Shown piece by piece: positions 1 to 64,000 of a DNA stretch of 64,000 nucleotides. Under the pieces are notes generated by a model, which was not told where the DNA came from, did not search any database, and saw only the letters and a list, made by a program, of their open reading frames with translations. Both the position numbers and the translations under genes were made by a program. How positions within the stretch are numbered: the first letter of the stretch is position 1; each line of letters opens with the position of its first letter. Source of the stretch: an endosymbiont of Bathymodiolus septemdierum str. Myojin knoll (GTDB lineage Bacteria; Pseudomonadota; Gammaproteobacteria; PS1; Pseudothioglobaceae). Where the stretch lies: the NCBI RefSeq assembly GCF_001547755.1, contig NZ_AP013042.1, forward strand, positions 558,001-622,000, written 5' to 3'.

Positions 1-102
1 CATAACATTCAAAAGAATTTCTGGCAAGGGGAGGGTGTTTATAATTAATGCAAATAAAGTAATTTTTATTAGGAAAATGTAAGGTCTTTGAGCGTGTGGC
101 AT
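1..102 (-). CDS. mreD: MreD N-terminus (cut by window edge)
   Basis: Only the first 34 codons are present; the frame stays open to base 1. The start is an ATG at 102-100, one base beyond the mreC stop, as expected for the third gene of mreBCD. The visible peptide has a hydrophobic helix ending in a Leu-Pro-Leu-Pro stretch, which matches the first membrane segment of MreD (family knowledge). MreD is an integral inner-membrane protein that works with MreC and MreB in placing lateral wall synthesis. The call rests on operon position plus this short helix. Confidence 0.75.
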   Translation of the reverse strand, partial: MPHAQRPYIFLIKITLFALIINTLPLPEILLNVM

Positions 103-103
103 T

Positions 104-904
104 CTAGTTTACCTTTTTATTGATTAAAACAAATTCCAACTGTTGTACGCTTTGGATGGGCGTTAATTCAATTTGTAAAAAAGGGTTGTCCACTTGATTT
201 TCTATATGAGTGACGCGACCTACTGGATACCCTGCAGGGAATTTTGAGCCAATTGCACTGGTTAAGAATATATCACCAACTTTGACATCTAACCCTAACT
301 CAATGAAGCGCAATTTTAGCTTACCTTGCCGTGAAGCCATGCCTTTAGTAATGCCACGAATGCCATTGCGATTATTTTTCACAGGGATGTGTTGCGTAGG
401 GTCGGTAATCAACAAAACAGTTGAATAAAAGGGCGTTACCTGATTTACCTGCCCAAGTACACCATCAGAACCAAGTGCAATTTGACCTTTTTCAATGTTG
501 TCCATGCTACCTTTGTCAATAACGATTTGTTTTTTTAGCCGTGATTGATTCATAGCGCTAACCCGTGCTAATACAAAGGCAGTCTTATCAAGTTGATATT
601 TGGATTTCAGTAAATTATTGAGTTTTTGATTTTCCAATAATAAGGCATCATGATCTTGCAAGTCAATTTTCAAGCGTAGCAGTTCCGCACTTAGTCGTTT
701 GTTTTGGTTTAATAAATGCTGTTTGCTTGTCCCTTGCTCATTAATCCAAATAAAGATTTGAGAGGGTAAACTAGACAGTAAATAGAGTGGTGATATCAAT
801 TTAGCAACAGATTGTTTAGCGCTGTCTAAATAAGAAAATTTATAATCAGAAAAGATTAAAAAAATTGAAATCAAAACAGGTATAAAAAGTTTTAGAAATT
901 GCAT
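104..904 (-). CDS. mreC: Rod shape-determining protein MreC
   Basis: 266-residue bitopic protein. A single membrane helix lies at residues 5-20, followed by a Leu/Lys/Asn/Gln-rich coiled coil at about 60-100 and a beta-rich periplasmic domain at 110-260 with the family-typical Gly-Val-Leu-Gly-Gln-Val and Phe-Pro-Ala-Gly-Tyr-Pro-Val-Gly segments. Length is slightly short of the usual 280-370. MreC links cytoplasmic MreB filaments to PBP2/RodA in elongation. It is followed one base later by mreD. The gap to mreB (about 190 bases) is filled by an inverted-repeat element, so mreC may depend on read-through across it or on its own promoter. Confidence 0.93.
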   Translation of the reverse strand: MQFLKLFIPVLISIFLIFSDYKFSYLDSAKQSVAKLISPLYLLSSLPSQIFIWINEQGTSKQHLLNQNKRLSAELLRLKIDLQDHDALLLENQKLNNLLKSKYQLDKTAFVLARVSAMNQSRLKKQIVIDKGSMDNIEKGQIALGSDGVLGQVNQVTPFYSTVLLITDPTQHIPVKNNRNGIRGITKGMASRQGKLKLRFIELGLDVKVGDIFLTSAIGSKFPAGYPVGRVTHIENQVDNPFLQIELTPIQSVQQLEFVLINKKVN

Positions 905-911
905 GACTTAG

Positions 912-1061
912 GAGACTGTTGAATGTAAAAAGTGTGATTTATAAAATAGTGCTATTTTCATCAAAAAATGAGAAGAATAGCCAATTATTTGCCGAATTTT
1001 TAGGCGGAAATAGTGCATTTTATGCGCTTTATAAATTGTACTTTTTATATTCAACAGTCTC
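912..1061. mobile_element. MITE-like element between mreB and mreC
   Basis: A 150-bp segment with terminal inverted repeats of about 31 bp (27 or 28 matches): the left end begins GAGACTGTTGAAT and the right end is its complement ATTCAACAGTCTC. It is flanked by CTTAG (907-911) and CTTGG (1062-1066), a possible imperfect 5-bp target duplication. It has no coding capacity. The ends resemble those of IS5-superfamily elements from memory, which is an inference. It interrupts the mreB-mreC spacer and can form a long hairpin in the mRNA. Confidence 0.7.
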
Positions 1062-1093
1062 CTTGGGCGCCTATCTTGATATTTAAACAGAGC

Positions 1094-2125
1094 TTATTCT
1101 GACGATAAAAAACCCACATCGTGCTTGTTAATCGTTTGTAGTGCAACACCGCCACCGCGAGCAACGCAAGTTAGCGGGTCATCAGCAATACGCACTGGTA
1201 GGTTGGTTTCTTCGTTAATTAATTTGTCCAAACCATCTAATAACGCACCACCACCGGTTAATACCAAACCGTTTTCTGCGATGTCGGAACTTAATTCAGG
1301 CGGTGTTTGTTCGAGTGCAACTCTAACAGCGCCAACAATAGTTGCCAGGGGTTCTTGTAAGGCACCTCTGATTTCTGTATTGGTTATCTCAAAGCCAACT
1401 GGAATGCCTTTGGCGACATCTCTACCTCTGAACTCCACCTTTTTAATGGCACTTGTGGTAAAGGCTGAACCCACTTCTTGCTTAATTTTTTCCGCAGTAG
1501 ATTCACCGATAATAATACCGTGCTCTCTGCGTACAAATTTAATAATACAATCGTCAAACACATCGCCACCAACACGCAGTGAATCAGAATAAACAATACC
1601 ATTTAACGACATAATTGCAATTTCTGTTGTGCCGCCGCCAATATCGACCACCATCGTACCTGAAGCTTCTTCAATTGCCATGCCTGCGCCGAGTGCGGCA
1701 GCCATCGGCTCTTCAATCAGATAAACATCACGAGCGCCCGCACCAACGGCACTTTCTTTGATTGCACGGCGTTCAACTTGGGTTGCACCACAAGGTACAC
1801 AAATCAATACTTTAGGACTTGGTGAAAAGAATCCAGCATTCAGTACTTTTTTAATAAAGTGTTGCAGCATTTTCTCTGTGATTTTGAAATCTGCAATGAC
1901 ACCATCTTTCATTGGGCGAATTGCTTCGATTGAACCAGGTGTCCTACCTAACATATTTTTAGCATCTTGACCCACTGCAATGACGGTTGCTTCTGTTGCT
2001 CTTTTATCGTGATGGATGGCAACAACAGAAGGTTCGTTAAGTGCAAGTTCGCCGTTCATAAAAATAAGTGTATTAGCAGTACCAAGGTCGATAGAAAGGC
2101 TTTGTGATTTGAAAAAATTAAACAT
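1094..2125 (-). CDS. mreB: Rod shape-determining protein MreB
   Basis: 343-residue bacterial actin. The first phosphate loop (Asp-Leu-Gly-Thr-Ala-Asn-Thr) is at about 13-19, the second (Asp-Ile-Gly-Gly-Gly-Thr-Thr-Glu-Ile) at about 161-169, and the adenosine motif with Thr-Gly-Gly-Gly-Ala near 290. Length equals that of enterobacterial MreB (347). It forms ATP-dependent filaments on the inner face of the membrane that guide lateral peptidoglycan synthesis. It is the first gene of mreBCD on the minus strand, transcribed divergently from the fumarase gene across an 88-base gap. The ATG start follows a spaced GGAG (on the minus strand). Confidence 0.98.
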
Positions 2126-2163
2126 AAAAACTCCGCTTAGACAATAGATTAAATAAAAAGAGA

Positions 2164-2169
2164 TATAAT
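2164..2169 (+). promoter_or_regulatory. Possible -10 box for the fumarase gene
   Basis: TATAAT at 2164-2169 in the mreB/fumarase divergent gap, 45 bases before the fumarase ATG. I see no -35 hexamer at a good distance, so this is weak. The AT-rich context makes a chance match plausible. Confidence 0.35.
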
Positions 2170-2213
2170 ACTATAAATAGGCAGTAATTTCTTAACAAAA
2201 TTTAGATAAAAAT

Positions 2214-3701
2214 ATGAAAATTCAACAACAAGATATTATCGAAAGCATCGCCAACGCATTGCAATATATTTCTTATTATCACAGTCCTGATTTTATTCAG
2301 GCAATGACCAATGCATACGAAAAAGAAACACATAAAACTGCCAAAAACGCCATCGCTCAAATCCTTATTAATTCAAAAATGGCAGCCATTGGTCAACGCC
2401 CTTTATGTCAAGATACAGGCATCGTCAATGTCTTCGTTGAAGTGGGTATGGATATCACTTGGGAAGCTGATTTATCTTTGGAGGAAATGATTAACGAAGG
2501 TGTCAGGCAAGCCTTTACCAATATCAAAAACCCGTTGCGTGCCTCAATTGTCGAAGACCCTTTGTTTGCTAGGCGTAATACCAAGGACAACACGCCTGCT
2601 GTTATTCACATGAAAGTTGTTAAAGGTGATAAGCTCGATTTCATCGTCGCCGCCAAAGGCTGTGGGTCAGAAAACAAAGCCAAATTCACCGTCCTACAAC
2701 CCGACGATAATGTTAGTGATTGGATAATAAAAACGATTCCAACCATGGGCGCTGGTTGGTGTCCACCAGGTGTTATTGGTATCGGTGTTGGTGGCACTGC
2801 TGAAAAAGCCATGCTCATGGCAAAACAAAGTCTAATGGAGCCAATCGATATTACGGAAGTCGCACAAAAATCTAACCCAACTAACATTGAAAGAATGCGC
2901 TTAGAATTGATGGATAAAATCAATAATCTTGGTATCGGTGCTCAAGGGCTAGGCGGACTCACTACTGTCTTAGATGTTAAAATTAAAGACTATCCGACTC
3001 ACGCTGCCTCTCAAGCCGTCGCCATGATTCCAAACTGTGCTGCCACCCGTCATCTGCATTTTTCTATGAATGGTTCAGGTATTGCAGACTTGCCAGTAGT
3101 GGATATGAGTATGTATCCAAAATTAGAAATCGATTATTCCCAATACCAAAAAATTGACTTAAATACCCTAACTAAATTGCAAATGAACGATTGGCAAGTT
3201 GGTGATACTTTACTACTTTCAGGTACGATTATTACCGGCAGGGATGCTGCACACAAACGCCTAAATGAGATGATAAATAATGGCGAAGGGCTACCAAAAG
3301 GCGTCAATTTTGACAATAAATTTATTTATTATGTTGGTCCAGTCGATGCTGTTGGCGATGAAGTTATTGGTTCTGCAGGTCCAACTACTGCTACGCGTAT
3401 GGATAAATTCACTGATATGATGTTAGAAAACACAGGTATTTTAGGTATGATTGGCAAAGCTGAACGCGGTGAAAGTACTATTCAAAGTATCAAAAAACAT
3501 AATGCCAGTTATCTAATTGCTGTTGGCGGCGCTGCCTATCTGATTTCTAAATCTATTAAAAAAGCCAAAAAAATTGCTTTTAAAGAAATGGGCATGGAGG
3601 CTATTTATGAATTTGAGGTTAAAGATATGCCAGTAACCGTTGCAGTGGATTCTCAGGGTGAGAATATTCACGCTATTTTTAAAAATTTATCAAATACCTG
3701 A
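2214..3701 (+). CDS. fumA: Fumarate hydratase class I (Fe-S, oxygen-sensitive type)
   Basis: 495 residues in one chain, containing both halves of the class I family: the N-terminal catalytic half (to about 280) and the C-terminal beta domain. Three cysteines expected to ligate the [4Fe-4S] cluster are visible: C65 in Leu-Cys-Gln-Asp-Thr-Gly, C150 in Gly-Cys-Gly-Ser-Glu-Asn-Lys, and C275 in Asn-Cys-Ala-Ala-Thr-Arg-His. It interconverts fumarate and malate in the cytoplasmic TCA cycle. It is shorter than E. coli FumA (548). Monocistronic, followed by a convergent small gene. The symbol follows the family; an L-tartrate dehydratase role is unlikely because that enzyme is split in two subunits. 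Confidence 0.93.
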   Translation: MKIQQQDIIESIANALQYISYYHSPDFIQAMTNAYEKETHKTAKNAIAQILINSKMAAIGQRPLCQDTGIVNVFVEVGMDITWEADLSLEEMINEGVRQAFTNIKNPLRASIVEDPLFARRNTKDNTPAVIHMKVVKGDKLDFIVAAKGCGSENKAKFTVLQPDDNVSDWIIKTIPTMGAGWCPPGVIGIGVGGTAEKAMLMAKQSLMEPIDITEVAQKSNPTNIERMRLELMDKINNLGIGAQGLGGLTTVLDVKIKDYPTHAASQAVAMIPNCAATRHLHFSMNGSGIADLPVVDMSMYPKLEIDYSQYQKIDLNTLTKLQMNDWQVGDTLLLSGTIITGRDAAHKRLNEMINNGEGLPKGVNFDNKFIYYVGPVDAVGDEVIGSAGPTTATRMDKFTDMMLENTGILGMIGKAERGESTIQSIKKHNASYLIAVGGAAYLISKSIKKAKKIAFKEMGMEAIYEFEVKDMPVTVAVDSQGENIHAIFKNLSNT

Positions 3702-3719
3702 TCAGTCCAACTGGTTATT

Positions 3720-3959
3720 TTAAGCGTCATCCATGCCAGGAATAAATATAGTTTCTATTTCTACTTTTTTAACGCGTGGGTCGCAGCCACCTGCTTCCAT
3801 ACGCATCTGAATGCGCTCAGCACATTCATTTAAATCTTCACATTGAAATACTATTTTTTCTGTTATTTCGTTTTCTTCTAAATATATAGTCATTCTTGCG
3901 CTTGAAAATGCAAATTGACTTAGGGAGATTATGATTAGGGTTAATATTGTTTTTTTCAT
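3720..3959 (-). CDS. Small exported protein, function unknown
   Basis: 79 residues. Residues 1-20 form a typical Sec signal peptide (Lys-Lys, a hydrophobic core, then Ala-Phe-Ser-Ser-Ala), predicting a mature periplasmic protein of about 59 residues. The mature part is acidic and has three cysteines (one before Glu-Asp-Leu-Asn-Glu, one in Glu-Cys-Ala, one in Gly-Gly-Cys-Asp-Pro). I do not recognise the family. It is convergent with the fumarase gene (18-base gap) and divergent from rnpB. Confidence 0.65.
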   Translation of the reverse strand: MKKTILTLIIISLSQFAFSSARMTIYLEENEITEKIVFQCEDLNECAERIQMRMEAGGCDPRVKKVEIETIFIPGMDDA

Positions 3960-4035
3960 TTTGTACCTTAGTTTTTATGAAATATATTATAACATTATAA
4001 TACTCTAATATATAAATAATTAAACAATAAAATGT

Positions 4036-4041
4036 TATAAT
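4036..4041 (+). promoter_or_regulatory. -10 box of rnpB
   Basis: Consensus TATAAT ending 6 bases before the predicted 5' end of the RNase P RNA. No clear -35 hexamer is seen 16-18 bases upstream. The box lies within the right arm of an 11-bp inverted repeat (ATTATAACATT at 3986-3996 and AATGTTATAAT at 4031-4041). Confidence 0.65.
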
Positions 4042-4047
4042 TACCCC

Positions 4048-4386
4048 GAAGTTGGTCGGATAGTCGCTGGTAGTTTTCTATCAGAGGAAAGTCCGGGCTC
4101 CATAGAGCAAAGTGCTAGTTAACGACTAGGTATGGTGACATAATGGAAAGTGCTGCAGAGATTTAGACTACCCATTAACTGGGAAAAGGTGAAAAGGTGC
4201 GGTAAGAGCGCACCGCGCAACTGGTGACAATTGTGGCAAGGTAAACCCCACTTGGAGCAAGCTCAAATAGGCTGCCATTGGTGCTGCTCGCACAAGGTAG
4301 CGGGTAGAGTGCTAAAGCATACTGGTAACAGTATGCGTAGATGAATGACTATCGATAACAGAACCCGGCTTATAGACCGACTTCCC
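4048..4386 (+). ncRNA. rnpB: RNase P RNA, bacterial class A
   Basis: About 340 nt with the conserved landmarks: the P1 stem pairs GAAGTTGGTCGG at 4048 with CCGACTTC at 4377-4384; the P4 5' strand and J region contain AGAGGAAAGTCCGGGCTCC near 4082; the 3' P4 region contains ACAGAACCCGGCTTAT near 4359; and GGTAAACCCC occurs near 4240. It is the catalytic RNA that removes 5' leaders from tRNA precursors with the RnpA protein. A T-run (4387-4395) just after the P1 3' strand acts with it as the terminator. The next gene, rlmD, starts 55 bases downstream. Confidence 0.97.
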
Positions 4387-4441
4387 TTTTTTTTTGACAA
4401 AATACAAAATTATTTAAGTAGAAGTCTCTACTATAAAGACC

Positions 4442-5758
4442 ATGGGCAGAAGCAGAAAATTAAAGTTAAAAACTTACGAACTAGAGATTGAATCACTTTC
4501 CCATGAGGGACGAGGGATTGCACACTTAGAGGATAAGGTGATTTTTGTAAGTGGCGCACTACCGGGGGAACGAGTGATTGCGGATAGGTGTTTTTCACGA
4601 GCGAAGTTTGAGGAGGCGGATGTAACAAAGGTTTTGGTGGCGTCAGAGAAGCGAATTGATCCGAAATGTGCGGTATTTGGAATTTGTGGTGGCTGTTCAT
4701 TTCAGCATTTGTCCAGTGGTGATCAGATTGAGGCTAAATGGGAATGGCTAAAGGATGCATTTTCTTCTCAGGCAAAAGTTAAGCCAAAGAATTGGTTAGA
4801 GCCTTTACAGGTACAAGATTGGGGCTATCGTCGTAAGGCAAGGATGGGTGTGCGGTTTGTTGTAAAGAAGGATAAAGTTTTGGTGGGCTTTCGTGAGAAA
4901 AAATCGGGCTGGATTGCAAATATGGACCGATGCGAGATTATGCATCCTTCGATTGGTGAGCACCTGGTGGCGCTAGGTGAGTGCATTAAAAAATTGTCAA
5001 TAAAATCGCAGATTCCACAGTTGGAGGTGGCAGTTTCAGAGAGTGACACAGTATTAATTTTGCGACATTTAGCCCCTTTGACGGCGGAAGATGAACAGAT
5101 ATTGTCAGATTGTGAAAAGCAATTAAACATCATTTTTTATACGCAAAGTGGTGGCGAAAATACAGTGAAACCGTTGAATAAGACAGCTATTTTGACTTAT
5201 TCTCATCCTGAGTATAATATTATTATGGCATTTTTACCGACAGATTTTACCCAGGTAAATTTTCTACTCAATCAAAAAATGGTATCGTTGGCGATGGATA
5301 TGTTGGCATTAAATGACAACGATGAAGTTATTGACTTGTTTTGCGGATTGGGGAATTTCACTTTACCGATGGCGCGTTATGCAAAACATGTCGTGGGCGT
5401 TGAAGGTGATGCAGGGCTGATTGAGCGGGCGAAGGAAAATGCGAAAAAAAATAACATCTCAAATGCGGATTTTTACAAGGCAGATTTGTTTAAAGAAGTT
5501 GATGGTTTTGAGTGGTTTCGTGGCAAAACTTACAACAAAGCCTTGATTGACCCTGCGCGTTCTGGGGCAATTGAAATTGTGGAATTATTACCAAAATTAG
5601 GTGTTGAACGCTTGGTTTATGTATCGTGCAATCCTGCGACTTTAGCGCGAGATACTGAGAAATTAATTGAAATTGGCTACAAATTAGAAACCGCAGGCGT
5701 TATGGATATGTTCCCGCAGACGGCGCATGTTGAATCTATTGCATTGTTCACAAAATGA
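4442..5758 (+). CDS. rlmD: 23S rRNA m5U1939 methyltransferase RlmD
   Basis: 438 residues (E. coli 433). An N-terminal TRAM domain (about 8-65) is followed by the Fe-S cysteines C76, C82 and C85 (Cys-x5-Cys-x2-Cys) and a further Cys at about 165. The SAM-binding motif Asp-Leu-Phe-Cys-Gly-Leu-Gly-Asn is at about 297, and the catalytic loop Ser-Cys-Asn-Pro-Ala-Thr has nucleophile C396. It methylates U1939 of 23S rRNA using SAM. The Gly-Leu-Gly-Asn-Phe SAM motif favours RlmD over the paralogues RlmC and TrmA. It is the first gene of a run of overlapping genes ending with 9111-9389. Confidence 0.93.
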   Translation: MGRSRKLKLKTYELEIESLSHEGRGIAHLEDKVIFVSGALPGERVIADRCFSRAKFEEADVTKVLVASEKRIDPKCAVFGICGGCSFQHLSSGDQIEAKWEWLKDAFSSQAKVKPKNWLEPLQVQDWGYRRKARMGVRFVVKKDKVLVGFREKKSGWIANMDRCEIMHPSIGEHLVALGECIKKLSIKSQIPQLEVAVSESDTVLILRHLAPLTAEDEQILSDCEKQLNIIFYTQSGGENTVKPLNKTAILTYSHPEYNIIMAFLPTDFTQVNFLLNQKMVSLAMDMLALNDNDEVIDLFCGLGNFTLPMARYAKHVVGVEGDAGLIERAKENAKKNNISNADFYKADLFKEVDGFEWFRGKTYNKALIDPARSGAIEIVELLPKLGVERLVYVSCNPATLARDTEKLIEIGYKLETAGVMDMFPQTAHVESIALFTK

Positions 5759-6198
5759 TTGAAATCAATATAGCCCAACAAACCTTAAATTTTAAGGGTG
5801 AAACTTATTCGATTAGCACTGCTAAAAATGGAATAGGCGAAAAAGAAGGGTCGTTTTGCACGCCGACTGGGCGGTTTAAAGTCGCTGAGAAGATTGGTGA
5901 TGGGCTTGAAGTAGGGGCGGTTTTGGCTGGTAGAGTAGCAACGGGAGAGGTTTTCTCTCAGGCATTATTGACAAAGAACCCTGATCGAGATTGGATTTTG
6001 ACGCGTATTCTTTGGTTGGATGGCGTTGAAAAACACAATCAAAACACCAAAGAGCGTTATATTTACATCCATGGTGCACCTGATGAGGCTTTGATGGGAG
6101 TGCCAGAGTCAAAGGGCTGTATTCGTATGCATAATAAAGAATTGATTGAATTATTTGATGCAGTTCAGGTTGGTGAAAAAGTCGTTATAATTAAGTGA
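5755..6198 (+). CDS. L,D-transpeptidase (YkuD domain)
   Basis: 147 residues forming essentially one YkuD catalytic domain. The signature His-Gly at about 105 and Ser-Lys-Gly-Cys-Ile-Arg-Met (nucleophile Cys at about 122) are both present. Enzymes of this family make 3-3 crosslinks in peptidoglycan or attach it to proteins. No signal peptide is visible, so either export is atypical or the substrate is a cytoplasmic recycled muropeptide; the latter fits the neighbours ampG and nagZ. It overlaps rlmD and the rhodanese gene by 4 bases each, implying translational coupling. Confidence 0.85.
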   Translation: MIEINIAQQTLNFKGETYSISTAKNGIGEKEGSFCTPTGRFKVAEKIGDGLEVGAVLAGRVATGEVFSQALLTKNPDRDWILTRILWLDGVEKHNQNTKERYIYIHGAPDEALMGVPESKGCIRMHNKELIELFDAVQVGEKVVIIK

Positions 6199-6599
6199 TG
6201 AACGAATTAATACAATACTTTCCAAAAAAAGCCTATGAACGCCTACAGTCCAATCAAGATGCTGTTTTGATTGATGTGCGCTGTGAGGCAGAAAATAAAT
6301 TTGTCGGCAGGCCGTTGAACTGTATTTTTGTACCTTGGGTTGATGAGCCTGATTGGGCGCCACATGCTGATGAATTTATTGCTGCCGTTCAGCGTTTTGG
6401 CTGTCAATTAGAGACAGAAATTATCTTAATTTGTCGCAGTGGCTATCGTTCTACTGATGCAGGGCAGTGTTTAATCAATCACGGTTTTACTAGTGTAGCA
6501 CATGTGGTTAGTGGCTTTGAGGGCGACCTTGATGAAAATAATCAGCGTGGCAATATCAATGGCTGGCGACATGATGGAATGGAGTGGGAACAATGTTAA
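6195..6599 (+). CDS. Rhodanese-domain protein
   Basis: 134 residues, a single rhodanese domain. The active-site loop Cys-Arg-Ser-Gly-Tyr-Arg-Ser (Cys at about 79) is intact, so sulfur-transfer activity is plausible. No signal peptide or fusion partner is seen. It overlaps the transpeptidase gene by 4 bases and the permease gene by up to 16. The sulfur acceptor cannot be named from the sequence. Confidence 0.88.
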   Translation: MMNELIQYFPKKAYERLQSNQDAVLIDVRCEAENKFVGRPLNCIFVPWVDEPDWAPHADEFIAAVQRFGCQLETEIILICRSGYRSTDAGQCLINHGFTSVAHVVSGFEGDLDENNQRGNINGWRHDGMEWEQC

Positions 6600-8119
6600 G
6601 TAGTTATGTAGACGGTATTAAAATGTTTGTTCATCCGCGAGTGATGACAATGTTGTTTCTGGGTTTTTCTGCAGGTATTCCTATTTTGCTGATATTTTCC
6701 ACGCTGGGCTTGTGGCTGAATGAGGCGGGTGTTGCTAAATCAGCAGTAACTTATTTTTCATGGGCAGCATTAGGTTATTCTTTTAAGTTTGTGTGGGCAC
6801 CTTTGGTGGACCGTTTACCTTTGCCTATTTTAACCAAAACATTAGGGCGTCGTCGTGCTTGGATGTTGGTATCGCAGTTGAGTATTATTGGGGCTATTTT
6901 ATTAATGTCATCTGTTGACCCTAAAATGGGAGGAAATAGTCTGGAAATGATGGCTTATGGTGCGGTGTTACTAGGTTTTTCATCAGCAACCCAAGATATT
7001 GTAATCGATGCTTACCGTATTGAATCGGCCGATAAAGAGATGCAGTCAATGCTGTCTGCTACTTATATAGCAGGTTATCGAATTGGGATGCTGGTGGCAG
7101 GTGCAGGCGGTTTACTGATTGCTAGTTATCTAGGCTCGACAAAAATGCTTTATAGTTATGAGGCATGGTCTGGTGCTTATAAGGTAATGGCAGTGGTAAT
7201 GCTGATTGGTGTTGCAACGACATTGATTATTGGTGAGTCAAAATCCAAACGCATAGAAACTGAATATACAACACAAGATTATGTGCGATTTTTTTTGTTA
7301 TTTTTATTTGTTGTTGCTACATTTATTTTGACATTTATTACTACAGCAGATTTGGTAAAAACGGCTAAACACACACTAAATGAATTTTTTAACAACAAGC
7401 CCCTTGCTGGATTTATTATGGGTGTGCTACGCTTAGGAGTAGCATTAGTTGGTGCGTATGTGTCGGCACGAATATTGATTACACTTAATGTTGTTAATCA
7501 ATCAATGGTAAGCGATACTTATATTGACCCTATTAAAGACTTTTTTAATCGCTATGGAATGAGTACGGCTTTGTTATTATTGGCGGTGATTGGTTTGTAT
7601 AGAGTGAGTGACATTGTAATGGGCGTTATCGCGAATATTTTTTATCAAGATATGGGTTTCAGCAAAGTTGAAATTGCCACAATTGCTAAAACTTTTGGCT
7701 TATTTATGACGATTGCTGGTGGGTTTATTGGTGGCGTAGTAGCACTTAGAATTGGTGTGTTTAAGGTGCTATTCTTAGGAGCATTATTGTCATCAATCAC
7801 TAATTTATTATTTATTGTATTGGCAAATATAGGGCATAATATTGCGTGGTTGTATGTAACGATTAGTATGGATAATTTATCTGCTGGTCTTGCTGGTGCT
7901 GCGTTTATTGCTTTTTTATCCAGCCTAACCAATGTAAAATTTACCGCTGTTCAGTATGCAATATTTTCATCTTTAATGACACTGTTACCGAAAATATTCG
8001 GTGGTTATTCAGGTACATTAGTTGAGCAATTTGGCTATAGTGAATTTTTTATAATTACCACGCTCATTGGCGTACCAGTGCTGTGGCTAGTCTATAAAGT
8101 AAAGCCCTATATTAATTAG
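6584..8119 (+). CDS. ampG: AmpG-type muropeptide permease (MFS)
   Basis: 511 residues with about 14 hydrophobic segments. The N-terminal region carries the AmpG-like Gly-Phe-Ser-Ala-Gly-Ile-Pro and the Trp-Ala-Pro-Leu-Val-Asp-Arg segment followed by Leu-Gly-Arg-Arg-Arg-Ala-Trp, typical of this MFS branch. AmpG imports GlcNAc-anhydroMurNAc peptides from the periplasm. The downstream nagZ (8 bases away) hydrolyses the same substrate, which supports the role. The start may be the ATG at 6584 or at 6593; neither changes the fold. Confidence 0.88.
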   Translation: MGTMLSSYVDGIKMFVHPRVMTMLFLGFSAGIPILLIFSTLGLWLNEAGVAKSAVTYFSWAALGYSFKFVWAPLVDRLPLPILTKTLGRRRAWMLVSQLSIIGAILLMSSVDPKMGGNSLEMMAYGAVLLGFSSATQDIVIDAYRIESADKEMQSMLSATYIAGYRIGMLVAGAGGLLIASYLGSTKMLYSYEAWSGAYKVMAVVMLIGVATTLIIGESKSKRIETEYTTQDYVRFFLLFLFVVATFILTFITTADLVKTAKHTLNEFFNNKPLAGFIMGVLRLGVALVGAYVSARILITLNVVNQSMVSDTYIDPIKDFFNRYGMSTALLLLAVIGLYRVSDIVMGVIANIFYQDMGFSKVEIATIAKTFGLFMTIAGGFIGGVVALRIGVFKVLFLGALLSSITNLLFIVLANIGHNIAWLYVTISMDNLSAGLAGAAFIAFLSSLTNVKFTAVQYAIFSSLMTLLPKIFGGYSGTLVEQFGYSEFFIITTLIGVPVLWLVYKVKPYIN

Positions 8120-8127
8120 AGGAATCA

Positions 8128-9114
8128 ATGAAAAAATTAGGCTCAATAATGATGGATGTGTCAGGTTTGACACTCACAGAAGTAGAAAAAGCACAACTCG
8201 CAAAGCCGAGTATTGGCGGTGTGATTTTATTCTCTCGTAATTTTGCAGACATTCACCAAGTAACAGCATTGATTAAATCTATGCGTTTGGCAAATCAAAA
8301 TCTATTAATTTGTGTCGATCATGAAGGTGGTAGGGTGCAACGCTTTAAAGAAGGCTTTACCCATCTTCCAGCGATGGCAAAACTTGGTGAAGTTTATGAC
8401 CAAAATCCAGACTTAGCCTTAGAACAAGCACATTCTTGTGGTTTCGTTTTGGCGGCAGAACTATTAGCCATCGACATTGATTTTTCTTTTGCGCCTGTGT
8501 TGGATTTAGACCATGGTAATTCTTTAGTGATTGGCGATAGAGCTTTTCATTCCAACCCTGATGCGGTGGTTAAGTTGGCAGGTGCGTTGATTACAGGCAT
8601 GCACGAAGCAGGGATGAAGTGCGTAGGAAAACACTTCCCCGGACACGGTTTTGTGGTAGCAGATTCACACTTGGATTTGCCAATTGATGAGCGCTCGATG
8701 GAAGAAATTGCTCAGGATATGTCAATTTTTAAAGACTTGACCAATCACGGCTTAGATGCAGTAATGCCAGCACATGTGGTATATTCTGAAGTGGATGATA
8801 AGCCAGCAGGTTTTTCATCAAAATGGATTAAAGAGATTTTGCAAGCACAACTTGGTTTTAATGGCGTGGTGTTTAGCGATGATTTGTCAATGCAAGGTGC
8901 ATATTTTTACAAAGATATTGTTAAACGCGTGAAAGTATCGCTCGAAAGTGGATGTGATATGGTGCTCATTTGTAATCATCCTGAATTGGTGAAAAAAGTC
9001 ATTGATAAAGAATGGTCAGGTAGCGAAAAATTGCAATCAATGAAAGGTTATCTCACTGATGGGTATAAAATAGCACTTGAAATTCATCAACAAGCTATTC
9101 GGGAATTATTATGA
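8128..9114 (+). CDS. nagZ: Beta-N-acetylhexosaminidase NagZ
   Basis: 328 residues, GH3 fold without the C-terminal extra domain, as in Gram-negative NagZ. Visible motifs are Val-Asp-His-Glu-Gly-Gly-Arg-Val-Gln-Arg at about 63-72, Lys-His-Phe-Pro-Gly-His-Gly at about 170, the catalytic Asp/His loop Asp-Ser-His-Leu-Asp at about 180, and the nucleophile region Phe-Ser-Asp-Asp-Leu-Ser-Met at about 250. It removes GlcNAc from anhydro-muropeptides in the cytosol. A purine-rich AGAGGA ribosome site precedes the ATG. Confidence 0.95.
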   Translation: MKKLGSIMMDVSGLTLTEVEKAQLAKPSIGGVILFSRNFADIHQVTALIKSMRLANQNLLICVDHEGGRVQRFKEGFTHLPAMAKLGEVYDQNPDLALEQAHSCGFVLAAELLAIDIDFSFAPVLDLDHGNSLVIGDRAFHSNPDAVVKLAGALITGMHEAGMKCVGKHFPGHGFVVADSHLDLPIDERSMEEIAQDMSIFKDLTNHGLDAVMPAHVVYSEVDDKPAGFSSKWIKEILQAQLGFNGVVFSDDLSMQGAYFYKDIVKRVKVSLESGCDMVLICNHPELVKKVIDKEWSGSEKLQSMKGYLTDGYKIALEIHQQAIRELL

Positions 9115-9389
9115 GTAAAAAAACTCCAGATTTTGAAATCCGCTTACTAAGTGCTGTCCGAAAAACCCTAATTTCCATCGCAAAAGACACAATGACCAAG
9201 CCAGGTATGCGTCATCCACTGACAGAACAAACGCAAAAAATGATTACCGATTGTTTAGATATTGTCGTTTCCAGACAAGTGGCAATTGAAAAAGACAGCG
9301 GCACACACACCAAAATGAAACCTGTTTACACCGATGAACAAACGGTGCAAAGCGTTTCTGTTGACGAGCTAAAGAAAACTTTGAACTAG
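9111..9389 (+). CDS. Conserved small protein of unknown function
   Basis: 92 residues, overlapping the nagZ stop by 4 bases (ATGA), so coupled to it. The N-terminal half is basic and helical, with a Met-Arg-His-Pro-Leu segment; the C-terminal 30 residues are acidic and probably disordered. No membrane segment or signal peptide. I do not recognise the family. It closes the rlmD-to-nagZ operon. Confidence 0.7.
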   Translation: MSKKTPDFEIRLLSAVRKTLISIAKDTMTKPGMRHPLTEQTQKMITDCLDIVVSRQVAIEKDSGTHTKMKPVYTDEQTVQSVSVDELKKTLN

Positions 9390-9402
9390 ATTAAGAGTGT
9401 TA

Positions 9403-9963
9403 TTACGAGGCAAGCACTTGAATGTGAAAATGAAAAAATAAACCCTCATATTTATCGTTAATTGCATCATATAAAACTAAAGCACCATCTTGATAAGGTG
9501 TTTCTGGTTGGCTTGGGTAACCTTGATTCATATGTATATCATGTATTCCACCAGGAAAACGAGAACCATAGGCGATTAATCTAGAACCATTTTGAGCGTC
9601 AATATAAGGTTTAATTATTTTTATTATAGTGTTGCTTAAGTCCTCTTTAGATGCTTTAGAAAATTGTTTTTTACTAACAAAACCACCTCTAATATAATCC
9701 AACGCCCCTGATTCTTTGGTTGTTTGTAAATTACAAGCACCATTTTTTATCGTTGCTAAATGACTTAAAAAGTCAGCTGTTAAGTCTTTAATATGAGCAA
9801 AGAAAACTTCAGATTTATCATAATCCTCTATATTGACTGCTATTTTAAAAGGGTCTCCATCGTTGTTTTTGACATAAATATATAAATGTGGATGCGTCCC
9901 TTTTTCAAAATCTTTTAAAGGTATTCCAGCAATCAAACCGTAGTGAATATTAGAGTAAGACAT
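9403..9963 (-). CDS. DUF2278 (YukJ-like) family protein
   Basis: About 186 residues. The N-terminal Tyr-Gly-Leu-Ile-Ala-Gly segment and C-terminal Gly-Ile-His-Asp-Ile-His-Met-Asn-Gln-Gly followed by Gln-Asp-Gly-Ala-Leu are hallmarks of DUF2278. The ATG at 9963 is preferred over the ATG at 9990 because TAGGA lies 9 bases before it and the family begins at this point. Function is unknown. It is convergent with the nagZ operon and lies downstream of a 100-base gap after uvrD. Confidence 0.75.
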   Translation of the reverse strand: MSYSNIHYGLIAGIPLKDFEKGTHPHLYIYVKNNDGDPFKIAVNIEDYDKSEVFFAHIKDLTADFLSHLATIKNGACNLQTTKESGALDYIRGGFVSKKQFSKASKEDLSNTIIKIIKPYIDAQNGSRLIAYGSRFPGGIHDIHMNQGYPSQPETPYQDGALVLYDAINDKYEGLFFHFHIQVLAS

Positions 9964-10098
9964 AATTTTATTCCTATAAAAAAACTTCATATGAGTATAC
10001 CAGAGTCTTGATTAGTTAAGTGGTTCTTTTAGAATTTGAATGGGCGCAATTAAAAATTGCTTAACTCTCTAAATCGCACTGGGGTTTTTGGAAGTTTA

Positions 10099-12264
10099 TT
10101 AAATAAATTCTAAATTAGCGTAAGCACTAATCAGCCATTTTGTGCCTGCGGTTTTGAATTTCACTTGCACTCTGGCACTCTCGCCATCGCCTTCAAAATT
10201 AAGCACAGTGCCAAAGCCAAATTTGGCATGTTTAACAGTTCTGCCAATGGATAAATCGCCATTTGCTTGTGGTTTAATATCTTGATTAAATACATCATCT
10301 TTTTGGTAATTTTGCGGTGTTGCGCCATATTTTTGTTTAATCTGATTAAGATGTTTTTCTGGAAATTCTGACAAGAATCGAGATGGGTAGGCGTAGTTGG
10401 ATTGTCCATGCAAGAAGCGTTTAATGGCGAATGACAGAGTGAGTTTTTTCATTGCACGGGTCATACCAACATAGCATAGACGCCTTTCTTCATCTAATAA
10501 ATGCGGCTCCTCTTTGGACTGCCTAGATGGAAATAGGTCTTCTTCTAAGCCTGCTAAAAATACATACGGAAACTCTAAGCCTTTGGCAGAGTGGATGGTC
10601 ATTAATTGCACATTTTGCGTCGGTGGTGCACTGCTGTCGCCACTAGAATCAAGCGAAGCGAGTGAGATGAAGCCTGTAACTTCGTTCATTTCACTGTCTT
10701 CTTCATGTGTGTATTGTTCGGCAGCGGCAATGAGTTCTTCAAGGTTGGCGGGTTTGCTGCCAGCTTTATCGGTTTTATCGTTGGAATAATAGTCAAATAA
10801 GCCTGATTTTTTAATTAAATAGCCAATTTTTTCAGATAAATCCAAATTCTGGGCATGGTCTTGCATTTCTTCAATCAATTGCATAAATCCGATTAAGGCA
10901 TTGGCAGCGCGGGTTGGTAAAGTAGGTGCCATACTGATAGCCGCTTGAAATAAGCCTGTTTGGTTCATTAACGCATGCTCTCGCACTTTTTCGATGGTGG
11001 CAGCGCCAATACCTCGCGTTGGGAAATTGACGATGCGCTCAAAAGCAACACTGTCTTCGGTATTTTCCATTAAGCGCAAATAACACAAAGCATCTTTAAT
11101 TTCCGCGCGCTCAAAAAATCGCAAACCGCCGTAGATAATATAAGGTACATTGTATTTAATTAAGCGCTCTTCAAAGGCCCTAGATTGTGCATTGGAACGA
11201 TAAAGAATAGCACATTGATTAGCAGGAATGCCATTATTAATGATTTTTTGAATACTGCCAACTACATAATCAGCCTCGTCTATTTCGGTGCGTGCTTCGT
11301 ATAAATCAATCAAATCGCCATCACCTGAATCGGTCCATAGTGATTTACCCATACGGTTTTTATTATTGGCAATGAGTGCATTTGAGGCTTTTAGAATATA
11401 GCCTGTTGAGCGATAATTTTGCTCAAGGCGAATAGTTTGAATCGGTGCAAAATCAGTGCTTAACTTGGTGATATTTTCAATTTTTGCACCACGCCAACCG
11501 TAAATAGATTGGTCGTCATCGCCAACGCAAAAGACATTATTTTTGCCATTGAACAACTGCTGAATCCATCGGTATTGTACGGTATTGGTGTCTTGAAATT
11601 CATCAACTAAGATATGTTGAAAGCGCGTTTGGTAGTAAGTCAACAATTCAGAATTGTTTCTTAATAGCTCGTAACTGCGAACTAATAATTCGGCAAAATC
11701 GATTAAGCCGTTGGCGTTGCAATGATTTTCATAAAAACCAAAGACTTCAAGGCTTTTCTTAACAAAATAATTATGTCCTGCATCGATATCACCTGGGCGA
11801 ATACCTTCATCTTTTTGCTGATTAATAAACCACTGCACTTTACGGACGGGAAACTTGGATTCATCAATGCTATTTTCTTTCATTAAGCGTTTAACAATGC
11901 GATACTGGTCTTGCTGATCAAGAATCTGAAATTGCGGACTGAGGTTGGCTTCGGCAGCGTGGGTGCGTAATAATCGGTGTGCCAAACCATGGAAAGTGCC
12001 AACCCACATTGTTCTAATTGGTCGCCTCAACAACACTTCAAGGCGTTCACGCATTTCTTTAGATGCTTTATTGGTAAAGGTTACCGCTAAAATTGCATCA
12101 ATCGGTACATTTTTTTGTGTAACCAGATAGGCGATGCGATGTGTCAGCACACGGGTCTTGCCAGAGCCCGCACCTGCGAGTATTAAGGCATTTTGAGTGT
12201 TGTCCAAGACAACTGATTGAGATTGATTGTCGTTAAGTCCGTCGATTATTTCAGATAAATGCAT
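10099..12264 (-). CDS. uvrD: DNA helicase II UvrD
   Basis: 721 residues (E. coli 720), superfamily 1A 3'-5' helicase. Motif I Ala-Gly-Ala-Gly-Ser-Gly-Lys-Thr is at about 31-38, motif II Val-Asp-Glu-Phe-Gln-Asp-Thr at about 219, motif III Gly-Asp-Asp-Asp-Gln-Ser-Ile-Tyr at about 246, motif V Thr-Ile-His-Ser-Ala-Lys-Gly-Leu-Glu at about 560, and motif VI Arg-Arg-Leu-Cys-Tyr-Val-Gly-Met-Thr-Arg-Ala at about 600. The C-terminal 45 residues form the Tudor-like domain typical of UvrD/PcrA rather than Rep. It acts in nucleotide excision and mismatch repair. Single gene. Confidence 0.95.
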   Translation of the reverse strand: MHLSEIIDGLNDNQSQSVVLDNTQNALILAGAGSGKTRVLTHRIAYLVTQKNVPIDAILAVTFTNKASKEMRERLEVLLRRPIRTMWVGTFHGLAHRLLRTHAAEANLSPQFQILDQQDQYRIVKRLMKENSIDESKFPVRKVQWFINQQKDEGIRPGDIDAGHNYFVKKSLEVFGFYENHCNANGLIDFAELLVRSYELLRNNSELLTYYQTRFQHILVDEFQDTNTVQYRWIQQLFNGKNNVFCVGDDDQSIYGWRGAKIENITKLSTDFAPIQTIRLEQNYRSTGYILKASNALIANNKNRMGKSLWTDSGDGDLIDLYEARTEIDEADYVVGSIQKIINNGIPANQCAILYRSNAQSRAFEERLIKYNVPYIIYGGLRFFERAEIKDALCYLRLMENTEDSVAFERIVNFPTRGIGAATIEKVREHALMNQTGLFQAAISMAPTLPTRAANALIGFMQLIEEMQDHAQNLDLSEKIGYLIKKSGLFDYYSNDKTDKAGSKPANLEELIAAAEQYTHEEDSEMNEVTGFISLASLDSSGDSSAPPTQNVQLMTIHSAKGLEFPYVFLAGLEEDLFPSRQSKEEPHLLDEERRLCYVGMTRAMKKLTLSFAIKRFLHGQSNYAYPSRFLSEFPEKHLNQIKQKYGATPQNYQKDDVFNQDIKPQANGDLSIGRTVKHAKFGFGTVLNFEGDGESARVQVKFKTAGTKWLISAYANLEFI

Positions 12265-12393
12265 GCTTTTTTATTGTATTTTTTTTATAAGTGGTTATAA
12301 TATTACCTTTCTCTTATATCCCAAGATTAAATTGGCTTATAAGAAGTGAGAAATTATAGACTTTATTTATTATTATATTAAGGAGTATCAGCA

Positions 12394-12579
12394 ATGACAT
12401 ACTACGAAGGCGTTAAAAAAATGGAAGAAATGGGTGTAAACGATAATTATATTCAAGGTTGGGTCGCTGGTTTCTTACATAACCCTGAAATTGAAGAGCA
12501 AAGAGTCACCGATGAGTATGAATCAGGTTACGAAGATGGTAAAGAGCAAACTGATGCCAACTTTTCAAACTTCTGTTAA
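12394..12579 (+). CDS. Small RMF-like protein (tentative)
   Basis: 61 residues, preceded by AAGGAG with good spacing and a leader of about 130 bases with inverted repeats. It has two aromatic-x-x-Gly motifs: Gly-Trp-Val-Ala-Gly at about 21 and Gly-Tyr-Glu-Asp-Gly at about 45. This recalls ribosome modulation factor, which carries similar Gly-Tyr/Trp-x-x-Gly motifs, but the spacing and order differ and the protein is acidic rather than basic, so the link is weak inference. A strong terminator follows 21 bases after the stop, so it forms its own transcription unit. Confidence 0.7.
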   Translation: MTYYEGVKKMEEMGVNDNYIQGWVAGFLHNPEIEEQRVTDEYESGYEDGKEQTDANFSNFC

Positions 12580-12600
12580 TCTTCGATTAAATGAATTTAA

Positions 12601-12626
12601 AAAAGCCCCGTTTTACGGGGCTTTTT
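12601..12626 (+). terminator. Rho-independent terminator
   Basis: Stem AAAAGCCCCG / CGGGGCTTTT (10 bp) with loop TTTTA and a T-run. It ends the small-gene transcript. The epmB start codon lies only 6 bases beyond it, so epmB would be expressed by read-through or from a promoter inside the small gene. Confidence 0.92.
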
Positions 12627-12631
12627 ACTTT

Positions 12632-13573
12632 ATGAGTAATAATTGGCAACACAACACACGCAATACGCTAAAAGGGGCAAATAGTTGTAATGCGTTTTTT
12701 GAAACCCAACAGTTTCAAGATCAAAGTTTTCCAATTAAAATTCCTTTGGATTTCGCCAATCTTATTGATAAGAATAATCCAAACGACCCTTTATTAAAAC
12801 AAGTCATCAGTGTAGATACTCAAAAACAAATAGGCTTCAGCGAGTCACCTTTAGAGGATGAAAGTAACGCTCCTGTTGCAGGTCTTATTCACAAATACCC
12901 CAATCGGGTTTTATTGATTGCCTCCAGAGTTTGCGCTATTCATTGTCAGTATTGTTTCCGTCAGAATTTTGATTACAACGGGCATGATGCGATTAGCAAT
13001 TGGTCGGCAATTGAAGATTATATTTGCCAACATACAGAAATCAATGAAGTGATATTGAGTGGCGGCGACCCACTCAGTTTGAATGATGAAAAATTGCAAT
13101 CACTTATTACCTATATTGAAAATATTTCCCACATTAAAACTCTACGCATTCACACGCGTAGCGTTGTGGTAACACCAAGTAGGATAACGCCTGAATTGGT
13201 GATAATGTTAGCTAAGAGCAGACTTAATATGGTATTGGTATTGCACATTAATCACGCTAATGAGCTCTCAGATGCCTTTGCCAAAGCGGTGCAAAAATTG
13301 ACCAATATTACCTTGCTCAATCAGTCGGTTTTATTAAAGGGTGTGAATGATTCTGTTAGTGTATTGAGTGAATTGTCGCTAGGCTTGTTTGACTTGGGTA
13401 TTTTGCCGTATTATTTGCATCTATTAGACAAGGTAATCGGCTCCGAGCATTTCTTAGTGGATGACAAGGATGCTATTAAGTTACACAAAACTTTGAGTAA
13501 AAAACTCAGTGGTTATTTGGTGCCAAAATTGGTTAGAGATGAAAATTTAGAAATGAAAACTTTGGTTACTTGA
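12632..13573 (+). CDS. epmB: EF-P-(R)-beta-lysyl formation enzyme EpmB (radical SAM)
   Basis: 313 residues from the ATG at 12632. An in-frame upstream ATG at 12491 would run through the previous gene and the terminator, and is rejected. The radical SAM cluster motif Cys-Ala-Ile-His-Cys-Gln-Tyr-Cys is at about 100-107, followed by Ser-Gly-Gly-Asp-Pro at about 144. It is a KamA-family 2,3-aminomutase that makes beta-lysine for modification of elongation factor P. It lacks the long C-terminal extension of true lysine 2,3-aminomutases. EpmA and EF-P are not in this window. Its end overlaps the convergent thioredoxin gene by 8 bases. Confidence 0.9.
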   Translation: MSNNWQHNTRNTLKGANSCNAFFETQQFQDQSFPIKIPLDFANLIDKNNPNDPLLKQVISVDTQKQIGFSESPLEDESNAPVAGLIHKYPNRVLLIASRVCAIHCQYCFRQNFDYNGHDAISNWSAIEDYICQHTEINEVILSGGDPLSLNDEKLQSLITYIENISHIKTLRIHTRSVVVTPSRITPELVIMLAKSRLNMVLVLHINHANELSDAFAKAVQKLTNITLLNQSVLLKGVNDSVSVLSELSLGLFDLGILPYYLHLLDKVIGSEHFLVDDKDAIKLHKTLSKKLSGYLVPKLVRDENLEMKTLVT

Positions 13574-14066
13574 CTTTGGTCGCTTTCTTTAAAGTTTCCA
13601 TATCGATTGCACCCGTATAATATTGAACCAATGCACCATCTGGCGCGTAAACGAAGGTCGTTGGCATGCCGATAATTTCACCAAATTTACTAAATGCAGG
13701 GCGGTTGCCTTCGGTAGATAGGATGATTGGATAATTCACCATAAAGGTATCAGTGAATTCAGTAATTTTTTCCTTGTCAGCGTCTTCATAATCCATCCCC
13801 AAAATTTCCACCTTGTCTGAATATTTTTTATAAAAATCTACAAAATCGGGAATCTCTTTTCGGCAAGGCGGACACCAGGTTGCCCAAAAATTTACCACTA
13901 AGAATTTTCCCTTAATAGTTTCATTATTGTGAGTTTTTCCATCTGTATCTACCACTGAAAATTCAGGTAATTGAACAGTTTTTTTAGTAAAAAGACTGTC
14001 AAGTGAAAGTGCTTGAACCGCACCCAAAGAAAAAGTGAGAGCGAGTATAATGAGCGTTTTTTTCAT
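13566..14066 (-). CDS. TlpA/ResA-like periplasmic thioredoxin
   Basis: 166 residues from the ATG at 14066; an upstream ATG at 14123 lies inside the divergent gene and is rejected because the signal peptide begins at 14066. Residues 1-21 form a signal peptide ending in Val-Gln-Ala. The AhpC/TSA-thioredoxin fold carries Trp-Cys-Pro-Pro-Cys (about 68-72) and a cis-Pro in Gly-Met-Pro-Thr-Thr (about 131). Such proteins keep apocytochrome or other periplasmic thiols reduced. Start codons of this gene and the arsC-like gene are only 14 bases apart, so each promoter must lie inside the other gene. Confidence 0.87.
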   Translation of the reverse strand: MKKTLIILALTFSLGAVQALSLDSLFTKKTVQLPEFSVVDTDGKTHNNETIKGKFLVVNFWATWCPPCRKEIPDFVDFYKKYSDKVEILGMDYEDADKEKITEFTDTFMVNYPIILSTEGNRPAFSKFGEIIGMPTTFVYAPDGALVQYYTGAIDMETLKKATKVK

Positions 14067-14080
14067 AAAAAGAGGTTCCA

Positions 14081-14428
14081 ATGACTGTAAAAATTTACCA
14101 TAATCCAAGATGTACAAAATCAAGGTTAACTTTAAGTATTTTAGAGGAAAAAGGTGTTATTTTTGAAGTAATTGAGTATCTTAAAAAACCACCAACTACC
14201 GAAGAATTAAAAGCGCTACTTAAAGACTTGAATATAGACGCTAGAATGCTGATGCGTACTCACGAAGCCCCGTATAAAGACAACAATTTAGACGATAAAT
14301 CCTTGAGTGAAGAGGATTTAATTCAAGCAATGATTAATAACCCAATCTTGATTGAGCGTCCGATTGTGAGAACGAAAAAGGGCGTTGTTATCGGACGACC
14401 ACCTGAAAATATTTTAGCGATTATTTAA
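14081..14428 (+). CDS. Arsenate reductase-like protein (ArsC/YfgD family)
   Basis: 115 residues, thioredoxin fold. Catalytic Cys11 in His-Asn-Pro-Arg-Cys-Thr-Lys-Ser, and the Arg-Pro-Ile-Val and Gly-Arg-Pro-Pro-Glu segments near the C-terminus, are conserved features of glutaredoxin-dependent arsenate reductases. There is no ars operon nearby, so the physiological substrate may differ (YfgD-type). AGAGG precedes the ATG. Its end overlaps the convergent GST gene by 4 bases. Confidence 0.85.
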   Translation: MTVKIYHNPRCTKSRLTLSILEEKGVIFEVIEYLKKPPTTEELKALLKDLNIDARMLMRTHEAPYKDNNLDDKSLSEEDLIQAMINNPILIERPIVRTKKGVVIGRPPENILAII

Positions 14429-15084
14429 TCAATAAGTAGCGTTGATAAATAACCTTCACGGTTTTCAATGTTAGATAAATAAACATCATCCAGGCCCTCA
14501 TCCACTGAATTTTTAACCACATCTAAAGCCAAAATTTCATCACTCCAAGCTTTAATTTCAGGCAGTTCTAATAATGAAACAGCATTGTCAGTGAATTCAT
14601 TAATCCATGCAAGGCGCATAAATATAGGGGCAAACGCTGCATCAATCATATTGAATTCATTGCCATTAAAGAACTTTCCTTGGGTTTTTGCCATGCTGAC
14701 TTTTGCGAATTTTTGCATTAATTCGGTTTTCGCTGCATTAAATTTTTCTTCATTGCCAGTAATGATATTAAACATATCACCCAACATATCTGACGAATAA
14801 ATAATCCAAGAACGGTTATTCGCTGCTTTGATGATATTAGTGGGATGAAGGCTTTTTTCGCTAATTTCATTGATAAATTCGGTAATCACTAGCGACTCAA
14901 AAATCGGCGTGTCATCGGCTTTCAGCAAAGGCACTTGTCCAGTCGGAGAGATTTCCTTGAACCAATCAGGTGGGTCCATTGGATTGATATAAGTCATTTT
15001 ATAATCAACATTTTGTGCGTTTAATGAGATAATCGCTCGTTGTGCAAAAGGGCAAAGTTTAAAACTGATTAATTCTAATTTCAT
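14425..15084 (-). CDS. Glutathione S-transferase family protein
   Basis: 219 residues. N-terminal thioredoxin-like domain with Leu-Cys-Pro-Phe-Ala-Gln-Arg (Cys11), as in omega-class GSTs; the cis-Pro motif Gln-Val-Pro-Leu-Leu and glutathione-site Glu-Ser follow at about 52-66. The remainder is the helical C-terminal domain. The Cys-Pro-Phe motif suggests thiol-transferase or glutathionyl-reductase activity rather than conjugation. Last gene of a minus-strand run after rlmH. Confidence 0.82.
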   Translation of the reverse strand: MKLELISFKLCPFAQRAIISLNAQNVDYKMTYINPMDPPDWFKEISPTGQVPLLKADDTPIFESLVITEFINEISEKSLHPTNIIKAANNRSWIIYSSDMLGDMFNIITGNEEKFNAAKTELMQKFAKVSMAKTQGKFFNGNEFNMIDAAFAPIFMRLAWINEFTDNAVSLLELPEIKAWSDEILALDVVKNSVDEGLDDVYLSNIENREGYLSTLLID

Positions 15085-15095
15085 AGGTTTCTCCG

Positions 15096-15563
15096 TTATT
15101 CCCGATGATAGGGGTGGTTAATTAATAATGAATGGGCGCGATAAATTTGCTCTACGGCTAGTAATCGCGCCATCGAATGTGGCAAAGTGAGATTTGACAA
15201 GCCCCACAATTGTGTTGCTTTTTGTTTTACTTCATCGCTCAAACCATCTGCGCCGCCAATTAGCAGTGACACTGTATCACCATTTTGTTGCCATTTTTTC
15301 ATTGCATTAGCAATCTCCTTGGTGGTATTTTGCTTTCCATGCTCGTCAAGGGCAATAATAACACTTGACCCCGTGCAGCCTTTCAGTAGTAATTCACCTT
15401 CAGATATTTTGATTTGTTCGATATTGGTATTTTTGCGTTTTTGCCCTTCAGGAGTTAGCAGGCTAAAATTCATTTCTCGTGGTAATTGCTTTTGATAATG
15501 GTTGATACCTGCCTGTATCCATTCTGGCATTTTTTTCCCAATGGCAATCAGGCTAACCTTCAT
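15096..15563 (-). CDS. rlmH: 23S rRNA pseudouridine1915 N3-methyltransferase RlmH
   Basis: 155 residues (E. coli 155), SPOUT fold. The SAM knot segment Leu-Leu-Ile-Gly-Gly-Ala-Asp-Gly-Leu at about 102 and the invariant C-terminus Asn-His-Pro-Tyr-His-Arg-Glu are present. It methylates pseudouridine 1915 of helix 69 on assembled 70S ribosomes. It directly follows rsfS with no gap, the usual pairing. Confidence 0.96.
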   Translation of the reverse strand: MKVSLIAIGKKMPEWIQAGINHYQKQLPREMNFSLLTPEGQKRKNTNIEQIKISEGELLLKGCTGSSVIIALDEHGKQNTTKEIANAMKKWQQNGDTVSLLIGGADGLSDEVKQKATQLWGLSNLTLPHSMARLLAVEQIYRAHSLLINHPYHRE

Positions 15564-15929
15564 TTATGCGTTGTTATCCTTAATAGGGGCACTATCTTCG
15601 GCTTCATCTGCACCCGTCCACAATTTCTCTAACTTGTAAAATTCTCTGGTTTTCGCACTCATAACATGCACCACCACTTCGGCTAAATCCACCAAAATCC
15701 AATGCCCTGTTTCCGTACCTTCAATGCCAACGACTTTCATTCCAAGGCGCTTTGCCTCAATCTTCACATTGTTAGCAATGCCTCGCGTATGCTGTGTTGA
15801 ACGCCCTGTGGCAATTACAATCGCCTCGATATCCGCACTTTGATCTAACACTTTCAGGGTAACGATATCCTCGCCTTTGAGTTCTTCAATAATGTCAGTA
15901 ACTGCTGCTAATTGCTGTTTTAAATTCAT
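15564..15929 (-). CDS. rsfS: Ribosome silencing factor RsfS
   Basis: 121 residues, DUF143/Iojap family. Visible features are Ala-Thr-Gly-Arg-Ser-Thr-Gln-His at about 40, Gly-Ile-Glu-Gly-Thr-Glu-Thr-Gly-His-Trp-Ile-Leu-Val-Asp at about 73-86, and Val-Val-Val-His-Val-Met at about 90. It binds ribosomal protein uL14 and blocks subunit joining under starvation. Overlaps nadD by 4 bases. Confidence 0.96.
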   Translation of the reverse strand: MNLKQQLAAVTDIIEELKGEDIVTLKVLDQSADIEAIVIATGRSTQHTRGIANNVKIEAKRLGMKVVGIEGTETGHWILVDLAEVVVHVMSAKTREFYKLEKLWTGADEAEDSAPIKDNNA

Positions 15930-16477
15930 AAGTCTCGCAAATAATTAATAATGTTTTCTGGCAATAATCCAGATAAATCTTGATGGTTGTGTATTTTACT
16001 GCGAATTTGCGTCGATGAAACATTAACCAGTGCTGTTTTTGCAAAATAAGCATCAAAGTCTAGATTTGAATGTGGAATATTGCTATGACGAGGCAATACT
16101 ACCAGTTGTGCATACGCTTTAAACTGCTGACAATCTTTCCAAGTGTCCAACACTTTAAAACTGTCCGCCCCGATAATTAACGCCACTATCTCATCTGGAT
16201 AATCCATCTTAATCTGTTTTAGTGTATCGATCGTATAAGATGCACTTTTTCGTTCCATTTCCCGTGTGTCAATTTTTAATTCCTCAAATTCATCTAACGC
16301 CAATGTCAACATTTCCAAGCGTTGCTGATTTGAAAACTGCAACTCGTCCTTGTGCACAGGTTCTTTACATGGCATTAAAAAAAGTTGTGTTAAATTTAAT
16401 TCCTCTTTAATCGCACGCGCCGTGTGTAAATGCCCATAATGCACCGGATCAAATGAACCCCCATAAAATCCAATCAC
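15926..16477 (-). CDS. nadD: Nicotinate-nucleotide adenylyltransferase NadD
   Basis: 183 residues. The N-terminal Gly-Gly-Ser-Phe-Asp-Pro-Val-His-Tyr-Gly-His nucleotidyltransferase signature is at residues 6-16, and the C-terminal Ser-Ser-Thr-Gln-Ile-Arg motif at about 155. It makes nicotinate adenine dinucleotide in NAD synthesis. A little shorter than E. coli NadD (213). It overlaps both rsfS and the metallo-hydrolase gene by 4 bases. Confidence 0.94.
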   Translation of the reverse strand: MIGFYGGSFDPVHYGHLHTARAIKEELNLTQLFLMPCKEPVHKDELQFSNQQRLEMLTLALDEFEELKIDTREMERKSASYTIDTLKQIKMDYPDEIVALIIGADSFKVLDTWKDCQQFKAYAQLVVLPRHSNIPHSNLDFDAYFAKTALVNVSSTQIRSKIHNHQDLSGLLPENIINYLRDL

Positions 16478-17196
16478 AACATTGCCTGAATTTCCATTTT
16501 GGTCAACGCATCTGTTGGATAAGCAATTAACCCCTGCGACATTCCATTCACAAATTTAACAAAATCCGTCTCATTGTCAATCACTAAATACGCATTCCCT
16601 GCTTTTTGTTCGCCCATCGTCGTCTCAACCTTACACCCATAATCATGCCCACAATGCAACATTGATTTATTGTCTACCTTTTTGAGTTTCTGCATTGATT
16701 GATAAAATTCATTCACATTACCCCCTGGCATTGTGCAATGTCCTGCCCCAAATACAAATAGTGTATCTCCAACAATCAAATGCTTGTCCAATGAGTAGCA
16801 AATCCCACCCCCTGTGTGCCCTGGTGTATTAATCACCGTTGCTGAAGTTTCTCCTAATTGCACTATTTCACCATCCTTCACAGTTCGCACTTCGTGGGTA
16901 ATATCCAGCCAAGGTAATTCATTTACCCCTACTGTAATCACCGCTCCCGTTTTATCCGCCAATTCATCCGCCGCGTTGGTGTGATCCCCGTGCCAATGTG
17001 TTAGCCAAATATCTGTCAGCGTGTAGCCCTTATTCGCAATGCGTTGCAAAAACAAATCTGCCTCCCAGGCTGGATCGACAATCGCACAGCGCTTTGACGC
17101 ATGGTCAAAAATAAGATGAATAGAATTCTCATAAACCCCACGATGATAAAGGATTTCCAAAGTAAATTTTTTTTCTGTGTAAGTTTTTATTAGCAT
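16474..17196 (-). CDS. Metallo-beta-lactamase fold hydrolase (glyoxalase II-like)
   Basis: 240 residues. The zinc motif Thr-His-Trp-His-Gly-Asp-His is at about 66-72, a third His lies in Asn-Thr-Pro-Gly-His-Thr-Gly-Gly at about 124, the bridging Asp in Val-Gly-Asp-Thr-Leu at about 143, and a final His in Leu-His-Cys-Gly-His-Asp at about 183. This set matches glyoxalase II and persulfide dioxygenase relatives. The exact substrate cannot be assigned. First gene of the operon MBL-nadD-rsfS-rlmH-GST. Confidence 0.85.
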   Translation of the reverse strand: MLIKTYTEKKFTLEILYHRGVYENSIHLIFDHASKRCAIVDPAWEADLFLQRIANKGYTLTDIWLTHWHGDHTNAADELADKTGAVITVGVNELPWLDITHEVRTVKDGEIVQLGETSATVINTPGHTGGGICYSLDKHLIVGDTLFVFGAGHCTMPGGNVNEFYQSMQKLKKVDNKSMLHCGHDYGCKVETTMGEQKAGNAYLVIDNETDFVKFVNGMSQGLIAYPTDALTKMEIQAML

Positions 17197-17231
17197 AGTG
17201 GTATTTTACCTATTTTCCTCTAAAAATACAC

Positions 17232-17259
17232 TTGACTAATCCACATTACAGACTATAAT
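17232..17259 (+). promoter_or_regulatory. Promoter of the tRNA-Ala/tRNA-Glu transcript
   Basis: TTGACT at 17232-17237 and TATAAT at 17254-17259, spacer 16 bp, 30 bases before tRNA-Ala. A good sigma-70 match in the right place. Confidence 0.8.
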
Positions 17260-17289
17260 TTACCCTTTTTGCTTGGCAGTCACTTTATT

Positions 17290-17365
17290 GGGGCTATAGC
17301 TCAGCTGGGAGAGCACGACACTGGCAGTGTCGGGGTCAGCGGTTCGATCCCGCTTAGCTCCACCA
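17290..17365 (+). tRNA. tRNA-Ala (GGC)
   Basis: 76 nt with encoded CCA. Acceptor GGGGCTA pairs with TAGCTCC, anticodon stem CGACA/TGTCG encloses loop CTGGCAG (anticodon GGC), and the T loop is TTCGATC. It shares a promoter with tRNA-Glu, 15 bases downstream. Confidence 0.97.
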
Positions 17366-17380
17366 TAGCAAAAAAATTAT

Positions 17381-17455
17381 GTCGCCTTCGTCTATCGGTT
17401 AGGACCCCAGGTTTTCATCCTGGTAAGAGGAGTTCGATTCTCCTAGGCGATGCCA
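17381..17455 (+). tRNA. tRNA-Glu (TTC), prophage attachment target
   Basis: 75 nt with encoded CCA. Acceptor GTCGCCT/AGGCGAT, anticodon stem CCAGG/CCTGG and loop TTTTCAT (anticodon TTC). The last 27 bases (17429-17455) are repeated at 49122, so the prophage integrated in the 3' part of this gene and left it functional. Confidence 0.97.
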
Positions 17456-17458
17456 AAC
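17429..17458 (+). repeat. attL core (30-bp direct repeat)
   Basis: Identical to 49122-49151. It begins in the T arm of tRNA-Glu, spans the acceptor 3' strand and CCA, and extends three bases beyond. The flanking bases differ on both sides, which defines the limits. Confidence 0.95.
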
Positions 17459-17503
17459 TAACCTTTGGTATCAGTGCATTTTAGGCATTGTTATCAACGG
17501 ATG

Positions 17504-17521
17504 TGACGACAATCTGACGAC
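17504..17521 (+). promoter_or_regulatory. Putative integrase arm sites (attL side)
   Basis: TGACGAC at 17504-17510 and 17515-17521, direct repeats with an 11-bp period, 46 bases inside attL. The same pair with the same period occurs near attR (48991-49008). Paired direct repeats flanking the core are typical of arm-type sites of tyrosine integrases; binding itself is inferred. Confidence 0.65.
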
Positions 17522-17551
17522 AGGACGATAAATTGTTTTGTTTTTGGATTT

Positions 17552-17584
17552 AAAAGGGTAGTGATTTTTAATCACTACCCTTTT
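17552..17584 (-). terminator. Terminator after the integrase operon
   Basis: Stem AAAAGGGTAGTGAT / ATCACTACCCTTTT (14 bp). It lies just beyond the integrase stop on the minus strand; A- and T-rich flanks on both sides would allow bidirectional function. Confidence 0.85.
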
Positions 17585-17600
17585 TTTTTGCTTTGAATTT

Positions 17601-18575
17601 TTACTTGAAATCTATTGGATTTAAGGCAGTCATTTCGTTTAAAAACTCGGGCGCAAGATGGGCATATCTCATTGTTGTGTTTAGTGATGAATGATCTAAG
17701 ATTTTTTGCAGTGTTAAAATGTTGCCGCCGTTCATAATGAAGTGACTGGCGAATGTGTGTCGTAAGATGTGGGTCATTTGCCCTTTGGCTTTTTTGAAAT
17801 TTAACTTAATCAGAGAGCGTTGAAAGGTTGTGTAAGGGTCGATGTATGGCGCGGTGGATTTTATTTCATCAGCCAATTTTTTAGTTACTATTAGGTATCT
17901 GATTTTGCCATTTTTGCCTAAAACACTGATTTTATCGTTTCTGATGCTTGATTTTTTGATGCTCACGGCTTCGTTCCACCTGGCGCCAGTGGACAGACAT
18001 ATTTTGGTGACCATGTAGGCGTCTGATTTTTTTGGCTTAAAATGGGCCAGTAGCTCGATAACTTCATCTGTTGTAAGATATGCCAACTCGGTTGGGTCGA
18101 AGCGCAGCAACTTAACTTTATCGATTGGGTTTGTGTCAATCTGCCCGATTTCAATCAATCGCTTAAACATTACATTTAAGTAGGTTTGGTAATGGTTTAG
18201 CGTGTTGTCACTCACCGAATTGTTTTTGCTTCTGAATATTAAAAAATCTTTACTGGTAAAGTCCGACAGCCAAGGATCGTTGAAATTATCAATTAACTTA
18301 TTGAGTGTTAAGACTCGCTTGTGTCCATCTTTTAATTTGCGTCCGTGAATGTCGTACCAGTCTTGCACAAGTTGGCTTAGTCGATAGTCTTGCTTCTTGC
18401 GTGCCAAGTCCCACGGCTTGCCCTGGGCGTGATTGCCACGGGTGGCGGCTTCAAAATTTTGCGCTTCTCTTTTTGTGGAAAATATTTTACGGATTCGCTT
18501 GCCGCCGACGCAAGTGCGACCGCCGACATTGACATCTGCCCGCCATTTGCCTGATTTTGTGCGTTTAATGCTCAA
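17601..18575 (-). CDS. int: Phage integrase (tyrosine recombinase)
   Basis: 324 residues. N-terminal arm-binding domain (Arg/Lys-rich, with Lys-Arg-Thr-Lys-Ser-Gly-Lys-Trp near the start, typical of P2-type integrases), SAM-like core-binding domain (about 70-150), and catalytic domain. The catalytic set is visible: Arg in Thr-Gly-Ala-Arg-Trp-Asn-Glu (about 194), H269-x2-R272, H295 and nucleophile Y304. It mediates site-specific recombination at tRNA-Glu. It is the last gene of a leftward operon that starts with the repressor. Apparently intact. Confidence 0.95.
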   Translation of the reverse strand: MSIKRTKSGKWRADVNVGGRTCVGGKRIRKIFSTKREAQNFEAATRGNHAQGKPWDLARKKQDYRLSQLVQDWYDIHGRKLKDGHKRVLTLNKLIDNFNDPWLSDFTSKDFLIFRSKNNSVSDNTLNHYQTYLNVMFKRLIEIGQIDTNPIDKVKLLRFDPTELAYLTTDEVIELLAHFKPKKSDAYMVTKICLSTGARWNEAVSIKKSSIRNDKISVLGKNGKIRYLIVTKKLADEIKSTAPYIDPYTTFQRSLIKLNFKKAKGQMTHILRHTFASHFIMNGGNILTLQKILDHSSLNTTMRYAHLAPEFLNEMTALNPIDFK

Positions 18576-19027
18576 GGTTTTAGCTTAAAACACCAGCTGG
18601 TGTTGTTGTCGATATTTAGATAGTCAGGATTATATTTGTGAATTTCTGATTCCATTATTGTTGTCACACCTACACGGAGCAAAGGCATGCCTTTTTCAGC
18701 TCTTTTAGGTGTGTTTCTATTTAGGAGATACTCTATATCTGAAAATTTGTAAGCGTTGCCAATGACAATAAGTTTGGTTTTTAAGGTGATTGTTTTCCAC
18801 AAATGAAGCAACCCGGTCACTTGCTCGTCATCCAGTGAGCACATTGCAATGTGCTCAGCATAAAACCAATTATTTGCTTTACACCAGTGCCTTTGATCGG
18901 TGAGTGACATGCTTTGAAAATTACCCAAAAACACAGCTTTAGGTGGGTTTTTACTGTCCGCCATATTTTGAATGTACGAAGCGTCAAGTGTGCTAACAAT
19001 TTTAGGGATTATATCCTTATCATCCAT
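18572..19027 (-). CDS. Unknown protein in lysogeny operon
   Basis: 151 residues, overlapping the integrase start by 4 bases and the SWIM gene end by 8. No signal peptide or membrane helix. A mixed alpha/beta pattern with Ala-Val-Phe-Leu-Gly-Asn and Leu-Ile-Val-Ile-Gly-Asn-Ala strands suggests a Rossmann-like fold, but no catalytic motif is recognised. Its constant place between repressor and integrase, in a coupled operon expressed in the lysogen, suggests superinfection exclusion, recombination control or host benefit; none can be chosen from sequence. Confidence 0.8.
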   Translation of the reverse strand: MDDKDIIPKIVSTLDASYIQNMADSKNPPKAVFLGNFQSMSLTDQRHWCKANNWFYAEHIAMCSLDDEQVTGLLHLWKTITLKTKLIVIGNAYKFSDIEYLLNRNTPKRAEKGMPLLRVGVTTIMESEIHKYNPDYLNIDNNTSWCFKLKP

Positions 19028-19352
19028 GATCCATGTACCTTGCTATGTGTTTTTTTGTATCCGCCACTTTTTTCAGTATTCGTTTTTTGTCTTTTTCTAA
19101 AGTTTTTAAATAGTCAAATAATTCTAGAAATATTGACAGATCAACCCATTGCTTCACCTTGTCAACTTGCTCTTTATTATCAGATGTAATATTATCGGTG
19201 ATGCCATTCATGATATTTTTCCTGTGTTTGCAAACCGTAAAATTTTGCCCTGCAGGGCAAGAACAGTGTATTTTTAATTTATCAATAGTATTGATAAAAT
19301 CGACTTGATATAAATCAGACCCCTGTACTTTAAATGAGATTATTTCACTCAT
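19020..19352 (-). CDS. SWIM zinc-finger protein
   Basis: 110 residues. C30-x-C32-x8-C41-x-H43 fits the SWIM finger pattern (CxCxnCxH), preceded by two short beta strands as in that family. The C-terminal half is a Lys-rich helix that may form a coiled coil. SWIM domains bind DNA or proteins. The gene overlaps the repressor gene by 4 bases. A DNA-binding accessory role in recombination or regulation is inference. Confidence 0.75.
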   Translation of the reverse strand: MSEIISFKVQGSDLYQVDFINTIDKLKIHCSCPAGQNFTVCKHRKNIMNGITDNITSDNKEQVDKVKQWVDLSIFLELFDYLKTLEKDKKRILKKVADTKKHIARYMDHG

Positions 19353-19636
19353 AATTTGACTTTAGCCCTAGCTGATGCATTATTAGTATCCTTATTACTT
19401 TTTGCTAAATCTGGACTGATTTGGTGTGGCGGTTGGACTTGCTCAGTAGTCAGCCACAGTGCGTATTCGGGGAAGCGGAGGCATATTGCTTCTATTTTTG
19501 AAGCGCCAGGCTCTTGCGAACCAGATTCTATCCTTCTAATTCCGCTATCGTGAGAAATGCCAATTATTTTGGCAAATTCAACCTGAGTAAACCCCTCTGT
19601 AGTGCGGATTAATTTTAATCTTTCATTTAATTTCAT
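19349..19636 (-). CDS. Phage repressor, XRE/Cro-CI type HTH
   Basis: 95 residues. The HTH spans about 5-60: Phe-Thr-Gln-Val-Glu-Phe-Ala-Lys is the first helix pair and the recognition helix follows Ile-Gly-Ile-Ser. There is no C-terminal S24 peptidase domain, so it should not be cleaved during SOS, as in P2 C repressor. It is divergent from the cox-like gene with a strong promoter and palindromic operator between them. First gene of the operon repressor-SWIM-unknown-integrase. Confidence 0.88.
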   Translation of the reverse strand: MKLNERLKLIRTTEGFTQVEFAKIIGISHDSGIRRIESGSQEPGASKIEAICLRFPEYALWLTTEQVQPPHQISPDLAKSNKDTNNASARAKVKL

Positions 19637-19643
19637 AAATCCC

Positions 19644-19673
19644 TTGACAGACTGTATTCAGTCTGTTTATAAT
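19644..19673 (+). promoter_or_regulatory. Early rightward promoter with repressor operator
   Basis: TTGACA at 19644-19649 and TATAAT at 19668-19673 (both perfect, spacer 18 bp). A perfect palindrome ACAGACTGTATTCAGTCTGT (19647-19666) fills the spacer and overlaps the -35, ideal for a dimeric repressor. A half-site ACAGACTT follows at 19679. The promoter points to the Cox-like gene and replication operon. Confidence 0.9.
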
Positions 19674-19684
19674 AGCAACAGACT

Positions 19685-19734
19685 TTAAAAGGTCTTGAAT
19701 ACACTTAAAAGCACTTAAAAATGCTTAAAAGTTT
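19685..19734 (+). repeat. Phased TTAAAA repeats, Cox-box-like
   Basis: TTAAAAGGTC, TTGAATACAC (degenerate), TTAAAAGCAC, TTAAAAATGC and TTAAAAGTTT start at 19685, 19695, 19705, 19715 and 19725, an exact 10-bp period. They resemble the P2 Cox box (consensus TTAAAGNCA from memory). Related repeats recur next to attR. They lie in the leader of the Cox-like gene, as expected for a Cox-controlled switch. Confidence 0.65.
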
Positions 19735-19815
19735 TTAATTTTAACACAACAAAAACGCGGATATTTGGCTGTTTGCCTACCTTGTATCCACTTTTTTTAA
19801 AACGGAGTTACAAAA

Positions 19816-20046
19816 ATGGAAGCAATAGAACAAGCCAGCAAGTTGCCAGAGGTCAGAGCGAGAATTTACGCTGAAGCGTTTGGATTCTCAATTCATACAG
19901 TAAATTCAATGTGTTCTTGTGGAAGTATTCCCTGTCGAAAAATTGGAAAGCCTGTCAGCGGAGGCAATCGAGACAACAGAGCCTGGATGGTTAATATGAT
20001 TGAAATAAGAAAAGAATTAGAAAAAACAGGCGGAGAAAGTGAGTAA
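19816..20046 (+). CDS. Cox/excisionase-like DNA-binding protein
   Basis: 76 residues with a winged-helix-like pattern: Tyr-Ala-Glu-Ala-Phe-Gly-Phe-Ser-Ile-His-Thr-Val as the HTH, then Gly-Ser-Ile-Pro-Cys-Arg-Lys-Ile-Gly-Lys, and an Arg-x-Trp-Met-Val strand. This layout matches P2 Cox and 186 Apl: directional factors that also repress lysogeny. First gene of the rightward operon, with GGAG before the ATG. Assignment is by pattern and position. Confidence 0.75.
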   Translation: MEAIEQASKLPEVRARIYAEAFGFSIHTVNSMCSCGSIPCRKIGKPVSGGNRDNRAWMVNMIEIRKELEKTGGESE

Positions 20047-20275
20047 TCGCATTATCACTGTTAATCGATTAGGGTTTACACACATGAAAAACCGCAACAC
20101 TTATGTTAAATACTCAGACTCTCTAAAGTTTGTAGTGCATATATCCCTAGAAAGTTGGGCAGTATCTGTTGTAAAAAATGGCAAGGATTTACGCTCATTG
20201 TCGAGTGGTTTTAAAAGCGCTGAGGCGGCGATGCGTTGGCAGTCTCACTTGGTGGATGGAGGTTTAGATGAATAA
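20039..20275 (+). CDS. Small phage protein, unknown
   Basis: 78 residues from a GTG at 20039 that overlaps the previous gene by 8 bases and has GGCGGAG in front; an ATG at 20084 is an alternative start. Beta-strand-rich in the middle with a C-terminal helix. No recognised family. It lies in the early replication operon and overlaps the next gene by 8 bases. Confidence 0.65.
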   Translation: MSNRIITVNRLGFTHMKNRNTYVKYSDSLKFVVHISLESWAVSVVKNGKDLRSLSSGFKSAEAAMRWQSHLVDGGLDE

Positions 20276-20627
20276 GCAGGTGGGTGGTAATCATTATTTG
20301 AAATACAAAAAACAGCCCTTAATTTGGTCGCTGGATAATCACATTAACGCTGCAGAATTTATCGTTTTGCGATATTTGTTGCGTTATAAAGATAAAAATG
20401 GACTGGAAGATTTGGGCAAGGCGAGTCATTACACGAAGATATTGATGGACCAGTCTTTTGTGAGCAAAAATATCGACGCAATCGCAACTGTTAGTGATTT
20501 TTGCATTGTTAATGGATTGTTGGGCTATCAGCACGCGGCACTAGTTGCTCTATTTGACCATGATTATATTGAGGTTTTGAAAGTCGTTAAAGCCATGAGG
20601 GGCGAATATGAACCAAAATCGCATTAA
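20268..20627 (+). CDS. DUF3310 protein
   Basis: 119 residues. The N-terminal Val-Gly-Gly-Asn-His-Tyr, Gln-Pro-Leu-Ile-Trp and the Tyr-Leu-Leu-Arg-Tyr-Lys-Asp-Lys-Asn-Gly-Leu-Glu-Asp-Leu-Gly-Lys-Ala segment are diagnostic of DUF3310, found in many phages, sometimes described as nucleotide-kinase related. Function is not established. It overlaps the primase gene by 20 bases. Confidence 0.82.
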   Translation: MNKQVGGNHYLKYKKQPLIWSLDNHINAAEFIVLRYLLRYKDKNGLEDLGKASHYTKILMDQSFVSKNIDAIATVSDFCIVNGLLGYQHAALVALFDHDYIEVLKVVKAMRGEYEPKSH

Positions 20628-23277
20628 TCAAATTAAGCAAGCGAGCAGTTTAAGTGAGATTGTAAAGGATTTTGGCATAGCGCTTAAAGCCAATCGCGGC
20701 AAATGCCCGTTATGTGAAAGCAGTTCAAATTCGTTTAGCGTTAATAGCGATTATTTCAATTGTTTTAAATGCGGTGGCAAAGGCGATGTGGTTGAGTTTG
20801 TGCAGCAAACGCAAGGTTTGGATTTTGTAAATGCGATGAAGTTATTGGGTAATAGGGCAGGTATATCTACCGAAGAATCTATTACTAAAGCCGCAGGCGA
20901 CGCACCCAAGGCGGCCGCTAAGATGTATTTAACCGAACGCGGGCTTGATATTGACGAGAGTTGGTACTCTCAGGAAATCTTTGGTTACAGCAATAAGCAA
21001 TCAGCCACAGTGCGGTTTGCGATTGGCGAGACTTATTGGGAGCGTATTATCGATGCGCATTTATTTACCCACAAAGCGCATTTTAAAAAGGGTAGCACTT
21101 ATAAAGGCGAATGCTGGCAACCGCCAGCGCAGCGAATTGTTAAAAATGATAGGATCTACATAACTGAAGGGATTTTTGACGCTATCGCCCTGATGCAAGG
21201 TATGAACTACAAGGTTGCGAGTGCAATGAGTACGAGTAATTTCCCGCAAAATCTAATCGACAAACATAAAGACAAGGGTATCACCTGGTGCTTGGCGCTG
21301 GACAACGGCGAGGCTGGAAGTTATGCCAGTAAAAAATGGGCAAAAATCCTGCGCGACATGGATGAAAAAGTTGAGGTTTATTATCCCTCCGACAAGCGCG
21401 ATTGGAACGATTTGTATCGATCTAAAGCGCTTAATGCTGATTTGTTGGAAGATTATTGGTGGCGCGGGCAAGTGTTGGTGTCGCAAAGTGCCTCTGAGCG
21501 TATGGCTTGGCTGAGTGTTGAAGCCAGGGTAAAAAACAAATTTATACCAAACAAAAGGGTGGTTACTTTTGCAAATTGCTATTTTGGATGCTCTTTGACT
21601 GACGAAGCAAACGCCGAAGAGAACGAGCAAATTTATCAAGCTATTGAAGATAAAAATTACTTTCAAGTGGTTAATTTACTCACCCCATCAATTAAAAGCA
21701 ACCGCATTGGCACAGCGGTTGCGACACTTTTATACACCCAATTTGACCCAATCGATAGCATGTATTCTTATTATTTTGACATCGCGCAAAACGGTGTTAA
21801 AAAAAGCAAAAAAGTGGCGTTGGCGGCGAATATGACAATTGACGCTAAAACTTTTCACACGGCCTTATGGGGCAAAGTAGGGCAGTCGTCGTTTAGAGGT
21901 AGCGCTGCGCAAATGAATGAAATATCAGACGGATGGGTATCTGTGCGCAAGCCGACAGTTGAAACCATTAGGCACATGGGCTATAGTCCGACGCATAAGG
22001 CTTATGTGTTTGAAAATTTTGGCTACAAAGATGGTCGCATGATTAAAGCCAACGAGCATGATTATTTAAACATCGGTAATTTAGCGCTAAAAACCACTTT
22101 TGATGGGTGGGATATTCCTAATCCTGATAATAAAAAATCAGCGTGGTTTGATGATTTTTATTTGTCAAGTGGCAACGAGGGTTTGACCGCTTTGGCTTTT
22201 TGGTGCATGAGCCTGTTCGCATCACAGGTTAGAAGTCGTAACGGGCATGGTGAAATCACTTTTTTTGAATACACGGGCATCGCCCATTCAGGCAAGAGTT
22301 CTGTTATTAGCTTCCTTTGGAAATTAATCGGGAGAGAAAATTTTGAGGGTGAGGACCCTGAAAAAATGACACCTGCGGCCTTGGCGCGCTACTTTATGCA
22401 AGCGTCCAATATTCCCGCGGTACTGCTAGAAGGTGACCGCAGTATGGTTGAGGGTCATCGTAAAAAATTCTCAATGGACCAGGTGAAAACCCTGCACAGC
22501 GGACATAGCCCTTATGGTAGAGGGATTAGAAACAACGGAATCAATATTGACAGCGTGCCGTTTCTTGGGACTTTGGTAATTTCTCAAAACGCAGCGGTAG
22601 AAGGTGAACCACAAATCCTTAACCGAATTGTGCAATGCGTGGCGAATAAAAAGGGATTTTCTCACGAGGGATTTGAGGCGTCTAAGCGCTTAAAGAGGCT
22701 CAAAGGCGAGCAAGTTATTCATTTTTTGCACGACGCACTTAGCAAAGAAAGCAAAATAATGGAAGAATACGGCATTTGGTTTGACGAATATACCGAGTTT
22801 TTACTCAATAGAAAAAACATAAAAGACGCACGAATTGCCGAGGGGCACGCGCAAATTATGGCGTTTGGAAAGTGCTTAAAATTGATTGTGCCTGAATTTG
22901 ACGATCATCGATTAAAAAAATGGATTGAATTTATGGTTGACTTGGCTGTTAAACGCCAAACGGCGTGCCAGACAGATACACCATTGGTGCAGAAATTTTG
23001 GGAGATTTACGACACATTTAACGAAGAAATAGGCTCGACGGATGAATTTACGACTGTTCAATCTGAGCAGTTAATCAATCACTCAAAAGACCCTGACTTA
23101 ATAGCCATTAGTTTGCCGTTGTTTAAAAAAATGGCTGAGGAAAATCGGCAGCAGATTGATGTTGATGCTTTAAAAGCGTTATTAGTCAACTCTAAGCGTC
23201 ATAAATTTATTAAGCAGAAAAAAATAAATTCTGTAATACTAGGGAAAATTGTGCATTGTTGGATTTTTAAAAAATGA
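20608..23277 (+). CDS. Phage primase-helicase
   Basis: 889 residues. Residues 29-60 form a CHC2-type zinc finger (Cys-Pro-Leu-Cys ... Cys-Phe-Lys-Cys-Gly-Gly-Lys-Gly), a TOPRIM-like segment follows (Ile-Thr-Glu-Gly-Ile-Phe-Asp-Ala-Ile at about 185, Leu-Asp-Asn-Gly-Glu-Ala-Gly at about 230), and the C-terminal half has a Walker A loop Ala-His-Ser-Gly-Lys-Ser-Ser at about 557 with acidic Leu-Leu-Glu-Gly-Asp at about 607. This is the layout of primase-helicases that start phage replication. It appears intact. It occupies the position of the P2 A gene but is not a rolling-circle enzyme. Confidence 0.88.
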   Translation: MNQNRINQIKQASSLSEIVKDFGIALKANRGKCPLCESSSNSFSVNSDYFNCFKCGGKGDVVEFVQQTQGLDFVNAMKLLGNRAGISTEESITKAAGDAPKAAAKMYLTERGLDIDESWYSQEIFGYSNKQSATVRFAIGETYWERIIDAHLFTHKAHFKKGSTYKGECWQPPAQRIVKNDRIYITEGIFDAIALMQGMNYKVASAMSTSNFPQNLIDKHKDKGITWCLALDNGEAGSYASKKWAKILRDMDEKVEVYYPSDKRDWNDLYRSKALNADLLEDYWWRGQVLVSQSASERMAWLSVEARVKNKFIPNKRVVTFANCYFGCSLTDEANAEENEQIYQAIEDKNYFQVVNLLTPSIKSNRIGTAVATLLYTQFDPIDSMYSYYFDIAQNGVKKSKKVALAANMTIDAKTFHTALWGKVGQSSFRGSAAQMNEISDGWVSVRKPTVETIRHMGYSPTHKAYVFENFGYKDGRMIKANEHDYLNIGNLALKTTFDGWDIPNPDNKKSAWFDDFYLSSGNEGLTALAFWCMSLFASQVRSRNGHGEITFFEYTGIAHSGKSSVISFLWKLIGRENFEGEDPEKMTPAALARYFMQASNIPAVLLEGDRSMVEGHRKKFSMDQVKTLHSGHSPYGRGIRNNGINIDSVPFLGTLVISQNAAVEGEPQILNRIVQCVANKKGFSHEGFEASKRLKRLKGEQVIHFLHDALSKESKIMEEYGIWFDEYTEFLLNRKNIKDARIAEGHAQIMAFGKCLKLIVPEFDDHRLKKWIEFMVDLAVKRQTACQTDTPLVQKFWEIYDTFNEEIGSTDEFTTVQSEQLINHSKDPDLIAISLPLFKKMAEENRQQIDVDALKALLVNSKRHKFIKQKKINSVILGKIVHCWIFKK

Positions 23278-23447
23278 AAAATACTAAGCACAAGGTAGGC
23301 GACAAGTGTTGCAGGGTTGGTGAGGAAAAAATTAGGACCGTAAAAAGCGTAATTATTTTATCAAAAAATGATGAAAGTGAATTTTATTATTATTTGGGAA
23401 ATGGGGTTTATGCGTTTGAAAGTGAAATTAAAACAAAGGAGAATTAA
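23274..23447 (+). CDS. Small phage protein, unknown
   Basis: 57 codons from the ATG at 23274, overlapping the primase stop by 4 bases (ATGA). Product is Lys/Glu-rich with Cys-Cys at residues 12-13 and a Tyr-Tyr-Tyr strand. No recognised family. Coupled position and codon flow support it. Confidence 0.6.
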   Translation: MKNTKHKVGDKCCRVGEEKIRTVKSVIILSKNDESEFYYYLGNGVYAFESEIKTKEN

Positions 23448-23449
23448 AA

Positions 23450-23752
23450 GTGAAGCCATTTTTCAGCTACTACGGGTCAAAGTATCGATTGTGCCAAAAA
23501 GGATTCTACCCCGCGCCAAAAAATGGCAATGTGGTAATTGAGCCATTTGCAGGCTCAGCTACTTACAGCGTGTATCACGAAGTGGAGTACGCGATATTGA
23601 TTGACGCAAACCCTACTATTGTGGGTATTTGGGATTATTTAATTAACGCAACGACACAGCAAATATTGAGTTTGCCAATTTTTGGCAAAGACGGCCGTGA
23701 TTACGATGAATTTGATGATGTGATGCTTGGGTTGCAACAGGCTGAAAGGTAG
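23450..23752 (+). pseudogene. N-terminal fragment of a D12-class adenine DNA methyltransferase
   Basis: GTG start with AAGGAG 8 bases before. The 100 residues contain Phe-Ser-Tyr-Tyr-Gly-Ser-Lys (motif X) and Val-Ile-Glu-Pro-Phe-Ala-Gly-Ser-Ala (motif I, SAM binding), and stop soon after a Tyr-Asp-Glu-Phe segment. Dam-type enzymes are about 260-290 residues with a DPPY motif, absent here. The rest was lost in a deletion that joined it to the cytosine methyltransferase remnant at about 23730. Confidence 0.85.
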
Positions 23753-24014
23753 ACGATTTAAAGAAAATGGCGAACCGAGTTTCACGCTGACAGCACAAGA
23801 CAAGCATGGAGTGTTAGTTGACCAACGCATTCGCAAATTGATGCCGATTGAATGCGAGCGGTTGCAAGGTTTGCCAGATAACTGGACGGCGCTTGGTGAG
23901 GATGGTGAACAAATCAGCGATTCTCAGCGCTACAAGTGCTGTGGTAATGCGGTAACTGTTAATGTTGTTGTTGAGATTTTTAAACAGTTAATAAAAGAGT
24001 GTAAAAATGAATAA
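23727..24014 (+). pseudogene. C-terminal fragment of a C5-cytosine DNA methyltransferase
   Basis: About 90 residues corresponding to the last third of a Dcm-type enzyme: Gly-Glu-Pro-Ser-Phe-Thr-Leu-Thr-Ala, then motif IX/X features Arg-Lys-Leu-Met-Pro-Ile-Glu-Cys-Glu-Arg-Leu-Gln-Gly-Leu-Pro-Asp-Asn-Trp-Thr and Gly-Asn-Ala-Val-Thr-Val. The catalytic Pro-Cys motif and SAM site are missing. It is in a different frame from the adjacent D12 fragment. Together they mark the site where two methyltransferase genes were collapsed. Confidence 0.87.
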
Positions 24015-24327
24015 TAAAAAGTATTTAAACCCGTCGAATTCGGCGGGTTTAAAAAATATTGGCAACGCAAATAAATTGTTTTTTAAGTCTTCGGAGATTC
24101 GTGATGTTGTATCTGATGTTTTAGCATTCCTGCCTGATGTCAATGATAAAAAGCCTATGCACATTGGTTTTATTATTAAGAAACAAAAAGGTTTATTTAC
24201 TTATGAACCCCATCCAACATTAATTTTCAAGGGTCATAAAAAAACACACGGATTAAGTTCTGGCAACCTAAAAGCTTTAAGTGCTCAATTGGCTCAGTTA
24301 CTAAATTTGGTTGAAGTTTGGGAATAA
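24007..24327 (+). CDS. Small phage protein, unknown
   Basis: 106 residues, overlapping the previous remnant by 8 bases. Basic N-terminus, no membrane helix, C-terminal Leu-rich helix. A near-perfect 10-bp hairpin lies inside its first codons (24027-24050), which could affect translation. I do not recognise the family. Confidence 0.6.
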   Translation: MNNKKYLNPSNSAGLKNIGNANKLFFKSSEIRDVVSDVLAFLPDVNDKKPMHIGFIIKKQKGLFTYEPHPTLIFKGHKKTHGLSSGNLKALSAQLAQLLNLVEVWE

Positions 24328-24405
24328 ATAGCCTTAAATGTTCAAAAAATGCTGATTTTGAACACATTTTTAATATATATATAGAAAACAAAGGATTTTG
24401 AACAT

Positions 24406-24588
24406 ATGGGATATCAAAAGATATTAATAACTTACAAGCGAACCAAAAAAGGTGAGGTTGAGAAGTTTATAACAGTTGTAAGTTGTTTGCCTTCAGATGA
24501 AGGCTGGGCAAGCGACATTGTTAGCGACTTAATCCAAGACTATTGCGGGGGTGTGCATCCTTATTGGCATAGGTTTGAAAAAATTTAA
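24406..24588 (+). CDS. Small phage protein, unknown
   Basis: 60 residues, ATG at 24406 preceded by AAAGGA at 11-16 bases. Contains a Trp-Ala-Ser-Asp-Ile-Val segment and a His-Pro-Tyr-Trp-His end. No family recognised. The 78-base gap before it contains the repeated motif TTTTGAACA twice, which may be regulatory. Confidence 0.5.
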   Translation: MGYQKILITYKRTKKGEVEKFITVVSCLPSDEGWASDIVSDLIQDYCGGVHPYWHRFEKI

Positions 24589-24590
24589 AA

Positions 24591-24752
24591 ATGAGATACA
24601 TAGTCATGCAACAACGCCACAGCACCATTAAAGCTGTAAAAATTAAGGGTGATTATTTTACTAATGAAAGCGACGCTAGATGTCGACAAAAGGAACTGCA
24701 GGCGCTGCATGGCGCTACGCATTTTTTTTGGATTTTAATGTTGGTCGCTTAA
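24591..24752 (+). CDS. Possible small protein, unknown
   Basis: 53 codons from the ATG at 24591, two bases after the previous stop. The N-terminal half is basic; the last 10 residues are hydrophobic. Its end overlaps the convergent baseplate gene by 4 bases. The last part runs through a T-rich stretch, so it may be spurious or truncated. Confidence 0.4.
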   Translation: MRYIVMQQRHSTIKAVKIKGDYFTNESDARCRQKELQALHGATHFFWILMLVA

Positions 24753-25234
24753 AGCGCATTGGGTGCGCTAGTGTTTGTGCCTCCGCCGAAGTGATCTCCT
24801 GAGTTCTGAGGATGATTATGTGTATCGCCAACATTGATACCATTGTGACTCAAGGTTTGAGATGTGATTGCAATATTGCCCGTGGCGTTGATATTAAGAT
24901 TGCCAACAACCTTAATATCAATGCCTGAATTTTTAAGATGAACAAATTGGTTGCGATTGTCGTATAGCATAACATCGCCAGGCTCGAGTGTATGTGTGTG
25001 TCGTCTGTCTACACAGCCTATGCTAATGCCTTGTGACCTATCTCCAGCGTTAAAAACCGTCACGGCTTTTGAGCCTGGCAATGGGTAAACCTCAATGCCG
25101 TAGCATTGGGCAAATTGAATATTTTTAGATGTTTCGCTATCTGAAAAATCTACTGTTTGAGAAGTTTGGTCACTGCCAACCACACTACCAACGCTCAAAA
25201 TCAGTTTTAATCTGCGTATTATTTTATCCCACAT
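24749..25234 (-). CDS. Baseplate assembly protein V (Mu gp45-like spike)
   Basis: 161 residues. Features of the Mu gp45/P2 V family: an N-terminal OB-fold part with Pro-Leu-Pro-Gly-Ser-Lys-Ala-Val, Gly-Asp-Arg-Ser-Gln-Gly and the Pro-Gly-Asp-Val-Met-Leu-Tyr-Asp motif, a beta-helix part with Asn/Gly/Ile repeats, and a tip with His-Asn-His-Pro, the likely metal-binding apex of the membrane-piercing spike. It overlaps the hub gene by 11 bases. Lies on the minus strand, opposite to most tail genes. Confidence 0.88.
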   Translation of the reverse strand: MWDKIIRRLKLILSVGSVVGSDQTSQTVDFSDSETSKNIQFAQCYGIEVYPLPGSKAVTVFNAGDRSQGISIGCVDRRHTHTLEPGDVMLYDNRNQFVHLKNSGIDIKVVGNLNINATGNIAITSQTLSHNGINVGDTHNHPQNSGDHFGGGTNTSAPNAL

Positions 25235-26165
25235 GATGACCTTTAAATGTGAGTGAGGTGGTTCGATTATTGCCAGATTGATTGAATGTTGCTGTTGTTA
25301 GTAGTAGTTTTGCGCCTTTAATTGTGTACAAACTATTCGGCTTCCATAATTTGCCATCAGGGTTAAGCCAGCCTTTAAATGTGCCACTCGCAGAAATGCT
25401 TTGTGATTTTGCTAGGCTGACGATCTCATTTGCGCGGTCTTGACAAGATTGTTGATTAGTCAACGAATCAGCGATTATTTCTTGCGTGCGAGTTTTGCGC
25501 ACTTCATTAACCTGCAGCGTGAATTTGTGATTGTTGTGCGCGTCAGGGTTTAAGTTGTCTTTACCTGGGTTGGTTTTTACGGTGTTAATGTGAAAAAATG
25601 CCGCTAAGTTTTCTGTGATTTTAAAGTCAGACAGGTTAGTTGGACCTAAATTTAAGTGTGAGTTATCTACATTTGCAGGCTCTACTAATGACACTGAGCC
25701 GTCGTTGTTTTCTACAAACAGCAAGTTTTGCTGTTTGGCGATTTGGTTTAGCGATTCAAAAGCCGATTCAGCAACAATTGAAAAATCTTTAACTGGTTTG
25801 GTTTTGATTTTGGTGTTGAATGTTTGCCCGAATTTAGCGAATAATTCTGTTGCTAATTCAGCCAAAGTTTTGTCGTGCGCTACAAAAGTAATTCGCGAAT
25901 CAACGATGTCTTGCGACATTGAGCGACCAGAAAATGTTATTGTATTATTGTTGGCGGGTGTAGCGTGGTCGATTGAGTTGATAAAGCCTGTCATTGCGCG
26001 TGCGCTGTTAATACTTATGCTGACTTCTTTGTGTGTAGGCAGTGTTTTAAATGGGATTTGCAAACTAAATGTATCACAAATGGAATCCATAGTTTTGGTG
26101 ATTGATAGCGATTGTGCCAGTACTTGCTCTGACCCAATTGTTAATTTGATGTTGTTAACTGACAT
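25224..26165 (-). CDS. Baseplate hub protein (Mu gp44/P2 D-like)
   Basis: 313 residues. N-terminal beta-barrel with Ser-Ile-Thr-Lys-Thr-Met-Asp and Thr-Gly-Phe-Ile-Asn, followed by Phe-Ser-Gly-Arg-Ser-Met-Ser-Gln-Asp-Ile-Val-Asp, the strongest family mark (GRS..D.VD). This is the hub that holds the spike and joins tube to baseplate. It overlaps gp43 by 11 bases and gp45 by 11 bases, a coupled block. No lesion seen. Confidence 0.88.
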   Translation of the reverse strand: MSVNNIKLTIGSEQVLAQSLSITKTMDSICDTFSLQIPFKTLPTHKEVSISINSARAMTGFINSIDHATPANNNTITFSGRSMSQDIVDSRITFVAHDKTLAELATELFAKFGQTFNTKIKTKPVKDFSIVAESAFESLNQIAKQQNLLFVENNDGSVSLVEPANVDNSHLNLGPTNLSDFKITENLAAFFHINTVKTNPGKDNLNPDAHNNHKFTLQVNEVRKTRTQEIIADSLTNQQSCQDRANEIVSLAKSQSISASGTFKGWLNPDGKLWKPNSLYTIKGAKLLLTTATFNQSGNNRTTSLTFKGHHVG

Positions 26166-27077
26166 ATTTAACTTCGTTATCGCTAAATAAAGGATGAATT
26201 GAAGTGTTTAAATCATCAACTTCACTGCCAAGCAAATGTTTGAGTTTGTCTGCAGGCACTTGTGCGTTGACAATGTATGTCTTGATTTTTGGTAGATTGG
26301 CGTTATTGTCTATTAGTTGACGCGCTACTACAGATTTCAAGTGATAGAATTCGTTTGCAATGTCTGAGCTGGTGATTAGCGGGTTGTTAAATATTTGATT
26401 GATGCTTGATGCGTCTGTTGTTAGCTGGTCGGTTGATTTGTATTTTTTACCTTTAGAATTTTTAGACGCAAACAGCGCCTGATGCTGCTGGTTGAATGTT
26501 TGAGTGATTGAGTTGCTAGATGTTAACACCAGTGGAGTAGATTCAAGACTTTGAGAGATTGAAACCTCTAAATTATCAAGCGTTATACCGCTATTAATAT
26601 ACTCTTTAAAGTCTACAATCGTTTCGAATTTGTTGCTTGAGGTGTTGATAGCATTCACAGTTGAGCTTATCACTCGCTCTATGGTTTGCTTTATATTTTC
26701 AACAAGTAAACTCTGGAAGTCAACACTAAGTAAATTTATGTCGTTGTTTTGCAAAAAATTAAGACTGGTCACCACCATGTTGCGCTTGGTGTTCACCCCA
26801 GTGCTAAAGGTGTCAAAACCTACAGATAATTCCCCGTAATTAGGGTGTATTAAAATTCCAGCACCTGACTTTTCTAGTTGATTTATTAGATTGTTCGCTT
26901 GCTTAATGGCATCCACACCAAAGTGTAGCGCTGATAGTGCATAAGTTCTATTCTTAACTCCGTGTTGTTGCAGCCCAGTTTTATTATTGTTGAACTTATG
27001 CTCAGATTGGCGATGTCCACCAGTCACATCGGTGCTTTGAACACTGAATTCTATTCCATTATATGATGTTTTAACAT
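26155..27077 (-). pseudogene. DNA circularisation protein (Mu gp43/N-like), start frameshifted
   Basis: About 305 residues. The conserved N-terminus (Asn-Gly-Ile-Glu-Phe-Ser-Val ... Gly-Gly-His-Arg ... Glu-His-Lys-Phe) and Leu-Ile-His-Pro-Asn-Tyr-Gly match Mu N. An ATG at 27077 would read Met-Val-Lys-Thr-Ser if one base were added after the G; as written it is out of frame, so a 1-base deletion near 27075 removed the start. The GTG at 27027 would give a protein lacking about 17 residues. Lies at the presumed inversion end. Confidence 0.8.
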
Positions 27078-27159
27078 GTCAGTCAACGAGCGACTAATTC
27101 CGCTCTACCTTCCCCTCCGTATTATTTGTTTTTGTTTTTTGAATGATGTATTTATTTTG

Positions 27160-27375
27160 CTATCTAAGTGATTTTATATCTTGCTCAGATAATGTTGCTG
27201 GGTCTATACCTTGATGAATTATTTTTACTATTTCAGTGTGTGTTTTAAATACACATTGGCAGCTGTTGTTGACACAAACACAATACCTTTCTGCAACTTT
27301 ATTAGATAGTTTTCTTGACGATCTGATTGTCGCTGGTAACCCACAATTTGGACAAGGTGTTGTGATGATTCTCAT
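27160..27375 (-). CDS. ogr: Ogr/Delta-like late gene activator
   Basis: 71 residues (P2 Ogr is 72). Zinc motif Cys-Pro-Asn-Cys-Gly near residue 8, and Cys-x-Cys-x4-Cys region near 32-40, followed by Val-Phe-Lys-Thr-His. The Arg-Ser-Ser-Arg-Lys-Leu-Ser segment matches the conserved DNA/RNA-polymerase-contact part of Ogr. It activates P2-type late promoters through RNA polymerase alpha. Oriented leftward, upstream of gp43-gp45. Confidence 0.88.
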   Translation of the reverse strand: MRIITTPCPNCGLPATIRSSRKLSNKVAERYCVCVNNSCQCVFKTHTEIVKIIHQGIDPATLSEQDIKSLR

Positions 27376-27415
27376 ATAACTATCATTATACAGAGTTATT
27401 AAAATTTTGCTTATT

Positions 27416-27850
27416 AAGTGCTTATTACAACAATTAAGGAATTTTCTTATTTATTTACCTAATACCAAAAAAACCCTGCTACTAAGCCATTCTTGTGTTT
27501 TACCAGTGTTTTTAAAAAAAAAGTATGGTTAGGGTCGGGGATTAGGTAATAAGGTAATTAATTTATAAAAATCACTCTATAACACTTGATACAGTTGACT
27601 TTTTAACAATTTCAACAAAGGTAATTATCAGGTAATCACAAAGTAATTAATTACTTTTGTTTTGGTAATTTTTTAATAATTAAATTCCTTTAAAAATCAA
27701 TTACTTAACTTTGCGATTACCTTTGATTACCTTTGCATGGTAACTTTAAAAACCCTTTAGCCGCAGTATATACAGACCAATTAATCACCTTAATTACCTT
27801 ATTACCTAATCCCCGACCATACCCATATTTTTTTGTTGTAATAAGCACTT
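27416..27850. repeat. Palindromic GGTAAT/ATTACC element (non-coding)
   Basis: Outer arms AAGTGCTTATTACAACAA (27416-27433) and its exact complement (27833-27850); inner perfect 29-bp arms at 27533-27561 and 27790-27818. GGTAAT occurs at 27545, 27553, 27620, 27631 and 27664, then ATTACC at 27716, 27726, 27793 and 27801, so polarity switches near the middle. The interior is AT-rich with no ORF. It lies between the Ogr gene and the head operon. Possible roles: replication origin, late regulatory region or a mobile element; undecided. Confidence 0.8.
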
Positions 27851-27933
27851 TCTAAACCAAATGCCAAGAAATAAAACTTCTTAACTGTATAACTGTATAA
27901 CTGTATTTACATTTTTTAAATCACACAAGATTT

Positions 27934-28973
27934 ATGCCAAAAAACAAGCAAACATGGTATTCAATGAGTGCTAAAGACACACGGCACCATTTATATTTAT
28001 GAGCAAATCGGATATTGGGGGTGTGACTGCCGCCAGTTTTGCAAAAGAATTGGTTGCGCTGGGTGATATAAGCACCATTACACTACACTTAAACACCCCA
28101 GGTGGTTCTGTTGGTGACGGCACAGCAATTTACAACGCGCTTAAAAACCATAAAGCAACAGTTACAGTTGAGATTGATGGCTACGCACTATCAATGGGTT
28201 CAATTATTGCGCTGGCTGGCGACACTATTAAAATGTCAAGTAACGCTTTATTTATGATTCACAACCCATCAGGCATTGTTTTTGGCGACGCAGAAGATAT
28301 GCGCAAATCAGCAAATGTTACTGATAAGCACAAAGAAGCAATGCTTAACACTTATCAAGCAAGAACCGGCATTGATCGCAACAAATTATCAAAAATGATG
28401 GACGATGAAACCTGGTTTACAGCAGACGAGGCGCTAGACAATGGTTTTATTGACGAAGTAACAGACTCAGTAGAGCTTGCGGCAAGCGCTAATACTCAGC
28501 AGTTTATGTCTAATTTAAACCTAAAGCACCAACCAGATGGCTTTTTAAATTCAGAGCCAAACATCAAGGTTAACCCAGGGCTAATTACAGCCTTTAAAAA
28601 TTTATTATCACAATTTAACAAAAACCAAAAAATAAAGGAGAGCAAGATGGACAAGGAAGAATTAAACGCACTATTAAAATCCAAGCAAGACGCAGATGCA
28701 GCTTATGCAGAAGCAGTAAAAAACAACCCTGAGCTGCTAGCGAAAATGCCAACAGAAAAGGAAGAAGATACTACACCTACTTCTAATCTTGACGACGATA
28801 AAACCGTTCAATCGTTAGTTGATAAAATTGACACCCTTACCGATCAACTAGCAACAGCCAACAAAAATCACGAAGACCTTATTGCAAAACTCGGAAATAC
28901 GATTGAAAGTTTTAATCGAGACGAAGCAGACGGCGGCGCCAACGGCAACACAGACACCGACGGCGTTTATTAA
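27934..28973 (+). pseudogene. ClpP-type prohead protease/scaffold fusion, frameshifted 5' end
   Basis: The first 20 codons (ATG 27934, Gln-Thr-Trp-Tyr-Ser-Met) are in a different frame from the next segment (Ile-Tyr-Ile-Tyr-Glu-Gln-Ile-Gly-Tyr-Trp-Gly), which is out of frame with the main ORF from 27999. Two +1 insertions, near 27983 and in the five-G run at 28017-28021, explain this. The main ORF (324 aa from ATG 27999) keeps Ser-Met-Gly-Ser (nucleophile Ser region about 67), His-Asn-Pro (about 89) and the scaffold tail, but lacks the N-terminal strand. It is the P2 gpO position. Confidence 0.85.
28647..28973 (+). CDS. Nested scaffold protein (internal start)
   Basis: Within the protease gene, AAGGAG at 28635-28640 lies 6 bases before an in-frame ATG at 28647. 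The 108-residue product would be the helical, acidic scaffold part alone, as with lambda C/Nu3. It ends with a Gly/Asp/Asn-rich tail. This is inferred from the strong internal ribosome site and domain boundary; the frameshifts upstream do not affect it. Confidence 0.6.
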   Translation: MDKEELNALLKSKQDADAAYAEAVKNNPELLAKMPTEKEEDTTPTSNLDDDKTVQSLVDKIDTLTDQLATANKNHEDLIAKLGNTIESFNRDEADGGANGNTDTDGVY

Positions 28974-29018
28974 CCAATTTAATAATTTAATAATTCATAT
29001 ATCTAGGAGAATCTAACC

Positions 29019-30017
29019 ATGAATAAGACTACAAGAAAAAATTTCCAATTAATGCTCGCCACTCAAGCTTCAATTTACGACGTTAAAGCAGTGACTGTAC
29101 CATTTACTGTGACCCCAGAAAAAGAGCAACGACTAATCGGGGGCATGCAACAGACGGATGCATTTTTGAAAAAAATCAACATGGTTACTGTCGACAACAT
29201 GGTTGGCGATTCTGTCATTATTGGCGTTGATGTTTTAACCGCAGGACGCACAAACACAAAACTAAATGATCGTAAACCAAACCTTGTGCATAACGGTAAA
29301 GTCAATGGTTATTCATGTCAGCAAACTAACTTTGATACAGCGCTCGAATATGCTCAACTTGACGCTTGGGGACACAAACCTCAATTTAAACAAATTGTCT
29401 CAGAAAAAACAATGCGAGCAAACTCACTAAGTTTAATCTCAATGGGTTTTAACGGTACCAGCATTGCAGCAGATACAGATATTGATAAGAACCCATTACT
29501 GCAAGATTGTGCTGTCGGATGGTTGCAAAAGTTAAAAAATCGCAACTCTGATAATTACCTTGATTCTAAAGACATTGTTATTACCAAAGAGCTAAATATT
29601 GATGTGCTTGTCAATCAAACTAAAAATTCACTTGGTGAAGTTGAAAAACATAACCCTGATTTAATCGTCATCTTGGGTTCTGAGTTATTTGAACACAATA
29701 AAGACCGCTTGTGCGCTGAAAACGCCACAAAACCAAGTGAAAAGAGCAAAACAGAGCTTAAACAAGTAATTGAAACTTTTGGCGGATTGCCCGCTTACGG
29801 TGTACCCTTTTTCCCAGCTCGAGGCATCTTGGTAACCACTTTTGAAAACTTATCAATCTACATTCACAGCGGATCTATGCGCAGACGAATTGAAGACCAA
29901 CCTAAGTGCGACCGAGTTGTTACTTATTCAAGCAAAAACATTGACTATGTAGTTGAGAATTTAGACTTAATGGCTTACATTGATTCTAGCAAAGTTAAAT
30001 TTGAAGGCGAATCTTAG
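29019..30017 (+). CDS. Major capsid protein, P2 gpN family
   Basis: 332 residues (P2 gpN 357). Family marks: Phe-Thr-Val-Thr-Pro-Glu-Lys-Glu-Gln-Arg-Leu near 28, Gly-Arg-Thr-Asn-Thr near 78, Gln-Thr-Asn-Phe-Asp-Thr near 102, Asn-Pro-Leu-Leu-Gln-Asp-Cys-Ala-Val-Gly-Trp-Leu near 160, and Ser-Met-Arg-Arg-Arg-Ile-Glu-Asp near 287. Forms the icosahedral shell. AGGAG precedes the ATG. Appears intact. Confidence 0.93.
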   Translation: MNKTTRKNFQLMLATQASIYDVKAVTVPFTVTPEKEQRLIGGMQQTDAFLKKINMVTVDNMVGDSVIIGVDVLTAGRTNTKLNDRKPNLVHNGKVNGYSCQQTNFDTALEYAQLDAWGHKPQFKQIVSEKTMRANSLSLISMGFNGTSIAADTDIDKNPLLQDCAVGWLQKLKNRNSDNYLDSKDIVITKELNIDVLVNQTKNSLGEVEKHNPDLIVILGSELFEHNKDRLCAENATKPSEKSKTELKQVIETFGGLPAYGVPFFPARGILVTTFENLSIYIHSGSMRRRIEDQPKCDRVVTYSSKNIDYVVENLDLMAYIDSSKVKFEGES

Positions 30018-30040
30018 CCAAACACTTAAAGGGGTTTATT

Positions 30041-30709
30041 ATGAATATTTTTGCACAACACAGGGCTAGAAATGCTAGCAAAACAACTGTTAAAAAAGCA
30101 CCACCAGAAGAGCATGGTGAGGTTAAAAATAACATAACCAAAACCCTACAACAATTGTTTAAGTTGGTTTTAGACGATGTTAAACGCTTGAAAGATACAG
30201 AAAAAAGCAAGCGCGATGGCTTAAAAATACAGTTAATCTCTAAGTATCAAGACTCTTTAGACGAACAATGCGCTGAAGAGAGTTGGACGGGTAATCTGTT
30301 TATTTTTTGGAATATCCTTTGGCGTTTTGATGTGGGTAATTTTACCGACGGTTGGAAATTGGCGCTACTTGGTTTTGAGCGCGGCTTAACTGCTGATAAA
30401 GAAGTTTTTAAGCGCAACTTTCCTACAATCATCGCCGATACTATTTACGAATGGGCGCAAGATACTTATGACAATGAGGAATCTGAATCGCCAATTTTGG
30501 CTGAGTTAATATCAATGCTTGAGACGGCAGACGGCTTAAACATCCATCCTGCTGTTCATTCAAAATTGTTGAAATTGCAAGCCATTCTAATCACCAAAGA
30601 CAATCCTAAATTAGCGCTGACTTATTTTGAAAAAGCGACAGAGTTAGCACCAAAAATCGGCGTTAAAGGCCGCATGGACGATATTAAAAAAAGGTTAAAA
30701 TTAGTTTAA
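30041..30709 (+). CDS. Terminase small subunit, P2 gpM family
   Basis: 222 residues. Basic, Ala-rich N-terminus; Trp-Asn-Ile-Leu-Trp-Arg-Phe-Asp-Val-Gly-Asn-Phe near 88 is the gpM hallmark; the C-terminus has Ala-Leu-Thr-Tyr-Phe-Glu-Lys-Ala-Thr-Glu-Leu-Ala-Pro-Lys-Ile-Gly-Val-Lys-Gly. gpM recognises and cuts cos DNA with gpP. Follows the capsid gene with AAAGGGG ribosome site. Intact. Confidence 0.9.
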   Translation: MNIFAQHRARNASKTTVKKAPPEEHGEVKNNITKTLQQLFKLVLDDVKRLKDTEKSKRDGLKIQLISKYQDSLDEQCAEESWTGNLFIFWNILWRFDVGNFTDGWKLALLGFERGLTADKEVFKRNFPTIIADTIYEWAQDTYDNEESESPILAELISMLETADGLNIHPAVHSKLLKLQAILITKDNPKLALTYFEKATELAPKIGVKGRMDDIKKRLKLV

Positions 30710-30787
30710 AATAACTAACCCCCCGAGGGCTAGGCAAGTATTTGTTTTTTACTTTTCAAATACAAACCAAAACCCTCCCCTAATTTT

Positions 30788-31234
30788 ATGGCTGAATACA
30801 TTGGACAAAATCAAGAGCAAACAGGCAAAGACATTAGTGTTGATTTCTTCCCTGTGCTTAAAGTATCTGATTTTCAGTCAAGATTTAACAATCTAAAAGA
30901 GACTGATGTTGATGTTGTTAGTGTTGCGTTAATTGATGCAACAGACAAGGTTTCACATCATTTAAAAAAAATCAAAAGCAAGTTTAATGACTTTGATACA
31001 TTTGTTAATAAGCATGAGTTGGATGACGCAGCGGTGCGTTGTTTATTTGCTCGCGCAGTCCATAATTTTGCCATGGGCGATATTTTGTCATCCAGCATCA
31101 CCACGAGCGACACTAAATATGCCGAGGACCGCGTCAGTAATTTACAAGAGCGCATAAATATGCACGAGTCTCAGGCGCGCCAAGCAATTTCAATGTTGCA
31201 ACGCAAGCCAACCATTTTAGCCAAGGTGGTTTAG
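30788..31234 (+). CDS. Head completion protein, P2 gpL family
   Basis: 148 residues. Phe-Phe-Pro-Val-Leu-Lys-Val-Ser-Asp-Phe and the helical middle (Leu-Ile-Asp-Ala-Thr-Asp-Lys-Val, Arg-Ala-Val-His-Asn-Phe-Ala) match gpL, which seals the filled head after DNA packaging. The 78 bases before it contain a hairpin (GTATTTG/CAAATAC) that might attenuate transcription. Intact. Confidence 0.82.
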   Translation: MAEYIGQNQEQTGKDISVDFFPVLKVSDFQSRFNNLKETDVDVVSVALIDATDKVSHHLKKIKSKFNDFDTFVNKHELDDAAVRCLFARAVHNFAMGDILSSSITTSDTKYAEDRVSNLQERINMHESQARQAISMLQRKPTILAKVV

Positions 31235-31244
31235 ATGAAAAAAA

Positions 31245-31666
31245 ATGCAACAATTATTTGATGAAATTATCAAAATAAATGGCGTAAATAAAAACAAAGT
31301 CTTATCTTGGACAGAAGACATAAGACCAGCGTTCAAGTCAACAATAAACGACGATGGTTTTGTCTTGACTTACACCGCCAATTTCTTAATCCAATCAATC
31401 TCTCAAGATAACCAAGTGCTAGAGCACATCACTTTGTTTTTGTCGGCCGTAGACAGATACGATTTGGAGCCAGTGTTTAATACTGATGTCATAAATAACG
31501 GAAAATTGACCTGCAATTAACCGTTAAAATTGAAGAGCAGGCTGATTTCGTTCAAAACAAAAACGGCACATGGATAGCAAACGGCTTGAAATGCGACTTG
31601 GTTTACCAGGGTTTTGAGGGCCTGGATGTTGCTGTTGACTTTAAAGGTGCAAGCTATGTCAAATAA
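31245..31666 (+). pseudogene. Tail completion protein gpR, frameshifted
   Basis: The first 88 residues (to Asn-Gly-Lys) and the following frame (Leu-Gln-Leu-Thr-Val-Lys-Ile-Glu-Glu to a TAA at 31664) together make a 140-residue gpR-like protein. The frames join if the A-run at 31502-31505 had five rather than four A's (Gly-Lys-Ile-Asp-Leu). As written, translation stops at 31520. The downstream gpS start overlaps the old gpR stop, as in P2. Confidence 0.85.
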
Positions 31667-32132
31667 AAACTTTGACAATCTCAATGAATTAATCCAAGGC
31701 TTGGCGCTTAATAAAGTGCAAGCAACCAAACTCAACAAGGCGGCGGGCAACGCTATGCGTAGAGTTGTTCGTGCTAATTTAAAAAATCAAAAAGACACCG
31801 ATGGAAAACCGTTTCAACCCAGAAAAATTCAAAAATTCAACCTGGCAAAAAACGGCAAAATATCATTAAATAAAAAAATGTTTAGAGGCGCATCTCGCTC
31901 ACTAAATCAAGACGCAAACGCAGACGGTGTGTCCGTTGGCTATTCTAGCGTTGCCGCTAAGATATTAAAAATTCACAACGAGGGCGGCAAGGTCGCATTT
32001 AGAAGAGGTTCAGGCAAATATGTCGCCTACGCCATGCCAAAGCGTGAATTTTTAGGTTGGTCAGATTCAATGACTAGCGAAGTTAGAGATTCAATTATTA
32101 ACGAATATTCAAAATTACAAGGAGCACACTAA
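31656..32132 (+). CDS. Tail completion/virion morphogenesis protein gpS
   Basis: 158 residues from the ATG at 31656; an upstream ATG at 31614 lies within gpR and is rejected. Family marks: Arg-Arg-Val-Val-Arg-Ala-Asn near 30, Gln-Pro-Arg-Lys near 49, Met-Phe-Arg-Gly-Ala near 75, His-Asn-Glu-Gly-Gly near 106, and Met-Pro-Lys-Arg-Glu-Phe-Leu-Gly-Trp near 128. Needed to finish the tail for head joining. Intact. Confidence 0.87.
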   Translation: MSNKNFDNLNELIQGLALNKVQATKLNKAAGNAMRRVVRANLKNQKDTDGKPFQPRKIQKFNLAKNGKISLNKKMFRGASRSLNQDANADGVSVGYSSVAAKILKIHNEGGKVAFRRGSGKYVAYAMPKREFLGWSDSMTSEVRDSIINEYSKLQGAH

Positions 32133-32134
32133 AA

Positions 32135-32323
32135 ATGCCACAAACCACATTTAAACTTGAGCCAACCAAGGCGGAAACCGAAGCTCTTGTGCTGGATCCT
32201 ATTACCAAAAAACCTTTAAAAGAAGGCGAAACCAAACCTAAAAACACATTTTGGATGGCACGCATTGCTGAGGGCGATGTGAGAATTGTAAAAGAAAACA
32301 TTAAAAACAAGGAGAAAAAATAA
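32135..32323 (+). CDS. DUF2635 (Mu gp38-like) protein
   Basis: 62 residues. Leu-Asp-Pro-Ile-Thr-Lys-Lys-Pro-Leu-Lys-Glu-Gly-Glu, Trp-Met-Ala-Arg and Glu-Gly-Asp-Val-Arg match DUF2635, always found just before the sheath gene in Mu-like phages. Role unknown. Shares its last base with the sheath start. Confidence 0.85.
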   Translation: MPQTTFKLEPTKAETEALVLDPITKKPLKEGETKPKNTFWMARIAEGDVRIVKENIKNKEKK

Positions 32324-33438
32324 TGTCAAATATCAGCTTTAACGAAGTACCGAACAACATTAGAGTCCCGGGCGTTTACATTGAAATAGACCAGTCTTTA
32401 GCAAATAATGCTGAAGACTTGCAGCAGATTTTAGTGATTGCACCCAAGGGCACTGCAGCCGCTAATAAAGTATTCCCAACTACCATTCCCGATGACGCGC
32501 TAAATTTATTTGGTGAAAATTCAGATGCGCACAAAATGGTCACCACTATTTTTGCACAAACCAAAGCGCTGCCGATTAACACAATCGGTGTTGATGGTAA
32601 TAATATTGGTGCAGCGTTGGCCGCCATTGGCGATACCCAATATCATTATATTTTTAGCACTTTTAATGACAAAGCAAATATTGATCGCCTTGCTGATTTT
32701 TTAAAAGAGCGATTCGATGCCATGGCACAAATTCCTGGCATTGGTTTTGTTGGCAAAAAAGGCACGAGTGCAGAAGTGAATGCGTTTTCAAAGCAATTTA
32801 ATTCGCCATTTGTCTCTATCGTAGCGATTAACAGCCTTGTCTCTACGGTTTCAGAATCTGTGGCGGCTTATTATGGCTAATGTGCGCACTCATTAGCGAT
32901 TGACCCGGCTCGCCCATTGCAAACACTTCAGTTGCACGGCATTAAAACCAATGCAACAACAGAATGGACGCCGACCGAACGCAACTTAATGCTTTACTCA
33001 GGCTCATCAACTTACACCACTAACACCGCTGGCGATGTTTTTGTTGAGCGCCCGATTACCACTTATCGCGAAAATAACGCAGGCGTGGCTGATGACTCGT
33101 ATCTTGATGTGATGACTGTTGCCACAGCAATGTATTTCCGCTCCAAGCAGCGTAGTCGAATTTTGAGTCGTTATCCGCGTCATAAATTGGCAAAAGACGG
33201 TACAAACTTTGCCCCTGGCCAAGCAATCTTAACGCCAAAATTATTCAAGTCAGAAATGTTTGGCTTATATCGTGATTTAGAATTGGCAGGCATTGTGCAA
33301 GATTTTGACAATTACAAGACCACTTTTGTTTGCTCAATCGATCCAAAAAACCCAACGCGCATCAACTATCAAGACCAGCCAATATTTGTTAATGGCTTGA
33401 TTATCGTTGCCGGCAAAATTCAATTTCGTAAAAATTAA
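32323..33438 (+). pseudogene. Tail sheath protein (Mu gpL-like), nonsense codon
   Basis: The same frame encodes both halves (185 and about 185 residues), separated by a single TAA at 32878-32880. The N-terminal part has Phe-Asn-Glu-Val-Pro-Asn-Asn-Ile-Arg-Val-Pro-Gly-Val-Tyr and Asp-Gln-Ser-Leu-Ala-Asn; the C-terminal part has Asp-Pro-Ala-Arg-Pro-Leu-Gln-Thr-Leu right after the stop, and Arg-Tyr-Pro-Arg-His-Lys-Leu-Ala. No contraction-competent full-length sheath can be made unless the stop is read through. Full length would be about 371, short compared with Mu gpL (495). Confidence 0.9.
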
Positions 33439-33449
33439 AGGAGAATAAT

Positions 33450-33812
33450 ATGGCTATTATTACATCAAGAGGCACGCTAGATATCCCATCAATGGGAAGA
33501 TTACCGACTCAAAAAGGCATTACTTACGGCTTCGGCAACCCGAAGCGCGAACCTGTTATGGGTGACAGTGGGCTACTTGGTCACACTGAAGAATACACAG
33601 ATTCAGCAATGATTAAATGCAAGTTGAGTGACACCAGTGCGCTAGATAAAGAGAAACTGCAAGCTGTTGTCGATGAAACGGTAACGCTACAAGTAAATAA
33701 TGGTCAAGCCTTTACGCTCAACAATGCGTTTATGGCTGATGTGGTTGAAGTGGACACATCAAGTGGTGACATTGAGGTTACTTTTTACGGTTCAGAATTA
33801 ATCGCAATCTAA
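33450..33812 (+). CDS. Tail tube protein (Mu gpM-like)
   Basis: 120 residues, close to Mu gpM (118). Gly-Thr-Leu-Asp-Ile-Pro-Ser-Met-Gly near 7, Gly-Tyr-x-Glu-type segment Leu-Gly-His-Thr-Glu-Glu-Tyr, and a beta-rich C-terminus with Val-Asp-Thr-Ser-Ser-Gly-Asp. It polymerises into the inner tube. AAAGGAG precedes the ATG. Intact; shares its last base with the next start. Confidence 0.87.
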   Translation: MAIITSRGTLDIPSMGRLPTQKGITYGFGNPKREPVMGDSGLLGHTEEYTDSAMIKCKLSDTSALDKEKLQAVVDETVTLQVNNGQAFTLNNAFMADVVEVDTSSGDIEVTFYGSELIAI

Positions 33813-34189
33813 TGATTAACGGTTTCTCGCTTGCAGCGTTGAACTTAGTTACAACGATTGACGGTTTACGCCACGCTGTATTAGAATCAATTTTTAGCGA
33901 TGCCAAGGCTTACGATTGGCAAGCTGAGCGCTTTGGTAATTCTGATCATCGAGGATGGTGTTTTGAATCGCAACTTAACGAGCATGGCTCAAAAATATGG
34001 TTATTGCTTCGAGAGAAGAACACGCCAGAAACGCAGGCAACGCTTGTTGGTTACATCAACAAGGCGTTGGATTGGGTTAACGAATACGGGCGTTTTGAGT
34101 TGATTACCGAGCGATCACTTAATCGCATTAACTTTCAACTGACGGTTCATTACCGCAATTTAACCATCGAGGTGGAAAGTGAAGACTGA
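33812..34189 (+). CDS. Baseplate protein gp46 (P2 W-like)
   Basis: 125 residues. Arg-Gly-Trp-Cys-Phe-Glu near 48, Gly-Ser-Lys-Ile-Trp-Leu-Leu near 61, and Ala-Leu-Asp-Trp-Val near 86 are the gp46 family marks (lysozyme-like gp25 fold expected). Wedge component. Overlaps the next gene by 11 bases. Intact. Confidence 0.85.
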   Translation: MINGFSLAALNLVTTIDGLRHAVLESIFSDAKAYDWQAERFGNSDHRGWCFESQLNEHGSKIWLLLREKNTPETQATLVGYINKALDWVNEYGRFELITERSLNRINFQLTVHYRNLTIEVESED

Positions 34190-34919
34190 TTTAAAGAGCA
34201 TTATTGAGCGAGTAATCGCTGATTTTGAATTTTCAACTGGCGAAAAGGCTGACGCTAATCAAGTAATTGAAGCGCTAATCGGCGCGTTTAGTGGTGCAAA
34301 TCATGCAATTTATCGCTATATTGATAATCGCTTAAATCAAATGTTCCCTGCTTTAGCTGATGAAGACTGGCTAAAAATATGGGCCAGCATCACTAAAACA
34401 CCAAGGCTAGATAATGAAGCGATTGACAGTTGGCGTAAACGCATTAACGCCGCCCTGGCTGGTCGAAATAGGTTTGGTCGCACAGAGGATTTAATAGCGT
34501 GGGGCTTACTATATGATGATGTAACTTTTGTCTATGTTCAGTCAAACACCCCTGAAAACGGCATAACCACTTTGGTTTTAGGCTCTAATGACATACTCAG
34601 CGACGCGCGCAAATCGACATTATTAGACGAAATATCGGAAAACATGCACGAGGGCACATTTTTAATGCTGAAACAATCAGAGCCACAGCCTGTGAATTTT
34701 GAAATTACCGCCGACGCGCAATATCGTCAATTAATCGAAAGCGCTTTAAGTAAATTTATCAAAAATACCAATGGCGAAGCCGATGCGCAGATTACTATTG
34801 CAAAAATTCACGCACAAATAGAGTCCGTCACAGACGTTTATACTTTACATCAGCCAGCGCAAAAAATAACCGCGCAAAACAGCAAGCACTTGGTTTTAGG
34901 AGTTATAACATGGCAGTAG
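34179..34919 (+). CDS. Baseplate J-like protein (Mu gp47), short
   Basis: 246 residues against about 360 in Mu gp47. N-terminal helical part (to about 75) and C-terminal part resemble gp47, but the middle beta domain between Leu-Lys-Ile-Trp-Ala and Glu-Ala-Ile-Asp-Ser-Trp-Arg-Lys-Arg seems missing. Whether this is a compact natural form or an in-frame deletion cannot be told. The C-terminus is set by a 19-bp tandem duplication. Confidence 0.75.
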   Translation: MKTDLKSIIERVIADFEFSTGEKADANQVIEALIGAFSGANHAIYRYIDNRLNQMFPALADEDWLKIWASITKTPRLDNEAIDSWRKRINAALAGRNRFGRTEDLIAWGLLYDDVTFVYVQSNTPENGITTLVLGSNDILSDARKSTLLDEISENMHEGTFLMLKQSEPQPVNFEITADAQYRQLIESALSKFIKNTNGEADAQITIAKIHAQIESVTDVYTLHQPAQKITAQNSKHLVLGVITWQ

Positions 34920-34937
34920 AGTTATAACATGGCAGTA
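34901..34937 (+). repeat. 19-bp tandem duplication at the gp47/gp48 junction
   Basis: The unit AGTTATAACATGGCAGTAG is present twice (period 19). It duplicates the gp48 start codon: the first copy (ATG 34910) reads five codons then stops, the second (ATG 34929) starts gp48. It also supplies the last residues of gp47. Confidence 0.85.
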
Positions 34938-35420
34938 ATTGACACCAGCAGAAGTGCAGCAGACTACTCAAAAGCCATTAAGCAATTGTTGCCGCCTGGA
35001 AAATACTGGGAATCAGCACATGCAGGCAAAGTGACTGACACATTGTCTGAAGAGTTGGCGCGAATTCACACTCAGATAGATACAAAATTCACAATTAGCG
35101 CATCAAAAGTAAGCATCGGCTGGAAGCGATCAGATTGGGAGCAGATTTTAACAGACGCAGGTTTGAGTGATTTTAAAGTCACTTCTAATCACCGACTTGG
35201 CTTTATTGCGGGCGACAATACAAGCACTCAGCTAGGCTCATTTGATAATTTAAAACTGATATTTATCAGCTATCCAATCAATCAGCTAGATTTATTCACA
35301 GCATCAATTCCAACGCTTCAAGCACACAAATTAACCGACACACGCATTCAAGTCTGCCATCCAATCAACATTTCAGGATTAATGAGATGTGGCGAATTAA
35401 ACGATCATCTTTTGGTTTGA
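34929..35420 (+). CDS. DUF2313 tail protein (Mu gp48-like)
   Basis: 163 residues. Leu-Leu-Pro-Pro-Gly-Lys-Tyr-Trp near 22, and Arg-Ser-Asp-Trp-Glu near 74, fit the DUF2313 family that follows gp47 in Mu-like phages and links the baseplate to fibres. Usual length is about 185-200. No obvious lesion. Confidence 0.8.
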   Translation: MAVIDTSRSAADYSKAIKQLLPPGKYWESAHAGKVTDTLSEELARIHTQIDTKFTISASKVSIGWKRSDWEQILTDAGLSDFKVTSNHRLGFIAGDNTSTQLGSFDNLKLIFISYPINQLDLFTASIPTLQAHKLTDTRIQVCHPINISGLMRCGELNDHLLV

Positions 35421-35471
35421 ATAAGCCCTTTTACAACAAAATAATTTTTATCAATAATTTAAAATAATAAT

Positions 35472-35978
35472 ATGCATAAAATCGACACACCTAACGCAAA
35501 TAACAACAAATTTATAGACCAAGACACGGCTAACGGCATTGTCGGCACTTCAGCGTCTGCAGCTTGGCTCAATTCTGTTCAAGATGAAATTATCAGCGTA
35601 CTTATTAAAGCAAATATTGTTCCAAACAAAGCAACTGACAATCAGCTTGCAGATGCTATTAAACTTATTGCAAAAGATCAATTAGGAAGTGTGGACACAA
35701 GCTTTTACGCACTGAAAAATGGAGACGCAACTAAAAAATTCAAGGTTGCTGACGCTACAAACAATAACGAAGCAGTCAACAAAGGTCAAGTAAACGGCAT
35801 TGCAATTTCTTTTGGGTCAATTCAAGTATCAGGTTATGTAAATAATTATGATGGAATAATGGATTGGACAGCCCCGAGCGGTTCTGTTATTGTTGGTGTT
35901 TATTCTGTTCACAGTAACCAAGCAGAAGACAGAAGATTTAAGTACAAATATAGAAGTATTTCAATATCAAACATCTAG
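35472..35978 (+). CDS. Tail fibre N-terminal-type protein
   Basis: 168 residues. It begins His-Lys-Ile-Asp-Thr-Pro-Asn-Ala and continues Gly-Thr-Ser-Ala-Ser-Ala-Ala-Trp-Leu-Asn-Ser-Val-Gln-Asp-Glu-Ile, a segment common at the N-terminus of Mu/P2-type tail fibres, then Ala-Val-Asn-Lys-Gly-Gln-Val. It is much shorter than a full fibre, so the receptor-binding part is either short, lost or carried by other proteins downstream. Confidence 0.75.
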   Translation: MHKIDTPNANNNKFIDQDTANGIVGTSASAAWLNSVQDEIISVLIKANIVPNKATDNQLADAIKLIAKDQLGSVDTSFYALKNGDATKKFKVADATNNNEAVNKGQVNGIAISFGSIQVSGYVNNYDGIMDWTAPSGSVIVGVYSVHSNQAEDRRFKYKYRSISISNI

Positions 35979-35995
35979 ATAAAAAAGGGGACAAA

Positions 35996-36523
35996 ATGTA
36001 TCTACTACTAAATGATGACAAAAGTGTAAATTTCGCAGGCAGTCATCCAATCGATAAAACGTTAGACACTAAAGGGCTAACGCTGGTTGAATTTAAAGAT
36101 ACGCCACTTAATGGGGTGATGGATGGTATCGACATATTCGAGGCTTTCTGGGACAAAGATAAAAAGGCTCTTGTTGATGAATTCGGAAATGTATTTAAGT
36201 CTTTCAAAAATGAAAAATGGGTAGAAGATACTGAAGCCAAAACAAAAGCAGAACGCGAAAGCAAACAAAACGCAATCATGGATAAGGTATCTAAAATAAT
36301 CGATGATGAGTGTAAAAAGAAAATTTATTACGATGGTCTTGGATTCATTAATGGTGCGTCAAGTGCCTCAAGACACCCATTTCACCCGGATGGTGAAAAG
36401 TTACTAAAATGGACTGATAAAGTCTGGAAGAAAGTAAGTGAAATAAAAGCGGGAATTAATGATGGTTCAATTGATATTGCAACAATCGATGTTGAAGTAG
36501 AGATTGGAAAAATAGCGGTATAG
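35996..36523 (+). CDS. Unknown protein in tail-fibre region
   Basis: 175 residues, 17 bases after the fibre gene with AAAAGGGG in front. Acidic/basic mixed helices in the second half (Lys/Glu-rich 75-115). Lies where a fibre-assembly chaperone is expected, but no chaperone motif is seen. Function not assigned. Confidence 0.6.
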   Translation: MYLLLNDDKSVNFAGSHPIDKTLDTKGLTLVEFKDTPLNGVMDGIDIFEAFWDKDKKALVDEFGNVFKSFKNEKWVEDTEAKTKAERESKQNAIMDKVSKIIDDECKKKIYYDGLGFINGASSASRHPFHPDGEKLLKWTDKVWKKVSEIKAGINDGSIDIATIDVEVEIGKIAV

Positions 36524-36573
36524 TAGTAAGCAGTGCATGTTACTGTAAATTTAATAAAATAAGGAGGTAAGAT

Positions 36574-36900
36574 ATGAGTATAGGTTCATTTTTAGAGGAT
36601 GTCGGAAACACAGCAGAGGATATTGGCTCTACCGTAGGAGATGTCGGCACTGGAGTTGTGGATACCTATAACGGTGTTAAAACTGTACTAGGTGATATTA
36701 AATCTGCAGTGGGGGATATTAAATCTGTAGTAGTTGATGTCAAAACTACGGTACTTGATATCCAAGAGATAGTAAGTGATGTTACAGACGCATTGGATGA
36801 CATCACAACCGTGGTTGGTCTTGGTAGAAATCCTGTGGCAGGTGGTAGACGCAATCCTGTGGCAGGTGGTGGGCGCAGGCGCAGGCGTCGTAGGAGATAG
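36574..36900 (+). CDS. Asp/Val repeat protein with arginine-rich tail
   Basis: 108 residues. Residues 8-80 are tandem 7-11-residue units with Asp-Ile/Val-Gly/Lys-Ser-x-Val (for example Gly-Asp-Ile-Lys-Ser-Ala-Val), predicted as an amphipathic helix or coiled coil. Residues 85-99 repeat Arg-Asn-Pro-Val-Ala-Gly-Gly twice, and the C-terminus is a run of about eight arginines. No known family. Its leader is related to that of the next gene. AAGGAGG precedes the ATG. Confidence 0.6.
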   Translation: MSIGSFLEDVGNTAEDIGSTVGDVGTGVVDTYNGVKTVLGDIKSAVGDIKSVVVDVKTTVLDIQEIVSDVTDALDDITTVVGLGRNPVAGGRRNPVAGGGRRRRRRRR

Positions 36901-36964
36901 AAGCACCGCGAGTAAAGCAGTGTGTATTACTGCGAATTTAATTTAATAAGTAAGGAGAAATAAT

Positions 36965-37867
36965 ATGTTCGGTTTTGTAGGTAAACTTTTTAATAATGTA
37001 GTAAACGAGGTCAGTAAGGTGCCAGATATTGTCGTATCTGAAGTTAACAAGATACCTGATACTGTTAACTCAGTTGTGAGGGATGTAGAAAAGGAAGTTA
37101 ACAAAATACCTGATACTGTCAATTCCGTAGTAAATGATGTACCAGGTATTATCAACTCTGTAGTAGATGATGTGGCAAAAGAAGTTAGCAAGGCACCAGA
37201 TATTGTCAACTCTGTAGTAGATGATGTGGCAAAAGAAGTTAGCAAGGCACCAGATATTGTCAACTCTGTAGTAGATGATGTGGCAAAAGAAGTTAGCAAG
37301 GTACCAGATATTGTCAACTCTGTAGTAGATGCCGTACCTGACCTTGTCAACTCTGTGGCGGGGGAGGTCCAATCCACATTGGAGGATATCAAATCTGCGG
37401 TGGAGGATGTGCCAGACATTGTTAACTCTGTAGTGAAAGAGGTAAAATCCGCATTAGAGGATATCAAATCAGTAGTTGCTGATTTGCCAGACATTATCAA
37501 ATCTGTAGCAGACGCAGTGCCTGAGATTGCCAATTCTGTAGCAGATGATGCACCTGAAATTGCCAACTCTGTAGCAGATGCTGTATCCGATGCTGTATCC
37601 GATGCTGTACCTGACATTGTCAACGCTGTAGCAGATGAAGTCAAATTTGTAGTAGACGCTGTACCAGGTATTGCCAACACTGTAGCAGATGCGGTACCAG
37701 GTATCGTCAACTCTGCAATTGGGGGTGTCAAATCCGAAGTAGATGGAGTCAAATCTGTAGTAGAGGAAATCAAAACTACTGTTGAGAATATCAAATACGA
37801 AGTAGAAAAACTTAAAAAATCAAATACATCTGAAAGACGCAAACAGAGGCATGAATTATGGCGATAA
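36965..37867 (+). CDS. Proline-punctuated amphipathic repeat protein
   Basis: 300 residues, almost all made of about 18-22-residue units of the type Pro-Asp-Ile-Val-Asn-Ser-Val-Val-Asp-Asp-Val-Ala-Lys-Glu-Val. Each unit starts with Pro and continues as an amphipathic helix rich in Val, Asp and Ser. The last 50 residues are a Lys/Glu coiled coil ending Arg-Lys-Gln-Arg-His. No signal peptide. It resembles apolipoprotein- or LEA-like repeat proteins in pattern only. Located among fibre genes; function unknown. Confidence 0.65.
   Translation: MFGFVGKLFNNVVNEVSKVPDIVVSEVNKIPDTVNSVVRDVEKEVNKIPDTVNSVVNDVPGIINSVVDDVAKEVSKAPDIVNSVVDDVAKEVSKAPDIVNSVVDDVAKEVSKVPDIVNSVVDAVPDLVNSVAGEVQSTLEDIKSAVEDVPDIVNSVVKEVKSALEDIKSVVADLPDIIKSVADAVPEIANSVADDAPEIANSVADAVSDAVSDAVPDIVNAVADEVKFVVDAVPGIANTVADAVPGIVNSAIGGVKSEVDGVKSVVEEIKTTVENIKYEVEKLKKSNTSERRKQRHELWR
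37153..37314 (+). repeat. Three near-identical 54-bp tandem repeats in coding sequence
   Basis: Copies start at 37153, 37207 and 37261 (period 54, nearly identical), each encoding 18 residues of the repeat protein. The near identity shows recent expansion, while flanking units have diverged. Confidence 0.88.
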
Positions 37868-38100
37868 CAAAAGCAAACATCGTAATAAACAAAGGGGATT
37901 TTTGGGTTTAAGTTTTAGATAAGGAAGGCTTTGTAATTGTGAATAGCAATTGTCACTTTGCATACGCTGACGCAAAGCCAGCAGATGCTTTTAACGGAAA
38001 TTTTACGGCCGATAGACAAATAAACAATATCAACAATTCAAAACTCTGGATAAAAGCAACTAGCCATTATCCAACTGTTGTAATACCGAACGAGGAATAA
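37858..38100 (+). pseudogene. Small phage protein gene with in-frame stop
   Basis: ATG at 37858 (overlapping the repeat-protein stop region) opens an 81-codon frame interrupted by TAA at 37909-37911 (codon 18). The second part (Val-Leu-Asp-Lys-Glu-Gly-Phe-Val ... Trp-Ile-Lys-Ala-Thr) is intact up to TAA at 38098. Family not recognised; the open remainder argues for a recent nonsense mutation. Confidence 0.7.
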
Positions 38101-38561
38101 GACGGCAGGATTTTCAATAGGGGGTAGCACTGGTGGCACTGCGGTTGTATCAAAATTAGTAAGCCCAACGGACTTCTCAGATGTTACTACTGCATTGAGT
38201 AACCCCGCAGTGGCAGGTAGTCAAGCGGGTGATTTTGTTAAAGTCGCTGGGGATATTCATGAGGTCATAAAAACTAGCCCAACTGCAGTCGCTGATTTAG
38301 TGCGACTTGCTGGTGGCACTGCTGGCAGGGGGGTTTTTGTATTATGCGAATAACGAAATGTCCTGGGATTCGACAGTAAATTACTCAAACGGTAATATTG
38401 CCAGCCGACGGCACAAAGACCATAACTGTTACTCGTAATTATAATGCGACTGGAAATATAACAACGACCGTATTAAGTGGTGATGCGCCCAACGGTGTCG
38501 ATTTAACAGAGACACGAACTTATGATAGCAACGGAAACATAACTAAAAAGGAGTACACCTA
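38101..38561 (+). pseudogene. Remnants of fibre-region genes
   Basis: Three open stretches in different frames follow each other. 38104-38350 encodes Ala-Gly-Phe-Ser-Ile-Gly-Gly-Ser to Arg-Leu-Ala-Gly-Gly without a start codon; near 38330 a G-run shift would continue into Tyr-Tyr-Ala-Asn-Asn-Glu-Met-Ser-Trp; from about 38395 another frame reads Leu-Pro-Ala-Asp-Gly-Thr-Lys-Thr to a TAA that overlaps the next start. It looks like one or two genes broken by indels and a deletion. Confidence 0.65.
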
Positions 38562-40925
38562 ATGGCATTTACATTAAGCGGAAGCATTATTACTCAAACT
38601 GGAACAGATACTAGTTTATCGGGATTAACTAGTATCAGTGCTGTGGTGAAAACAACACAAGGCGCTAGCACTAGAGAGTTTAGTCTTTATGACATTGGCA
38701 ACCGTAAATTAGTAGTCAGTGGTACTTTATCAATAAACGCTCCTAAAGAGCAACTACTAATTGGCTCTTCAGCACCACGAAATTGCTTGATAGTCAGAGG
38801 CACTTTAAACATCAACGATACTGAAACAATCAACGGTTTTGTCAGGACACAGAAAAGAGTTGCAGTTAAAACGACTTATGGTAGGCTCACCTGTTGCAGT
38901 GATTATTCATTAGAAGTATCTGCAACAGGCTCACTTATCATGCGAGGCGGGGCAATAGAAATGGCTTCAAGTGTCTATTTTCACGCAACTTCTACTATCG
39001 ACATTGAAAACGGTAGAATTGAATTGGTAGCAACACCAAACGCAAACTACCAGATTAGACAATATTCTAATAATTTCAAAGCAACAAACTTTGAACTTGT
39101 TAAATACGCAATGACAATGATTGGTAAGCCTGTTCTGTTTACTGGATACACTCCTACACAATGCAATGAGGGTATTGGTTTCAGTGGTGATTCATCTGCT
39201 GATGAGTATATTTTTAAAGATTTTGGAGGAGGTCATCGAGGCAATCTTAGAGATTTTGCCCTTTGGGATAATAAAAAGTGCAAGGTGGTTAATTCTAAAA
39301 CGGGAACAGATATTGTCGTTGCTAATCACGTGGCTGGTAATAGTGGCTCAAAAGGGACTGTGTCTGTATTTAAAGAAATAACAACAAGCATTACGGATAA
39401 CAATGGTGTAATTAATGATGCTGTTGTATTTATTAGAGATACAGACAATGGAAAAAGAACAGACGGAAATGGTTACACTTTTTCACCAGACAGGACTTAT
39501 TACGAAACTGTAACAAACGGCAAAATTCCAACGACAAGTATATTACTTGGTGTTGTTAATGAACCAAGTTATGACGCTAGCCCTGATTTTGATTATAGGG
39601 GCGTAAACGGGGATAATTCTGATATTTTTAATGTGCACATCTGTAGTTACTTACACAAATATAAGCGGGTAGAAATGGCACTTAAAGGTTTGGGCACTGC
39701 CGACATCTCTGAAGCGGTCTTTGCCGACACAAAAATCTCACAAAAAGATATGAGCATTGTTAGTACTTATACAACAATTGATAGTGCATCAATGCTTTAC
39801 GATTACTTAAAGTATCTAAAAACACTTGAAGCAAACATTGAAAAGCCTTCAATCGACAAGCAATTATTAGCGATAACAGGCACAGTAGCAACTATATCAT
39901 CTGGCTATTCGCTAGTCAGAGACCAATCATTATCGGGTGCACCAGTACAAGTTACTGGTACACAAATCAAAGTCAAGACTGGTGCTAACGGGTTGCGACA
40001 GGATACCACTGCTGACAATTTATCAGGCACTGTTACTGCAAGTTTTGATGGGCACACAACCCTTGTATATGTTAACTCCAATGGTAAAGTCAATTGCAAT
40101 TTCTCAGGAATTGACAATCAAAACTTTGGTCATAACTTAAGTGCAGTGTTTTATAAACTACCTGCTGACGCCAACTGGACAAAACAAAGCGTATCGGGCG
40201 ACACTGGAACAATTGAAGTAACTGCGAATACAGACTACAACATTAAAGTGTACAGTGCGGGGTATACACACCAAGAATTCAATATAAATAGTGGTGATTT
40301 TGGGATTAGCAAGGATGTTAAACTTGTCTCGATTAAAGACAAAAATGGTGCAAATTTGTATACTAAACCAATCAATCAGACTTTATACAATGCAACATCC
40401 TATCATGCAACAACAAGGTCAATGCGTATCACTATTGAAAGCACCAGCGAACAGCAAACTTATGACTTTAATACATCGTTTAGAGTGTTGCAAGATACTA
40501 CTCATAATGCAACTTTAATCGGAACATTTGCTGATGCTATTTATGTTAATGTTGATGTTAATGTTAATGTTGATGTTAATGGTTTTATTGTACCCCTTGG
40601 AAATTTCCTGAGTATTACCAAATCTTCTGCCACTCCGAAAGTACACTTAGGTGTTTTGTTTGAAAGAGAAGATGGAACTTCGATAGAAATTGGCGCTATC
40701 AAGAAATTAGACGGTACAGATTTAGAAGTAGGAGGAGTAAAACGATATCATTTGCAGGACGGCATTACTGTAACGAACCTTACACAAACCAATACTGTTA
40801 CCAATGTTTTAACAAGAGGTGTGTTTGATAGCGTAGTAAATTCAATACCTGCAAAAGTCAATGAAGCAGTGACCGATTTGCCGACAACAGCAGGAGTTAG
40901 GCAAATAGTAAATAATGCCGCATAG
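38562..40925 (+). CDS. Large tail-associated beta-rich protein (putative spike/fibre)
   Basis: 787 residues. The first 200 are Gly/Ser/Thr/Ile/Val-rich strands with Gly-Thr-Leu-Ser-Ile-Asn and Gly-Thr-Leu-Asn-Ile-Asn turns, suggestive of a right-handed beta-helix; the middle holds Asn/Asp-rich loops; the 560-700 part looks like Ig-type strands. Residues about 660-673 are a Val-Asn/Val-Asp microsatellite. No signal peptide or catalytic motif. Size, place and composition suggest a receptor-binding tail protein. AAGGAG precedes the ATG. Confidence 0.7.
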   Translation: MAFTLSGSIITQTGTDTSLSGLTSISAVVKTTQGASTREFSLYDIGNRKLVVSGTLSINAPKEQLLIGSSAPRNCLIVRGTLNINDTETINGFVRTQKRVAVKTTYGRLTCCSDYSLEVSATGSLIMRGGAIEMASSVYFHATSTIDIENGRIELVATPNANYQIRQYSNNFKATNFELVKYAMTMIGKPVLFTGYTPTQCNEGIGFSGDSSADEYIFKDFGGGHRGNLRDFALWDNKKCKVVNSKTGTDIVVANHVAGNSGSKGTVSVFKEITTSITDNNGVINDAVVFIRDTDNGKRTDGNGYTFSPDRTYYETVTNGKIPTTSILLGVVNEPSYDASPDFDYRGVNGDNSDIFNVHICSYLHKYKRVEMALKGLGTADISEAVFADTKISQKDMSIVSTYTTIDSASMLYDYLKYLKTLEANIEKPSIDKQLLAITGTVATISSGYSLVRDQSLSGAPVQVTGTQIKVKTGANGLRQDTTADNLSGTVTASFDGHTTLVYVNSNGKVNCNFSGIDNQNFGHNLSAVFYKLPADANWTKQSVSGDTGTIEVTANTDYNIKVYSAGYTHQEFNINSGDFGISKDVKLVSIKDKNGANLYTKPINQTLYNATSYHATTRSMRITIESTSEQQTYDFNTSFRVLQDTTHNATLIGTFADAIYVNVDVNVNVDVNGFIVPLGNFLSITKSSATPKVHLGVLFEREDGTSIEIGAIKKLDGTDLEVGGVKRYHLQDGITVTNLTQTNTVTNVLTRGVFDSVVNSIPAKVNEAVTDLPTTAGVRQIVNNAA

Positions 40926-40939
40926 CAAGGGACATAATA

Positions 40940-41464
40940 ATGAACATACAACTGCTAAAATTGACAGGTATCAACAAAAGAAAGTTTATCGTTACAGGTA
41001 AAGATTTATCGTTGTTCGGTGTTAAGATTGAAAATGGTTTTGAGTCTGATGGTGAAAGCGTCCCAAGACTCTTTATTTTAACCCTTGCAACAGCACTATT
41101 ACTATTTGTAAAATTGCCAGATTATCTGTCTAATTCACTCATCCTTTTTAGTTTTTTCACGGGCATATCGGACAATATGGGTTGGTTTATGAAACCTGCA
41201 GTTGTCCATGATTACAGGTACGGAAAAGCCAGCACTTTGTTTGGTTGGATACCAGCAAACTTCGAATACTTGTCTAATATGCTCTCTAAGGTAGAAGAAT
41301 TAGTAGTAAAAAATCCGAATGAATTTGTCTTTCCAAGAAAAATTTACCATATGGTTTTAGGCACCATTATGGCAATCGTTCATTTTTTAGGGGTGATGGC
41401 TTTTGGGTGGATTATTTATTATAAATATTTGATTAGCAATAAAAGCAAGGGCAATAATGAGTAA
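40940..41464 (+). CDS. DUF1353-like membrane protein
   Basis: 174 residues. Glu-Asn-Gly-Phe-Glu-Ser-Asp-Gly-Glu-Ser-Val-Pro-Arg (about 32-44) and Val-Val-His-Asp-Tyr-Arg-Tyr-Gly (about 89-96) are the DUF1353 signature, here interrupted by a hydrophobic segment (48-75) and followed by another near 140-165. DUF1353 genes commonly sit near phage lysis or tail-end genes. Role unknown. Overlaps the next gene by 8 bases. Confidence 0.75.
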   Translation: MNIQLLKLTGINKRKFIVTGKDLSLFGVKIENGFESDGESVPRLFILTLATALLLFVKLPDYLSNSLILFSFFTGISDNMGWFMKPAVVHDYRYGKASTLFGWIPANFEYLSNMLSKVEELVVKNPNEFVFPRKIYHMVLGTIMAIVHFLGVMAFGWIIYYKYLISNKSKGNNE

Positions 41465-41948
41465 AGTACTTAAAGATATTGTCGGGCAAATTAAGAGAGA
41501 TGGTCTTAAGAAGATAACCAAAACTATCTACCTAGGGGCTTTTATGTTTTTAACCTACCTTCTCGGGGAAGCAGAGATTGCCAGGGAGTCCATGCTCCAC
41601 GCCAAGGATTTCGATTGGGGCAGTCCATTAGTGCGACTAGACCTAGTTGCATTATTAACCGCGCTGTCAATAATTTTTATCTATGTTTGGTTTACTGTAA
41701 TCCATTTTAAAACAAAGATTATCGCAGAATACAGTCATAGTAAGATGTTTGCATTTACCCAAGCAACCGTATTCGCTCTTAGTGCTGGCGCTTTTTTATG
41801 CTCCAATCATTTTAGCTTCCGAATAATTCCGCAGGAATTGAGCGACCTGCTGTACGACATCAAGGATGTATTAACATTCGCTATTATAATGGTTTTCTTG
41901 TTGGATGCTTTTTGGTTTAGTAAGGTGCTAATGAAGGACAATGCTTGA
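41457..41948 (+). CDS. Polytopic phage membrane protein
   Basis: 163 residues with about four hydrophobic segments (24-40, 60-82, 97-115, 135-155). No family recognised. Position between DUF1353 and a small lipoprotein suggests a holin-like or membrane-modifying role, by context only. Confidence 0.65.
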   Translation: MSKVLKDIVGQIKRDGLKKITKTIYLGAFMFLTYLLGEAEIARESMLHAKDFDWGSPLVRLDLVALLTALSIIFIYVWFTVIHFKTKIIAEYSHSKMFAFTQATVFALSAGAFLCSNHFSFRIIPQELSDLLYDIKDVLTFAIIMVFLLDAFWFSKVLMKDNA

Positions 41949-42036
41949 TATTGTATATCTGATACTGCAAATAGCCTACATAGCATTAGTAGCGTGTATC
42001 CCGTTTTATTTACTGTTTTTTAACAAAAGAAAATGA
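41941..42036 (+). CDS. 31-residue single-span membrane peptide
   Basis: ATG at 41941 overlaps the previous stop region; the stop overlaps the next ATG (ATGA). Residues 4-26 are a continuous hydrophobic helix and the C-terminus is Asn-Lys-Arg-Lys. Tight overlap on both sides supports translation. Size and topology fit small phage holin/antiholin-type peptides; unproven. Confidence 0.5.
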   Translation: MLDIVYLILQIAYIALVACIPFYLLFFNKRK

Positions 42037-42500
42037 AAATTAAAATACTATTAATTATGTCTGCGCTACTATCATCTTGTGTCTTAGATAGTTTCAATGA
42101 CACAATAGAAACTGGAGCAAACGCAACTAAAACTGTCGCGACGGGCATTGCTATTAAAAAAACAGGTGATGCAATCAAAATATTAGCAAAGTCTAATATT
42201 AAAAAGCAGGAAAATAATGCGCTAAGAATTAAAACAGATGCAACAGCGCTTCAAACAGCAGTGGCGATTTTGTTTTCTATTGAATCTGAAAAGGATAGAA
42301 TAGCATTAGCAAAAAAATTGTTAGAAGCGAAGTCAAAAAAGACTTTACAAGAGAACTTAACAAAACGGGCTGAACATCAATCAAACAGATATTTTTGGTC
42401 GATACTTGGCGTTTTAATCGGGTTTATTTTAAGTGTTGTATTAAAATCGTTTAGTTCTACACTCAATAAAGTTAACGCAGATATTAAATTTAATCATTAA
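42033..42500 (+). CDS. Putative phage lipoprotein with C-terminal membrane helix
   Basis: 155 residues. Lipobox Leu-Ser-Ser-Cys (Cys16) after a short signal peptide; residues 30-110 are helical, Lys/Ala-rich; residues 118-138 are a second membrane helix. A lipid-anchored N-terminus plus a C-terminal span could bridge membranes, as spanins do, but in an unusual order. No known family. Confidence 0.65.
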   Translation: MKIKILLIMSALLSSCVLDSFNDTIETGANATKTVATGIAIKKTGDAIKILAKSNIKKQENNALRIKTDATALQTAVAILFSIESEKDRIALAKKLLEAKSKKTLQENLTKRAEHQSNRYFWSILGVLIGFILSVVLKSFSSTLNKVNADIKFNH

Positions 42501-42564
42501 AAAATAATGCGCTTAAATCAAAAGCAAAATAAAGCACTCGATTTATATTTAGCCGCAATTCCCA

Positions 42565-43945
42565 ATGCCAGCGCTAAGTAAGCAGCAAAAACAAGCACTG
42601 GAGTTGTTCTTATCAGCAACTTCTATTGTTGATATTGCCAAGGCAACGGGCGTTGCGCGCACAACCGTTTCCGCATGGATTAAAAAATTTAATTGGCAAA
42701 TTCAGGCTGATTACAAACCACTTAAACAACAAATATCAGAGCGAATTCGCGTGCTATTAAAAGTGATGGATAAAACTTGCGAGCAAAACAAAGAGTTAAA
42801 AACACTGCTCGCTTGCACTAGCGACGATTACGCACAAAGATTAGACCCAAAAGCACACTCTGAAGGGCAAGGCAAGGTCGATAAAAGCAAAAAAGGCAAT
42901 AAACTGGTTAAAGTTAAAAACAGTTTTGAAGGTGTTACGCAAAAAGATTTTGACGGTAAATTTGATTCACTACTACTAGGCTATCAGCGCAAGTGGCGAG
43001 AAGCAAAAATCGCACATGCAAAAGGTGAGTTTATTGAAGACGCAAAGGGCAAAAAAATCAAAATGCCACGCACCAGGGCAATACTCAAATCACGCCAAAT
43101 TGGCGCCACTTGGTATTTTGCCGCTGAGGCCTTTGAGGATGCTGTGCTGACTGGTGACAATCAGATTTTTCTATCAGCATCACAAAATCAAGCGTTCATT
43201 TTTCGCACCTACATTCGCCAATTCGCAAAGGATTGGTTTGATGTTAATCTAAAAGGCACGGATTCAATCGAGCTGTGGAATGGCTCTACTATTTACTTTT
43301 TAGCAACTAGCGCACGCACCGTGCAAGGCTATCATGGCCATACCTATATGGATGAATTTTTCTGGATGCAAAATTTTAACGAGTTTAAAAAAGTCGCAAC
43401 GGGTATGTCGTCGCACAAAAAATGGCGACGAACCTACTTTTCCACACCATCCACACTGAGTCACCCTGCGTATGGTTTGTGGTCAGGTTCGCGCATGAAA
43501 AATGTAAAAGACAAAGACAATGTTGACATCACAAATAAGCATCTAAAATACGGCGAAATTGGCTCTGACAGAATTTGGCGAATGGTTACAACTATTACTG
43601 ACGCTGAACAAATGGGGTGCAATTTCTTTGATATTGACGAACTAAAAGACGAGCATTCAAAAGCCGAATTTGACAACTTATTCTTATGTAAATTCGTTGA
43701 CGATGCCGACTCAGTTTTCAAATTAACCAAATTACAAAAAGGCGTGGTTGAGGCTGGCGCTTGGGACGATTTCAACCCTAAATCCTCTTAGCCTTTTGCC
43801 CAGCACCCTGTGTGGCTAGGTTACGACCCTGCTCGCTCAAAAGACGACGCATCGCTTGTTGTTATTGCCCCGCCGTTGCAAGCGGGTGGTAAGTTTAGAT
43901 TGCTTGAGCGCCATAGCCGAGCGAGTTATTCACTTAAAGTAACTT
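42565..43945 (+). pseudogene. Terminase large subunit (P2 gpP), nonsense and 3' deletion
   Basis: N-terminal HTH (Ile-Ala-Lys-Ala-Thr-Gly-Val-Ala-Arg-Thr-Thr-Val-Ser, about 20-32), ATPase motif with Lys-Ser-Arg-Gln-Ile-Gly-Ala-Thr (about 175) and Met-Asp-Glu-Phe-Phe-Trp (about 260). TAG at 43789-43791 stops it at 408 residues; the same frame goes on (Pro-Val-Trp-Leu-Gly-Tyr-Asp-Pro-Ala-Arg-Ser, nuclease Asp region) for about 50 codons and then breaks into the portal remnant. The full-length enzyme is about 590 residues. Packaging is therefore lost. Confidence 0.9.
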
Positions 43946-44488
43946 GATATGCGTCAAGAAATCTACGGCATACCCGAGTGGTTCGCCGCGGTTTCAAGTA
44001 CGCTATTGAGCGAATCCGCAACCCTATTTAGACGCAAATATTACAAAAACGGCGCGCATGCAGGCTTCTTACTGTATGTTAATAGCCCTGCTATCGGCGA
44101 AGAGGAAGAAGAAGAAATCAGCGAGCAGCTAAACTCATTTAAGGGCCTTGGTAATTTTCAAAACATGTTCATTAACGGACGAGGCACGGAAAAATATAGG
44201 CCTGAGCTTATCCCGATTGGTCAAATTGACGCTAAAGACGAGTTTTTAAATATCAAAAACGCAACACGCGATGACATCATGGCAGCGCATCGCGTGCCAC
44301 CGCAATTAATGGGCGTGATGCCATCGAACATGGGCGGATTTGGCGATGTCAAAAAAGCGGCCGCCGTATTCTTTGCTAACGAAATCACCACATTGCACAC
44401 TAAGTTATTATCAATCAACGACATAGTCGGACAAACCGTCTTTACAACCCAACCTTACGAGCTTTTAAAAGAGGAAAAAACATCATGA
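43943..44488 (+). pseudogene. Portal protein C-terminal remnant (P2 gpQ)
   Basis: 179 residues from the ATG at 43949, corresponding to the second half of a portal of about 340. Gln-Glu-Ile-Tyr-Gly-Ile-Pro-Glu-Trp-Phe is the conserved mid-portal motif; Arg-Val-Pro-Pro-Gln-Leu-Met-Gly near 115 is also typical. The N-terminal half was removed by the deletion that truncated the terminase. Its end overlaps the E gene by 4 bases. Confidence 0.9.
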
Positions 44489-44724
44489 AAAATCAAACAA
44501 TAACACTATCAACTGCTGTGGAAATCAACGGCAAAAAAATCAAATCTATCACTTTAAGAGAGCCAATGTCTGGCGAACTTCGGGGTTTGTCAATGCTTGA
44601 AGTCGTGCAACTTAACACCGACGCCATCACTACGCTTGCACCGCGTATCAGTGACTTAACTGAGACTCACATGGTCAACATGGGCGCATCTGATTTGCTG
44701 GCTGTTGGCGGGGCAATCCCAGCA

Positions 44725-45598
44725 AAAACACAGGCACATAGGCACGCAGACACAGACATACATCACAATGTACATACACCACACACCACACACTACACAA
44801 TGTGTAGTTATTTAATTACAACACTACACAATGTGTAGTTATTTAATTACAACACTACACAATGTAATGATAATGCATTGTGTAGTTATTTAATTACAAC
44901 ACTACACAATGTAATGATAATGCATTGTGTAGTTATTTAATTACAACACTACACAATGTGTATTGGTGCATATATGTAAGCACACCAGCACATACAGGCT
45001 TAATCAACCATACATTGTGTAGTGTAAAGTAAAACTTTACAATGTACTGTTGATTATGGAAAATGATTTCTAGAACCGTTTTTTAAAGGGGGTAAACTTT
45101 TTGAGTTTTCTTGCTTTTCTAAAATTACTGTAAAATCAATGAGTTAAGGGCTATGCGATGTAAAGTTTTAAAACGAGTTCAGCACAGGGTAATATACGGT
45201 AAATTTCCAATGGCTTGAAAGTAGCAGTGTATCAATGTTTTACTAATAAATAGGTGAAACCAGTACATAAAAAGGGTGTATTTCCATTATTTGAAAAACT
45301 CATATCGCGATATGAAAATTTTAAGAATTCACAACGCTCACGCAAATACATGCAAAAACGCCCACAAGCCCCGTCCTTAAAGGCTTACAAGCGTTTTACC
45401 CAACAATATGAATAATTCCTGTTTTAGCCCATTTTGTCAAAAAAGCCTATAGCAGTAGGGTATGCAGACCATTGAAAAAATATCAAATTCTTACCTGTTT
45501 CCAATATTTCTGATATTCCCCTGCACTTTCTACATTATTCCAATTAATTTAACTTTACACTGAGCAGTCATACCAATGGTTTTAACACTCAATGTAAA
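44725..45598. mobile_element. Non-coding repeat-rich insertion in the E gene
   Basis: About 870 bp separating the two halves of E/E'. Borders are deduced from the interrupted gene, to within about 10 bases. No ORF over 60 codons and no transposase. The left third holds tandem palindromes (44793-44968) and GTAAAGTAAAACTTTAC near 45026; the right two thirds are featureless AT-rich sequence with a TCGCGA palindrome near 45308. No clear terminal inverted repeat or target duplication is visible. Type of element unknown. Confidence 0.75.
44793..44968. repeat. Tandem array of CTACACAATG palindromes
   Basis: Units start at 44793, 44824, 44855, 44902 and 44949: two of 31 bp, two of 47 bp, one partial. 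Each unit has CTACACAATG, its complement ending TGTGTAG, and a constant linker TTATTTAATTACAACA. The long form inserts TAATGATAATGCATTG, making a 10-bp stem hairpin (CTACACAATG/CATTGTGTAG). A further CATTGTGTAG copy lies at 45013. Confidence 0.92.
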
Positions 45599-45604
45599 TG
45601 CGGG

Positions 45605-45763
45605 TTTTTTCGCACCTGCCAACTGATACCAGAATCAGTTGAGCAGGCATACGCAGATATCTCAGTCGTGTTTCATTGGCAACCAAGCGAAATGGACACA
45701 ATGAGCCTTGATGAGTTAATGAGTTTTAGGAAAATGGCGCAGGAGCGCAACAAATATGAGTAA
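45605..45763 (+). CDS. E' frameshift extension with T-TTT-TTC slippery site
   Basis: A heptamer T TTT TTC (45605-45611) sits near the end of E. A -1 shift there enters the frame Arg-Thr-Cys-Gln-Leu-Ile-Pro-Glu to Asp-Ile-Ser-Val-Val-Phe-His-Trp-Gln-Pro-Ser-Glu-Met ... Leu-Asp-Glu-Leu-Met-Ser-Phe-Arg, the GpE/E' family signature, ending at TAA 45761-45763 and overlapping the tape-measure ATG. P2 makes E+E' the same way. With E cut off upstream it can no longer be produced. Confidence 0.8.
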   Translation, partial: FFRTCQLIPESVEQAYADISVVFHWQPSEMDTMSLDELMSFRKMAQERNKYE

Positions 45764-47526
45764 ATTAGATCTAAGTTTTAGTCTAAAGATGATTGACAAA
45801 ATCACTGAGCCAGCTCGCCGCGCGCAAAAAGCACTTGGTGGCACTGGTACAGCTCTTGACAAGTTACAAGCTAATCTTAAAGACACTAAGGCTCAACAAG
45901 CAAGTTTAGATGCTTTTAAAAAGACAACTCAGCACGCCAATAAAAACAAAGAGGCTATTGCAGCACTGAATTTGACGCTTAAAGAAAAAGGAAAATTAAC
46001 CACTAGCCAAGCCGCCAAGCTCAAAAAACTCAACGGACTAAACAGCGAATACACTAAGTCGTTAAAGTCGCAATCTGCTAGCATTAAAAAAATGGGCTTA
46101 TCCACCAAAAACCTAAAGCAATCAGAAAAAGCACTGCAAGCGAGCCGCGAAAAAAGCATTAGGCAGATAAAAAAATCAACAAGCACACTAAAAAATTAAT
46201 AGCGCTTAGATCTAAATTAAAAAGCGTTGCAAAAATGGGGGCTATTGGTGGCGTTGCTGCCATCGCAGGCGTCGCTAAACTCGGCCGTGTGTTACGATCA
46301 ACAGCAGACGAGATGGACAAAATGCACAAGCAGGCTAAAAACTTGCAATTACCACTGGACCAATTCCAGGCGCTAAGACATCAAGCGGAGCTCGCAGGCG
46401 TTGCTAATGACGCATTAACAAAGTCATATCAAACATTTAACAAAAATTTAGGCGAGTTAAAAACGAAAAAAAGTTCATTGATGTCAACAGCACTCAAAGA
46501 CTTTGATCCAAAATTACTTGAAGCGATGAAAAATGCTAAAGACTCAACTGCAGCATACGACTTGGTGCTGGTTAAAATGCAAAGCATGACAGACGCTTCT
46601 AAAAAAGCCGCCCTGGCAAACGCTGTTTTTGGCCGCAATGGTAAAGATATGCTCAATATGCTCAGCGAAGGTACCGACGGCCTGGCAAAAGCAAAAGCCA
46701 ATCTTGCTGCGCTAGGCGGTGGGCTCACGGCAGAAGATGCCAAAGCCGCAGAAGACTTCAACGACTCAATTACACGCATGGGGCAAGCGTTTGACACCGT
46801 TAAGTTTTCCGCATTCACGCCAATCCTTAAAGACTTGACGGGCTTATTTGAGCGATTAGTCGAAAAAATGAAAGACAAAGCTTGGCGTGATGACATTACT
46901 GCAAAATTAAAAGCAGGGCTTCAGGGCGTTATGTCTACTGTTAAGTCTGTGATTAAAATATTTCAAGCTTTAGCACCAGCGATTAAATTAACTTCACATT
47001 AGTTGCTAGCGTCATGGTTGCAGCCAAAATACCCGCCATAATCGGCGCAATATCGACGGCTTTTACAGCGCTAAAGGTCGTTATGCTCGCTAATCCTGTG
47101 GTTGCCATCGTTACCGCTATTGCCGCTGCTGCTTATCTGATTTACGACAACTGGGAGGGTATTAGCGGTTTTTTCACTGGAATTTGGGACGGAATTAAGA
47201 GTGTTTTTTACTCGGGAATTGTTTTTATTGTTGAATCAGTTAAGCGAATAACAGCGTTAATTCCCGATAAATTCTTGCCAGATTCAATGTCAGCTGAAAG
47301 CCTTGATAAAACCATTGCAAAATACAAGACGCTTTCAAGCACTATTAAAACCAACGATATTGCTAGCAAAATATTGGTAAACAACAAGCCTCAGCCCGCG
47401 CAAAAATCAACGGTCGAAGTTAATGTTAAAATAGACTCACAAGCCCCTGCCACGGTTGAAAAAGTCAAAACCACTGGATTTGCAAGTGCAAATCTTGATC
47501 TTGGCAATTTTGCCACGGCGTATTAA
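45756..47526 (+). pseudogene. Tail tape measure protein, two frameshifts
   Basis: Three consecutive ORFs form one protein of about 590 residues. Shift 1: the seven-A run at 46169-46175 needs an eighth A to continue into Leu-Ile-Ala-Leu-Arg-Ser-Lys. Shift 2: AAA at 46985-46987 needs a fourth A to continue into Phe-Thr-Leu-Val-Ala-Ser-Val-Met. The protein has an N-terminal coiled coil, a Gly/Ala hydrophobic part (Ile-Gly-Gly-Val-Ala-Ala-Ile-Ala), a middle with Phe-Gly-Arg-Asn-Gly-Lys-Asp, and C-terminal hydrophobic helices (47014-47160). Its length would set tail length. Confidence 0.9.
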
Positions 47527-47555
47527 AACATTTGCAAACTTTAAACAATACTAAT

Positions 47556-47822
47556 ATGAATGAAATTATTTTTAAATCTGTTGATTGCTGTGAAAATTGC
47601 GAACATTCAACTACAAGAATTCCTTTTGGCTGTCGTGACAGCGACGAATATTCTAAAATTTATTGTCAAAAACTTAGCATAACGACTCGTGCTAATAGAA
47701 AGTGCAACATCTTTGAAGTTGAGAATCCCATCGATGTCAATTTGAAAGAAGAGAGAGAAGCAATTGAACGCAGCAAAAGAAAACTTAGGAGAGGTTTATA
47801 CGGGGTTAGTAAACCTTGGTGA
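47556..47822 (+). CDS. Cysteine-rich small phage protein
   Basis: 88 residues from the ATG at 47556. Cys-Cys-Glu-Asn-Cys-Glu-His near 11, Gly-Cys-Arg-Asp near 25, Tyr-Cys-Gln-Lys near 36 and Arg-Lys-Cys-Asn near 48 suggest a zinc-binding knuckle; the C-terminal 40 residues are a charged helix. Family not recognised. It follows the tape measure and precedes a terminator. Confidence 0.6.
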   Translation: MNEIIFKSVDCCENCEHSTTRIPFGCRDSDEYSKIYCQKLSITTRANRKCNIFEVENPIDVNLKEEREAIERSKRKLRRGLYGVSKPW

Positions 47823-47876
47823 ATTTCAAGAGCGACAATCGGCTTTATTTTAAAAATCAACCTACTTTTAAGTTAG

Positions 47877-47913
47877 AAAAGATAATATAAGTATTTATAT
47901 TATCTTTTTTTTT
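47877..47913 (+). terminator. Terminator between late genes and attR cargo
   Basis: Perfect 14-bp stem AAAAGATAATATAA / TTATATTATCTTTT with loop GTAT and a run of T's. It separates the phage genes from the cargo operon. Confidence 0.85.
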
Positions 47914-47977
47914 GCCATAAAAAAACCCTACTCCCAAGCCGTTTCCAGTTTATTTTTGATTTATTTAATAAAAAGAC

Positions 47978-48005
47978 TTGACAATACGCCTATTAGGCGT
48001 ATAAT
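47978..48005 (+). promoter_or_regulatory. Cargo operon promoter with palindromic operator
   Basis: TTGACA at 47978-47983 and TATAAT at 48000-48005, spacer 16 bp. The palindrome ATACGCCTATTAGGCGTAT (47984-48002) fills the spacer and overlaps the -10, so a bound dimer would block RNA polymerase. It differs from the repressor operator at 19647, so another regulator is implied. Confidence 0.88.
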
Positions 48006-48068
48006 GATTTTAAAGGTTAAGGAAACTCTACTGACTAAGCAGAACTTAGGTTTTTAGGAGAAATAAAA

Positions 48069-48440
48069 ATGCTAGTAATTTACGAGAAAAGCGGAAGTAA
48101 TTTAAAAATGGTTTGGACTTGCGATGACGAGAGAGAGTTTATCTCAAGAATGGATGAGGAGTGCACAGATAGAGAGATAAACACTTATGAAGATGCGTTT
48201 GATGCAATTGATGCTGACCAACCTTTTATCAAAAACACAGATGACAATGATTTCATTAATGAAATCATTGAGGCTTTTAAATTTTTTATTGAGGATTTGA
48301 ACGAAACAGTAGATTTATACGATTTTTCAAAATTTGATAAAAATTATCCATACGAATTACTACTTGAAGTTGATAATGTTAATGGCACTGACGGAGTATC
48401 GTTATTAGATTTAATCAATGCTCATAACAATAAGGAATAA
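48069..48440 (+). CDS. Acidic protein of attR cargo operon, unknown
   Basis: 123 residues, strongly acidic throughout (Asp/Glu over a fifth of residues). TTTAGGAG precedes the ATG. No signal peptide, membrane helix or recognised motif. Second gene starts 1 base after its stop. The charge recalls DNA-mimic or antitoxin-like proteins, but that is speculation. Confidence 0.75.
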   Translation: MLVIYEKSGSNLKMVWTCDDEREFISRMDEECTDREINTYEDAFDAIDADQPFIKNTDDNDFINEIIEAFKFFIEDLNETVDLYDFSKFDKNYPYELLLEVDNVNGTDGVSLLDLINAHNNKE

Positions 48441-48441
48441 C

Positions 48442-48945
48442 ATGCCGCACTGGAAAACAAAAGACGAAATTACACTTTGTGTTGATGGAATTTCTGAACA
48501 ATTTAAAAATATAGTCTTCGTTGACGATAAAGGTAACGAATTTGCAACGATGTTTGATGCAAGCGAAGAATACGAATACGCCTTATCGCAGGGCGTTGAA
48601 GTGTCAAACGACGAAATAATTGTTATTAATTTCTTGTCAAAACATTACCCAACCGAAACAGCAATAGATGTCGTAACGGCGTTTAGATTTCAGACTGCTG
48701 ACGATAAAGTTGATGCTAAATACATGCTTGCGCCAACTCTTAAAGAGGCAAGGCAAGATTTTGACTGCGTAGACTCTCAAGATATCAAAGAATTTCTTTT
48801 TGAAAATGGGTTTTCAGCAAGTAAATTTGCTAAAGAAATATTGGTGTCTGAGCGAACGATTCAGCATAGATTTAATATTAACGATGAAAGGGAGTTGAGC
48901 CTTTCCGAGAAATATCTCGCTAAAGTTTTGCTTTATTCAAAATAA
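48442..48945 (+). CDS. HTH-containing protein of attR cargo operon
   Basis: 167 residues from the ATG at 48442 (AAGGA five bases upstream; an ATG at 48418 lies in the previous gene). The C-terminal 45 residues read Phe-Ser-Ala-Ser-Lys-Phe-Ala-Lys-Glu-Ile-Leu-Val-Ser-Glu-Arg-Thr-Ile-Gln-His-Arg-Phe, an HTH of XRE type, so this is the likely autoregulator of the palindromic operator. The N-terminal 115 residues are unknown. Confidence 0.78.
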   Translation: MPHWKTKDEITLCVDGISEQFKNIVFVDDKGNEFATMFDASEEYEYALSQGVEVSNDEIIVINFLSKHYPTETAIDVVTAFRFQTADDKVDAKYMLAPTLKEARQDFDCVDSQDIKEFLFENGFSASKFAKEILVSERTIQHRFNINDERELSLSEKYLAKVLLYSK

Positions 48946-48990
48946 ATCTACTTTGGTTTTAAAGTGGTCGAATTCGAACACTTTAAAAAA

Positions 48991-49008
48991 TGACGACAAA
49001 ATGACGAC
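48991..49008 (+). promoter_or_regulatory. Putative integrase arm sites (attR side)
   Basis: TGACGAC at 48991-48997 and 49002-49008, 11-bp period, same orientation and spacing as the pair at attL. The two pairs would both flank the core in the excised circle. Confidence 0.65.
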
Positions 49009-49017
49009 GAGAAACAA

Positions 49018-49118
49018 CTTAAAAGGTTTTGAAACGCTTTAAAACCACTTGCTTTTTATTTTATTTACTTTAAAGCAAGGTGTTTCAAGTGTTTTTAAGT
49101 CTTTTTAATGCTCTTTAA
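49018..49118. repeat. Cox-box-like repeats beside attR
   Basis: On the minus strand TTAAAGAGCA, TTAAAAAGAC and TTAAAAACAC occupy 49118-49109, 49108-49099 and 49098-49089, an exact 10-bp period ending 3 bases from the core. On the plus strand TTAAAAGGTT (49019), TTAAAACCA (49039) and TTAAAGCA (49070) occur further in. They match the motif before the Cox-like gene. Confidence 0.65.
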
Positions 49119-49121
49119 TTC

Positions 49122-49151
49122 GGAGTTCGATTCTCCTAGGCGATGCCAAAC
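49122..49151 (+). repeat. attR core (30-bp direct repeat)
   Basis: Identical to 17429-17458. Here it is only the tRNA-Glu 3' fragment and not a complete tRNA, which fixes this end as the one carried in by the phage. Confidence 0.95.
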
Positions 49152-49216
49152 ATTAAAACGGTTTAATTTTTAATTGAGCAGTTTTTTTTCGCCTTAAAAA
49201 AGTGTAAAATATATTC

Positions 49217-49293
49217 GTCCCGTTCGTCTAGCTGGCCCAGGACTTCAGGATTTCATCCTGACGACAAGAGTTCAAATCTCTTACGGGACGCCA
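49217..49293 (+). tRNA. tRNA-Glu (TTC), second gene
   Basis: 77 nt with encoded CCA. Acceptor GTCCCGT/ACGGGAC, anticodon stem TCAGG/CCTGA with loop ATTTCAT (anticodon TTC). It differs in sequence from the first tRNA-Glu. Before integration the order was tRNA-Ala, tRNA-Glu, tRNA-Glu within about 200 bases; the prophage now separates the last one from its original promoter. Confidence 0.95.
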
Positions 49294-49312
49294 AATTATA
49301 AAAAACACATTT

Positions 49313-50263
49313 ATGAGTCAATTAAATATTATTATTCCAGATCGCCTCATTGGACAACGCATTGACAGCGCATTGGCAATTATGTTGCCAGATTATTCGC
49401 GTTCTAAAATTACGGCTTGGGTTAAATCTGGGTGTGCATTTATTAATCGGAAGGCGTTCAAACCGAAGGACAAGGTGTTGGGGGGTGAGATTGTTGCGCT
49501 GGAGATTAAGAAAGAAAAGAACAATGATTGGCTGGGAGAGGATATTCCGTTAAATGTTATTTACGAAGATGACGATATCATTGTTGTTAATAAGCCAGTT
49601 GGACTGGTGACGCATCCAGGGGCGGGGAATTGGACAGGGACGCTGGCGAATGCGTTACTGTATTTTGACCCGTCATTGGCGAAATTGGACAGAGCGGGCA
49701 TTGTGCATCGGTTAGATAAAAATACATCAGGGTTGATGGTGGTGGCTCGGAGCGAATTGGCGCAGAAGATTTTGGTGGAGCAGTTTCAGGAACATTTGGT
49801 GGACAGGGAATATTCAGCGATTGTGTATGGACATATGATTTCTGGCGGAACGATTGAGGCGCCGATTGGACGAGACCCGAAAGATAGAATTAGGCAGGCA
49901 GTGGTTGAGGAAGGCGAGGGCAAGGATGCGATTACGCACTATCGGGTGATTAATAGGTTTGCCAATCATACGCATATTAAGGCGATTTTGGAGACGGGGC
50001 GTACGCATCAAATTCGTGTGCATATGTCACATATTGGACATCCATTGTTAGCAGACCCAATGTACGGGGGCAAGATTCGTTTTCCAAAAAAGGCAGACGA
50101 GGTGCTAAAAGACACTTTAAAGGGTTTTAAACGACAGGCGTTACACTCTAAGAAATTGACGCTGACACACCCGATTACCGAGCAAGTAATGTCGTGGAAA
50201 GCAATGTTACCAAAGGACATGCAAGATATTTTAGATATTTTAGGACGGCATGATCCTATCTAA
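49313..50263 (+). CDS. rluD: 23S rRNA pseudouridine synthase RluD
   Basis: 316 residues (E. coli 326). S4-like domain at 1-80 (Arg-Ile-Asp-Ser-Ala-Leu), catalytic motif His-Arg-Leu-Asp-Lys-Asn-Thr-Ser-Gly-Leu at about 138-147 (Asp nucleophile), and Gly-Arg-Thr-His-Gln-Ile-Arg-Val-His near 230. Makes pseudouridines 1911, 1915 and 1917; RlmH, also in this window, methylates position 1915. Overlaps pgeF by 14 bases, the usual pairing. Confidence 0.95.
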   Translation: MSQLNIIIPDRLIGQRIDSALAIMLPDYSRSKITAWVKSGCAFINRKAFKPKDKVLGGEIVALEIKKEKNNDWLGEDIPLNVIYEDDDIIVVNKPVGLVTHPGAGNWTGTLANALLYFDPSLAKLDRAGIVHRLDKNTSGLMVVARSELAQKILVEQFQEHLVDREYSAIVYGHMISGGTIEAPIGRDPKDRIRQAVVEEGEGKDAITHYRVINRFANHTHIKAILETGRTHQIRVHMSHIGHPLLADPMYGGKIRFPKKADEVLKDTLKGFKRQALHSKKLTLTHPITEQVMSWKAMLPKDMQDILDILGRHDPI

Positions 50264-50960
50264 CTTTCCTGCTAATGTTAAATTGCTGACCACTACCCGA
50301 TATGTAACAGGTGGGGCGAGTGTTAAAGGCTATGAGAATTTTAATCTTGCTACGCATACGGGTGATAATCTAGATGCGGTTGAATATAATCGCGCCTTAC
50401 TGGTGTCGCATTTTAATTTACCGAATACACCGAAATGGCTTAATCAAACCCATTCTGACATTTGCTTAAAGGCAAATTCTTACGATTGTGATGGCGATGC
50501 AGTAGTGACGCGTGAAAAAAATGTGGTTTGCGTGGTAATGACAGCGGATTGTTTACCGATTTTTGCGTCTAATCAATTAGGCACACAAGTGGGTGTTGCT
50601 CATGCAGGTTGGCAAGGGATTTTGAACGGGGTAATTGAGTCGTTTGTTCGCTCATTTGACGGGCGTGATTTGTTGGTGCATTTTGGTCCTGCAATTTCAG
50701 CAAAGAATCTAGAAGTTGGGGTTGAGGTGTATGAGCAGTTTGTTACTAAGGATAAAAAATTGGGTAAAGCGCTGACAGCAAAGAACAAAAAATATCACTT
50801 GGATATTTATCAAGCTGCACGCATTATTTTGAACAATGTAGGCGTTGAGTCAATCACGGGTGGCGATGAGTGCACCTTTGAACAAAGTGAAGACTATTTT
50901 TCTTATCGTCGGGACGGTACGCATTCAGGCAGAATGGCGCATCTTATTTGGATTACTTAG
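50250..50960 (+). CDS. pgeF: Peptidoglycan editing factor PgeF (YfiH/LACC1)
   Basis: 236 residues. Zinc/active-site marks: Asn-Gln-Thr-His-Ser near 67, Met-Thr-Ala-Asp-Cys-Leu-Pro near 96 (catalytic Cys), His-Ala-Gly-Trp-Gln-Gly near 114 and Phe-Ser-Tyr-Arg-Arg-Asp near 221. It removes L-Ser misincorporated in place of L-Ala in UDP-MurNAc. The stop TAG (50958-50960) lies in the direct repeat flanking the MITE. Confidence 0.93.
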   Translation: MILSNFPANVKLLTTTRYVTGGASVKGYENFNLATHTGDNLDAVEYNRALLVSHFNLPNTPKWLNQTHSDICLKANSYDCDGDAVVTREKNVVCVVMTADCLPIFASNQLGTQVGVAHAGWQGILNGVIESFVRSFDGRDLLVHFGPAISAKNLEVGVEVYEQFVTKDKKLGKALTAKNKKYHLDIYQAARIILNNVGVESITGGDECTFEQSEDYFSYRRDGTHSGRMAHLIWIT

Positions 50961-50961
50961 A

Positions 50962-51103
50962 GAGACCTTTGCATAAATATGAATAACCATCAAAAACCAA
51001 TTTTTTAAACCCTGCCTTAACCCTGCTAGGACTGGGTTTAAGAAAATCACCAATTGGGAAAAAATTGAATTTTGCTAATCATCCCTATTTATGCAAAGGT
51101 CTC
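50962..51103. mobile_element. MITE-like element after pgeF
   Basis: 142 bp with inverted ends GAGACCTTTGCATAAATA / TATTTATGCAAAGGTCTC (18 bp, perfect), flanked by TTAGA on both sides (50957-50961 and 51104-51108), a likely target duplication. No coding capacity. The GAGACCTTTGCA end recalls IS5-group elements. Its end sequence differs from the element at 912, so two families are present. Confidence 0.85.
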
Positions 51104-51318
51104 TTAGAAAGAGACTTTACAACTGCTTTCTTGAAGATTGGTGCAAATACGAATAACAATGGGAAGCCGACTAGCCAAGCAATAAGGTAACTGTGTAGCC
51201 ATTTGTCAATAGTTTGGTCGCTCCAACCAATGTTCATATAAGTGACAACGAATGACATAATACCAATCATAAATAACGACATAATTAGACTAACTCTTAG
51301 ATGTACCTTTTTTTCCAT
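51085..51318 (-). CDS. DUF2798 membrane protein, C-terminus altered by MITE
   Basis: 77 residues from the ATG at 51318 (GAGG eight bases upstream; an ATG at 51351 is less likely). Two hydrophobic helices (about 9-30 and 40-65) with Trp-Leu-x-Ala/Ser-Tyr-Leu-Ile-Ala-Trp-Leu-Val-Gly-Phe-Pro, the DUF2798 signature. The last residues (Arg-Pro-Leu-His-Lys and stop) are encoded by the MITE end. Function unknown. Confidence 0.82.
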   Translation of the reverse strand: MEKKVHLRVSLIMSLFMIGIMSFVVTYMNIGWSDQTIDKWLHSYLIAWLVGFPLLFVFAPIFKKAVVKSLSKRPLHK

Positions 51319-51319
51319 T

Positions 51320-51730
51320 TTATTTTTCCTCTTTATCTTTTGGTTTGCCACTGATACTAAAATCCATTTCTTTGGTTATTGTATTTAAATGGTAGTAATG
51401 TAAAGCTTGTTGCTTGCGTTGTTTTTGTTGGACCACACAACCGACGACTTCGAATTCATTTTTTAATTCAATTTCATCGTGTTGTGTATTTAACGGCACC
51501 AAAAATTTCTTTGCACCGCGTTCAATGTATTGACGGAAGTACATATCACCGTCGTAACGAATCACAGCGTAAGCACTCAGGTGTAGTTTCATACCAGGGT
51601 CGATGATGAGAATGCAGTTTTCACTAAATTCAGGCTCCATATAACCGCCTAAATTTTGCAAAGCAAAGGGTTCTGAGTTGGTACTACAACTGCTTTCTAA
51701 CATTTCTTGTGGTGTGCTTATGTCTGACAT
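51320..51730 (-). CDS. S24-like peptidase-fold protein without catalytic serine
   Basis: 136 residues from the ATG at 51730. Residues 28-80 follow the LexA/UmuD pattern: Gly-x-x-Met-x-Pro, Cys-Ile-Leu-Ile-Ile-Asp-Pro, then Ala-Val-Ile-Arg-Tyr-Asp-Gly and Phe-Arg-Gln-Tyr. Where S24 enzymes have Gly-Asp-Ser-Met-x-Pro this has Gly-Gly-Tyr-Met-Glu-Pro, and the catalytic Lys is replaced by Arg. No HTH. It overlaps mutM by 13 bases, so possibly coregulated with repair. Confidence 0.65.
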   Translation of the reverse strand: MSDISTPQEMLESSCSTNSEPFALQNLGGYMEPEFSENCILIIDPGMKLHLSAYAVIRYDGDMYFRQYIERGAKKFLVPLNTQHDEIELKNEFEVVGCVVQQKQRKQQALHYYHLNTITKEMDFSISGKPKDKEEK

Positions 51731-52527
51731 GATGGGCAATAAAACGAGGACCGTTGATTTTGAATAATACGAGTTATTTTACGCTTGCATTGGGTGCAGT
51801 TTTCATTTTCACGCCCATACACGGACAAAGTTTGTGAGAAATAGCCAGGTTGCCCATCCACGGAAGAGAAATCTTTCAGGGTGGTTCCACCTGCTTTAAT
51901 GGCTTGAGAAAGGATGCCTTTAATGCATTGAGTTATTAATGCATAGCGTTTTTTACTGACACTGCCAGCTTTGCGTTCAGGGTTAATACCTGCACAAAAT
52001 AAACTCTCGCAGGCGTAAATATTGCCGACACCGACCACGATTTTGCTGTCCATTATAAAGGCTTTGATGTTTTGTTGTTTTTTGCGTGACTTATCATACA
52101 GGTAGAATTCGTCAAATAAATCTTCTAAAGGTTCAACGCCCAAACTGTCTAATAAAGGATGGCTGTCGTCGTCGGAAAATAGTACGGCACCAAAACGGCG
52201 AGGGTCATTAAGACGCATTACTGTACCGTTTGTAAAGGATAATTCAAAATGGTCGTGCTTTTTGAGTGGGGTGTTACTACCCACGACTTTGATTGAACCA
52301 CTCATACCTAAGTGGATAATCAGCGTGCCAACTTTAAATCGAATGAGCAGATATTTACCGCGCCTATCAATGGTATTAATGACTTGATTGACAAGGGTTA
52401 CGGAAAGGTGTTTGGGAATTTCCCAGCGCAAATTATCACGATATAAATGAACTTTTTCGACGGTTTCATTAACGATTAATGGGCCAAGTCCGCGTTTGGT
52501 GGTTTCAACTTCGGGTAATTCTGGCAT
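51718..52527 (-). CDS. mutM: Formamidopyrimidine-DNA glycosylase MutM
   Basis: 269 residues from the ATG at 52527, chosen because mature MutM begins Pro-Glu-Leu-Pro-Glu-Val-Glu-Thr with the catalytic N-terminal proline; the upstream ATG at 52542 would destroy this. C-terminal zinc finger Cys-x2-Cys-x16-Cys-x2-Cys at about 246-269. Excises 8-oxoguanine and cuts the strand. First gene of a minus-strand operon with the S24-like and DUF2798 genes. Confidence 0.95.
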   Translation of the reverse strand: MPELPEVETTKRGLGPLIVNETVEKVHLYRDNLRWEIPKHLSVTLVNQVINTIDRRGKYLLIRFKVGTLIIHLGMSGSIKVVGSNTPLKKHDHFELSFTNGTVMRLNDPRRFGAVLFSDDDSHPLLDSLGVEPLEDLFDEFYLYDKSRKKQQNIKAFIMDSKIVVGVGNIYACESLFCAGINPERKAGSVSKKRYALITQCIKGILSQAIKAGGTTLKDFSSVDGQPGYFSQTLSVYGRENENCTQCKRKITRIIQNQRSSFYCPSCQT

Positions 52528-52594
52528 AAAAGTTGTTCTCAATTGGTGGAGTAACCCATTATAATAGTCAACTTTACAATAATGGAGAAAAAAG

Positions 52595-53185
52595 ATGGGT
52601 TTTATTAATTCGGTAAAAGGAAAGATTATTTTAGGCTTTATTCTAGCTGCTATAGTTTTTGTGGTTTTTAAAGGGCAGGCAAATATGACGCATTACGCCA
52701 TGACAGTTTGGTTGCATGTAGCAGCAGGTGTTTTGTGGATTGGTCTTTTGTATTATTTTAATTTTGTGCAAGTGCCTGCAATGGGCGAAGCCTTAGCAGA
52801 TACTGACGGTCCAGGTCCAGCAGCGATTGGCAAATATGTTGCACCAAGAGCGTTATTGTGGTTCCGTATGGCAGCAGCAACAACTTGGATTTTAGGCCTT
52901 GTGTTGCTTGCTACATGGAACAAATCTGGTTTTAATATGTCTAATATTATTGATGCATTTATGCTTGCAGAAGGTTATAAAATTATCGGTATAGGCGCAT
53001 GGATGGGCACAATCATGGCATTCAATGTGTGGTTTATCATTTGGCCAAATCAACAAAAGATTTTAGGTATGAAGGAGGCGTCCGCAGAAGAAATTGCAAC
53101 AGCTAAGAAAAATGCAGCGCTGGCTTCAAGTATTAATGTTATTTTGTCAGTACCAATGCTGTTAACGATGATTGCATGGCACTAA
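52595..53185 (+). CDS. PuuD-like (urate oxidase N-terminal) membrane protein
   Basis: 196 residues with about four or five helices. Trp-Leu-His-Val-Ala-Ala-Gly-Val-Leu-Trp-Ile-Gly-Leu-Leu-Tyr near 38-52, and Trp-Phe-Ile-Ile-Trp-Pro-Asn-Gln-Gln-Lys near 146-155, are the signature of the membrane domain of PuuD-type urate hydroxylases. No cytochrome c domain is attached, so urate oxidation is not implied; such stand-alone domains are common and uncharacterised. GGAG precedes the ATG; a terminator follows. Confidence 0.75.
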   Translation: MGFINSVKGKIILGFILAAIVFVVFKGQANMTHYAMTVWLHVAAGVLWIGLLYYFNFVQVPAMGEALADTDGPGPAAIGKYVAPRALLWFRMAAATTWILGLVLLATWNKSGFNMSNIIDAFMLAEGYKIIGIGAWMGTIMAFNVWFIIWPNQQKILGMKEASAEEIATAKKNAALASSINVILSVPMLLTMIAWH

Positions 53186-53218
53186 AATAAGTTTAATTAA
53201 GCGTTAAAGTTACTTAAG

Positions 53219-53248
53219 AAACCGAGGCTTTGTTCTCGGTTTTTTTTC
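53219..53248 (+). terminator. Rho-independent terminator
   Basis: Stem AAACCGAG / CTCGGTTT, loop GCTTTGTT, then T-run. Ends the PuuD-like gene. Confidence 0.88.
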
Positions 53249-53278
53249 GCTTCTTGAAAAATGGTATAATTCCCTCTT

Positions 53279-53926
53279 ATGAAAATACACAATCCAAAAC
53301 TCAAAGTCAGCGGTAAAGACGCACAAAGTTTTCTACAAGGGCAATTGTCTAATGATATTAATAAGATTGCTGATGGGCAATGGCAGTTAAATGCTTATTG
53401 CCAACACCAAGGGCGCATTATTGCATTAATGTGGGTAGGCAAGCAGGGCGATGATTTCGTGTTGGATTTTTCGGCAGATTTATATGATACGGTGAAAAAC
53501 CGTTTGACGATGTTTGCTTTAAATGCGCAGATTGCGTTTAGTGAGATTGATACTCAAGTAACACCAACAGAAGATGCCCAAGTAACATTAGCAACGAGTG
53601 AAAAATTTATCCCGCAAGATTTAAATTTGGATATTGACGAAGTGGGCGTGAGTTTCACTAAGGGTTGTTACCCTGGGCAGGAAGTGGTGGCTCGTGTACA
53701 TTATCTGGGTAAGCCAAAGAAAAGATTGTATCGATTTGAATGCGATTTTGAAGTATTACCTTTGGATAAAATAACCCTAAAAGACGAGACGAAGAATGTC
53801 GGAACTGTGCTAAATCAAGTAAAATATTGCTTTTTTGCAATTTTGAAAATTACAGAAGAAGAGCAAGCACTTTTTATTAACAATAAGCCTATCAAGTTAC
53901 TCGAATTGGCTGATTTTCCAGATTAA
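53279..53926 (+). CDS. ygfZ: Folate-binding protein YgfZ
   Basis: 215 residues (E. coli 326), a short member. The diagnostic Lys-Gly-Cys-Tyr-Pro-Gly-Gln-Glu-Val-Val-Ala-Arg lies at about 127-138. Tetrahydrofolate-dependent factor that helps assembly or repair of certain Fe-S enzymes; the class I fumarase in this window is a possible client. The ATG follows a TATAAT-like box by 15 bases. Confidence 0.9.
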   Translation: MKIHNPKLKVSGKDAQSFLQGQLSNDINKIADGQWQLNAYCQHQGRIIALMWVGKQGDDFVLDFSADLYDTVKNRLTMFALNAQIAFSEIDTQVTPTEDAQVTLATSEKFIPQDLNLDIDEVGVSFTKGCYPGQEVVARVHYLGKPKKRLYRFECDFEVLPLDKITLKDETKNVGTVLNQVKYCFFAILKITEEEQALFINNKPIKLLELADFPD

Positions 53927-53932
53927 AATATT

Positions 53933-55282
53933 ATGAAATTAACTAAAATTTTGGCAGTATTGTCATTACTCTTTCCTGTTTTTGCACTTGCCAGTGGTAC
54001 AGAAGAAAGACTTGATTTAACCAGTCACTGGGTAGGTTATACAGCATTAGTTTTGTTTGTTATTGCTTATATTTTTGTGATGGTGGAAGAATTCACTCAC
54101 TTTAGGAAATCCAAACCCGTTATTTTTGTGGCAGGTATTATTTGGGCAATGATTGCTTGGGTATACGCTTCTGAAGGCTTACCACATAGTACCGAAGTGG
54201 CATTACGACACAATTTATTAGAGTATTCTGAATTACTTTTATTCTTATTGGTTGCGATGACTTATATTGAAGCCATGAAAGAGCGTCAAGTATTTGAAGC
54301 ACTTAAAGTTTGGCTGGTAAATAAAGGACTATCGTTTAGACAATTGTTTTGGTTGACTGGATTTTTGGCGTTCTTTATCTCGCCAATTGCAGACAATTTA
54401 ACCACCGCCTTGATTATGGGTGCTGTGGTCATGGCAGTGGGCGGTAGTAATGTTCGCTTTGTTTCTATTGCGTTTGTTAATATTGTTGTGGCTGCTAATG
54501 CAGGCGGTGCATTCAGTCCATTTGGCGATATTACCACGCTGATGGTTTGGCAAAAAGGCGTCATTGAATTCTCTGAGTTCTTTAGCTTGTTTGTACCATC
54601 GTTGATTAACTTTGTGGTGCCGGCAGCGATTATGCATTTTGCCATTAAAAACGAGTCCCCTGAGGCAGTGCAAGAAACCGCCGCAATGAAACGGGGCGGT
54701 ATTGTGATTGTGATTTTATTTTTTTTGACGATTGCCACAGCAGTAAGTTTTCATAATTTCTTGCACTTGCCACCAGCAATGGGCATGATGTTAGGCTTGA
54801 GTTATTTAATGATAGCATCGTTCTTTATTCGTAAAGGCATCTATGATGATTTTGATATTTTTAGAAAGATAGCTAGAGCAGAGTGGGATACTTTATTGTT
54901 CTTTTTTGGTGTGATTTTAAGTGTTGGTGGTTTAGGCTTTATGGGGTATTTAGCCTTTACTTCGGAGTTAATGTACGCCACGCTTGGCGCCACTAACGCT
55001 AATATTTTGGTTGGTATTTTGTCAGCAGTTGTTGACAATATCCCAGTAATGTTTGCGGTTTTAAGTATGAACCCTGAAATGAGCCAAGGTCAATGGCTAT
55101 TGGTTACATTAACGGCGGGTGTTGGAGGCAGTTTGTTGTCAGTGGGTTCTGCGGCAGGTGTTGCACTAATGGGGCAATCTAAAGGGTTTTACACATTTGT
55201 ATCACACCTAAAATGGACACCTGTGATTGCACTCGGATATGCCGCCAGTATTTATGCACATATCTTGATTAACGGTGTCTAA
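53933..55282 (+). CDS. nhaD: Na+/H+ antiporter NhaD
   Basis: 449 residues. Signal-like first helix (Lys-Leu-Thr-Lys then hydrophobic to Ala-Leu-Ala-Ser), then about 12 membrane helices. Phe-Ile-Ser-Pro-Ile-Ala-Asp-Asn-Leu-Thr-Thr-Ala near 143-154 and Ser-Ala-Val-Val-Asp-Asn-Ile-Pro-Val-Met near 363 are the paired re-entrant motifs of the NhaD family; Gly-Gly-Ala-Phe-Ser-Pro-Phe-Gly-Asp-Ile-Thr-Thr near 186 is typical. Exports Na+/Li+ in exchange for protons, common in marine bacteria. Overlaps coaX by 8 bases. Confidence 0.93.
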   Translation: MKLTKILAVLSLLFPVFALASGTEERLDLTSHWVGYTALVLFVIAYIFVMVEEFTHFRKSKPVIFVAGIIWAMIAWVYASEGLPHSTEVALRHNLLEYSELLLFLLVAMTYIEAMKERQVFEALKVWLVNKGLSFRQLFWLTGFLAFFISPIADNLTTALIMGAVVMAVGGSNVRFVSIAFVNIVVAANAGGAFSPFGDITTLMVWQKGVIEFSEFFSLFVPSLINFVVPAAIMHFAIKNESPEAVQETAAMKRGGIVIVILFFLTIATAVSFHNFLHLPPAMGMMLGLSYLMIASFFIRKGIYDDFDIFRKIARAEWDTLLFFFGVILSVGGLGFMGYLAFTSELMYATLGATNANILVGILSAVVDNIPVMFAVLSMNPEMSQGQWLLVTLTAGVGGSLLSVGSAAGVALMGQSKGFYTFVSHLKWTPVIALGYAASIYAHILINGV

Positions 55283-55868
55283 TCTATTTGTTGACATTGG
55301 TAATAGTAGTGTCAGTTGGGAGATTGACGGTGATTATCAGAGTGTCAAGGTTAAGGGGTTTGATAGCGGCGTAATACCCATTCATCAAACCAGTACCATT
55401 GCTTGTGTGGCAAATCACGCGTTAATTCAACATTTTAATAACCCAATTATTATTCAACCTAAATCGTTCACAGGCTTAGTTTTTGATTATAATTTGGCGC
55501 AGTTAGGGGTTGATCGATTTTTAGGAATACTGGCAGGGGTTAAAAAATATCCTCAGCAAAATTTTATGTTAGTAGATGTTGGTACTTTTGTAACCTTTGA
55601 CAGTGTGCAGAATGGCAAACATATTGATGGCGGTATCGCGCCTGGACTGCAACAACTGCAAGCGATTAAAAAATTTGTAGGCAATGACAGTCAGAAGTCG
55701 TGGAAAATGGGTACTGAAAATATGTTGCGTGATACCATTGAGCAACGGTGCAAAGATTTTAAAGGTAAGGTTTTGATTACTGGTGGCGGTCAAAAAATAG
55801 TAGAATTAGAACAGGGTGAATACCACCAGAATTTAGCAATAGAAGGGTTGAAAATAATAAATGAATAA
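55275..55868 (+). CDS. coaX: Type III pantothenate kinase CoaX
   Basis: 197 residues from a GTG start. Asp-Ile-Gly-Asn-Ser (phosphate loop 1) at 7-11, Gly-Val-Asp-Arg-Phe-Leu-Gly-Ile near 79, Val-Asp-Val-Gly-Thr-Phe-Val-Thr-Phe-Asp near 98, and Gly-Gly-Ile-Ala-Pro-Gly-Leu near 118. First step of CoA synthesis, potassium dependent and not feedback-inhibited. Shorter than the usual 240-260 but all motifs are present. Coupled to nhaD and trpS by overlaps. Confidence 0.92.
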   Translation: MSNLFVDIGNSSVSWEIDGDYQSVKVKGFDSGVIPIHQTSTIACVANHALIQHFNNPIIIQPKSFTGLVFDYNLAQLGVDRFLGILAGVKKYPQQNFMLVDVGTFVTFDSVQNGKHIDGGIAPGLQQLQAIKKFVGNDSQKSWKMGTENMLRDTIEQRCKDFKGKVLITGGGQKIVELEQGEYHQNLAIEGLKIINE

Positions 55869-57057
55869 TAGAGTTTTATCAGGAATGAGGCCAACAGGGC
55901 GTTTGCACTTGGGTCATTACCACGGTGTTTTGAAGAATTGGTTAACATTGCAAAATGAACGCGATTCTTATTTTTTTGTGGCAGATTGGCATGCGTTTAC
56001 CACGCATTATTCTGACAAGATTGACCTTGAAACCAATGTTTCGGAGATGGTGGTTGATTGGTTAGCAGCAGGCATTAACCCAAATACTTCAACGATTTTT
56101 GTACAGTCAAAAGTGCCAGAGCATGCTGAATTGCATTTGTTGCTGTCAATGACTACGCCGCTTTCTTGGTTAGAACGAGTACCCTCTTATAAGGACCAGC
56201 AGGAAAAGCTCAAAGGTAGGGATTTAGGGACTTATGGATTTTTAGGTTATCCACTCTTACAAAGTGCAGATATTTTGATTTATAAGGCTGGCTTAGTGCC
56301 AGTTGGTGAAGACCAAGTGGCACACATTGAACTCACTCGTGAAGTTGCCAGACGCTTTAATTATGTGTATGGACGAGAAGCGGATTTTGAAGAAAAAGCA
56401 GAGGCGGCAATTGGAAAAATGGGTAAAAAACAAGCCAAATCTTATCGTCTATTGCGTAAATCTTATCAGGAAACTGGTGACATTGAAGCATTGAGTAGGG
56501 CACAAGCCTTGTTAAAAGAGCAGCAAAATATCACCCTTGGTGACAGAGAAAGATTGCTGGGTTATGTTGAAGGTGTTGGTAAAATTATTTTGCCTGAGCC
56601 AGAGTCTCTCTTGACTAAAGCATCAAAAATGCCAGGGTTAGATGGGCAAAAAATGAGCAAATCTTATGGCAATACCATTTCTTTGCGTAATACTGCAGAA
56701 GAAATCGAGACTAAAGTTAAGCGTATGCCAACCGACCCAGCACGGGTTAAATTAACGGATGCAGGTGACCCGAAAAAATGCCCAGTATGGCAATTGCACA
56801 AAGTCTATTCTGATAAGCAAACTTGCGACTGGGTAAAAGATGGTTGCAGCAACGCGAAGATGGGCTGTATAGAATGCAAGCAACCAGTGGTTGACGCCAT
56901 AAAAGCAGAATTAGGTCCGATGCAAGAACGCATTACCAAGTATCAGGCTGACCCAGACCTTATCAAACAAATTATTCACGAAGGTTCCGAAAAAGCGCGT
57001 ATTGTTGCCAAGGAAACCATGAACGAGGTGCGTGAAGCAATGGGAATTACTTATTAA
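55861..57057 (+). CDS. trpS: Tryptophan-tRNA ligase TrpS
   Basis: 398 residues, the longer TrpS type. HIGH-like motif Arg-Leu-His-Leu-Gly-His-Tyr near 14-20 and KMSKS-like Gly-Gln-Lys-Met-Ser-Lys-Ser near 262. A C-terminal Cys-x6-Cys-x4-Cys-x2-Cys segment (about 322-340) suggests a metal or Fe-S site, seen in some bacterial TrpS. Attaches Trp to tRNA-Trp. Overlaps coaX by 8 bases. Confidence 0.94.
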   Translation: MNNRVLSGMRPTGRLHLGHYHGVLKNWLTLQNERDSYFFVADWHAFTTHYSDKIDLETNVSEMVVDWLAAGINPNTSTIFVQSKVPEHAELHLLLSMTTPLSWLERVPSYKDQQEKLKGRDLGTYGFLGYPLLQSADILIYKAGLVPVGEDQVAHIELTREVARRFNYVYGREADFEEKAEAAIGKMGKKQAKSYRLLRKSYQETGDIEALSRAQALLKEQQNITLGDRERLLGYVEGVGKIILPEPESLLTKASKMPGLDGQKMSKSYGNTISLRNTAEEIETKVKRMPTDPARVKLTDAGDPKKCPVWQLHKVYSDKQTCDWVKDGCSNAKMGCIECKQPVVDAIKAELGPMQERITKYQADPDLIKQIIHEGSEKARIVAKETMNEVREAMGITY

Positions 57058-57059
57058 TT

Positions 57060-57794
57060 ATGGCCGATAGACTACAAAAATTAATTGCCACTGCTGGTTA
57101 CGGTTCTCGTCGTTGGGCGGAGCGTTTGATTGAGCAAGGGCGTATTGAGGTTAACAATAAAACAGCAGTGATTGGCGAGAAGGCTGAGATGTCTGATACT
57201 GTTAAAATAGACGGACGAAAAATTGACCTTGGGCGTTATAAGGAAGCAGAAACTAAAGTGCTTATTTTGAATAAACAGGCAGGTGTTATTTGCTCTAATA
57301 AGGATGAAGAAGGACGCCAAAGCGTTTATGATTTACTGCCAAAAGAGTCGCGTTGGGTCATGGTTGGGCGTTTGGACCTTAATACATCGGGCTTATTGTT
57401 GTTTACAAATAATGGCGATTTAGCAAACAAACTCATGCACCCAAGTTCTGAAATTGACCGTGAATATGCGGTTCGTGTATTGGGACAGGTAGAAAATGAA
57501 GACTTAAGGCAATTAACCGAAGGTATAGCGTTAGAAGATGGTTTTGCTAAATTCTCTCGTGTTACTGTCGGCGGTGGTACAGGTGCAAATCGTTGGTATA
57601 AAGTCGTATTGAGAGAAGGTCGTAAGCGAGAGGTGCGTCGCTTATGGGAAGCCTTAGGTTTTAAAGTATCGCGTTTAATTCGTATTCGTTTCGGTGAAAT
57701 TCGCTTGCCGGATAAACTCAAAGCCAATCAGCATGAATATCTAAAACCAGGGCAAGTTGGATTGCTGTTAGATGCCGTTAATTTAAAAGGCTAA
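57060..57794 (+). CDS. rluB: 23S rRNA pseudouridine synthase RluB
   Basis: 244 residues. S4 domain at 1-55 (Leu-Gln-Lys-Leu-Ile-Ala, Gly-Ser-Arg-Arg), catalytic Gly-Arg-Leu-Asp-Leu-Asn-Thr-Ser-Gly-Leu near 101-110 (Asp), and Gly-Arg-Lys-Arg-Glu-Val-Arg-Arg-Leu near 188. RsuA/RluB/E/F family; the length and Leu-Leu-Pro segment favour RluB (pseudouridine 2605). No long basic C-terminal tail as in E. coli RluB. Two bases after trpS. Confidence 0.9.
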   Translation: MADRLQKLIATAGYGSRRWAERLIEQGRIEVNNKTAVIGEKAEMSDTVKIDGRKIDLGRYKEAETKVLILNKQAGVICSNKDEEGRQSVYDLLPKESRWVMVGRLDLNTSGLLLFTNNGDLANKLMHPSSEIDREYAVRVLGQVENEDLRQLTEGIALEDGFAKFSRVTVGGGTGANRWYKVVLREGRKREVRRLWEALGFKVSRLIRIRFGEIRLPDKLKANQHEYLKPGQVGLLLDAVNLKG

Positions 57795-57847
57795 ATATCA
57801 ATCGTATCAAGTATAATAACGCTTTTTAGTATCATTTAATGGCGTTA

Positions 57848-60616
57848 ATGTCTGATTACAAATCCACTTTAAATTTACCTTTTACAAAGTTTGCCATGAA
57901 AGCAAATCTTGCTAATCGTGAGCCGAATTTTTTAAAACACTGGCAAGACGATAATCTTTACGCCCGCATTCGTGAGAAAAACAAAGGCAAACAACCGTTC
58001 ATTTTGCACGACGGACCCCCCTATGCGAACGGTGATATTCACATTGGTCATGCAGTCAACAAGGTACTGAAAGACATTATTATTAAGTCTAAATCGTTGT
58101 CAGGTTTTGATGCACCGTTTGTCCCAGGTTGGGATTGCCATGGGTTGCCGATTGAATTGAATGTTGAAAAGAAAAAAGGCAAGGTTGGACATAAAATTGA
58201 CGCCAATACATTTAGAGCAGAGTGTCGCAAGTATGCCGATACGCAAGTGGAAAAACAAAGACAAGATTTTAAACGCTTGGGTATTTTGGGCGATTGGGAC
58301 AACCCTTATTTGACCAAAGATTTTGGTTATGAGGCTGATATTGTTCGTGCTTTAGCTAAGATGGTTGAGAATAACCATGTCTCAAAAGGCTATAAGCCTG
58401 TGCATTGGTGTACTGATTGTGCCTCAGCACTGGCAGAAGCAGAAGTGGAATATAAGGATAAACAATCCGATGCAATCGATGTCAAATTTAAATTTATTGA
58501 CCGTGATTTTTTTGGCGTTGATAAGCCAGTTTTTGTGGTGATTTGGACGACGACACCGTGGACACTGCCTGCGAATGAAGCAGTGGCTTTGCATCCCGAA
58601 CTGGATTATGTTTTGGTAGAATTTGGTGATGAATATTTATTATTGGCACAAGAACTTGCAGAAAATGCACTCAGTCGTTATGATGTTGAAGGTGTTATTA
58701 CCAATAAGTCGTTTATGGGTAGTGAAATGGAGGGTTTGAAAGTCCAGCATCCATTTTATGACAAGCAAGTGCCCGTGATTTTGGGTGAACATGTAACTAC
58801 CGATGCAGGTACAGGTGCGGTACATACTGCGCCAGCACATGGGCAGGAAGACTTTGTAGTGGGTTTAAAATATGACCTACCAGTTGAATGCCCTGTTGAT
58901 GGTCGCGGTGTATTTTTTGAAGATACAAAATTGCTCGCAGGACAATTTATTTTTAAAGCAAATGCCAGCGTCATTGAGATTTTGAAAAACACAAATACCC
59001 TGGTAAAACACGAGCCTTTAAGCCATTCTTACCCACATTGCTGGCGTCACAAAACGCCGGTGATTTTCCGTGCAACGCCACAATGGTTTGTATCTATGAC
59101 GCAAAATGGTTTGCGTGATAGCGTTAATACGGAAATCCCTAAGGTTGATTGGATCCCAGATTGGGGCAAGAAACGCATTGAATTAATGGTCGGTAGTCGC
59201 CCTGATTGGTGTATTTCTCGTCAACGATTTTGGGGTGTGCCGATTACGATGTTTGTACATAAGCAAACGGGTGAATTACATCCAAATACGCAAGAACTAT
59301 TTACACAAGTTGCTTTAATGATTGAGAAAAATGGCATTGAAGCGTGGTTTGAATCAGATATTAAGGATTTTTTAGGTGATGATGCGCAGGATTACGATAA
59401 AACTACCGATACTTTGGATGTGTGGTTTGATTCGGGCGTTTCACATTATGCCGTTTTAAAGGCTAGAGATGGTTTGTCAGAGGTTGCTGACCTATATTTA
59501 GAAGGTTCCGACCAGCATCGCGGTTGGTTTCAATCTTCATTGATTTCATCGGTAGCAATGAATGGCAAGGCGCCTTATAAGCAAGTATTAACACACGGTT
59601 TTACCGTTGACAAAGACGGCAAGAAAATGTCCAAGTCTTTGGGCAATGTCATGAGTCCGCAAAAAGTAGTCAATAGTTTAGGCGCTGATATTTTGCGTTT
59701 ATGGATTGCAGGAACGGACTATACAGGCGAGATGACCGTGAGTGACGAAATCTTGAAACGCTCAGCCGATGGCTATCGTAGAATTAGAAATACAGTGCGT
59801 TTTATGATGTCGAATATGCAGGGTTTTGAGGTGTCTAAACATTCAGTAGGTGCTGACAAAATGTTGGATTTAGACAAATGGATTGTCAGTAAAACAGCAG
59901 ACCTGCAAACGCAAATTTTAGAGGCTTACGAGCAATATAATTTCCACCACGCTATGCAATTAATTTTAAATTTCTGCACGAATGATTTAGGTGGTTTTTA
60001 CCTTGATATCATCAAAGATAGGCAATATACCACACAAGAAAATTCAATTGCCCGCCGCTCTGCACAGACTGCTTTGCATCATATGACGCAAGCAATGGTG
60101 CGTTGGTTAGCGCCAGTATTGTCATTTACTGCCGAAGAAATTTGGCAAACCATTGAAGTAGAATCTACTGAAAGTATTTTCCTGCAAGAATGGTACACAG
60201 AACTCAGTGCTGATTATAACAACAAAGCGATTGACACTGCCCGCACCATTAACCCATTTGTGCGTAAGAAAATGGAAGAAATGCGTAGTGAAAAAGCCAT
60301 TGGCTCATCGTTAGACGCAGAAGTAGATATTTATTGCAGTGATGCAATTTACCAATCCCTTGCTAAGTTAGGCGATGAATTGCGTTTCATTTTTATTACT
60401 TCATATGCCCGCATCCATCCAATTAGTGAGCAACCGTCAGACTGCGTAGTGGTAGGTGAGGGTGTGGCAATCAAAGTAATCAAGTCAACACATAAAAAAT
60501 GTGTGCGCTGTTGGCATCATCGACAAGATATTGGTAAGAACGATAAACATCCAGAATTATGTGGGCGCTGCGTGGAAAATGTTGATGGTGATGGAGAAAA
60601 ACGAAAGTTTGCCTAA
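57848..60616 (+). CDS. ileS: Isoleucine-tRNA ligase IleS
   Basis: 922 residues from the ATG at 57848; the family starts Ser-Asp-Tyr-Lys-Ser-Thr-Leu-Asn-Leu-Pro, so the ATG at 57839 is less likely. HIGH motif in Gly-Asp-Ile-His-Ile-Gly-His near 60, editing domain with Thr-Thr-Pro-Trp-Thr-Leu-Pro near 236, KMSKS near 601, and the C-terminal zinc finger Cys-Val-Arg-Cys ... Cys-Gly-Arg-Cys (about 885-910). Charges tRNA-Ile with proofreading against valine. Long uninterrupted frame, a useful control against sequence error. Confidence 0.96.
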   Translation: MSDYKSTLNLPFTKFAMKANLANREPNFLKHWQDDNLYARIREKNKGKQPFILHDGPPYANGDIHIGHAVNKVLKDIIIKSKSLSGFDAPFVPGWDCHGLPIELNVEKKKGKVGHKIDANTFRAECRKYADTQVEKQRQDFKRLGILGDWDNPYLTKDFGYEADIVRALAKMVENNHVSKGYKPVHWCTDCASALAEAEVEYKDKQSDAIDVKFKFIDRDFFGVDKPVFVVIWTTTPWTLPANEAVALHPELDYVLVEFGDEYLLLAQELAENALSRYDVEGVITNKSFMGSEMEGLKVQHPFYDKQVPVILGEHVTTDAGTGAVHTAPAHGQEDFVVGLKYDLPVECPVDGRGVFFEDTKLLAGQFIFKANASVIEILKNTNTLVKHEPLSHSYPHCWRHKTPVIFRATPQWFVSMTQNGLRDSVNTEIPKVDWIPDWGKKRIELMVGSRPDWCISRQRFWGVPITMFVHKQTGELHPNTQELFTQVALMIEKNGIEAWFESDIKDFLGDDAQDYDKTTDTLDVWFDSGVSHYAVLKARDGLSEVADLYLEGSDQHRGWFQSSLISSVAMNGKAPYKQVLTHGFTVDKDGKKMSKSLGNVMSPQKVVNSLGADILRLWIAGTDYTGEMTVSDEILKRSADGYRRIRNTVRFMMSNMQGFEVSKHSVGADKMLDLDKWIVSKTADLQTQILEAYEQYNFHHAMQLILNFCTNDLGGFYLDIIKDRQYTTQENSIARRSAQTALHHMTQAMVRWLAPVLSFTAEEIWQTIEVESTESIFLQEWYTELSADYNNKAIDTARTINPFVRKKMEEMRSEKAIGSSLDAEVDIYCSDAIYQSLAKLGDELRFIFITSYARIHPISEQPSDCVVVGEGVAIKVIKSTHKKCVRCWHHRQDIGKNDKHPELCGRCVENVDGDGEKRKFA

Positions 60617-60629
60617 AATAAAAAAGATA

Positions 60630-61706
60630 ATGAAAACACTTAATTTAGATCTTGGTAAAAACTCTTATCCGATTTATATTGGACAAGACTTATTATCGCA
60701 GCCTGATTATTTGACAAAACACATTAGTGGTAAACAAGTAATGATTGTCAGCAATACCACGGTAGCGCCACTTTACCTGGACAAAGTCCAAACTTTATTA
60801 GGTAATTACACAGTTGCTTGTGTCATCTTGCCAGATGGCGAAGCATACAAAACTTTAGACACGGTTAATCAAATTTTCACAGCCTTATTAGAAGCCCGTT
60901 TTGACCGTTCTTGCACATTAATTGCTTTGGGCGGTGGTGTGGTGGGTGATATGACTGGTTACGCAGCGGCGAGTTACCAACGCGGTGTGAATTTTATCCA
61001 AATACCAACTACGCTACTCTCACAAGTAGATTCCAGTGTGGGTGGCAAGACTGGCGTTAATCACGCCTTAGGCAAGAATATGATTGGCGCCTTTCATCAG
61101 CCAAAATGCGTGCTGATTGATGTAGATACACTTGACACTCTAGACGAGCGACAATATTCAGCGGGACTGGCAGAAGTGATTAAATATGGCTTGTTAGGCA
61201 ATGCAGATTTTTTTGTCTATTTACAAAAAAATATCGACAATTTAATGCGTCGAGATAAGGCGTTAATTGTTAAAATTGTCTATCAATCTTGTGTTGATAA
61301 AGCCGATATCGTCGCCCAAGATGAATTAGAATCAGGCAAACGCGCTTTGCTAAACTTTGGACATACTTTTGGGCATGCAATTGAAAATACTTTGGGTTAT
61401 GGCGTCTATTTGCACGGAGAGGCTGTAGCCGTAGGGATGTTAATGGCGACGGCGTTATCTGCCGTTGAAGGTTTTATTAGTAATAAAGACATAAATCAGG
61501 TTAAAGATTTATTACAAAAAGCCAATTTACCAACATCTATCAACAGTAAAATAGACTACCAAAATTTTATAGATGCAATGCGTGTCGATAAAAAAACCAT
61601 TAACGGTGAAGTACGCTTGGTTTTAATGAAAAAAATAGGGCAAGCATTTATCAGTAATGCATACCAACCACAAAACTTAGAACAAATAATTAAGGATTTT
61701 CTATGA
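60630..61706 (+). CDS. aroB: 3-dehydroquinate synthase AroB
   Basis: 358 residues from the ATG at 60630 (an earlier in-frame ATG at 60501 lies in ileS). NAD-binding Gly-Gly-Gly-Val-Val-Gly-Asp-Met-Thr-Gly near 103-112, Gly-Gly-Lys-Thr-Gly-Val-Asn near 147, and metal-binding Glu and His residues in Gly-His-Thr-Phe-Gly-His-Ala near 247 and Leu-His-Gly-Glu-Ala near 263. Second step of the shikimate pathway. Follows ileS by 13 bases. Confidence 0.95.
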   Translation: MKTLNLDLGKNSYPIYIGQDLLSQPDYLTKHISGKQVMIVSNTTVAPLYLDKVQTLLGNYTVACVILPDGEAYKTLDTVNQIFTALLEARFDRSCTLIALGGGVVGDMTGYAAASYQRGVNFIQIPTTLLSQVDSSVGGKTGVNHALGKNMIGAFHQPKCVLIDVDTLDTLDERQYSAGLAEVIKYGLLGNADFFVYLQKNIDNLMRRDKALIVKIVYQSCVDKADIVAQDELESGKRALLNFGHTFGHAIENTLGYGVYLHGEAVAVGMLMATALSAVEGFISNKDINQVKDLLQKANLPTSINSKIDYQNFIDAMRVDKKTINGEVRLVLMKKIGQAFISNAYQPQNLEQIIKDFL

Positions 61707-62323
61707 GTAATCAAGATAAAAAGGATGACGATAAAATCAATAGCAAGCACAGTAAAGTCGCTGATGATGAGGTAATGATTACCACCAAAATGTCAGATTT
61801 GGAAAGAATGTTAGAAGGCGTAGAAGAGCAAGCCAACAAACGCACAGACAGTAAGTTTGAGCGATTCTTTATGCCCGCACTTATCGTTTTTGCATTGTTG
61901 GCATTTGGTGGTTTTTGGATTATCTATTCCATCACCACAGACATGACCAAATTGGCAAAAGCAATGGACCCAAAAATGGGCACCAATATGACCTCAATGG
62001 TAACCAGTATAGACAGCGTCTCAAACAGCGTTGTACAAATGAACCTCTCAGTTGCCAATATGCGTAACGACATTCACAGCATGAGTAAAAACATGGAAAA
62101 CATAGCGCATAAACTTAATCGTTTGGATGATATTTCTAGCGATATGTCGCAAATTAATGGCAAGATGAGTACACTAAAACCAATGCTTGCTAATATGCAA
62201 GAAATGAACGGCAATATGATTGGTATGCAAAAATCAATGCTGTGGATGCAAAAAGATATTTCTCAATTAAGGTCTTCTTTTTCCAAGCCGATGCGTGTAT
62301 TTAACTCTGTGCCATTTCTATAA
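61703..62323 (+). CDS. Membrane-anchored coiled-coil protein, unknown
   Basis: 206 residues. Charged N-terminal 50 residues, a single membrane helix at about 53-75, then a Met/Asn/Ser-rich helix with heptad spacing (80-195), likely a coiled coil on the far side of the membrane. Met makes up about a tenth of the residues. No known family recognised. Overlaps aroB by 4 bases. Confidence 0.8.
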   Translation: MSNQDKKDDDKINSKHSKVADDEVMITTKMSDLERMLEGVEEQANKRTDSKFERFFMPALIVFALLAFGGFWIIYSITTDMTKLAKAMDPKMGTNMTSMVTSIDSVSNSVVQMNLSVANMRNDIHSMSKNMENIAHKLNRLDDISSDMSQINGKMSTLKPMLANMQEMNGNMIGMQKSMLWMQKDISQLRSSFSKPMRVFNSVPFL

Positions 62324-62328
62324 GTGCG

Positions 62329-62613
62329 ATGATTGACAGTACTCAAGTTAAACAAATTGCCTATTTAGCCAAGCTTGGCATTGAAGGCAATGAGCTAGAC
62401 AAAACCACACAAGAGTTAAATAACATCTTGGTACTTGCTGAGCAACTATCTGAAATTGACACTGATGGCATTACCCCTATGTCACATCCTCTGCATATGA
62501 CTCAGCGCCTTCGAGAAGACGAAGTCACAGAGGTGGATAACGCGACGGCTTTTCAAGCAATTGCCCCGAAAACTGACAATAGACATTATCTCGTCCCAAC
62601 CGTGATTGAATAA
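62329..62613 (+). CDS. gatC: Aspartyl/glutamyl-tRNA amidotransferase subunit C
   Basis: 94 residues. Ile-Ala-Tyr-Leu-Ala-Lys-Leu-Gly near 11, Leu-Asn-Asn-Ile-Leu near 31, Pro-Met-Ser-His-Pro-Leu near 51 and Leu-Arg-Glu-Asp near 62 are GatC marks. Small subunit stabilising GatA-GatB; gatA follows one base after its stop. With GatCAB the cell can make Gln-tRNA or Asn-tRNA by transamidation. Confidence 0.95.
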
Positions 62614-62614
62614 T

Positions 62615-64000
62615 ATGCACAACAAAACGATTGCACAATTAGCACAAGGTTTAAAAAACAAAGATTTTTCATCTGTTGAATTAACGCAACATTATTTAAA
62701 GCGTATTAATCAATCAAAACTCAATGCTTTCATTACTGTTACCGATGAATTGGCAATGCGTCAGGCACAGGTTGCCGATGAAAAAATTACCAAAGGTGAA
62801 GCAGGTATATTGACTGGTATTCCTTATGCACATAAAGATATTTTTTGCACCAATGGCGTGAAAACTTCCGCAGGCTCTAAAATGTTAGACAATTTTATTG
62901 CGCCGTATGATGCCACCGTTAGCCACAAACTCAATCAAGCTGATATGGTGATGTTGGGCAAAACCAATATGGACGAATTTGCCATGGGTTCAAGCACTGA
63001 AAATTCTTATTATGGCGCAACAATCAACCCATGGGGCGACAACAAAATGCCAGGCGGTTCATCAGGTGGCTCAGCTGCTGCGGTGGCAGATCGGCTGGTG
63101 CCTTTTGCCACAGGTACCGACACTGGTGGCTCTATCCGTCAACCTTCAAGCGTGTGTGGTATCACAGGCTTAAAGCCGACTTATGGGCGTATTTCTCGTT
63201 ACGGTATGATTGCTTACGCATCTAGCCTTGATCAGGCGGGTCCAATGACACAAACTGCCGAAGATGCAGCCTTAACTCTGAATGTTATGGCAGGCTTTGA
63301 TGAAAAAGATTCCACCAGTGCGCAACGCGATGTTGAGGATTATACTGCCAGTCTAAATGATTCAATTAAAGGCTTAACTATCGGCTTACCTAAAGAATTT
63401 TTTTCCGAAGGTTTAGATAATGGTGTGGCTACTAAAGTCATGGCAGCCGTTAAAGAATTCGAAGCATTAGGTGCAACCGTCAAAGAAATCTCCCTGCCGA
63501 ATTCAGCTTACGCAATCCCCACTTATTATATCGTTGCCCCCTGTGAATGTTCCTCTAATTTATCTAGAATGGACGGCGTTCGTTTTGGTCATCGTTGTGA
63601 CAATCCAAAGGATTTGGAGGACTTATATGTGCGTTCTCGCACCGAAGGTTTTGGTGAAGAAGTCAAACGCCGCATTATGATTGGTGCCTACGCACTATCC
63701 GCAGGTTACTATGATGCTTATTATCTAAAAGCACAAAAAGTCAGACACCTAATTAGCGAAGATTTTAAAAAAGCCTTTAAGGAAGTCGATGTCATTATGG
63801 GCCCCGTCTCCCCAACCACCGCATGGGATTTAGGCGCAATCAAAGACCCAGTCGCCATGTATTTAGCCGACATCTACACACTCAGTGCGAACCTTGCAGG
63901 TCTACCAGGTATGAGCATACCCGCAGGCTTTTCAGACAAAATGCCTGTCGGCTTGCAGCTTATTGGTAATTACTGGTCAGAATCCAAATTGCTTAATATA
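62615..64000 (+). CDS. gatA: Glutamyl-tRNA amidotransferase subunit A (3' end outside window)
   Basis: 462 codons, open to the window edge; about 20 residues missing compared with the usual 485. Amidase catalytic triad: Lys in Ala-His-Lys-Asp-Ile near 71, Ser in Gly-Gly-Ser-Ser-Gly-Gly-Ser-Ala near 152, and nucleophile Ser in Gly-Thr-Asp-Thr-Gly-Gly-Ser-Ile-Arg near 175. Releases ammonia from Gln for tRNA amidation. Intact over its visible length. Confidence 0.95.

Follow-up and report, generated by a model that had tools for sequence, protein, structure and literature searches.

The window analysed here, a stretch of 64,000 nucleotides covering bases 558001-622000 of the single-contig genome (1,469,434 bases) of an endosymbiont of Bathymodiolus septemdierum, carries a P2-type prophage with an 881-bp stretch of non-coding DNA interrupting its E/E' tail-chaperone gene at 44719-45599 (coordinates are those of the window unless stated otherwise). 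The 5' part of E (44485-44718, forward strand) comprises 78 codons ending in ...GGAI; assigned by Pfam PF10109, PHROG 103 and its relatives, it matches Phage_TAC_7 (E 3e-9) as far as residue 75. The 3' part of E/E' (45600-45763, forward strand; Pfam PF06528 and relatives) holds the slippery run GGGTTTTTTC, the E stop at 45624-45626 and a P2 GpE domain at approximately 45653-45754, with the E' tail, in frame 45548-45763, matching Phage_P2_GpE (E 4e-13). An E domain, a T6 slippery run and an E' in the -1 frame with a GpE' domain together identify the target as a P2-type frameshifted chaperone gene. Because of the insert, the E frame stops after its first 78 codons and a further 39 of read-through, and E' is uncoupled from its frameshift.

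The position of the insert follows from comparison with uninterrupted relatives. A related E gene was present at 67 loci in IMG/VR, and in 23 of the 25 loci measured the end of E and the FHW motif of E' stood in one fixed relation, with E' in the -1 frame after the T-run; in other genomes of the family the E gene was not found, meaning that there was no sister prophage copy for comparison. These relatives set the limits of the insert at 44719-45599, a few bases beyond the 44725-45598 of the preliminary description, and left 78 residues of E before the insert rather than 80; its placement of the insertion inside E was borne out both by the relatives and by an empty site that restores the frame. 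Joining the flanks at 44718/45600 gives an E of 86 residues (...DLLAVGGAI/AGFFAPAN, then the stop; the slash marks the join). Excision of the insert puts ATC next to GCGGGTTTTTT, exactly the string seen in an intact relative, the DNA junction of the joined flanks, ATCGCGGGTTTTTT, is identical in relative L054, and compared with the relatives no E sequence is missing at the target. A target duplication in register with the frame-restoring junction is absent: the best direct matches, AAT, CAAT and GCGGG, are out of register; a junction at any of them would shift the frame of E or cut the gene short, and so none of them supports a duplication. Nor did we find terminal inverted repeats: between the outer 60 bases of the two insert ends, every inverted match is shorter than 6 bp.

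The insert has three parts. A CA-rich leader at 44719-44789, with ACACCAC repeats at 44776-44799 evident in the sequence and from a tandem repeat finder, is followed by five head-to-tail palindromic units (44790-45025), which have a common stem, ACTACACAATG/CATTGTGTAGT, and very different loop lengths; the 10-mer consensus first proposed for this array was too short and gives way to this longer stem. Repeat and fold analysis delimited unit 1 (44790-44820) as 31 bp consisting of ACACTACACAATGTGTAGT and TATTTAATTACA, with unit 2 (44821-44851) identical to it. Unit 3 (44852-44898) is 47 bp, that is, unit 1 with 16 bp more in the loop, and forms a 13-pair hairpin; unit 4 (44899-44945) is identical to unit 3. 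In unit 5 (44946-45025) the common stem encloses a long loop (ACACTACACAATGT ... ACATTGTGTAGTGT; inverted repeat, fold -30.3 kcal/mol), and a further hairpin at 45001-45056 (TAATCAAC ... GTTGATTA; inverted repeat, fold -20.0 kcal/mol) overlaps it, such that the two are mutually exclusive. The remaining 540 bp or so (45060-45599) are AT-rich, with no ORF, fold or relative, and hold one perfect 16-bp palindrome, TCATATCGCGATATGA, at 45300-45315.

The array is real: the 31-bp units and the 47-bp units each match at 100% in the tandem repeat finder, and folding of both RNA and DNA strands went well beyond shuffled sequences (z -6.6 and z -5.4, respectively), while the AT-rich remainder folded no better than shuffles (z +0.55). 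The reading frames of the insert matched no family in Pfam or PHROGs, consistent with the original account of non-coding, palindrome-rich DNA that lacks both a transposase and terminal repeats, and an Rfam search gave no family near or at its cut-off, all matches to eukaryotic microRNAs and snoRNAs being far below gathering scores. Terminator-like matches (5, against 1.2 in shuffles) proved to be the array hairpins and have no proper U run, and a possible inverted repeat pair at 45021-45034 and 45548-45561 is internal to the insert and of chance-level strength.

The interrupted gene lies in a prophage that is broken elsewhere too, with terminase, portal, sheath and tape measure all disrupted independently of E. 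Profile searches found a truncated terminase large subunit at 42565-43791 and a portal protein reduced to its C-terminal half (profile positions 169-343 of 344) at 43949-44488, both on the forward strand; the tape measure gene T (45756-47526, forward strand) falls into three frames, 45756-46199, 46235-47002 and 47014-47526, and the tail sheath is split into frames 32323-32880 and 32917-33438 by a stop or frameshift around 32880-32917. With E one of several broken genes, there is no sign of selection or regulation behind the insertion. At 43791-43949, where the truncated terminase gives way directly to the portal half, we observed a deletion junction. Two adjoining coding frames at 36574-37867 contain strong internal tandem repeats, including a 54-bp unit present 3.5 times at 37141-37331 and an arginine-rich end of the first frame; these frames possibly encode fibre-like or phase-variable proteins.

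A search of the genome found no second copy of the insert. Nucleotide searches, in which a divergent or rapidly evolving element would escape notice, found no relative of it in 58 relatives, in 83 family genomes or in 369 sampled genomes of the class, nor any match in 72,556 plasmids and 50,697 phages; further copies may exist in metagenome contigs and sister strains. The stem-loop pattern was likewise missing in the rest of the genus (12 genomes searched) and of the class sample (369), our own genome being counted in both figures. In IMG/VR, searched with exact patterns only, the insert occurs solely in a single provirus record (L049/L119) that shares 5,000 bases with the window DNA without a difference. 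This record is probably the same genome or assembly as the window, and its identity is therefore no independent proof.

Several shorter matches could be discarded. The 14-mer CATACAGGCTTAAT recurs at nine other places, all of them copies of one transposase gene, where the match stops at 14 bases, meaning it is a coincidence; the genome holds nine near-identical copies of this transposase gene (L019-L027). The 17-mer ACTACACAATGTGTAGT was found in seven other IMG/VR contigs, about the number expected by chance for a collection of this size, with flanks that differ from those in the insert. Four different IMG/VR contigs (L117, L118, L120 and L123) have ACTACACAATGTGTAGT, then two A/T bases, then AACGCAAA, a pattern suggestive of a palindromic site that recurs in some group of phages, with flanks unrelated to the window. 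Across 85,000 genomes the stem-loop pattern hit one Bacillus locus (L128), upstream of a BlaI/MecI-like frame, approximately the number expected by chance, and the many 18-24 base matches of the insert tail in family genomes (E 0.002-0.1) are scattered and at noise level.

How, then, did this DNA come to lie in E? We think it probable that a one-off non-homologous insertion entered a prophage that is a relic today, and that the array then grew by hairpin slippage. A single event of the end-joining or template-switch type would have placed foreign or displaced non-coding DNA in E; a hairpin-forming sequence inside it may then have been duplicated head to tail by replication slippage, and slippage may also have trimmed units at their hairpin centre, so that two of 31 bp and two of 47 bp resulted, the same but for 16 bp of loop. 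Evidence for such an insertion comes from the clean, in-frame empty site, with its target complete and no in-register duplication, and also from the one genomic copy, the lack of any relative in genomes, phages, plasmids or, beyond its own record, IMG/VR exact patterns, the lack of any protein or RNA family, and the independent breakage of other prophage genes; the identical units with their 16-bp loop difference fit recent slippage. The joining mechanism, the history of slippage, the order of the breaks and the neutrality of the insert are inferences, whereas its borders, its single copy, the structure of the array and the broken state of E/E' and its neighbours were observed directly.

Transposition without target duplication would, however, leave the same clean, loss-free site, and the insert might be a non-autonomous element moved in trans by a hairpin-recognising Y1/HUH enzyme (IS200/IS605, RAYT or TIRYT), a reading that we consider unlikely. 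In its favour are the hairpins, the missing target duplication, the six Y1_Tnp matches in the genome (at least four of which are open frames of 215-250 residues) and, as described for GTAG-type REPs (PMC3733652), a CTAC/GTAG at the base of every hairpin. Yet the insert is single-copy, its hairpins are internal rather than at its ends, and the hairpin motif is confined to the array apart from chance-level near matches, all close copies lying in the one array and three other 12-mer near matches comparing with two in a reversed-pattern control. Near the six Y1 genes we found no array motif beyond one chance-level partial match, and the flanks of the five inspected for repeats had other repeats (GGGGACAGGCTACTTTT, CCTAAGCCCGGCTTA and ACTTATAAGCCCGGC) or none, and in no case the array stem. 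Mobilisation in trans, as first suggested for this element, was thus left unsupported.

Four Y1/HUH transposase genes have flanking repeats of their own (genome coordinates: L152, 813500-816700; L153, 41000-44000; L156, 976200-979300; L157, 367200-370300). These inverted or palindromic repeats are GGGGACAGGCTACTTTT, TAAAGGGGACGCTACC, CCTAAGCCCGGCTTA as a double palindrome, and ACTTATAAGCCCGGCGTATAAGTT, and the loci are TIRYT-like units in a reduced, symbiont-type genome; GGGGACAGGCTACTTTT is close to GGGGWSAS, the motif of the TIRYT group (PMC3733652).

With its cluster of short palindromes that have CTAC/GTAG at the base of the stem, the array resembles GTAG-type REP/BIME sequences and their RAYT/TIRYT enzymes (PMC3733652, PMC2817692), and, as in REP/RAYT systems, inverted repeats flank Y1 enzyme genes of this genome. 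REP families are usually multi-copy and flank their enzyme, with 37-427 exact copies in the Stenotrophomonas cases (PMC2817692). Unlike REP/BIME sequences, which number tens to hundreds of copies, the array occurs at one locus only, inside a gene, and its stem is AT-rich and different from the repeats flanking the genome's own enzymes. In copy number and in position relative to an enzyme gene the array thus differs from GTAG-type REPs. A GTAG head below a stem of 6-13 bp marks such REPs; the array has GTAG/CTAC, though paired within the stem instead of standing free as a head, which could be read either way. The insert is like MITEs and degraded IS remnants in being non-coding, shorter than 1 kb and equipped with hairpins, and unlike them in having no terminal inverted repeats, target duplication or relatives. 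Rickettsia palindromic elements (RPEs) are short and in frame. They sit inside coding genes (PMC2635572), and our insert resembles them in being a palindromic sequence that entered a gene in a host-associated bacterium; in contrast to the multi-copy RPEs, it is single-copy, 881 bp long and stops the frame. That the insert represents a rare non-autonomous hairpin-array element of an undescribed family, inserting without target duplication and with other copies in other strains or mobile DNA, seems to us improbable.

There is a similarly slim chance that the insert is a captured piece of replicon or control region from a plasmid or phage, with the array as iterons or as the operators of a DNA-binding protein. 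Regular palindromic 17-bp sites at 31-bp spacing beside AT-rich DNA would fit; but the spacing shifts from 31 to 47 bp, the plasmid and phage collections gave no match, and the sole similar sequence, the Bacillus locus, is about what chance would yield in 257 billion bases. The insert also holds no replication gene, and with neither an initiator gene nor a homologous replicon the captured iteron replicon of the preliminary description found no support. We regard animal host DNA or an assembly chimera as very unlikely: the leader is CA-rich and CpG observed/expected is 0.50, against 0.97 for the window, but other prophage stretches (27101-28081 and at 37001) are equally CpG-poor, and after the insert E continues with precisely its next base, as would not happen in a chimera. 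Finally, a functional RNA element, or an intron spliced out to leave E intact, is most improbable despite the strong RNA fold of the array and the frame-perfect empty site, given that in Rfam neither a group I nor a group II intron appears up to E 1 and no RNA family reaches its cut-off, that the insert ends follow the base rules of neither group (U before the intron and G at its end for group I, a GUGYG start for group II), that the remaining 540 nt do not fold, and that the host gene sits among dead genes in a broken prophage.

A one-off non-homologous insertion followed by slippage thus remains our preferred explanation. The insert is without any function that can be shown, and it gives the impression of ordinary debris left by a decaying genome, not of a new genetic element. 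It offers a well-bounded example of a relic prophage in a reduced genome acquiring non-coding DNA, with a hairpin array growing inside; if it proves to be missing from other strains, or if the number of units varies among them, it could be used to mark strains and would provide a clean case of the joining mechanism.
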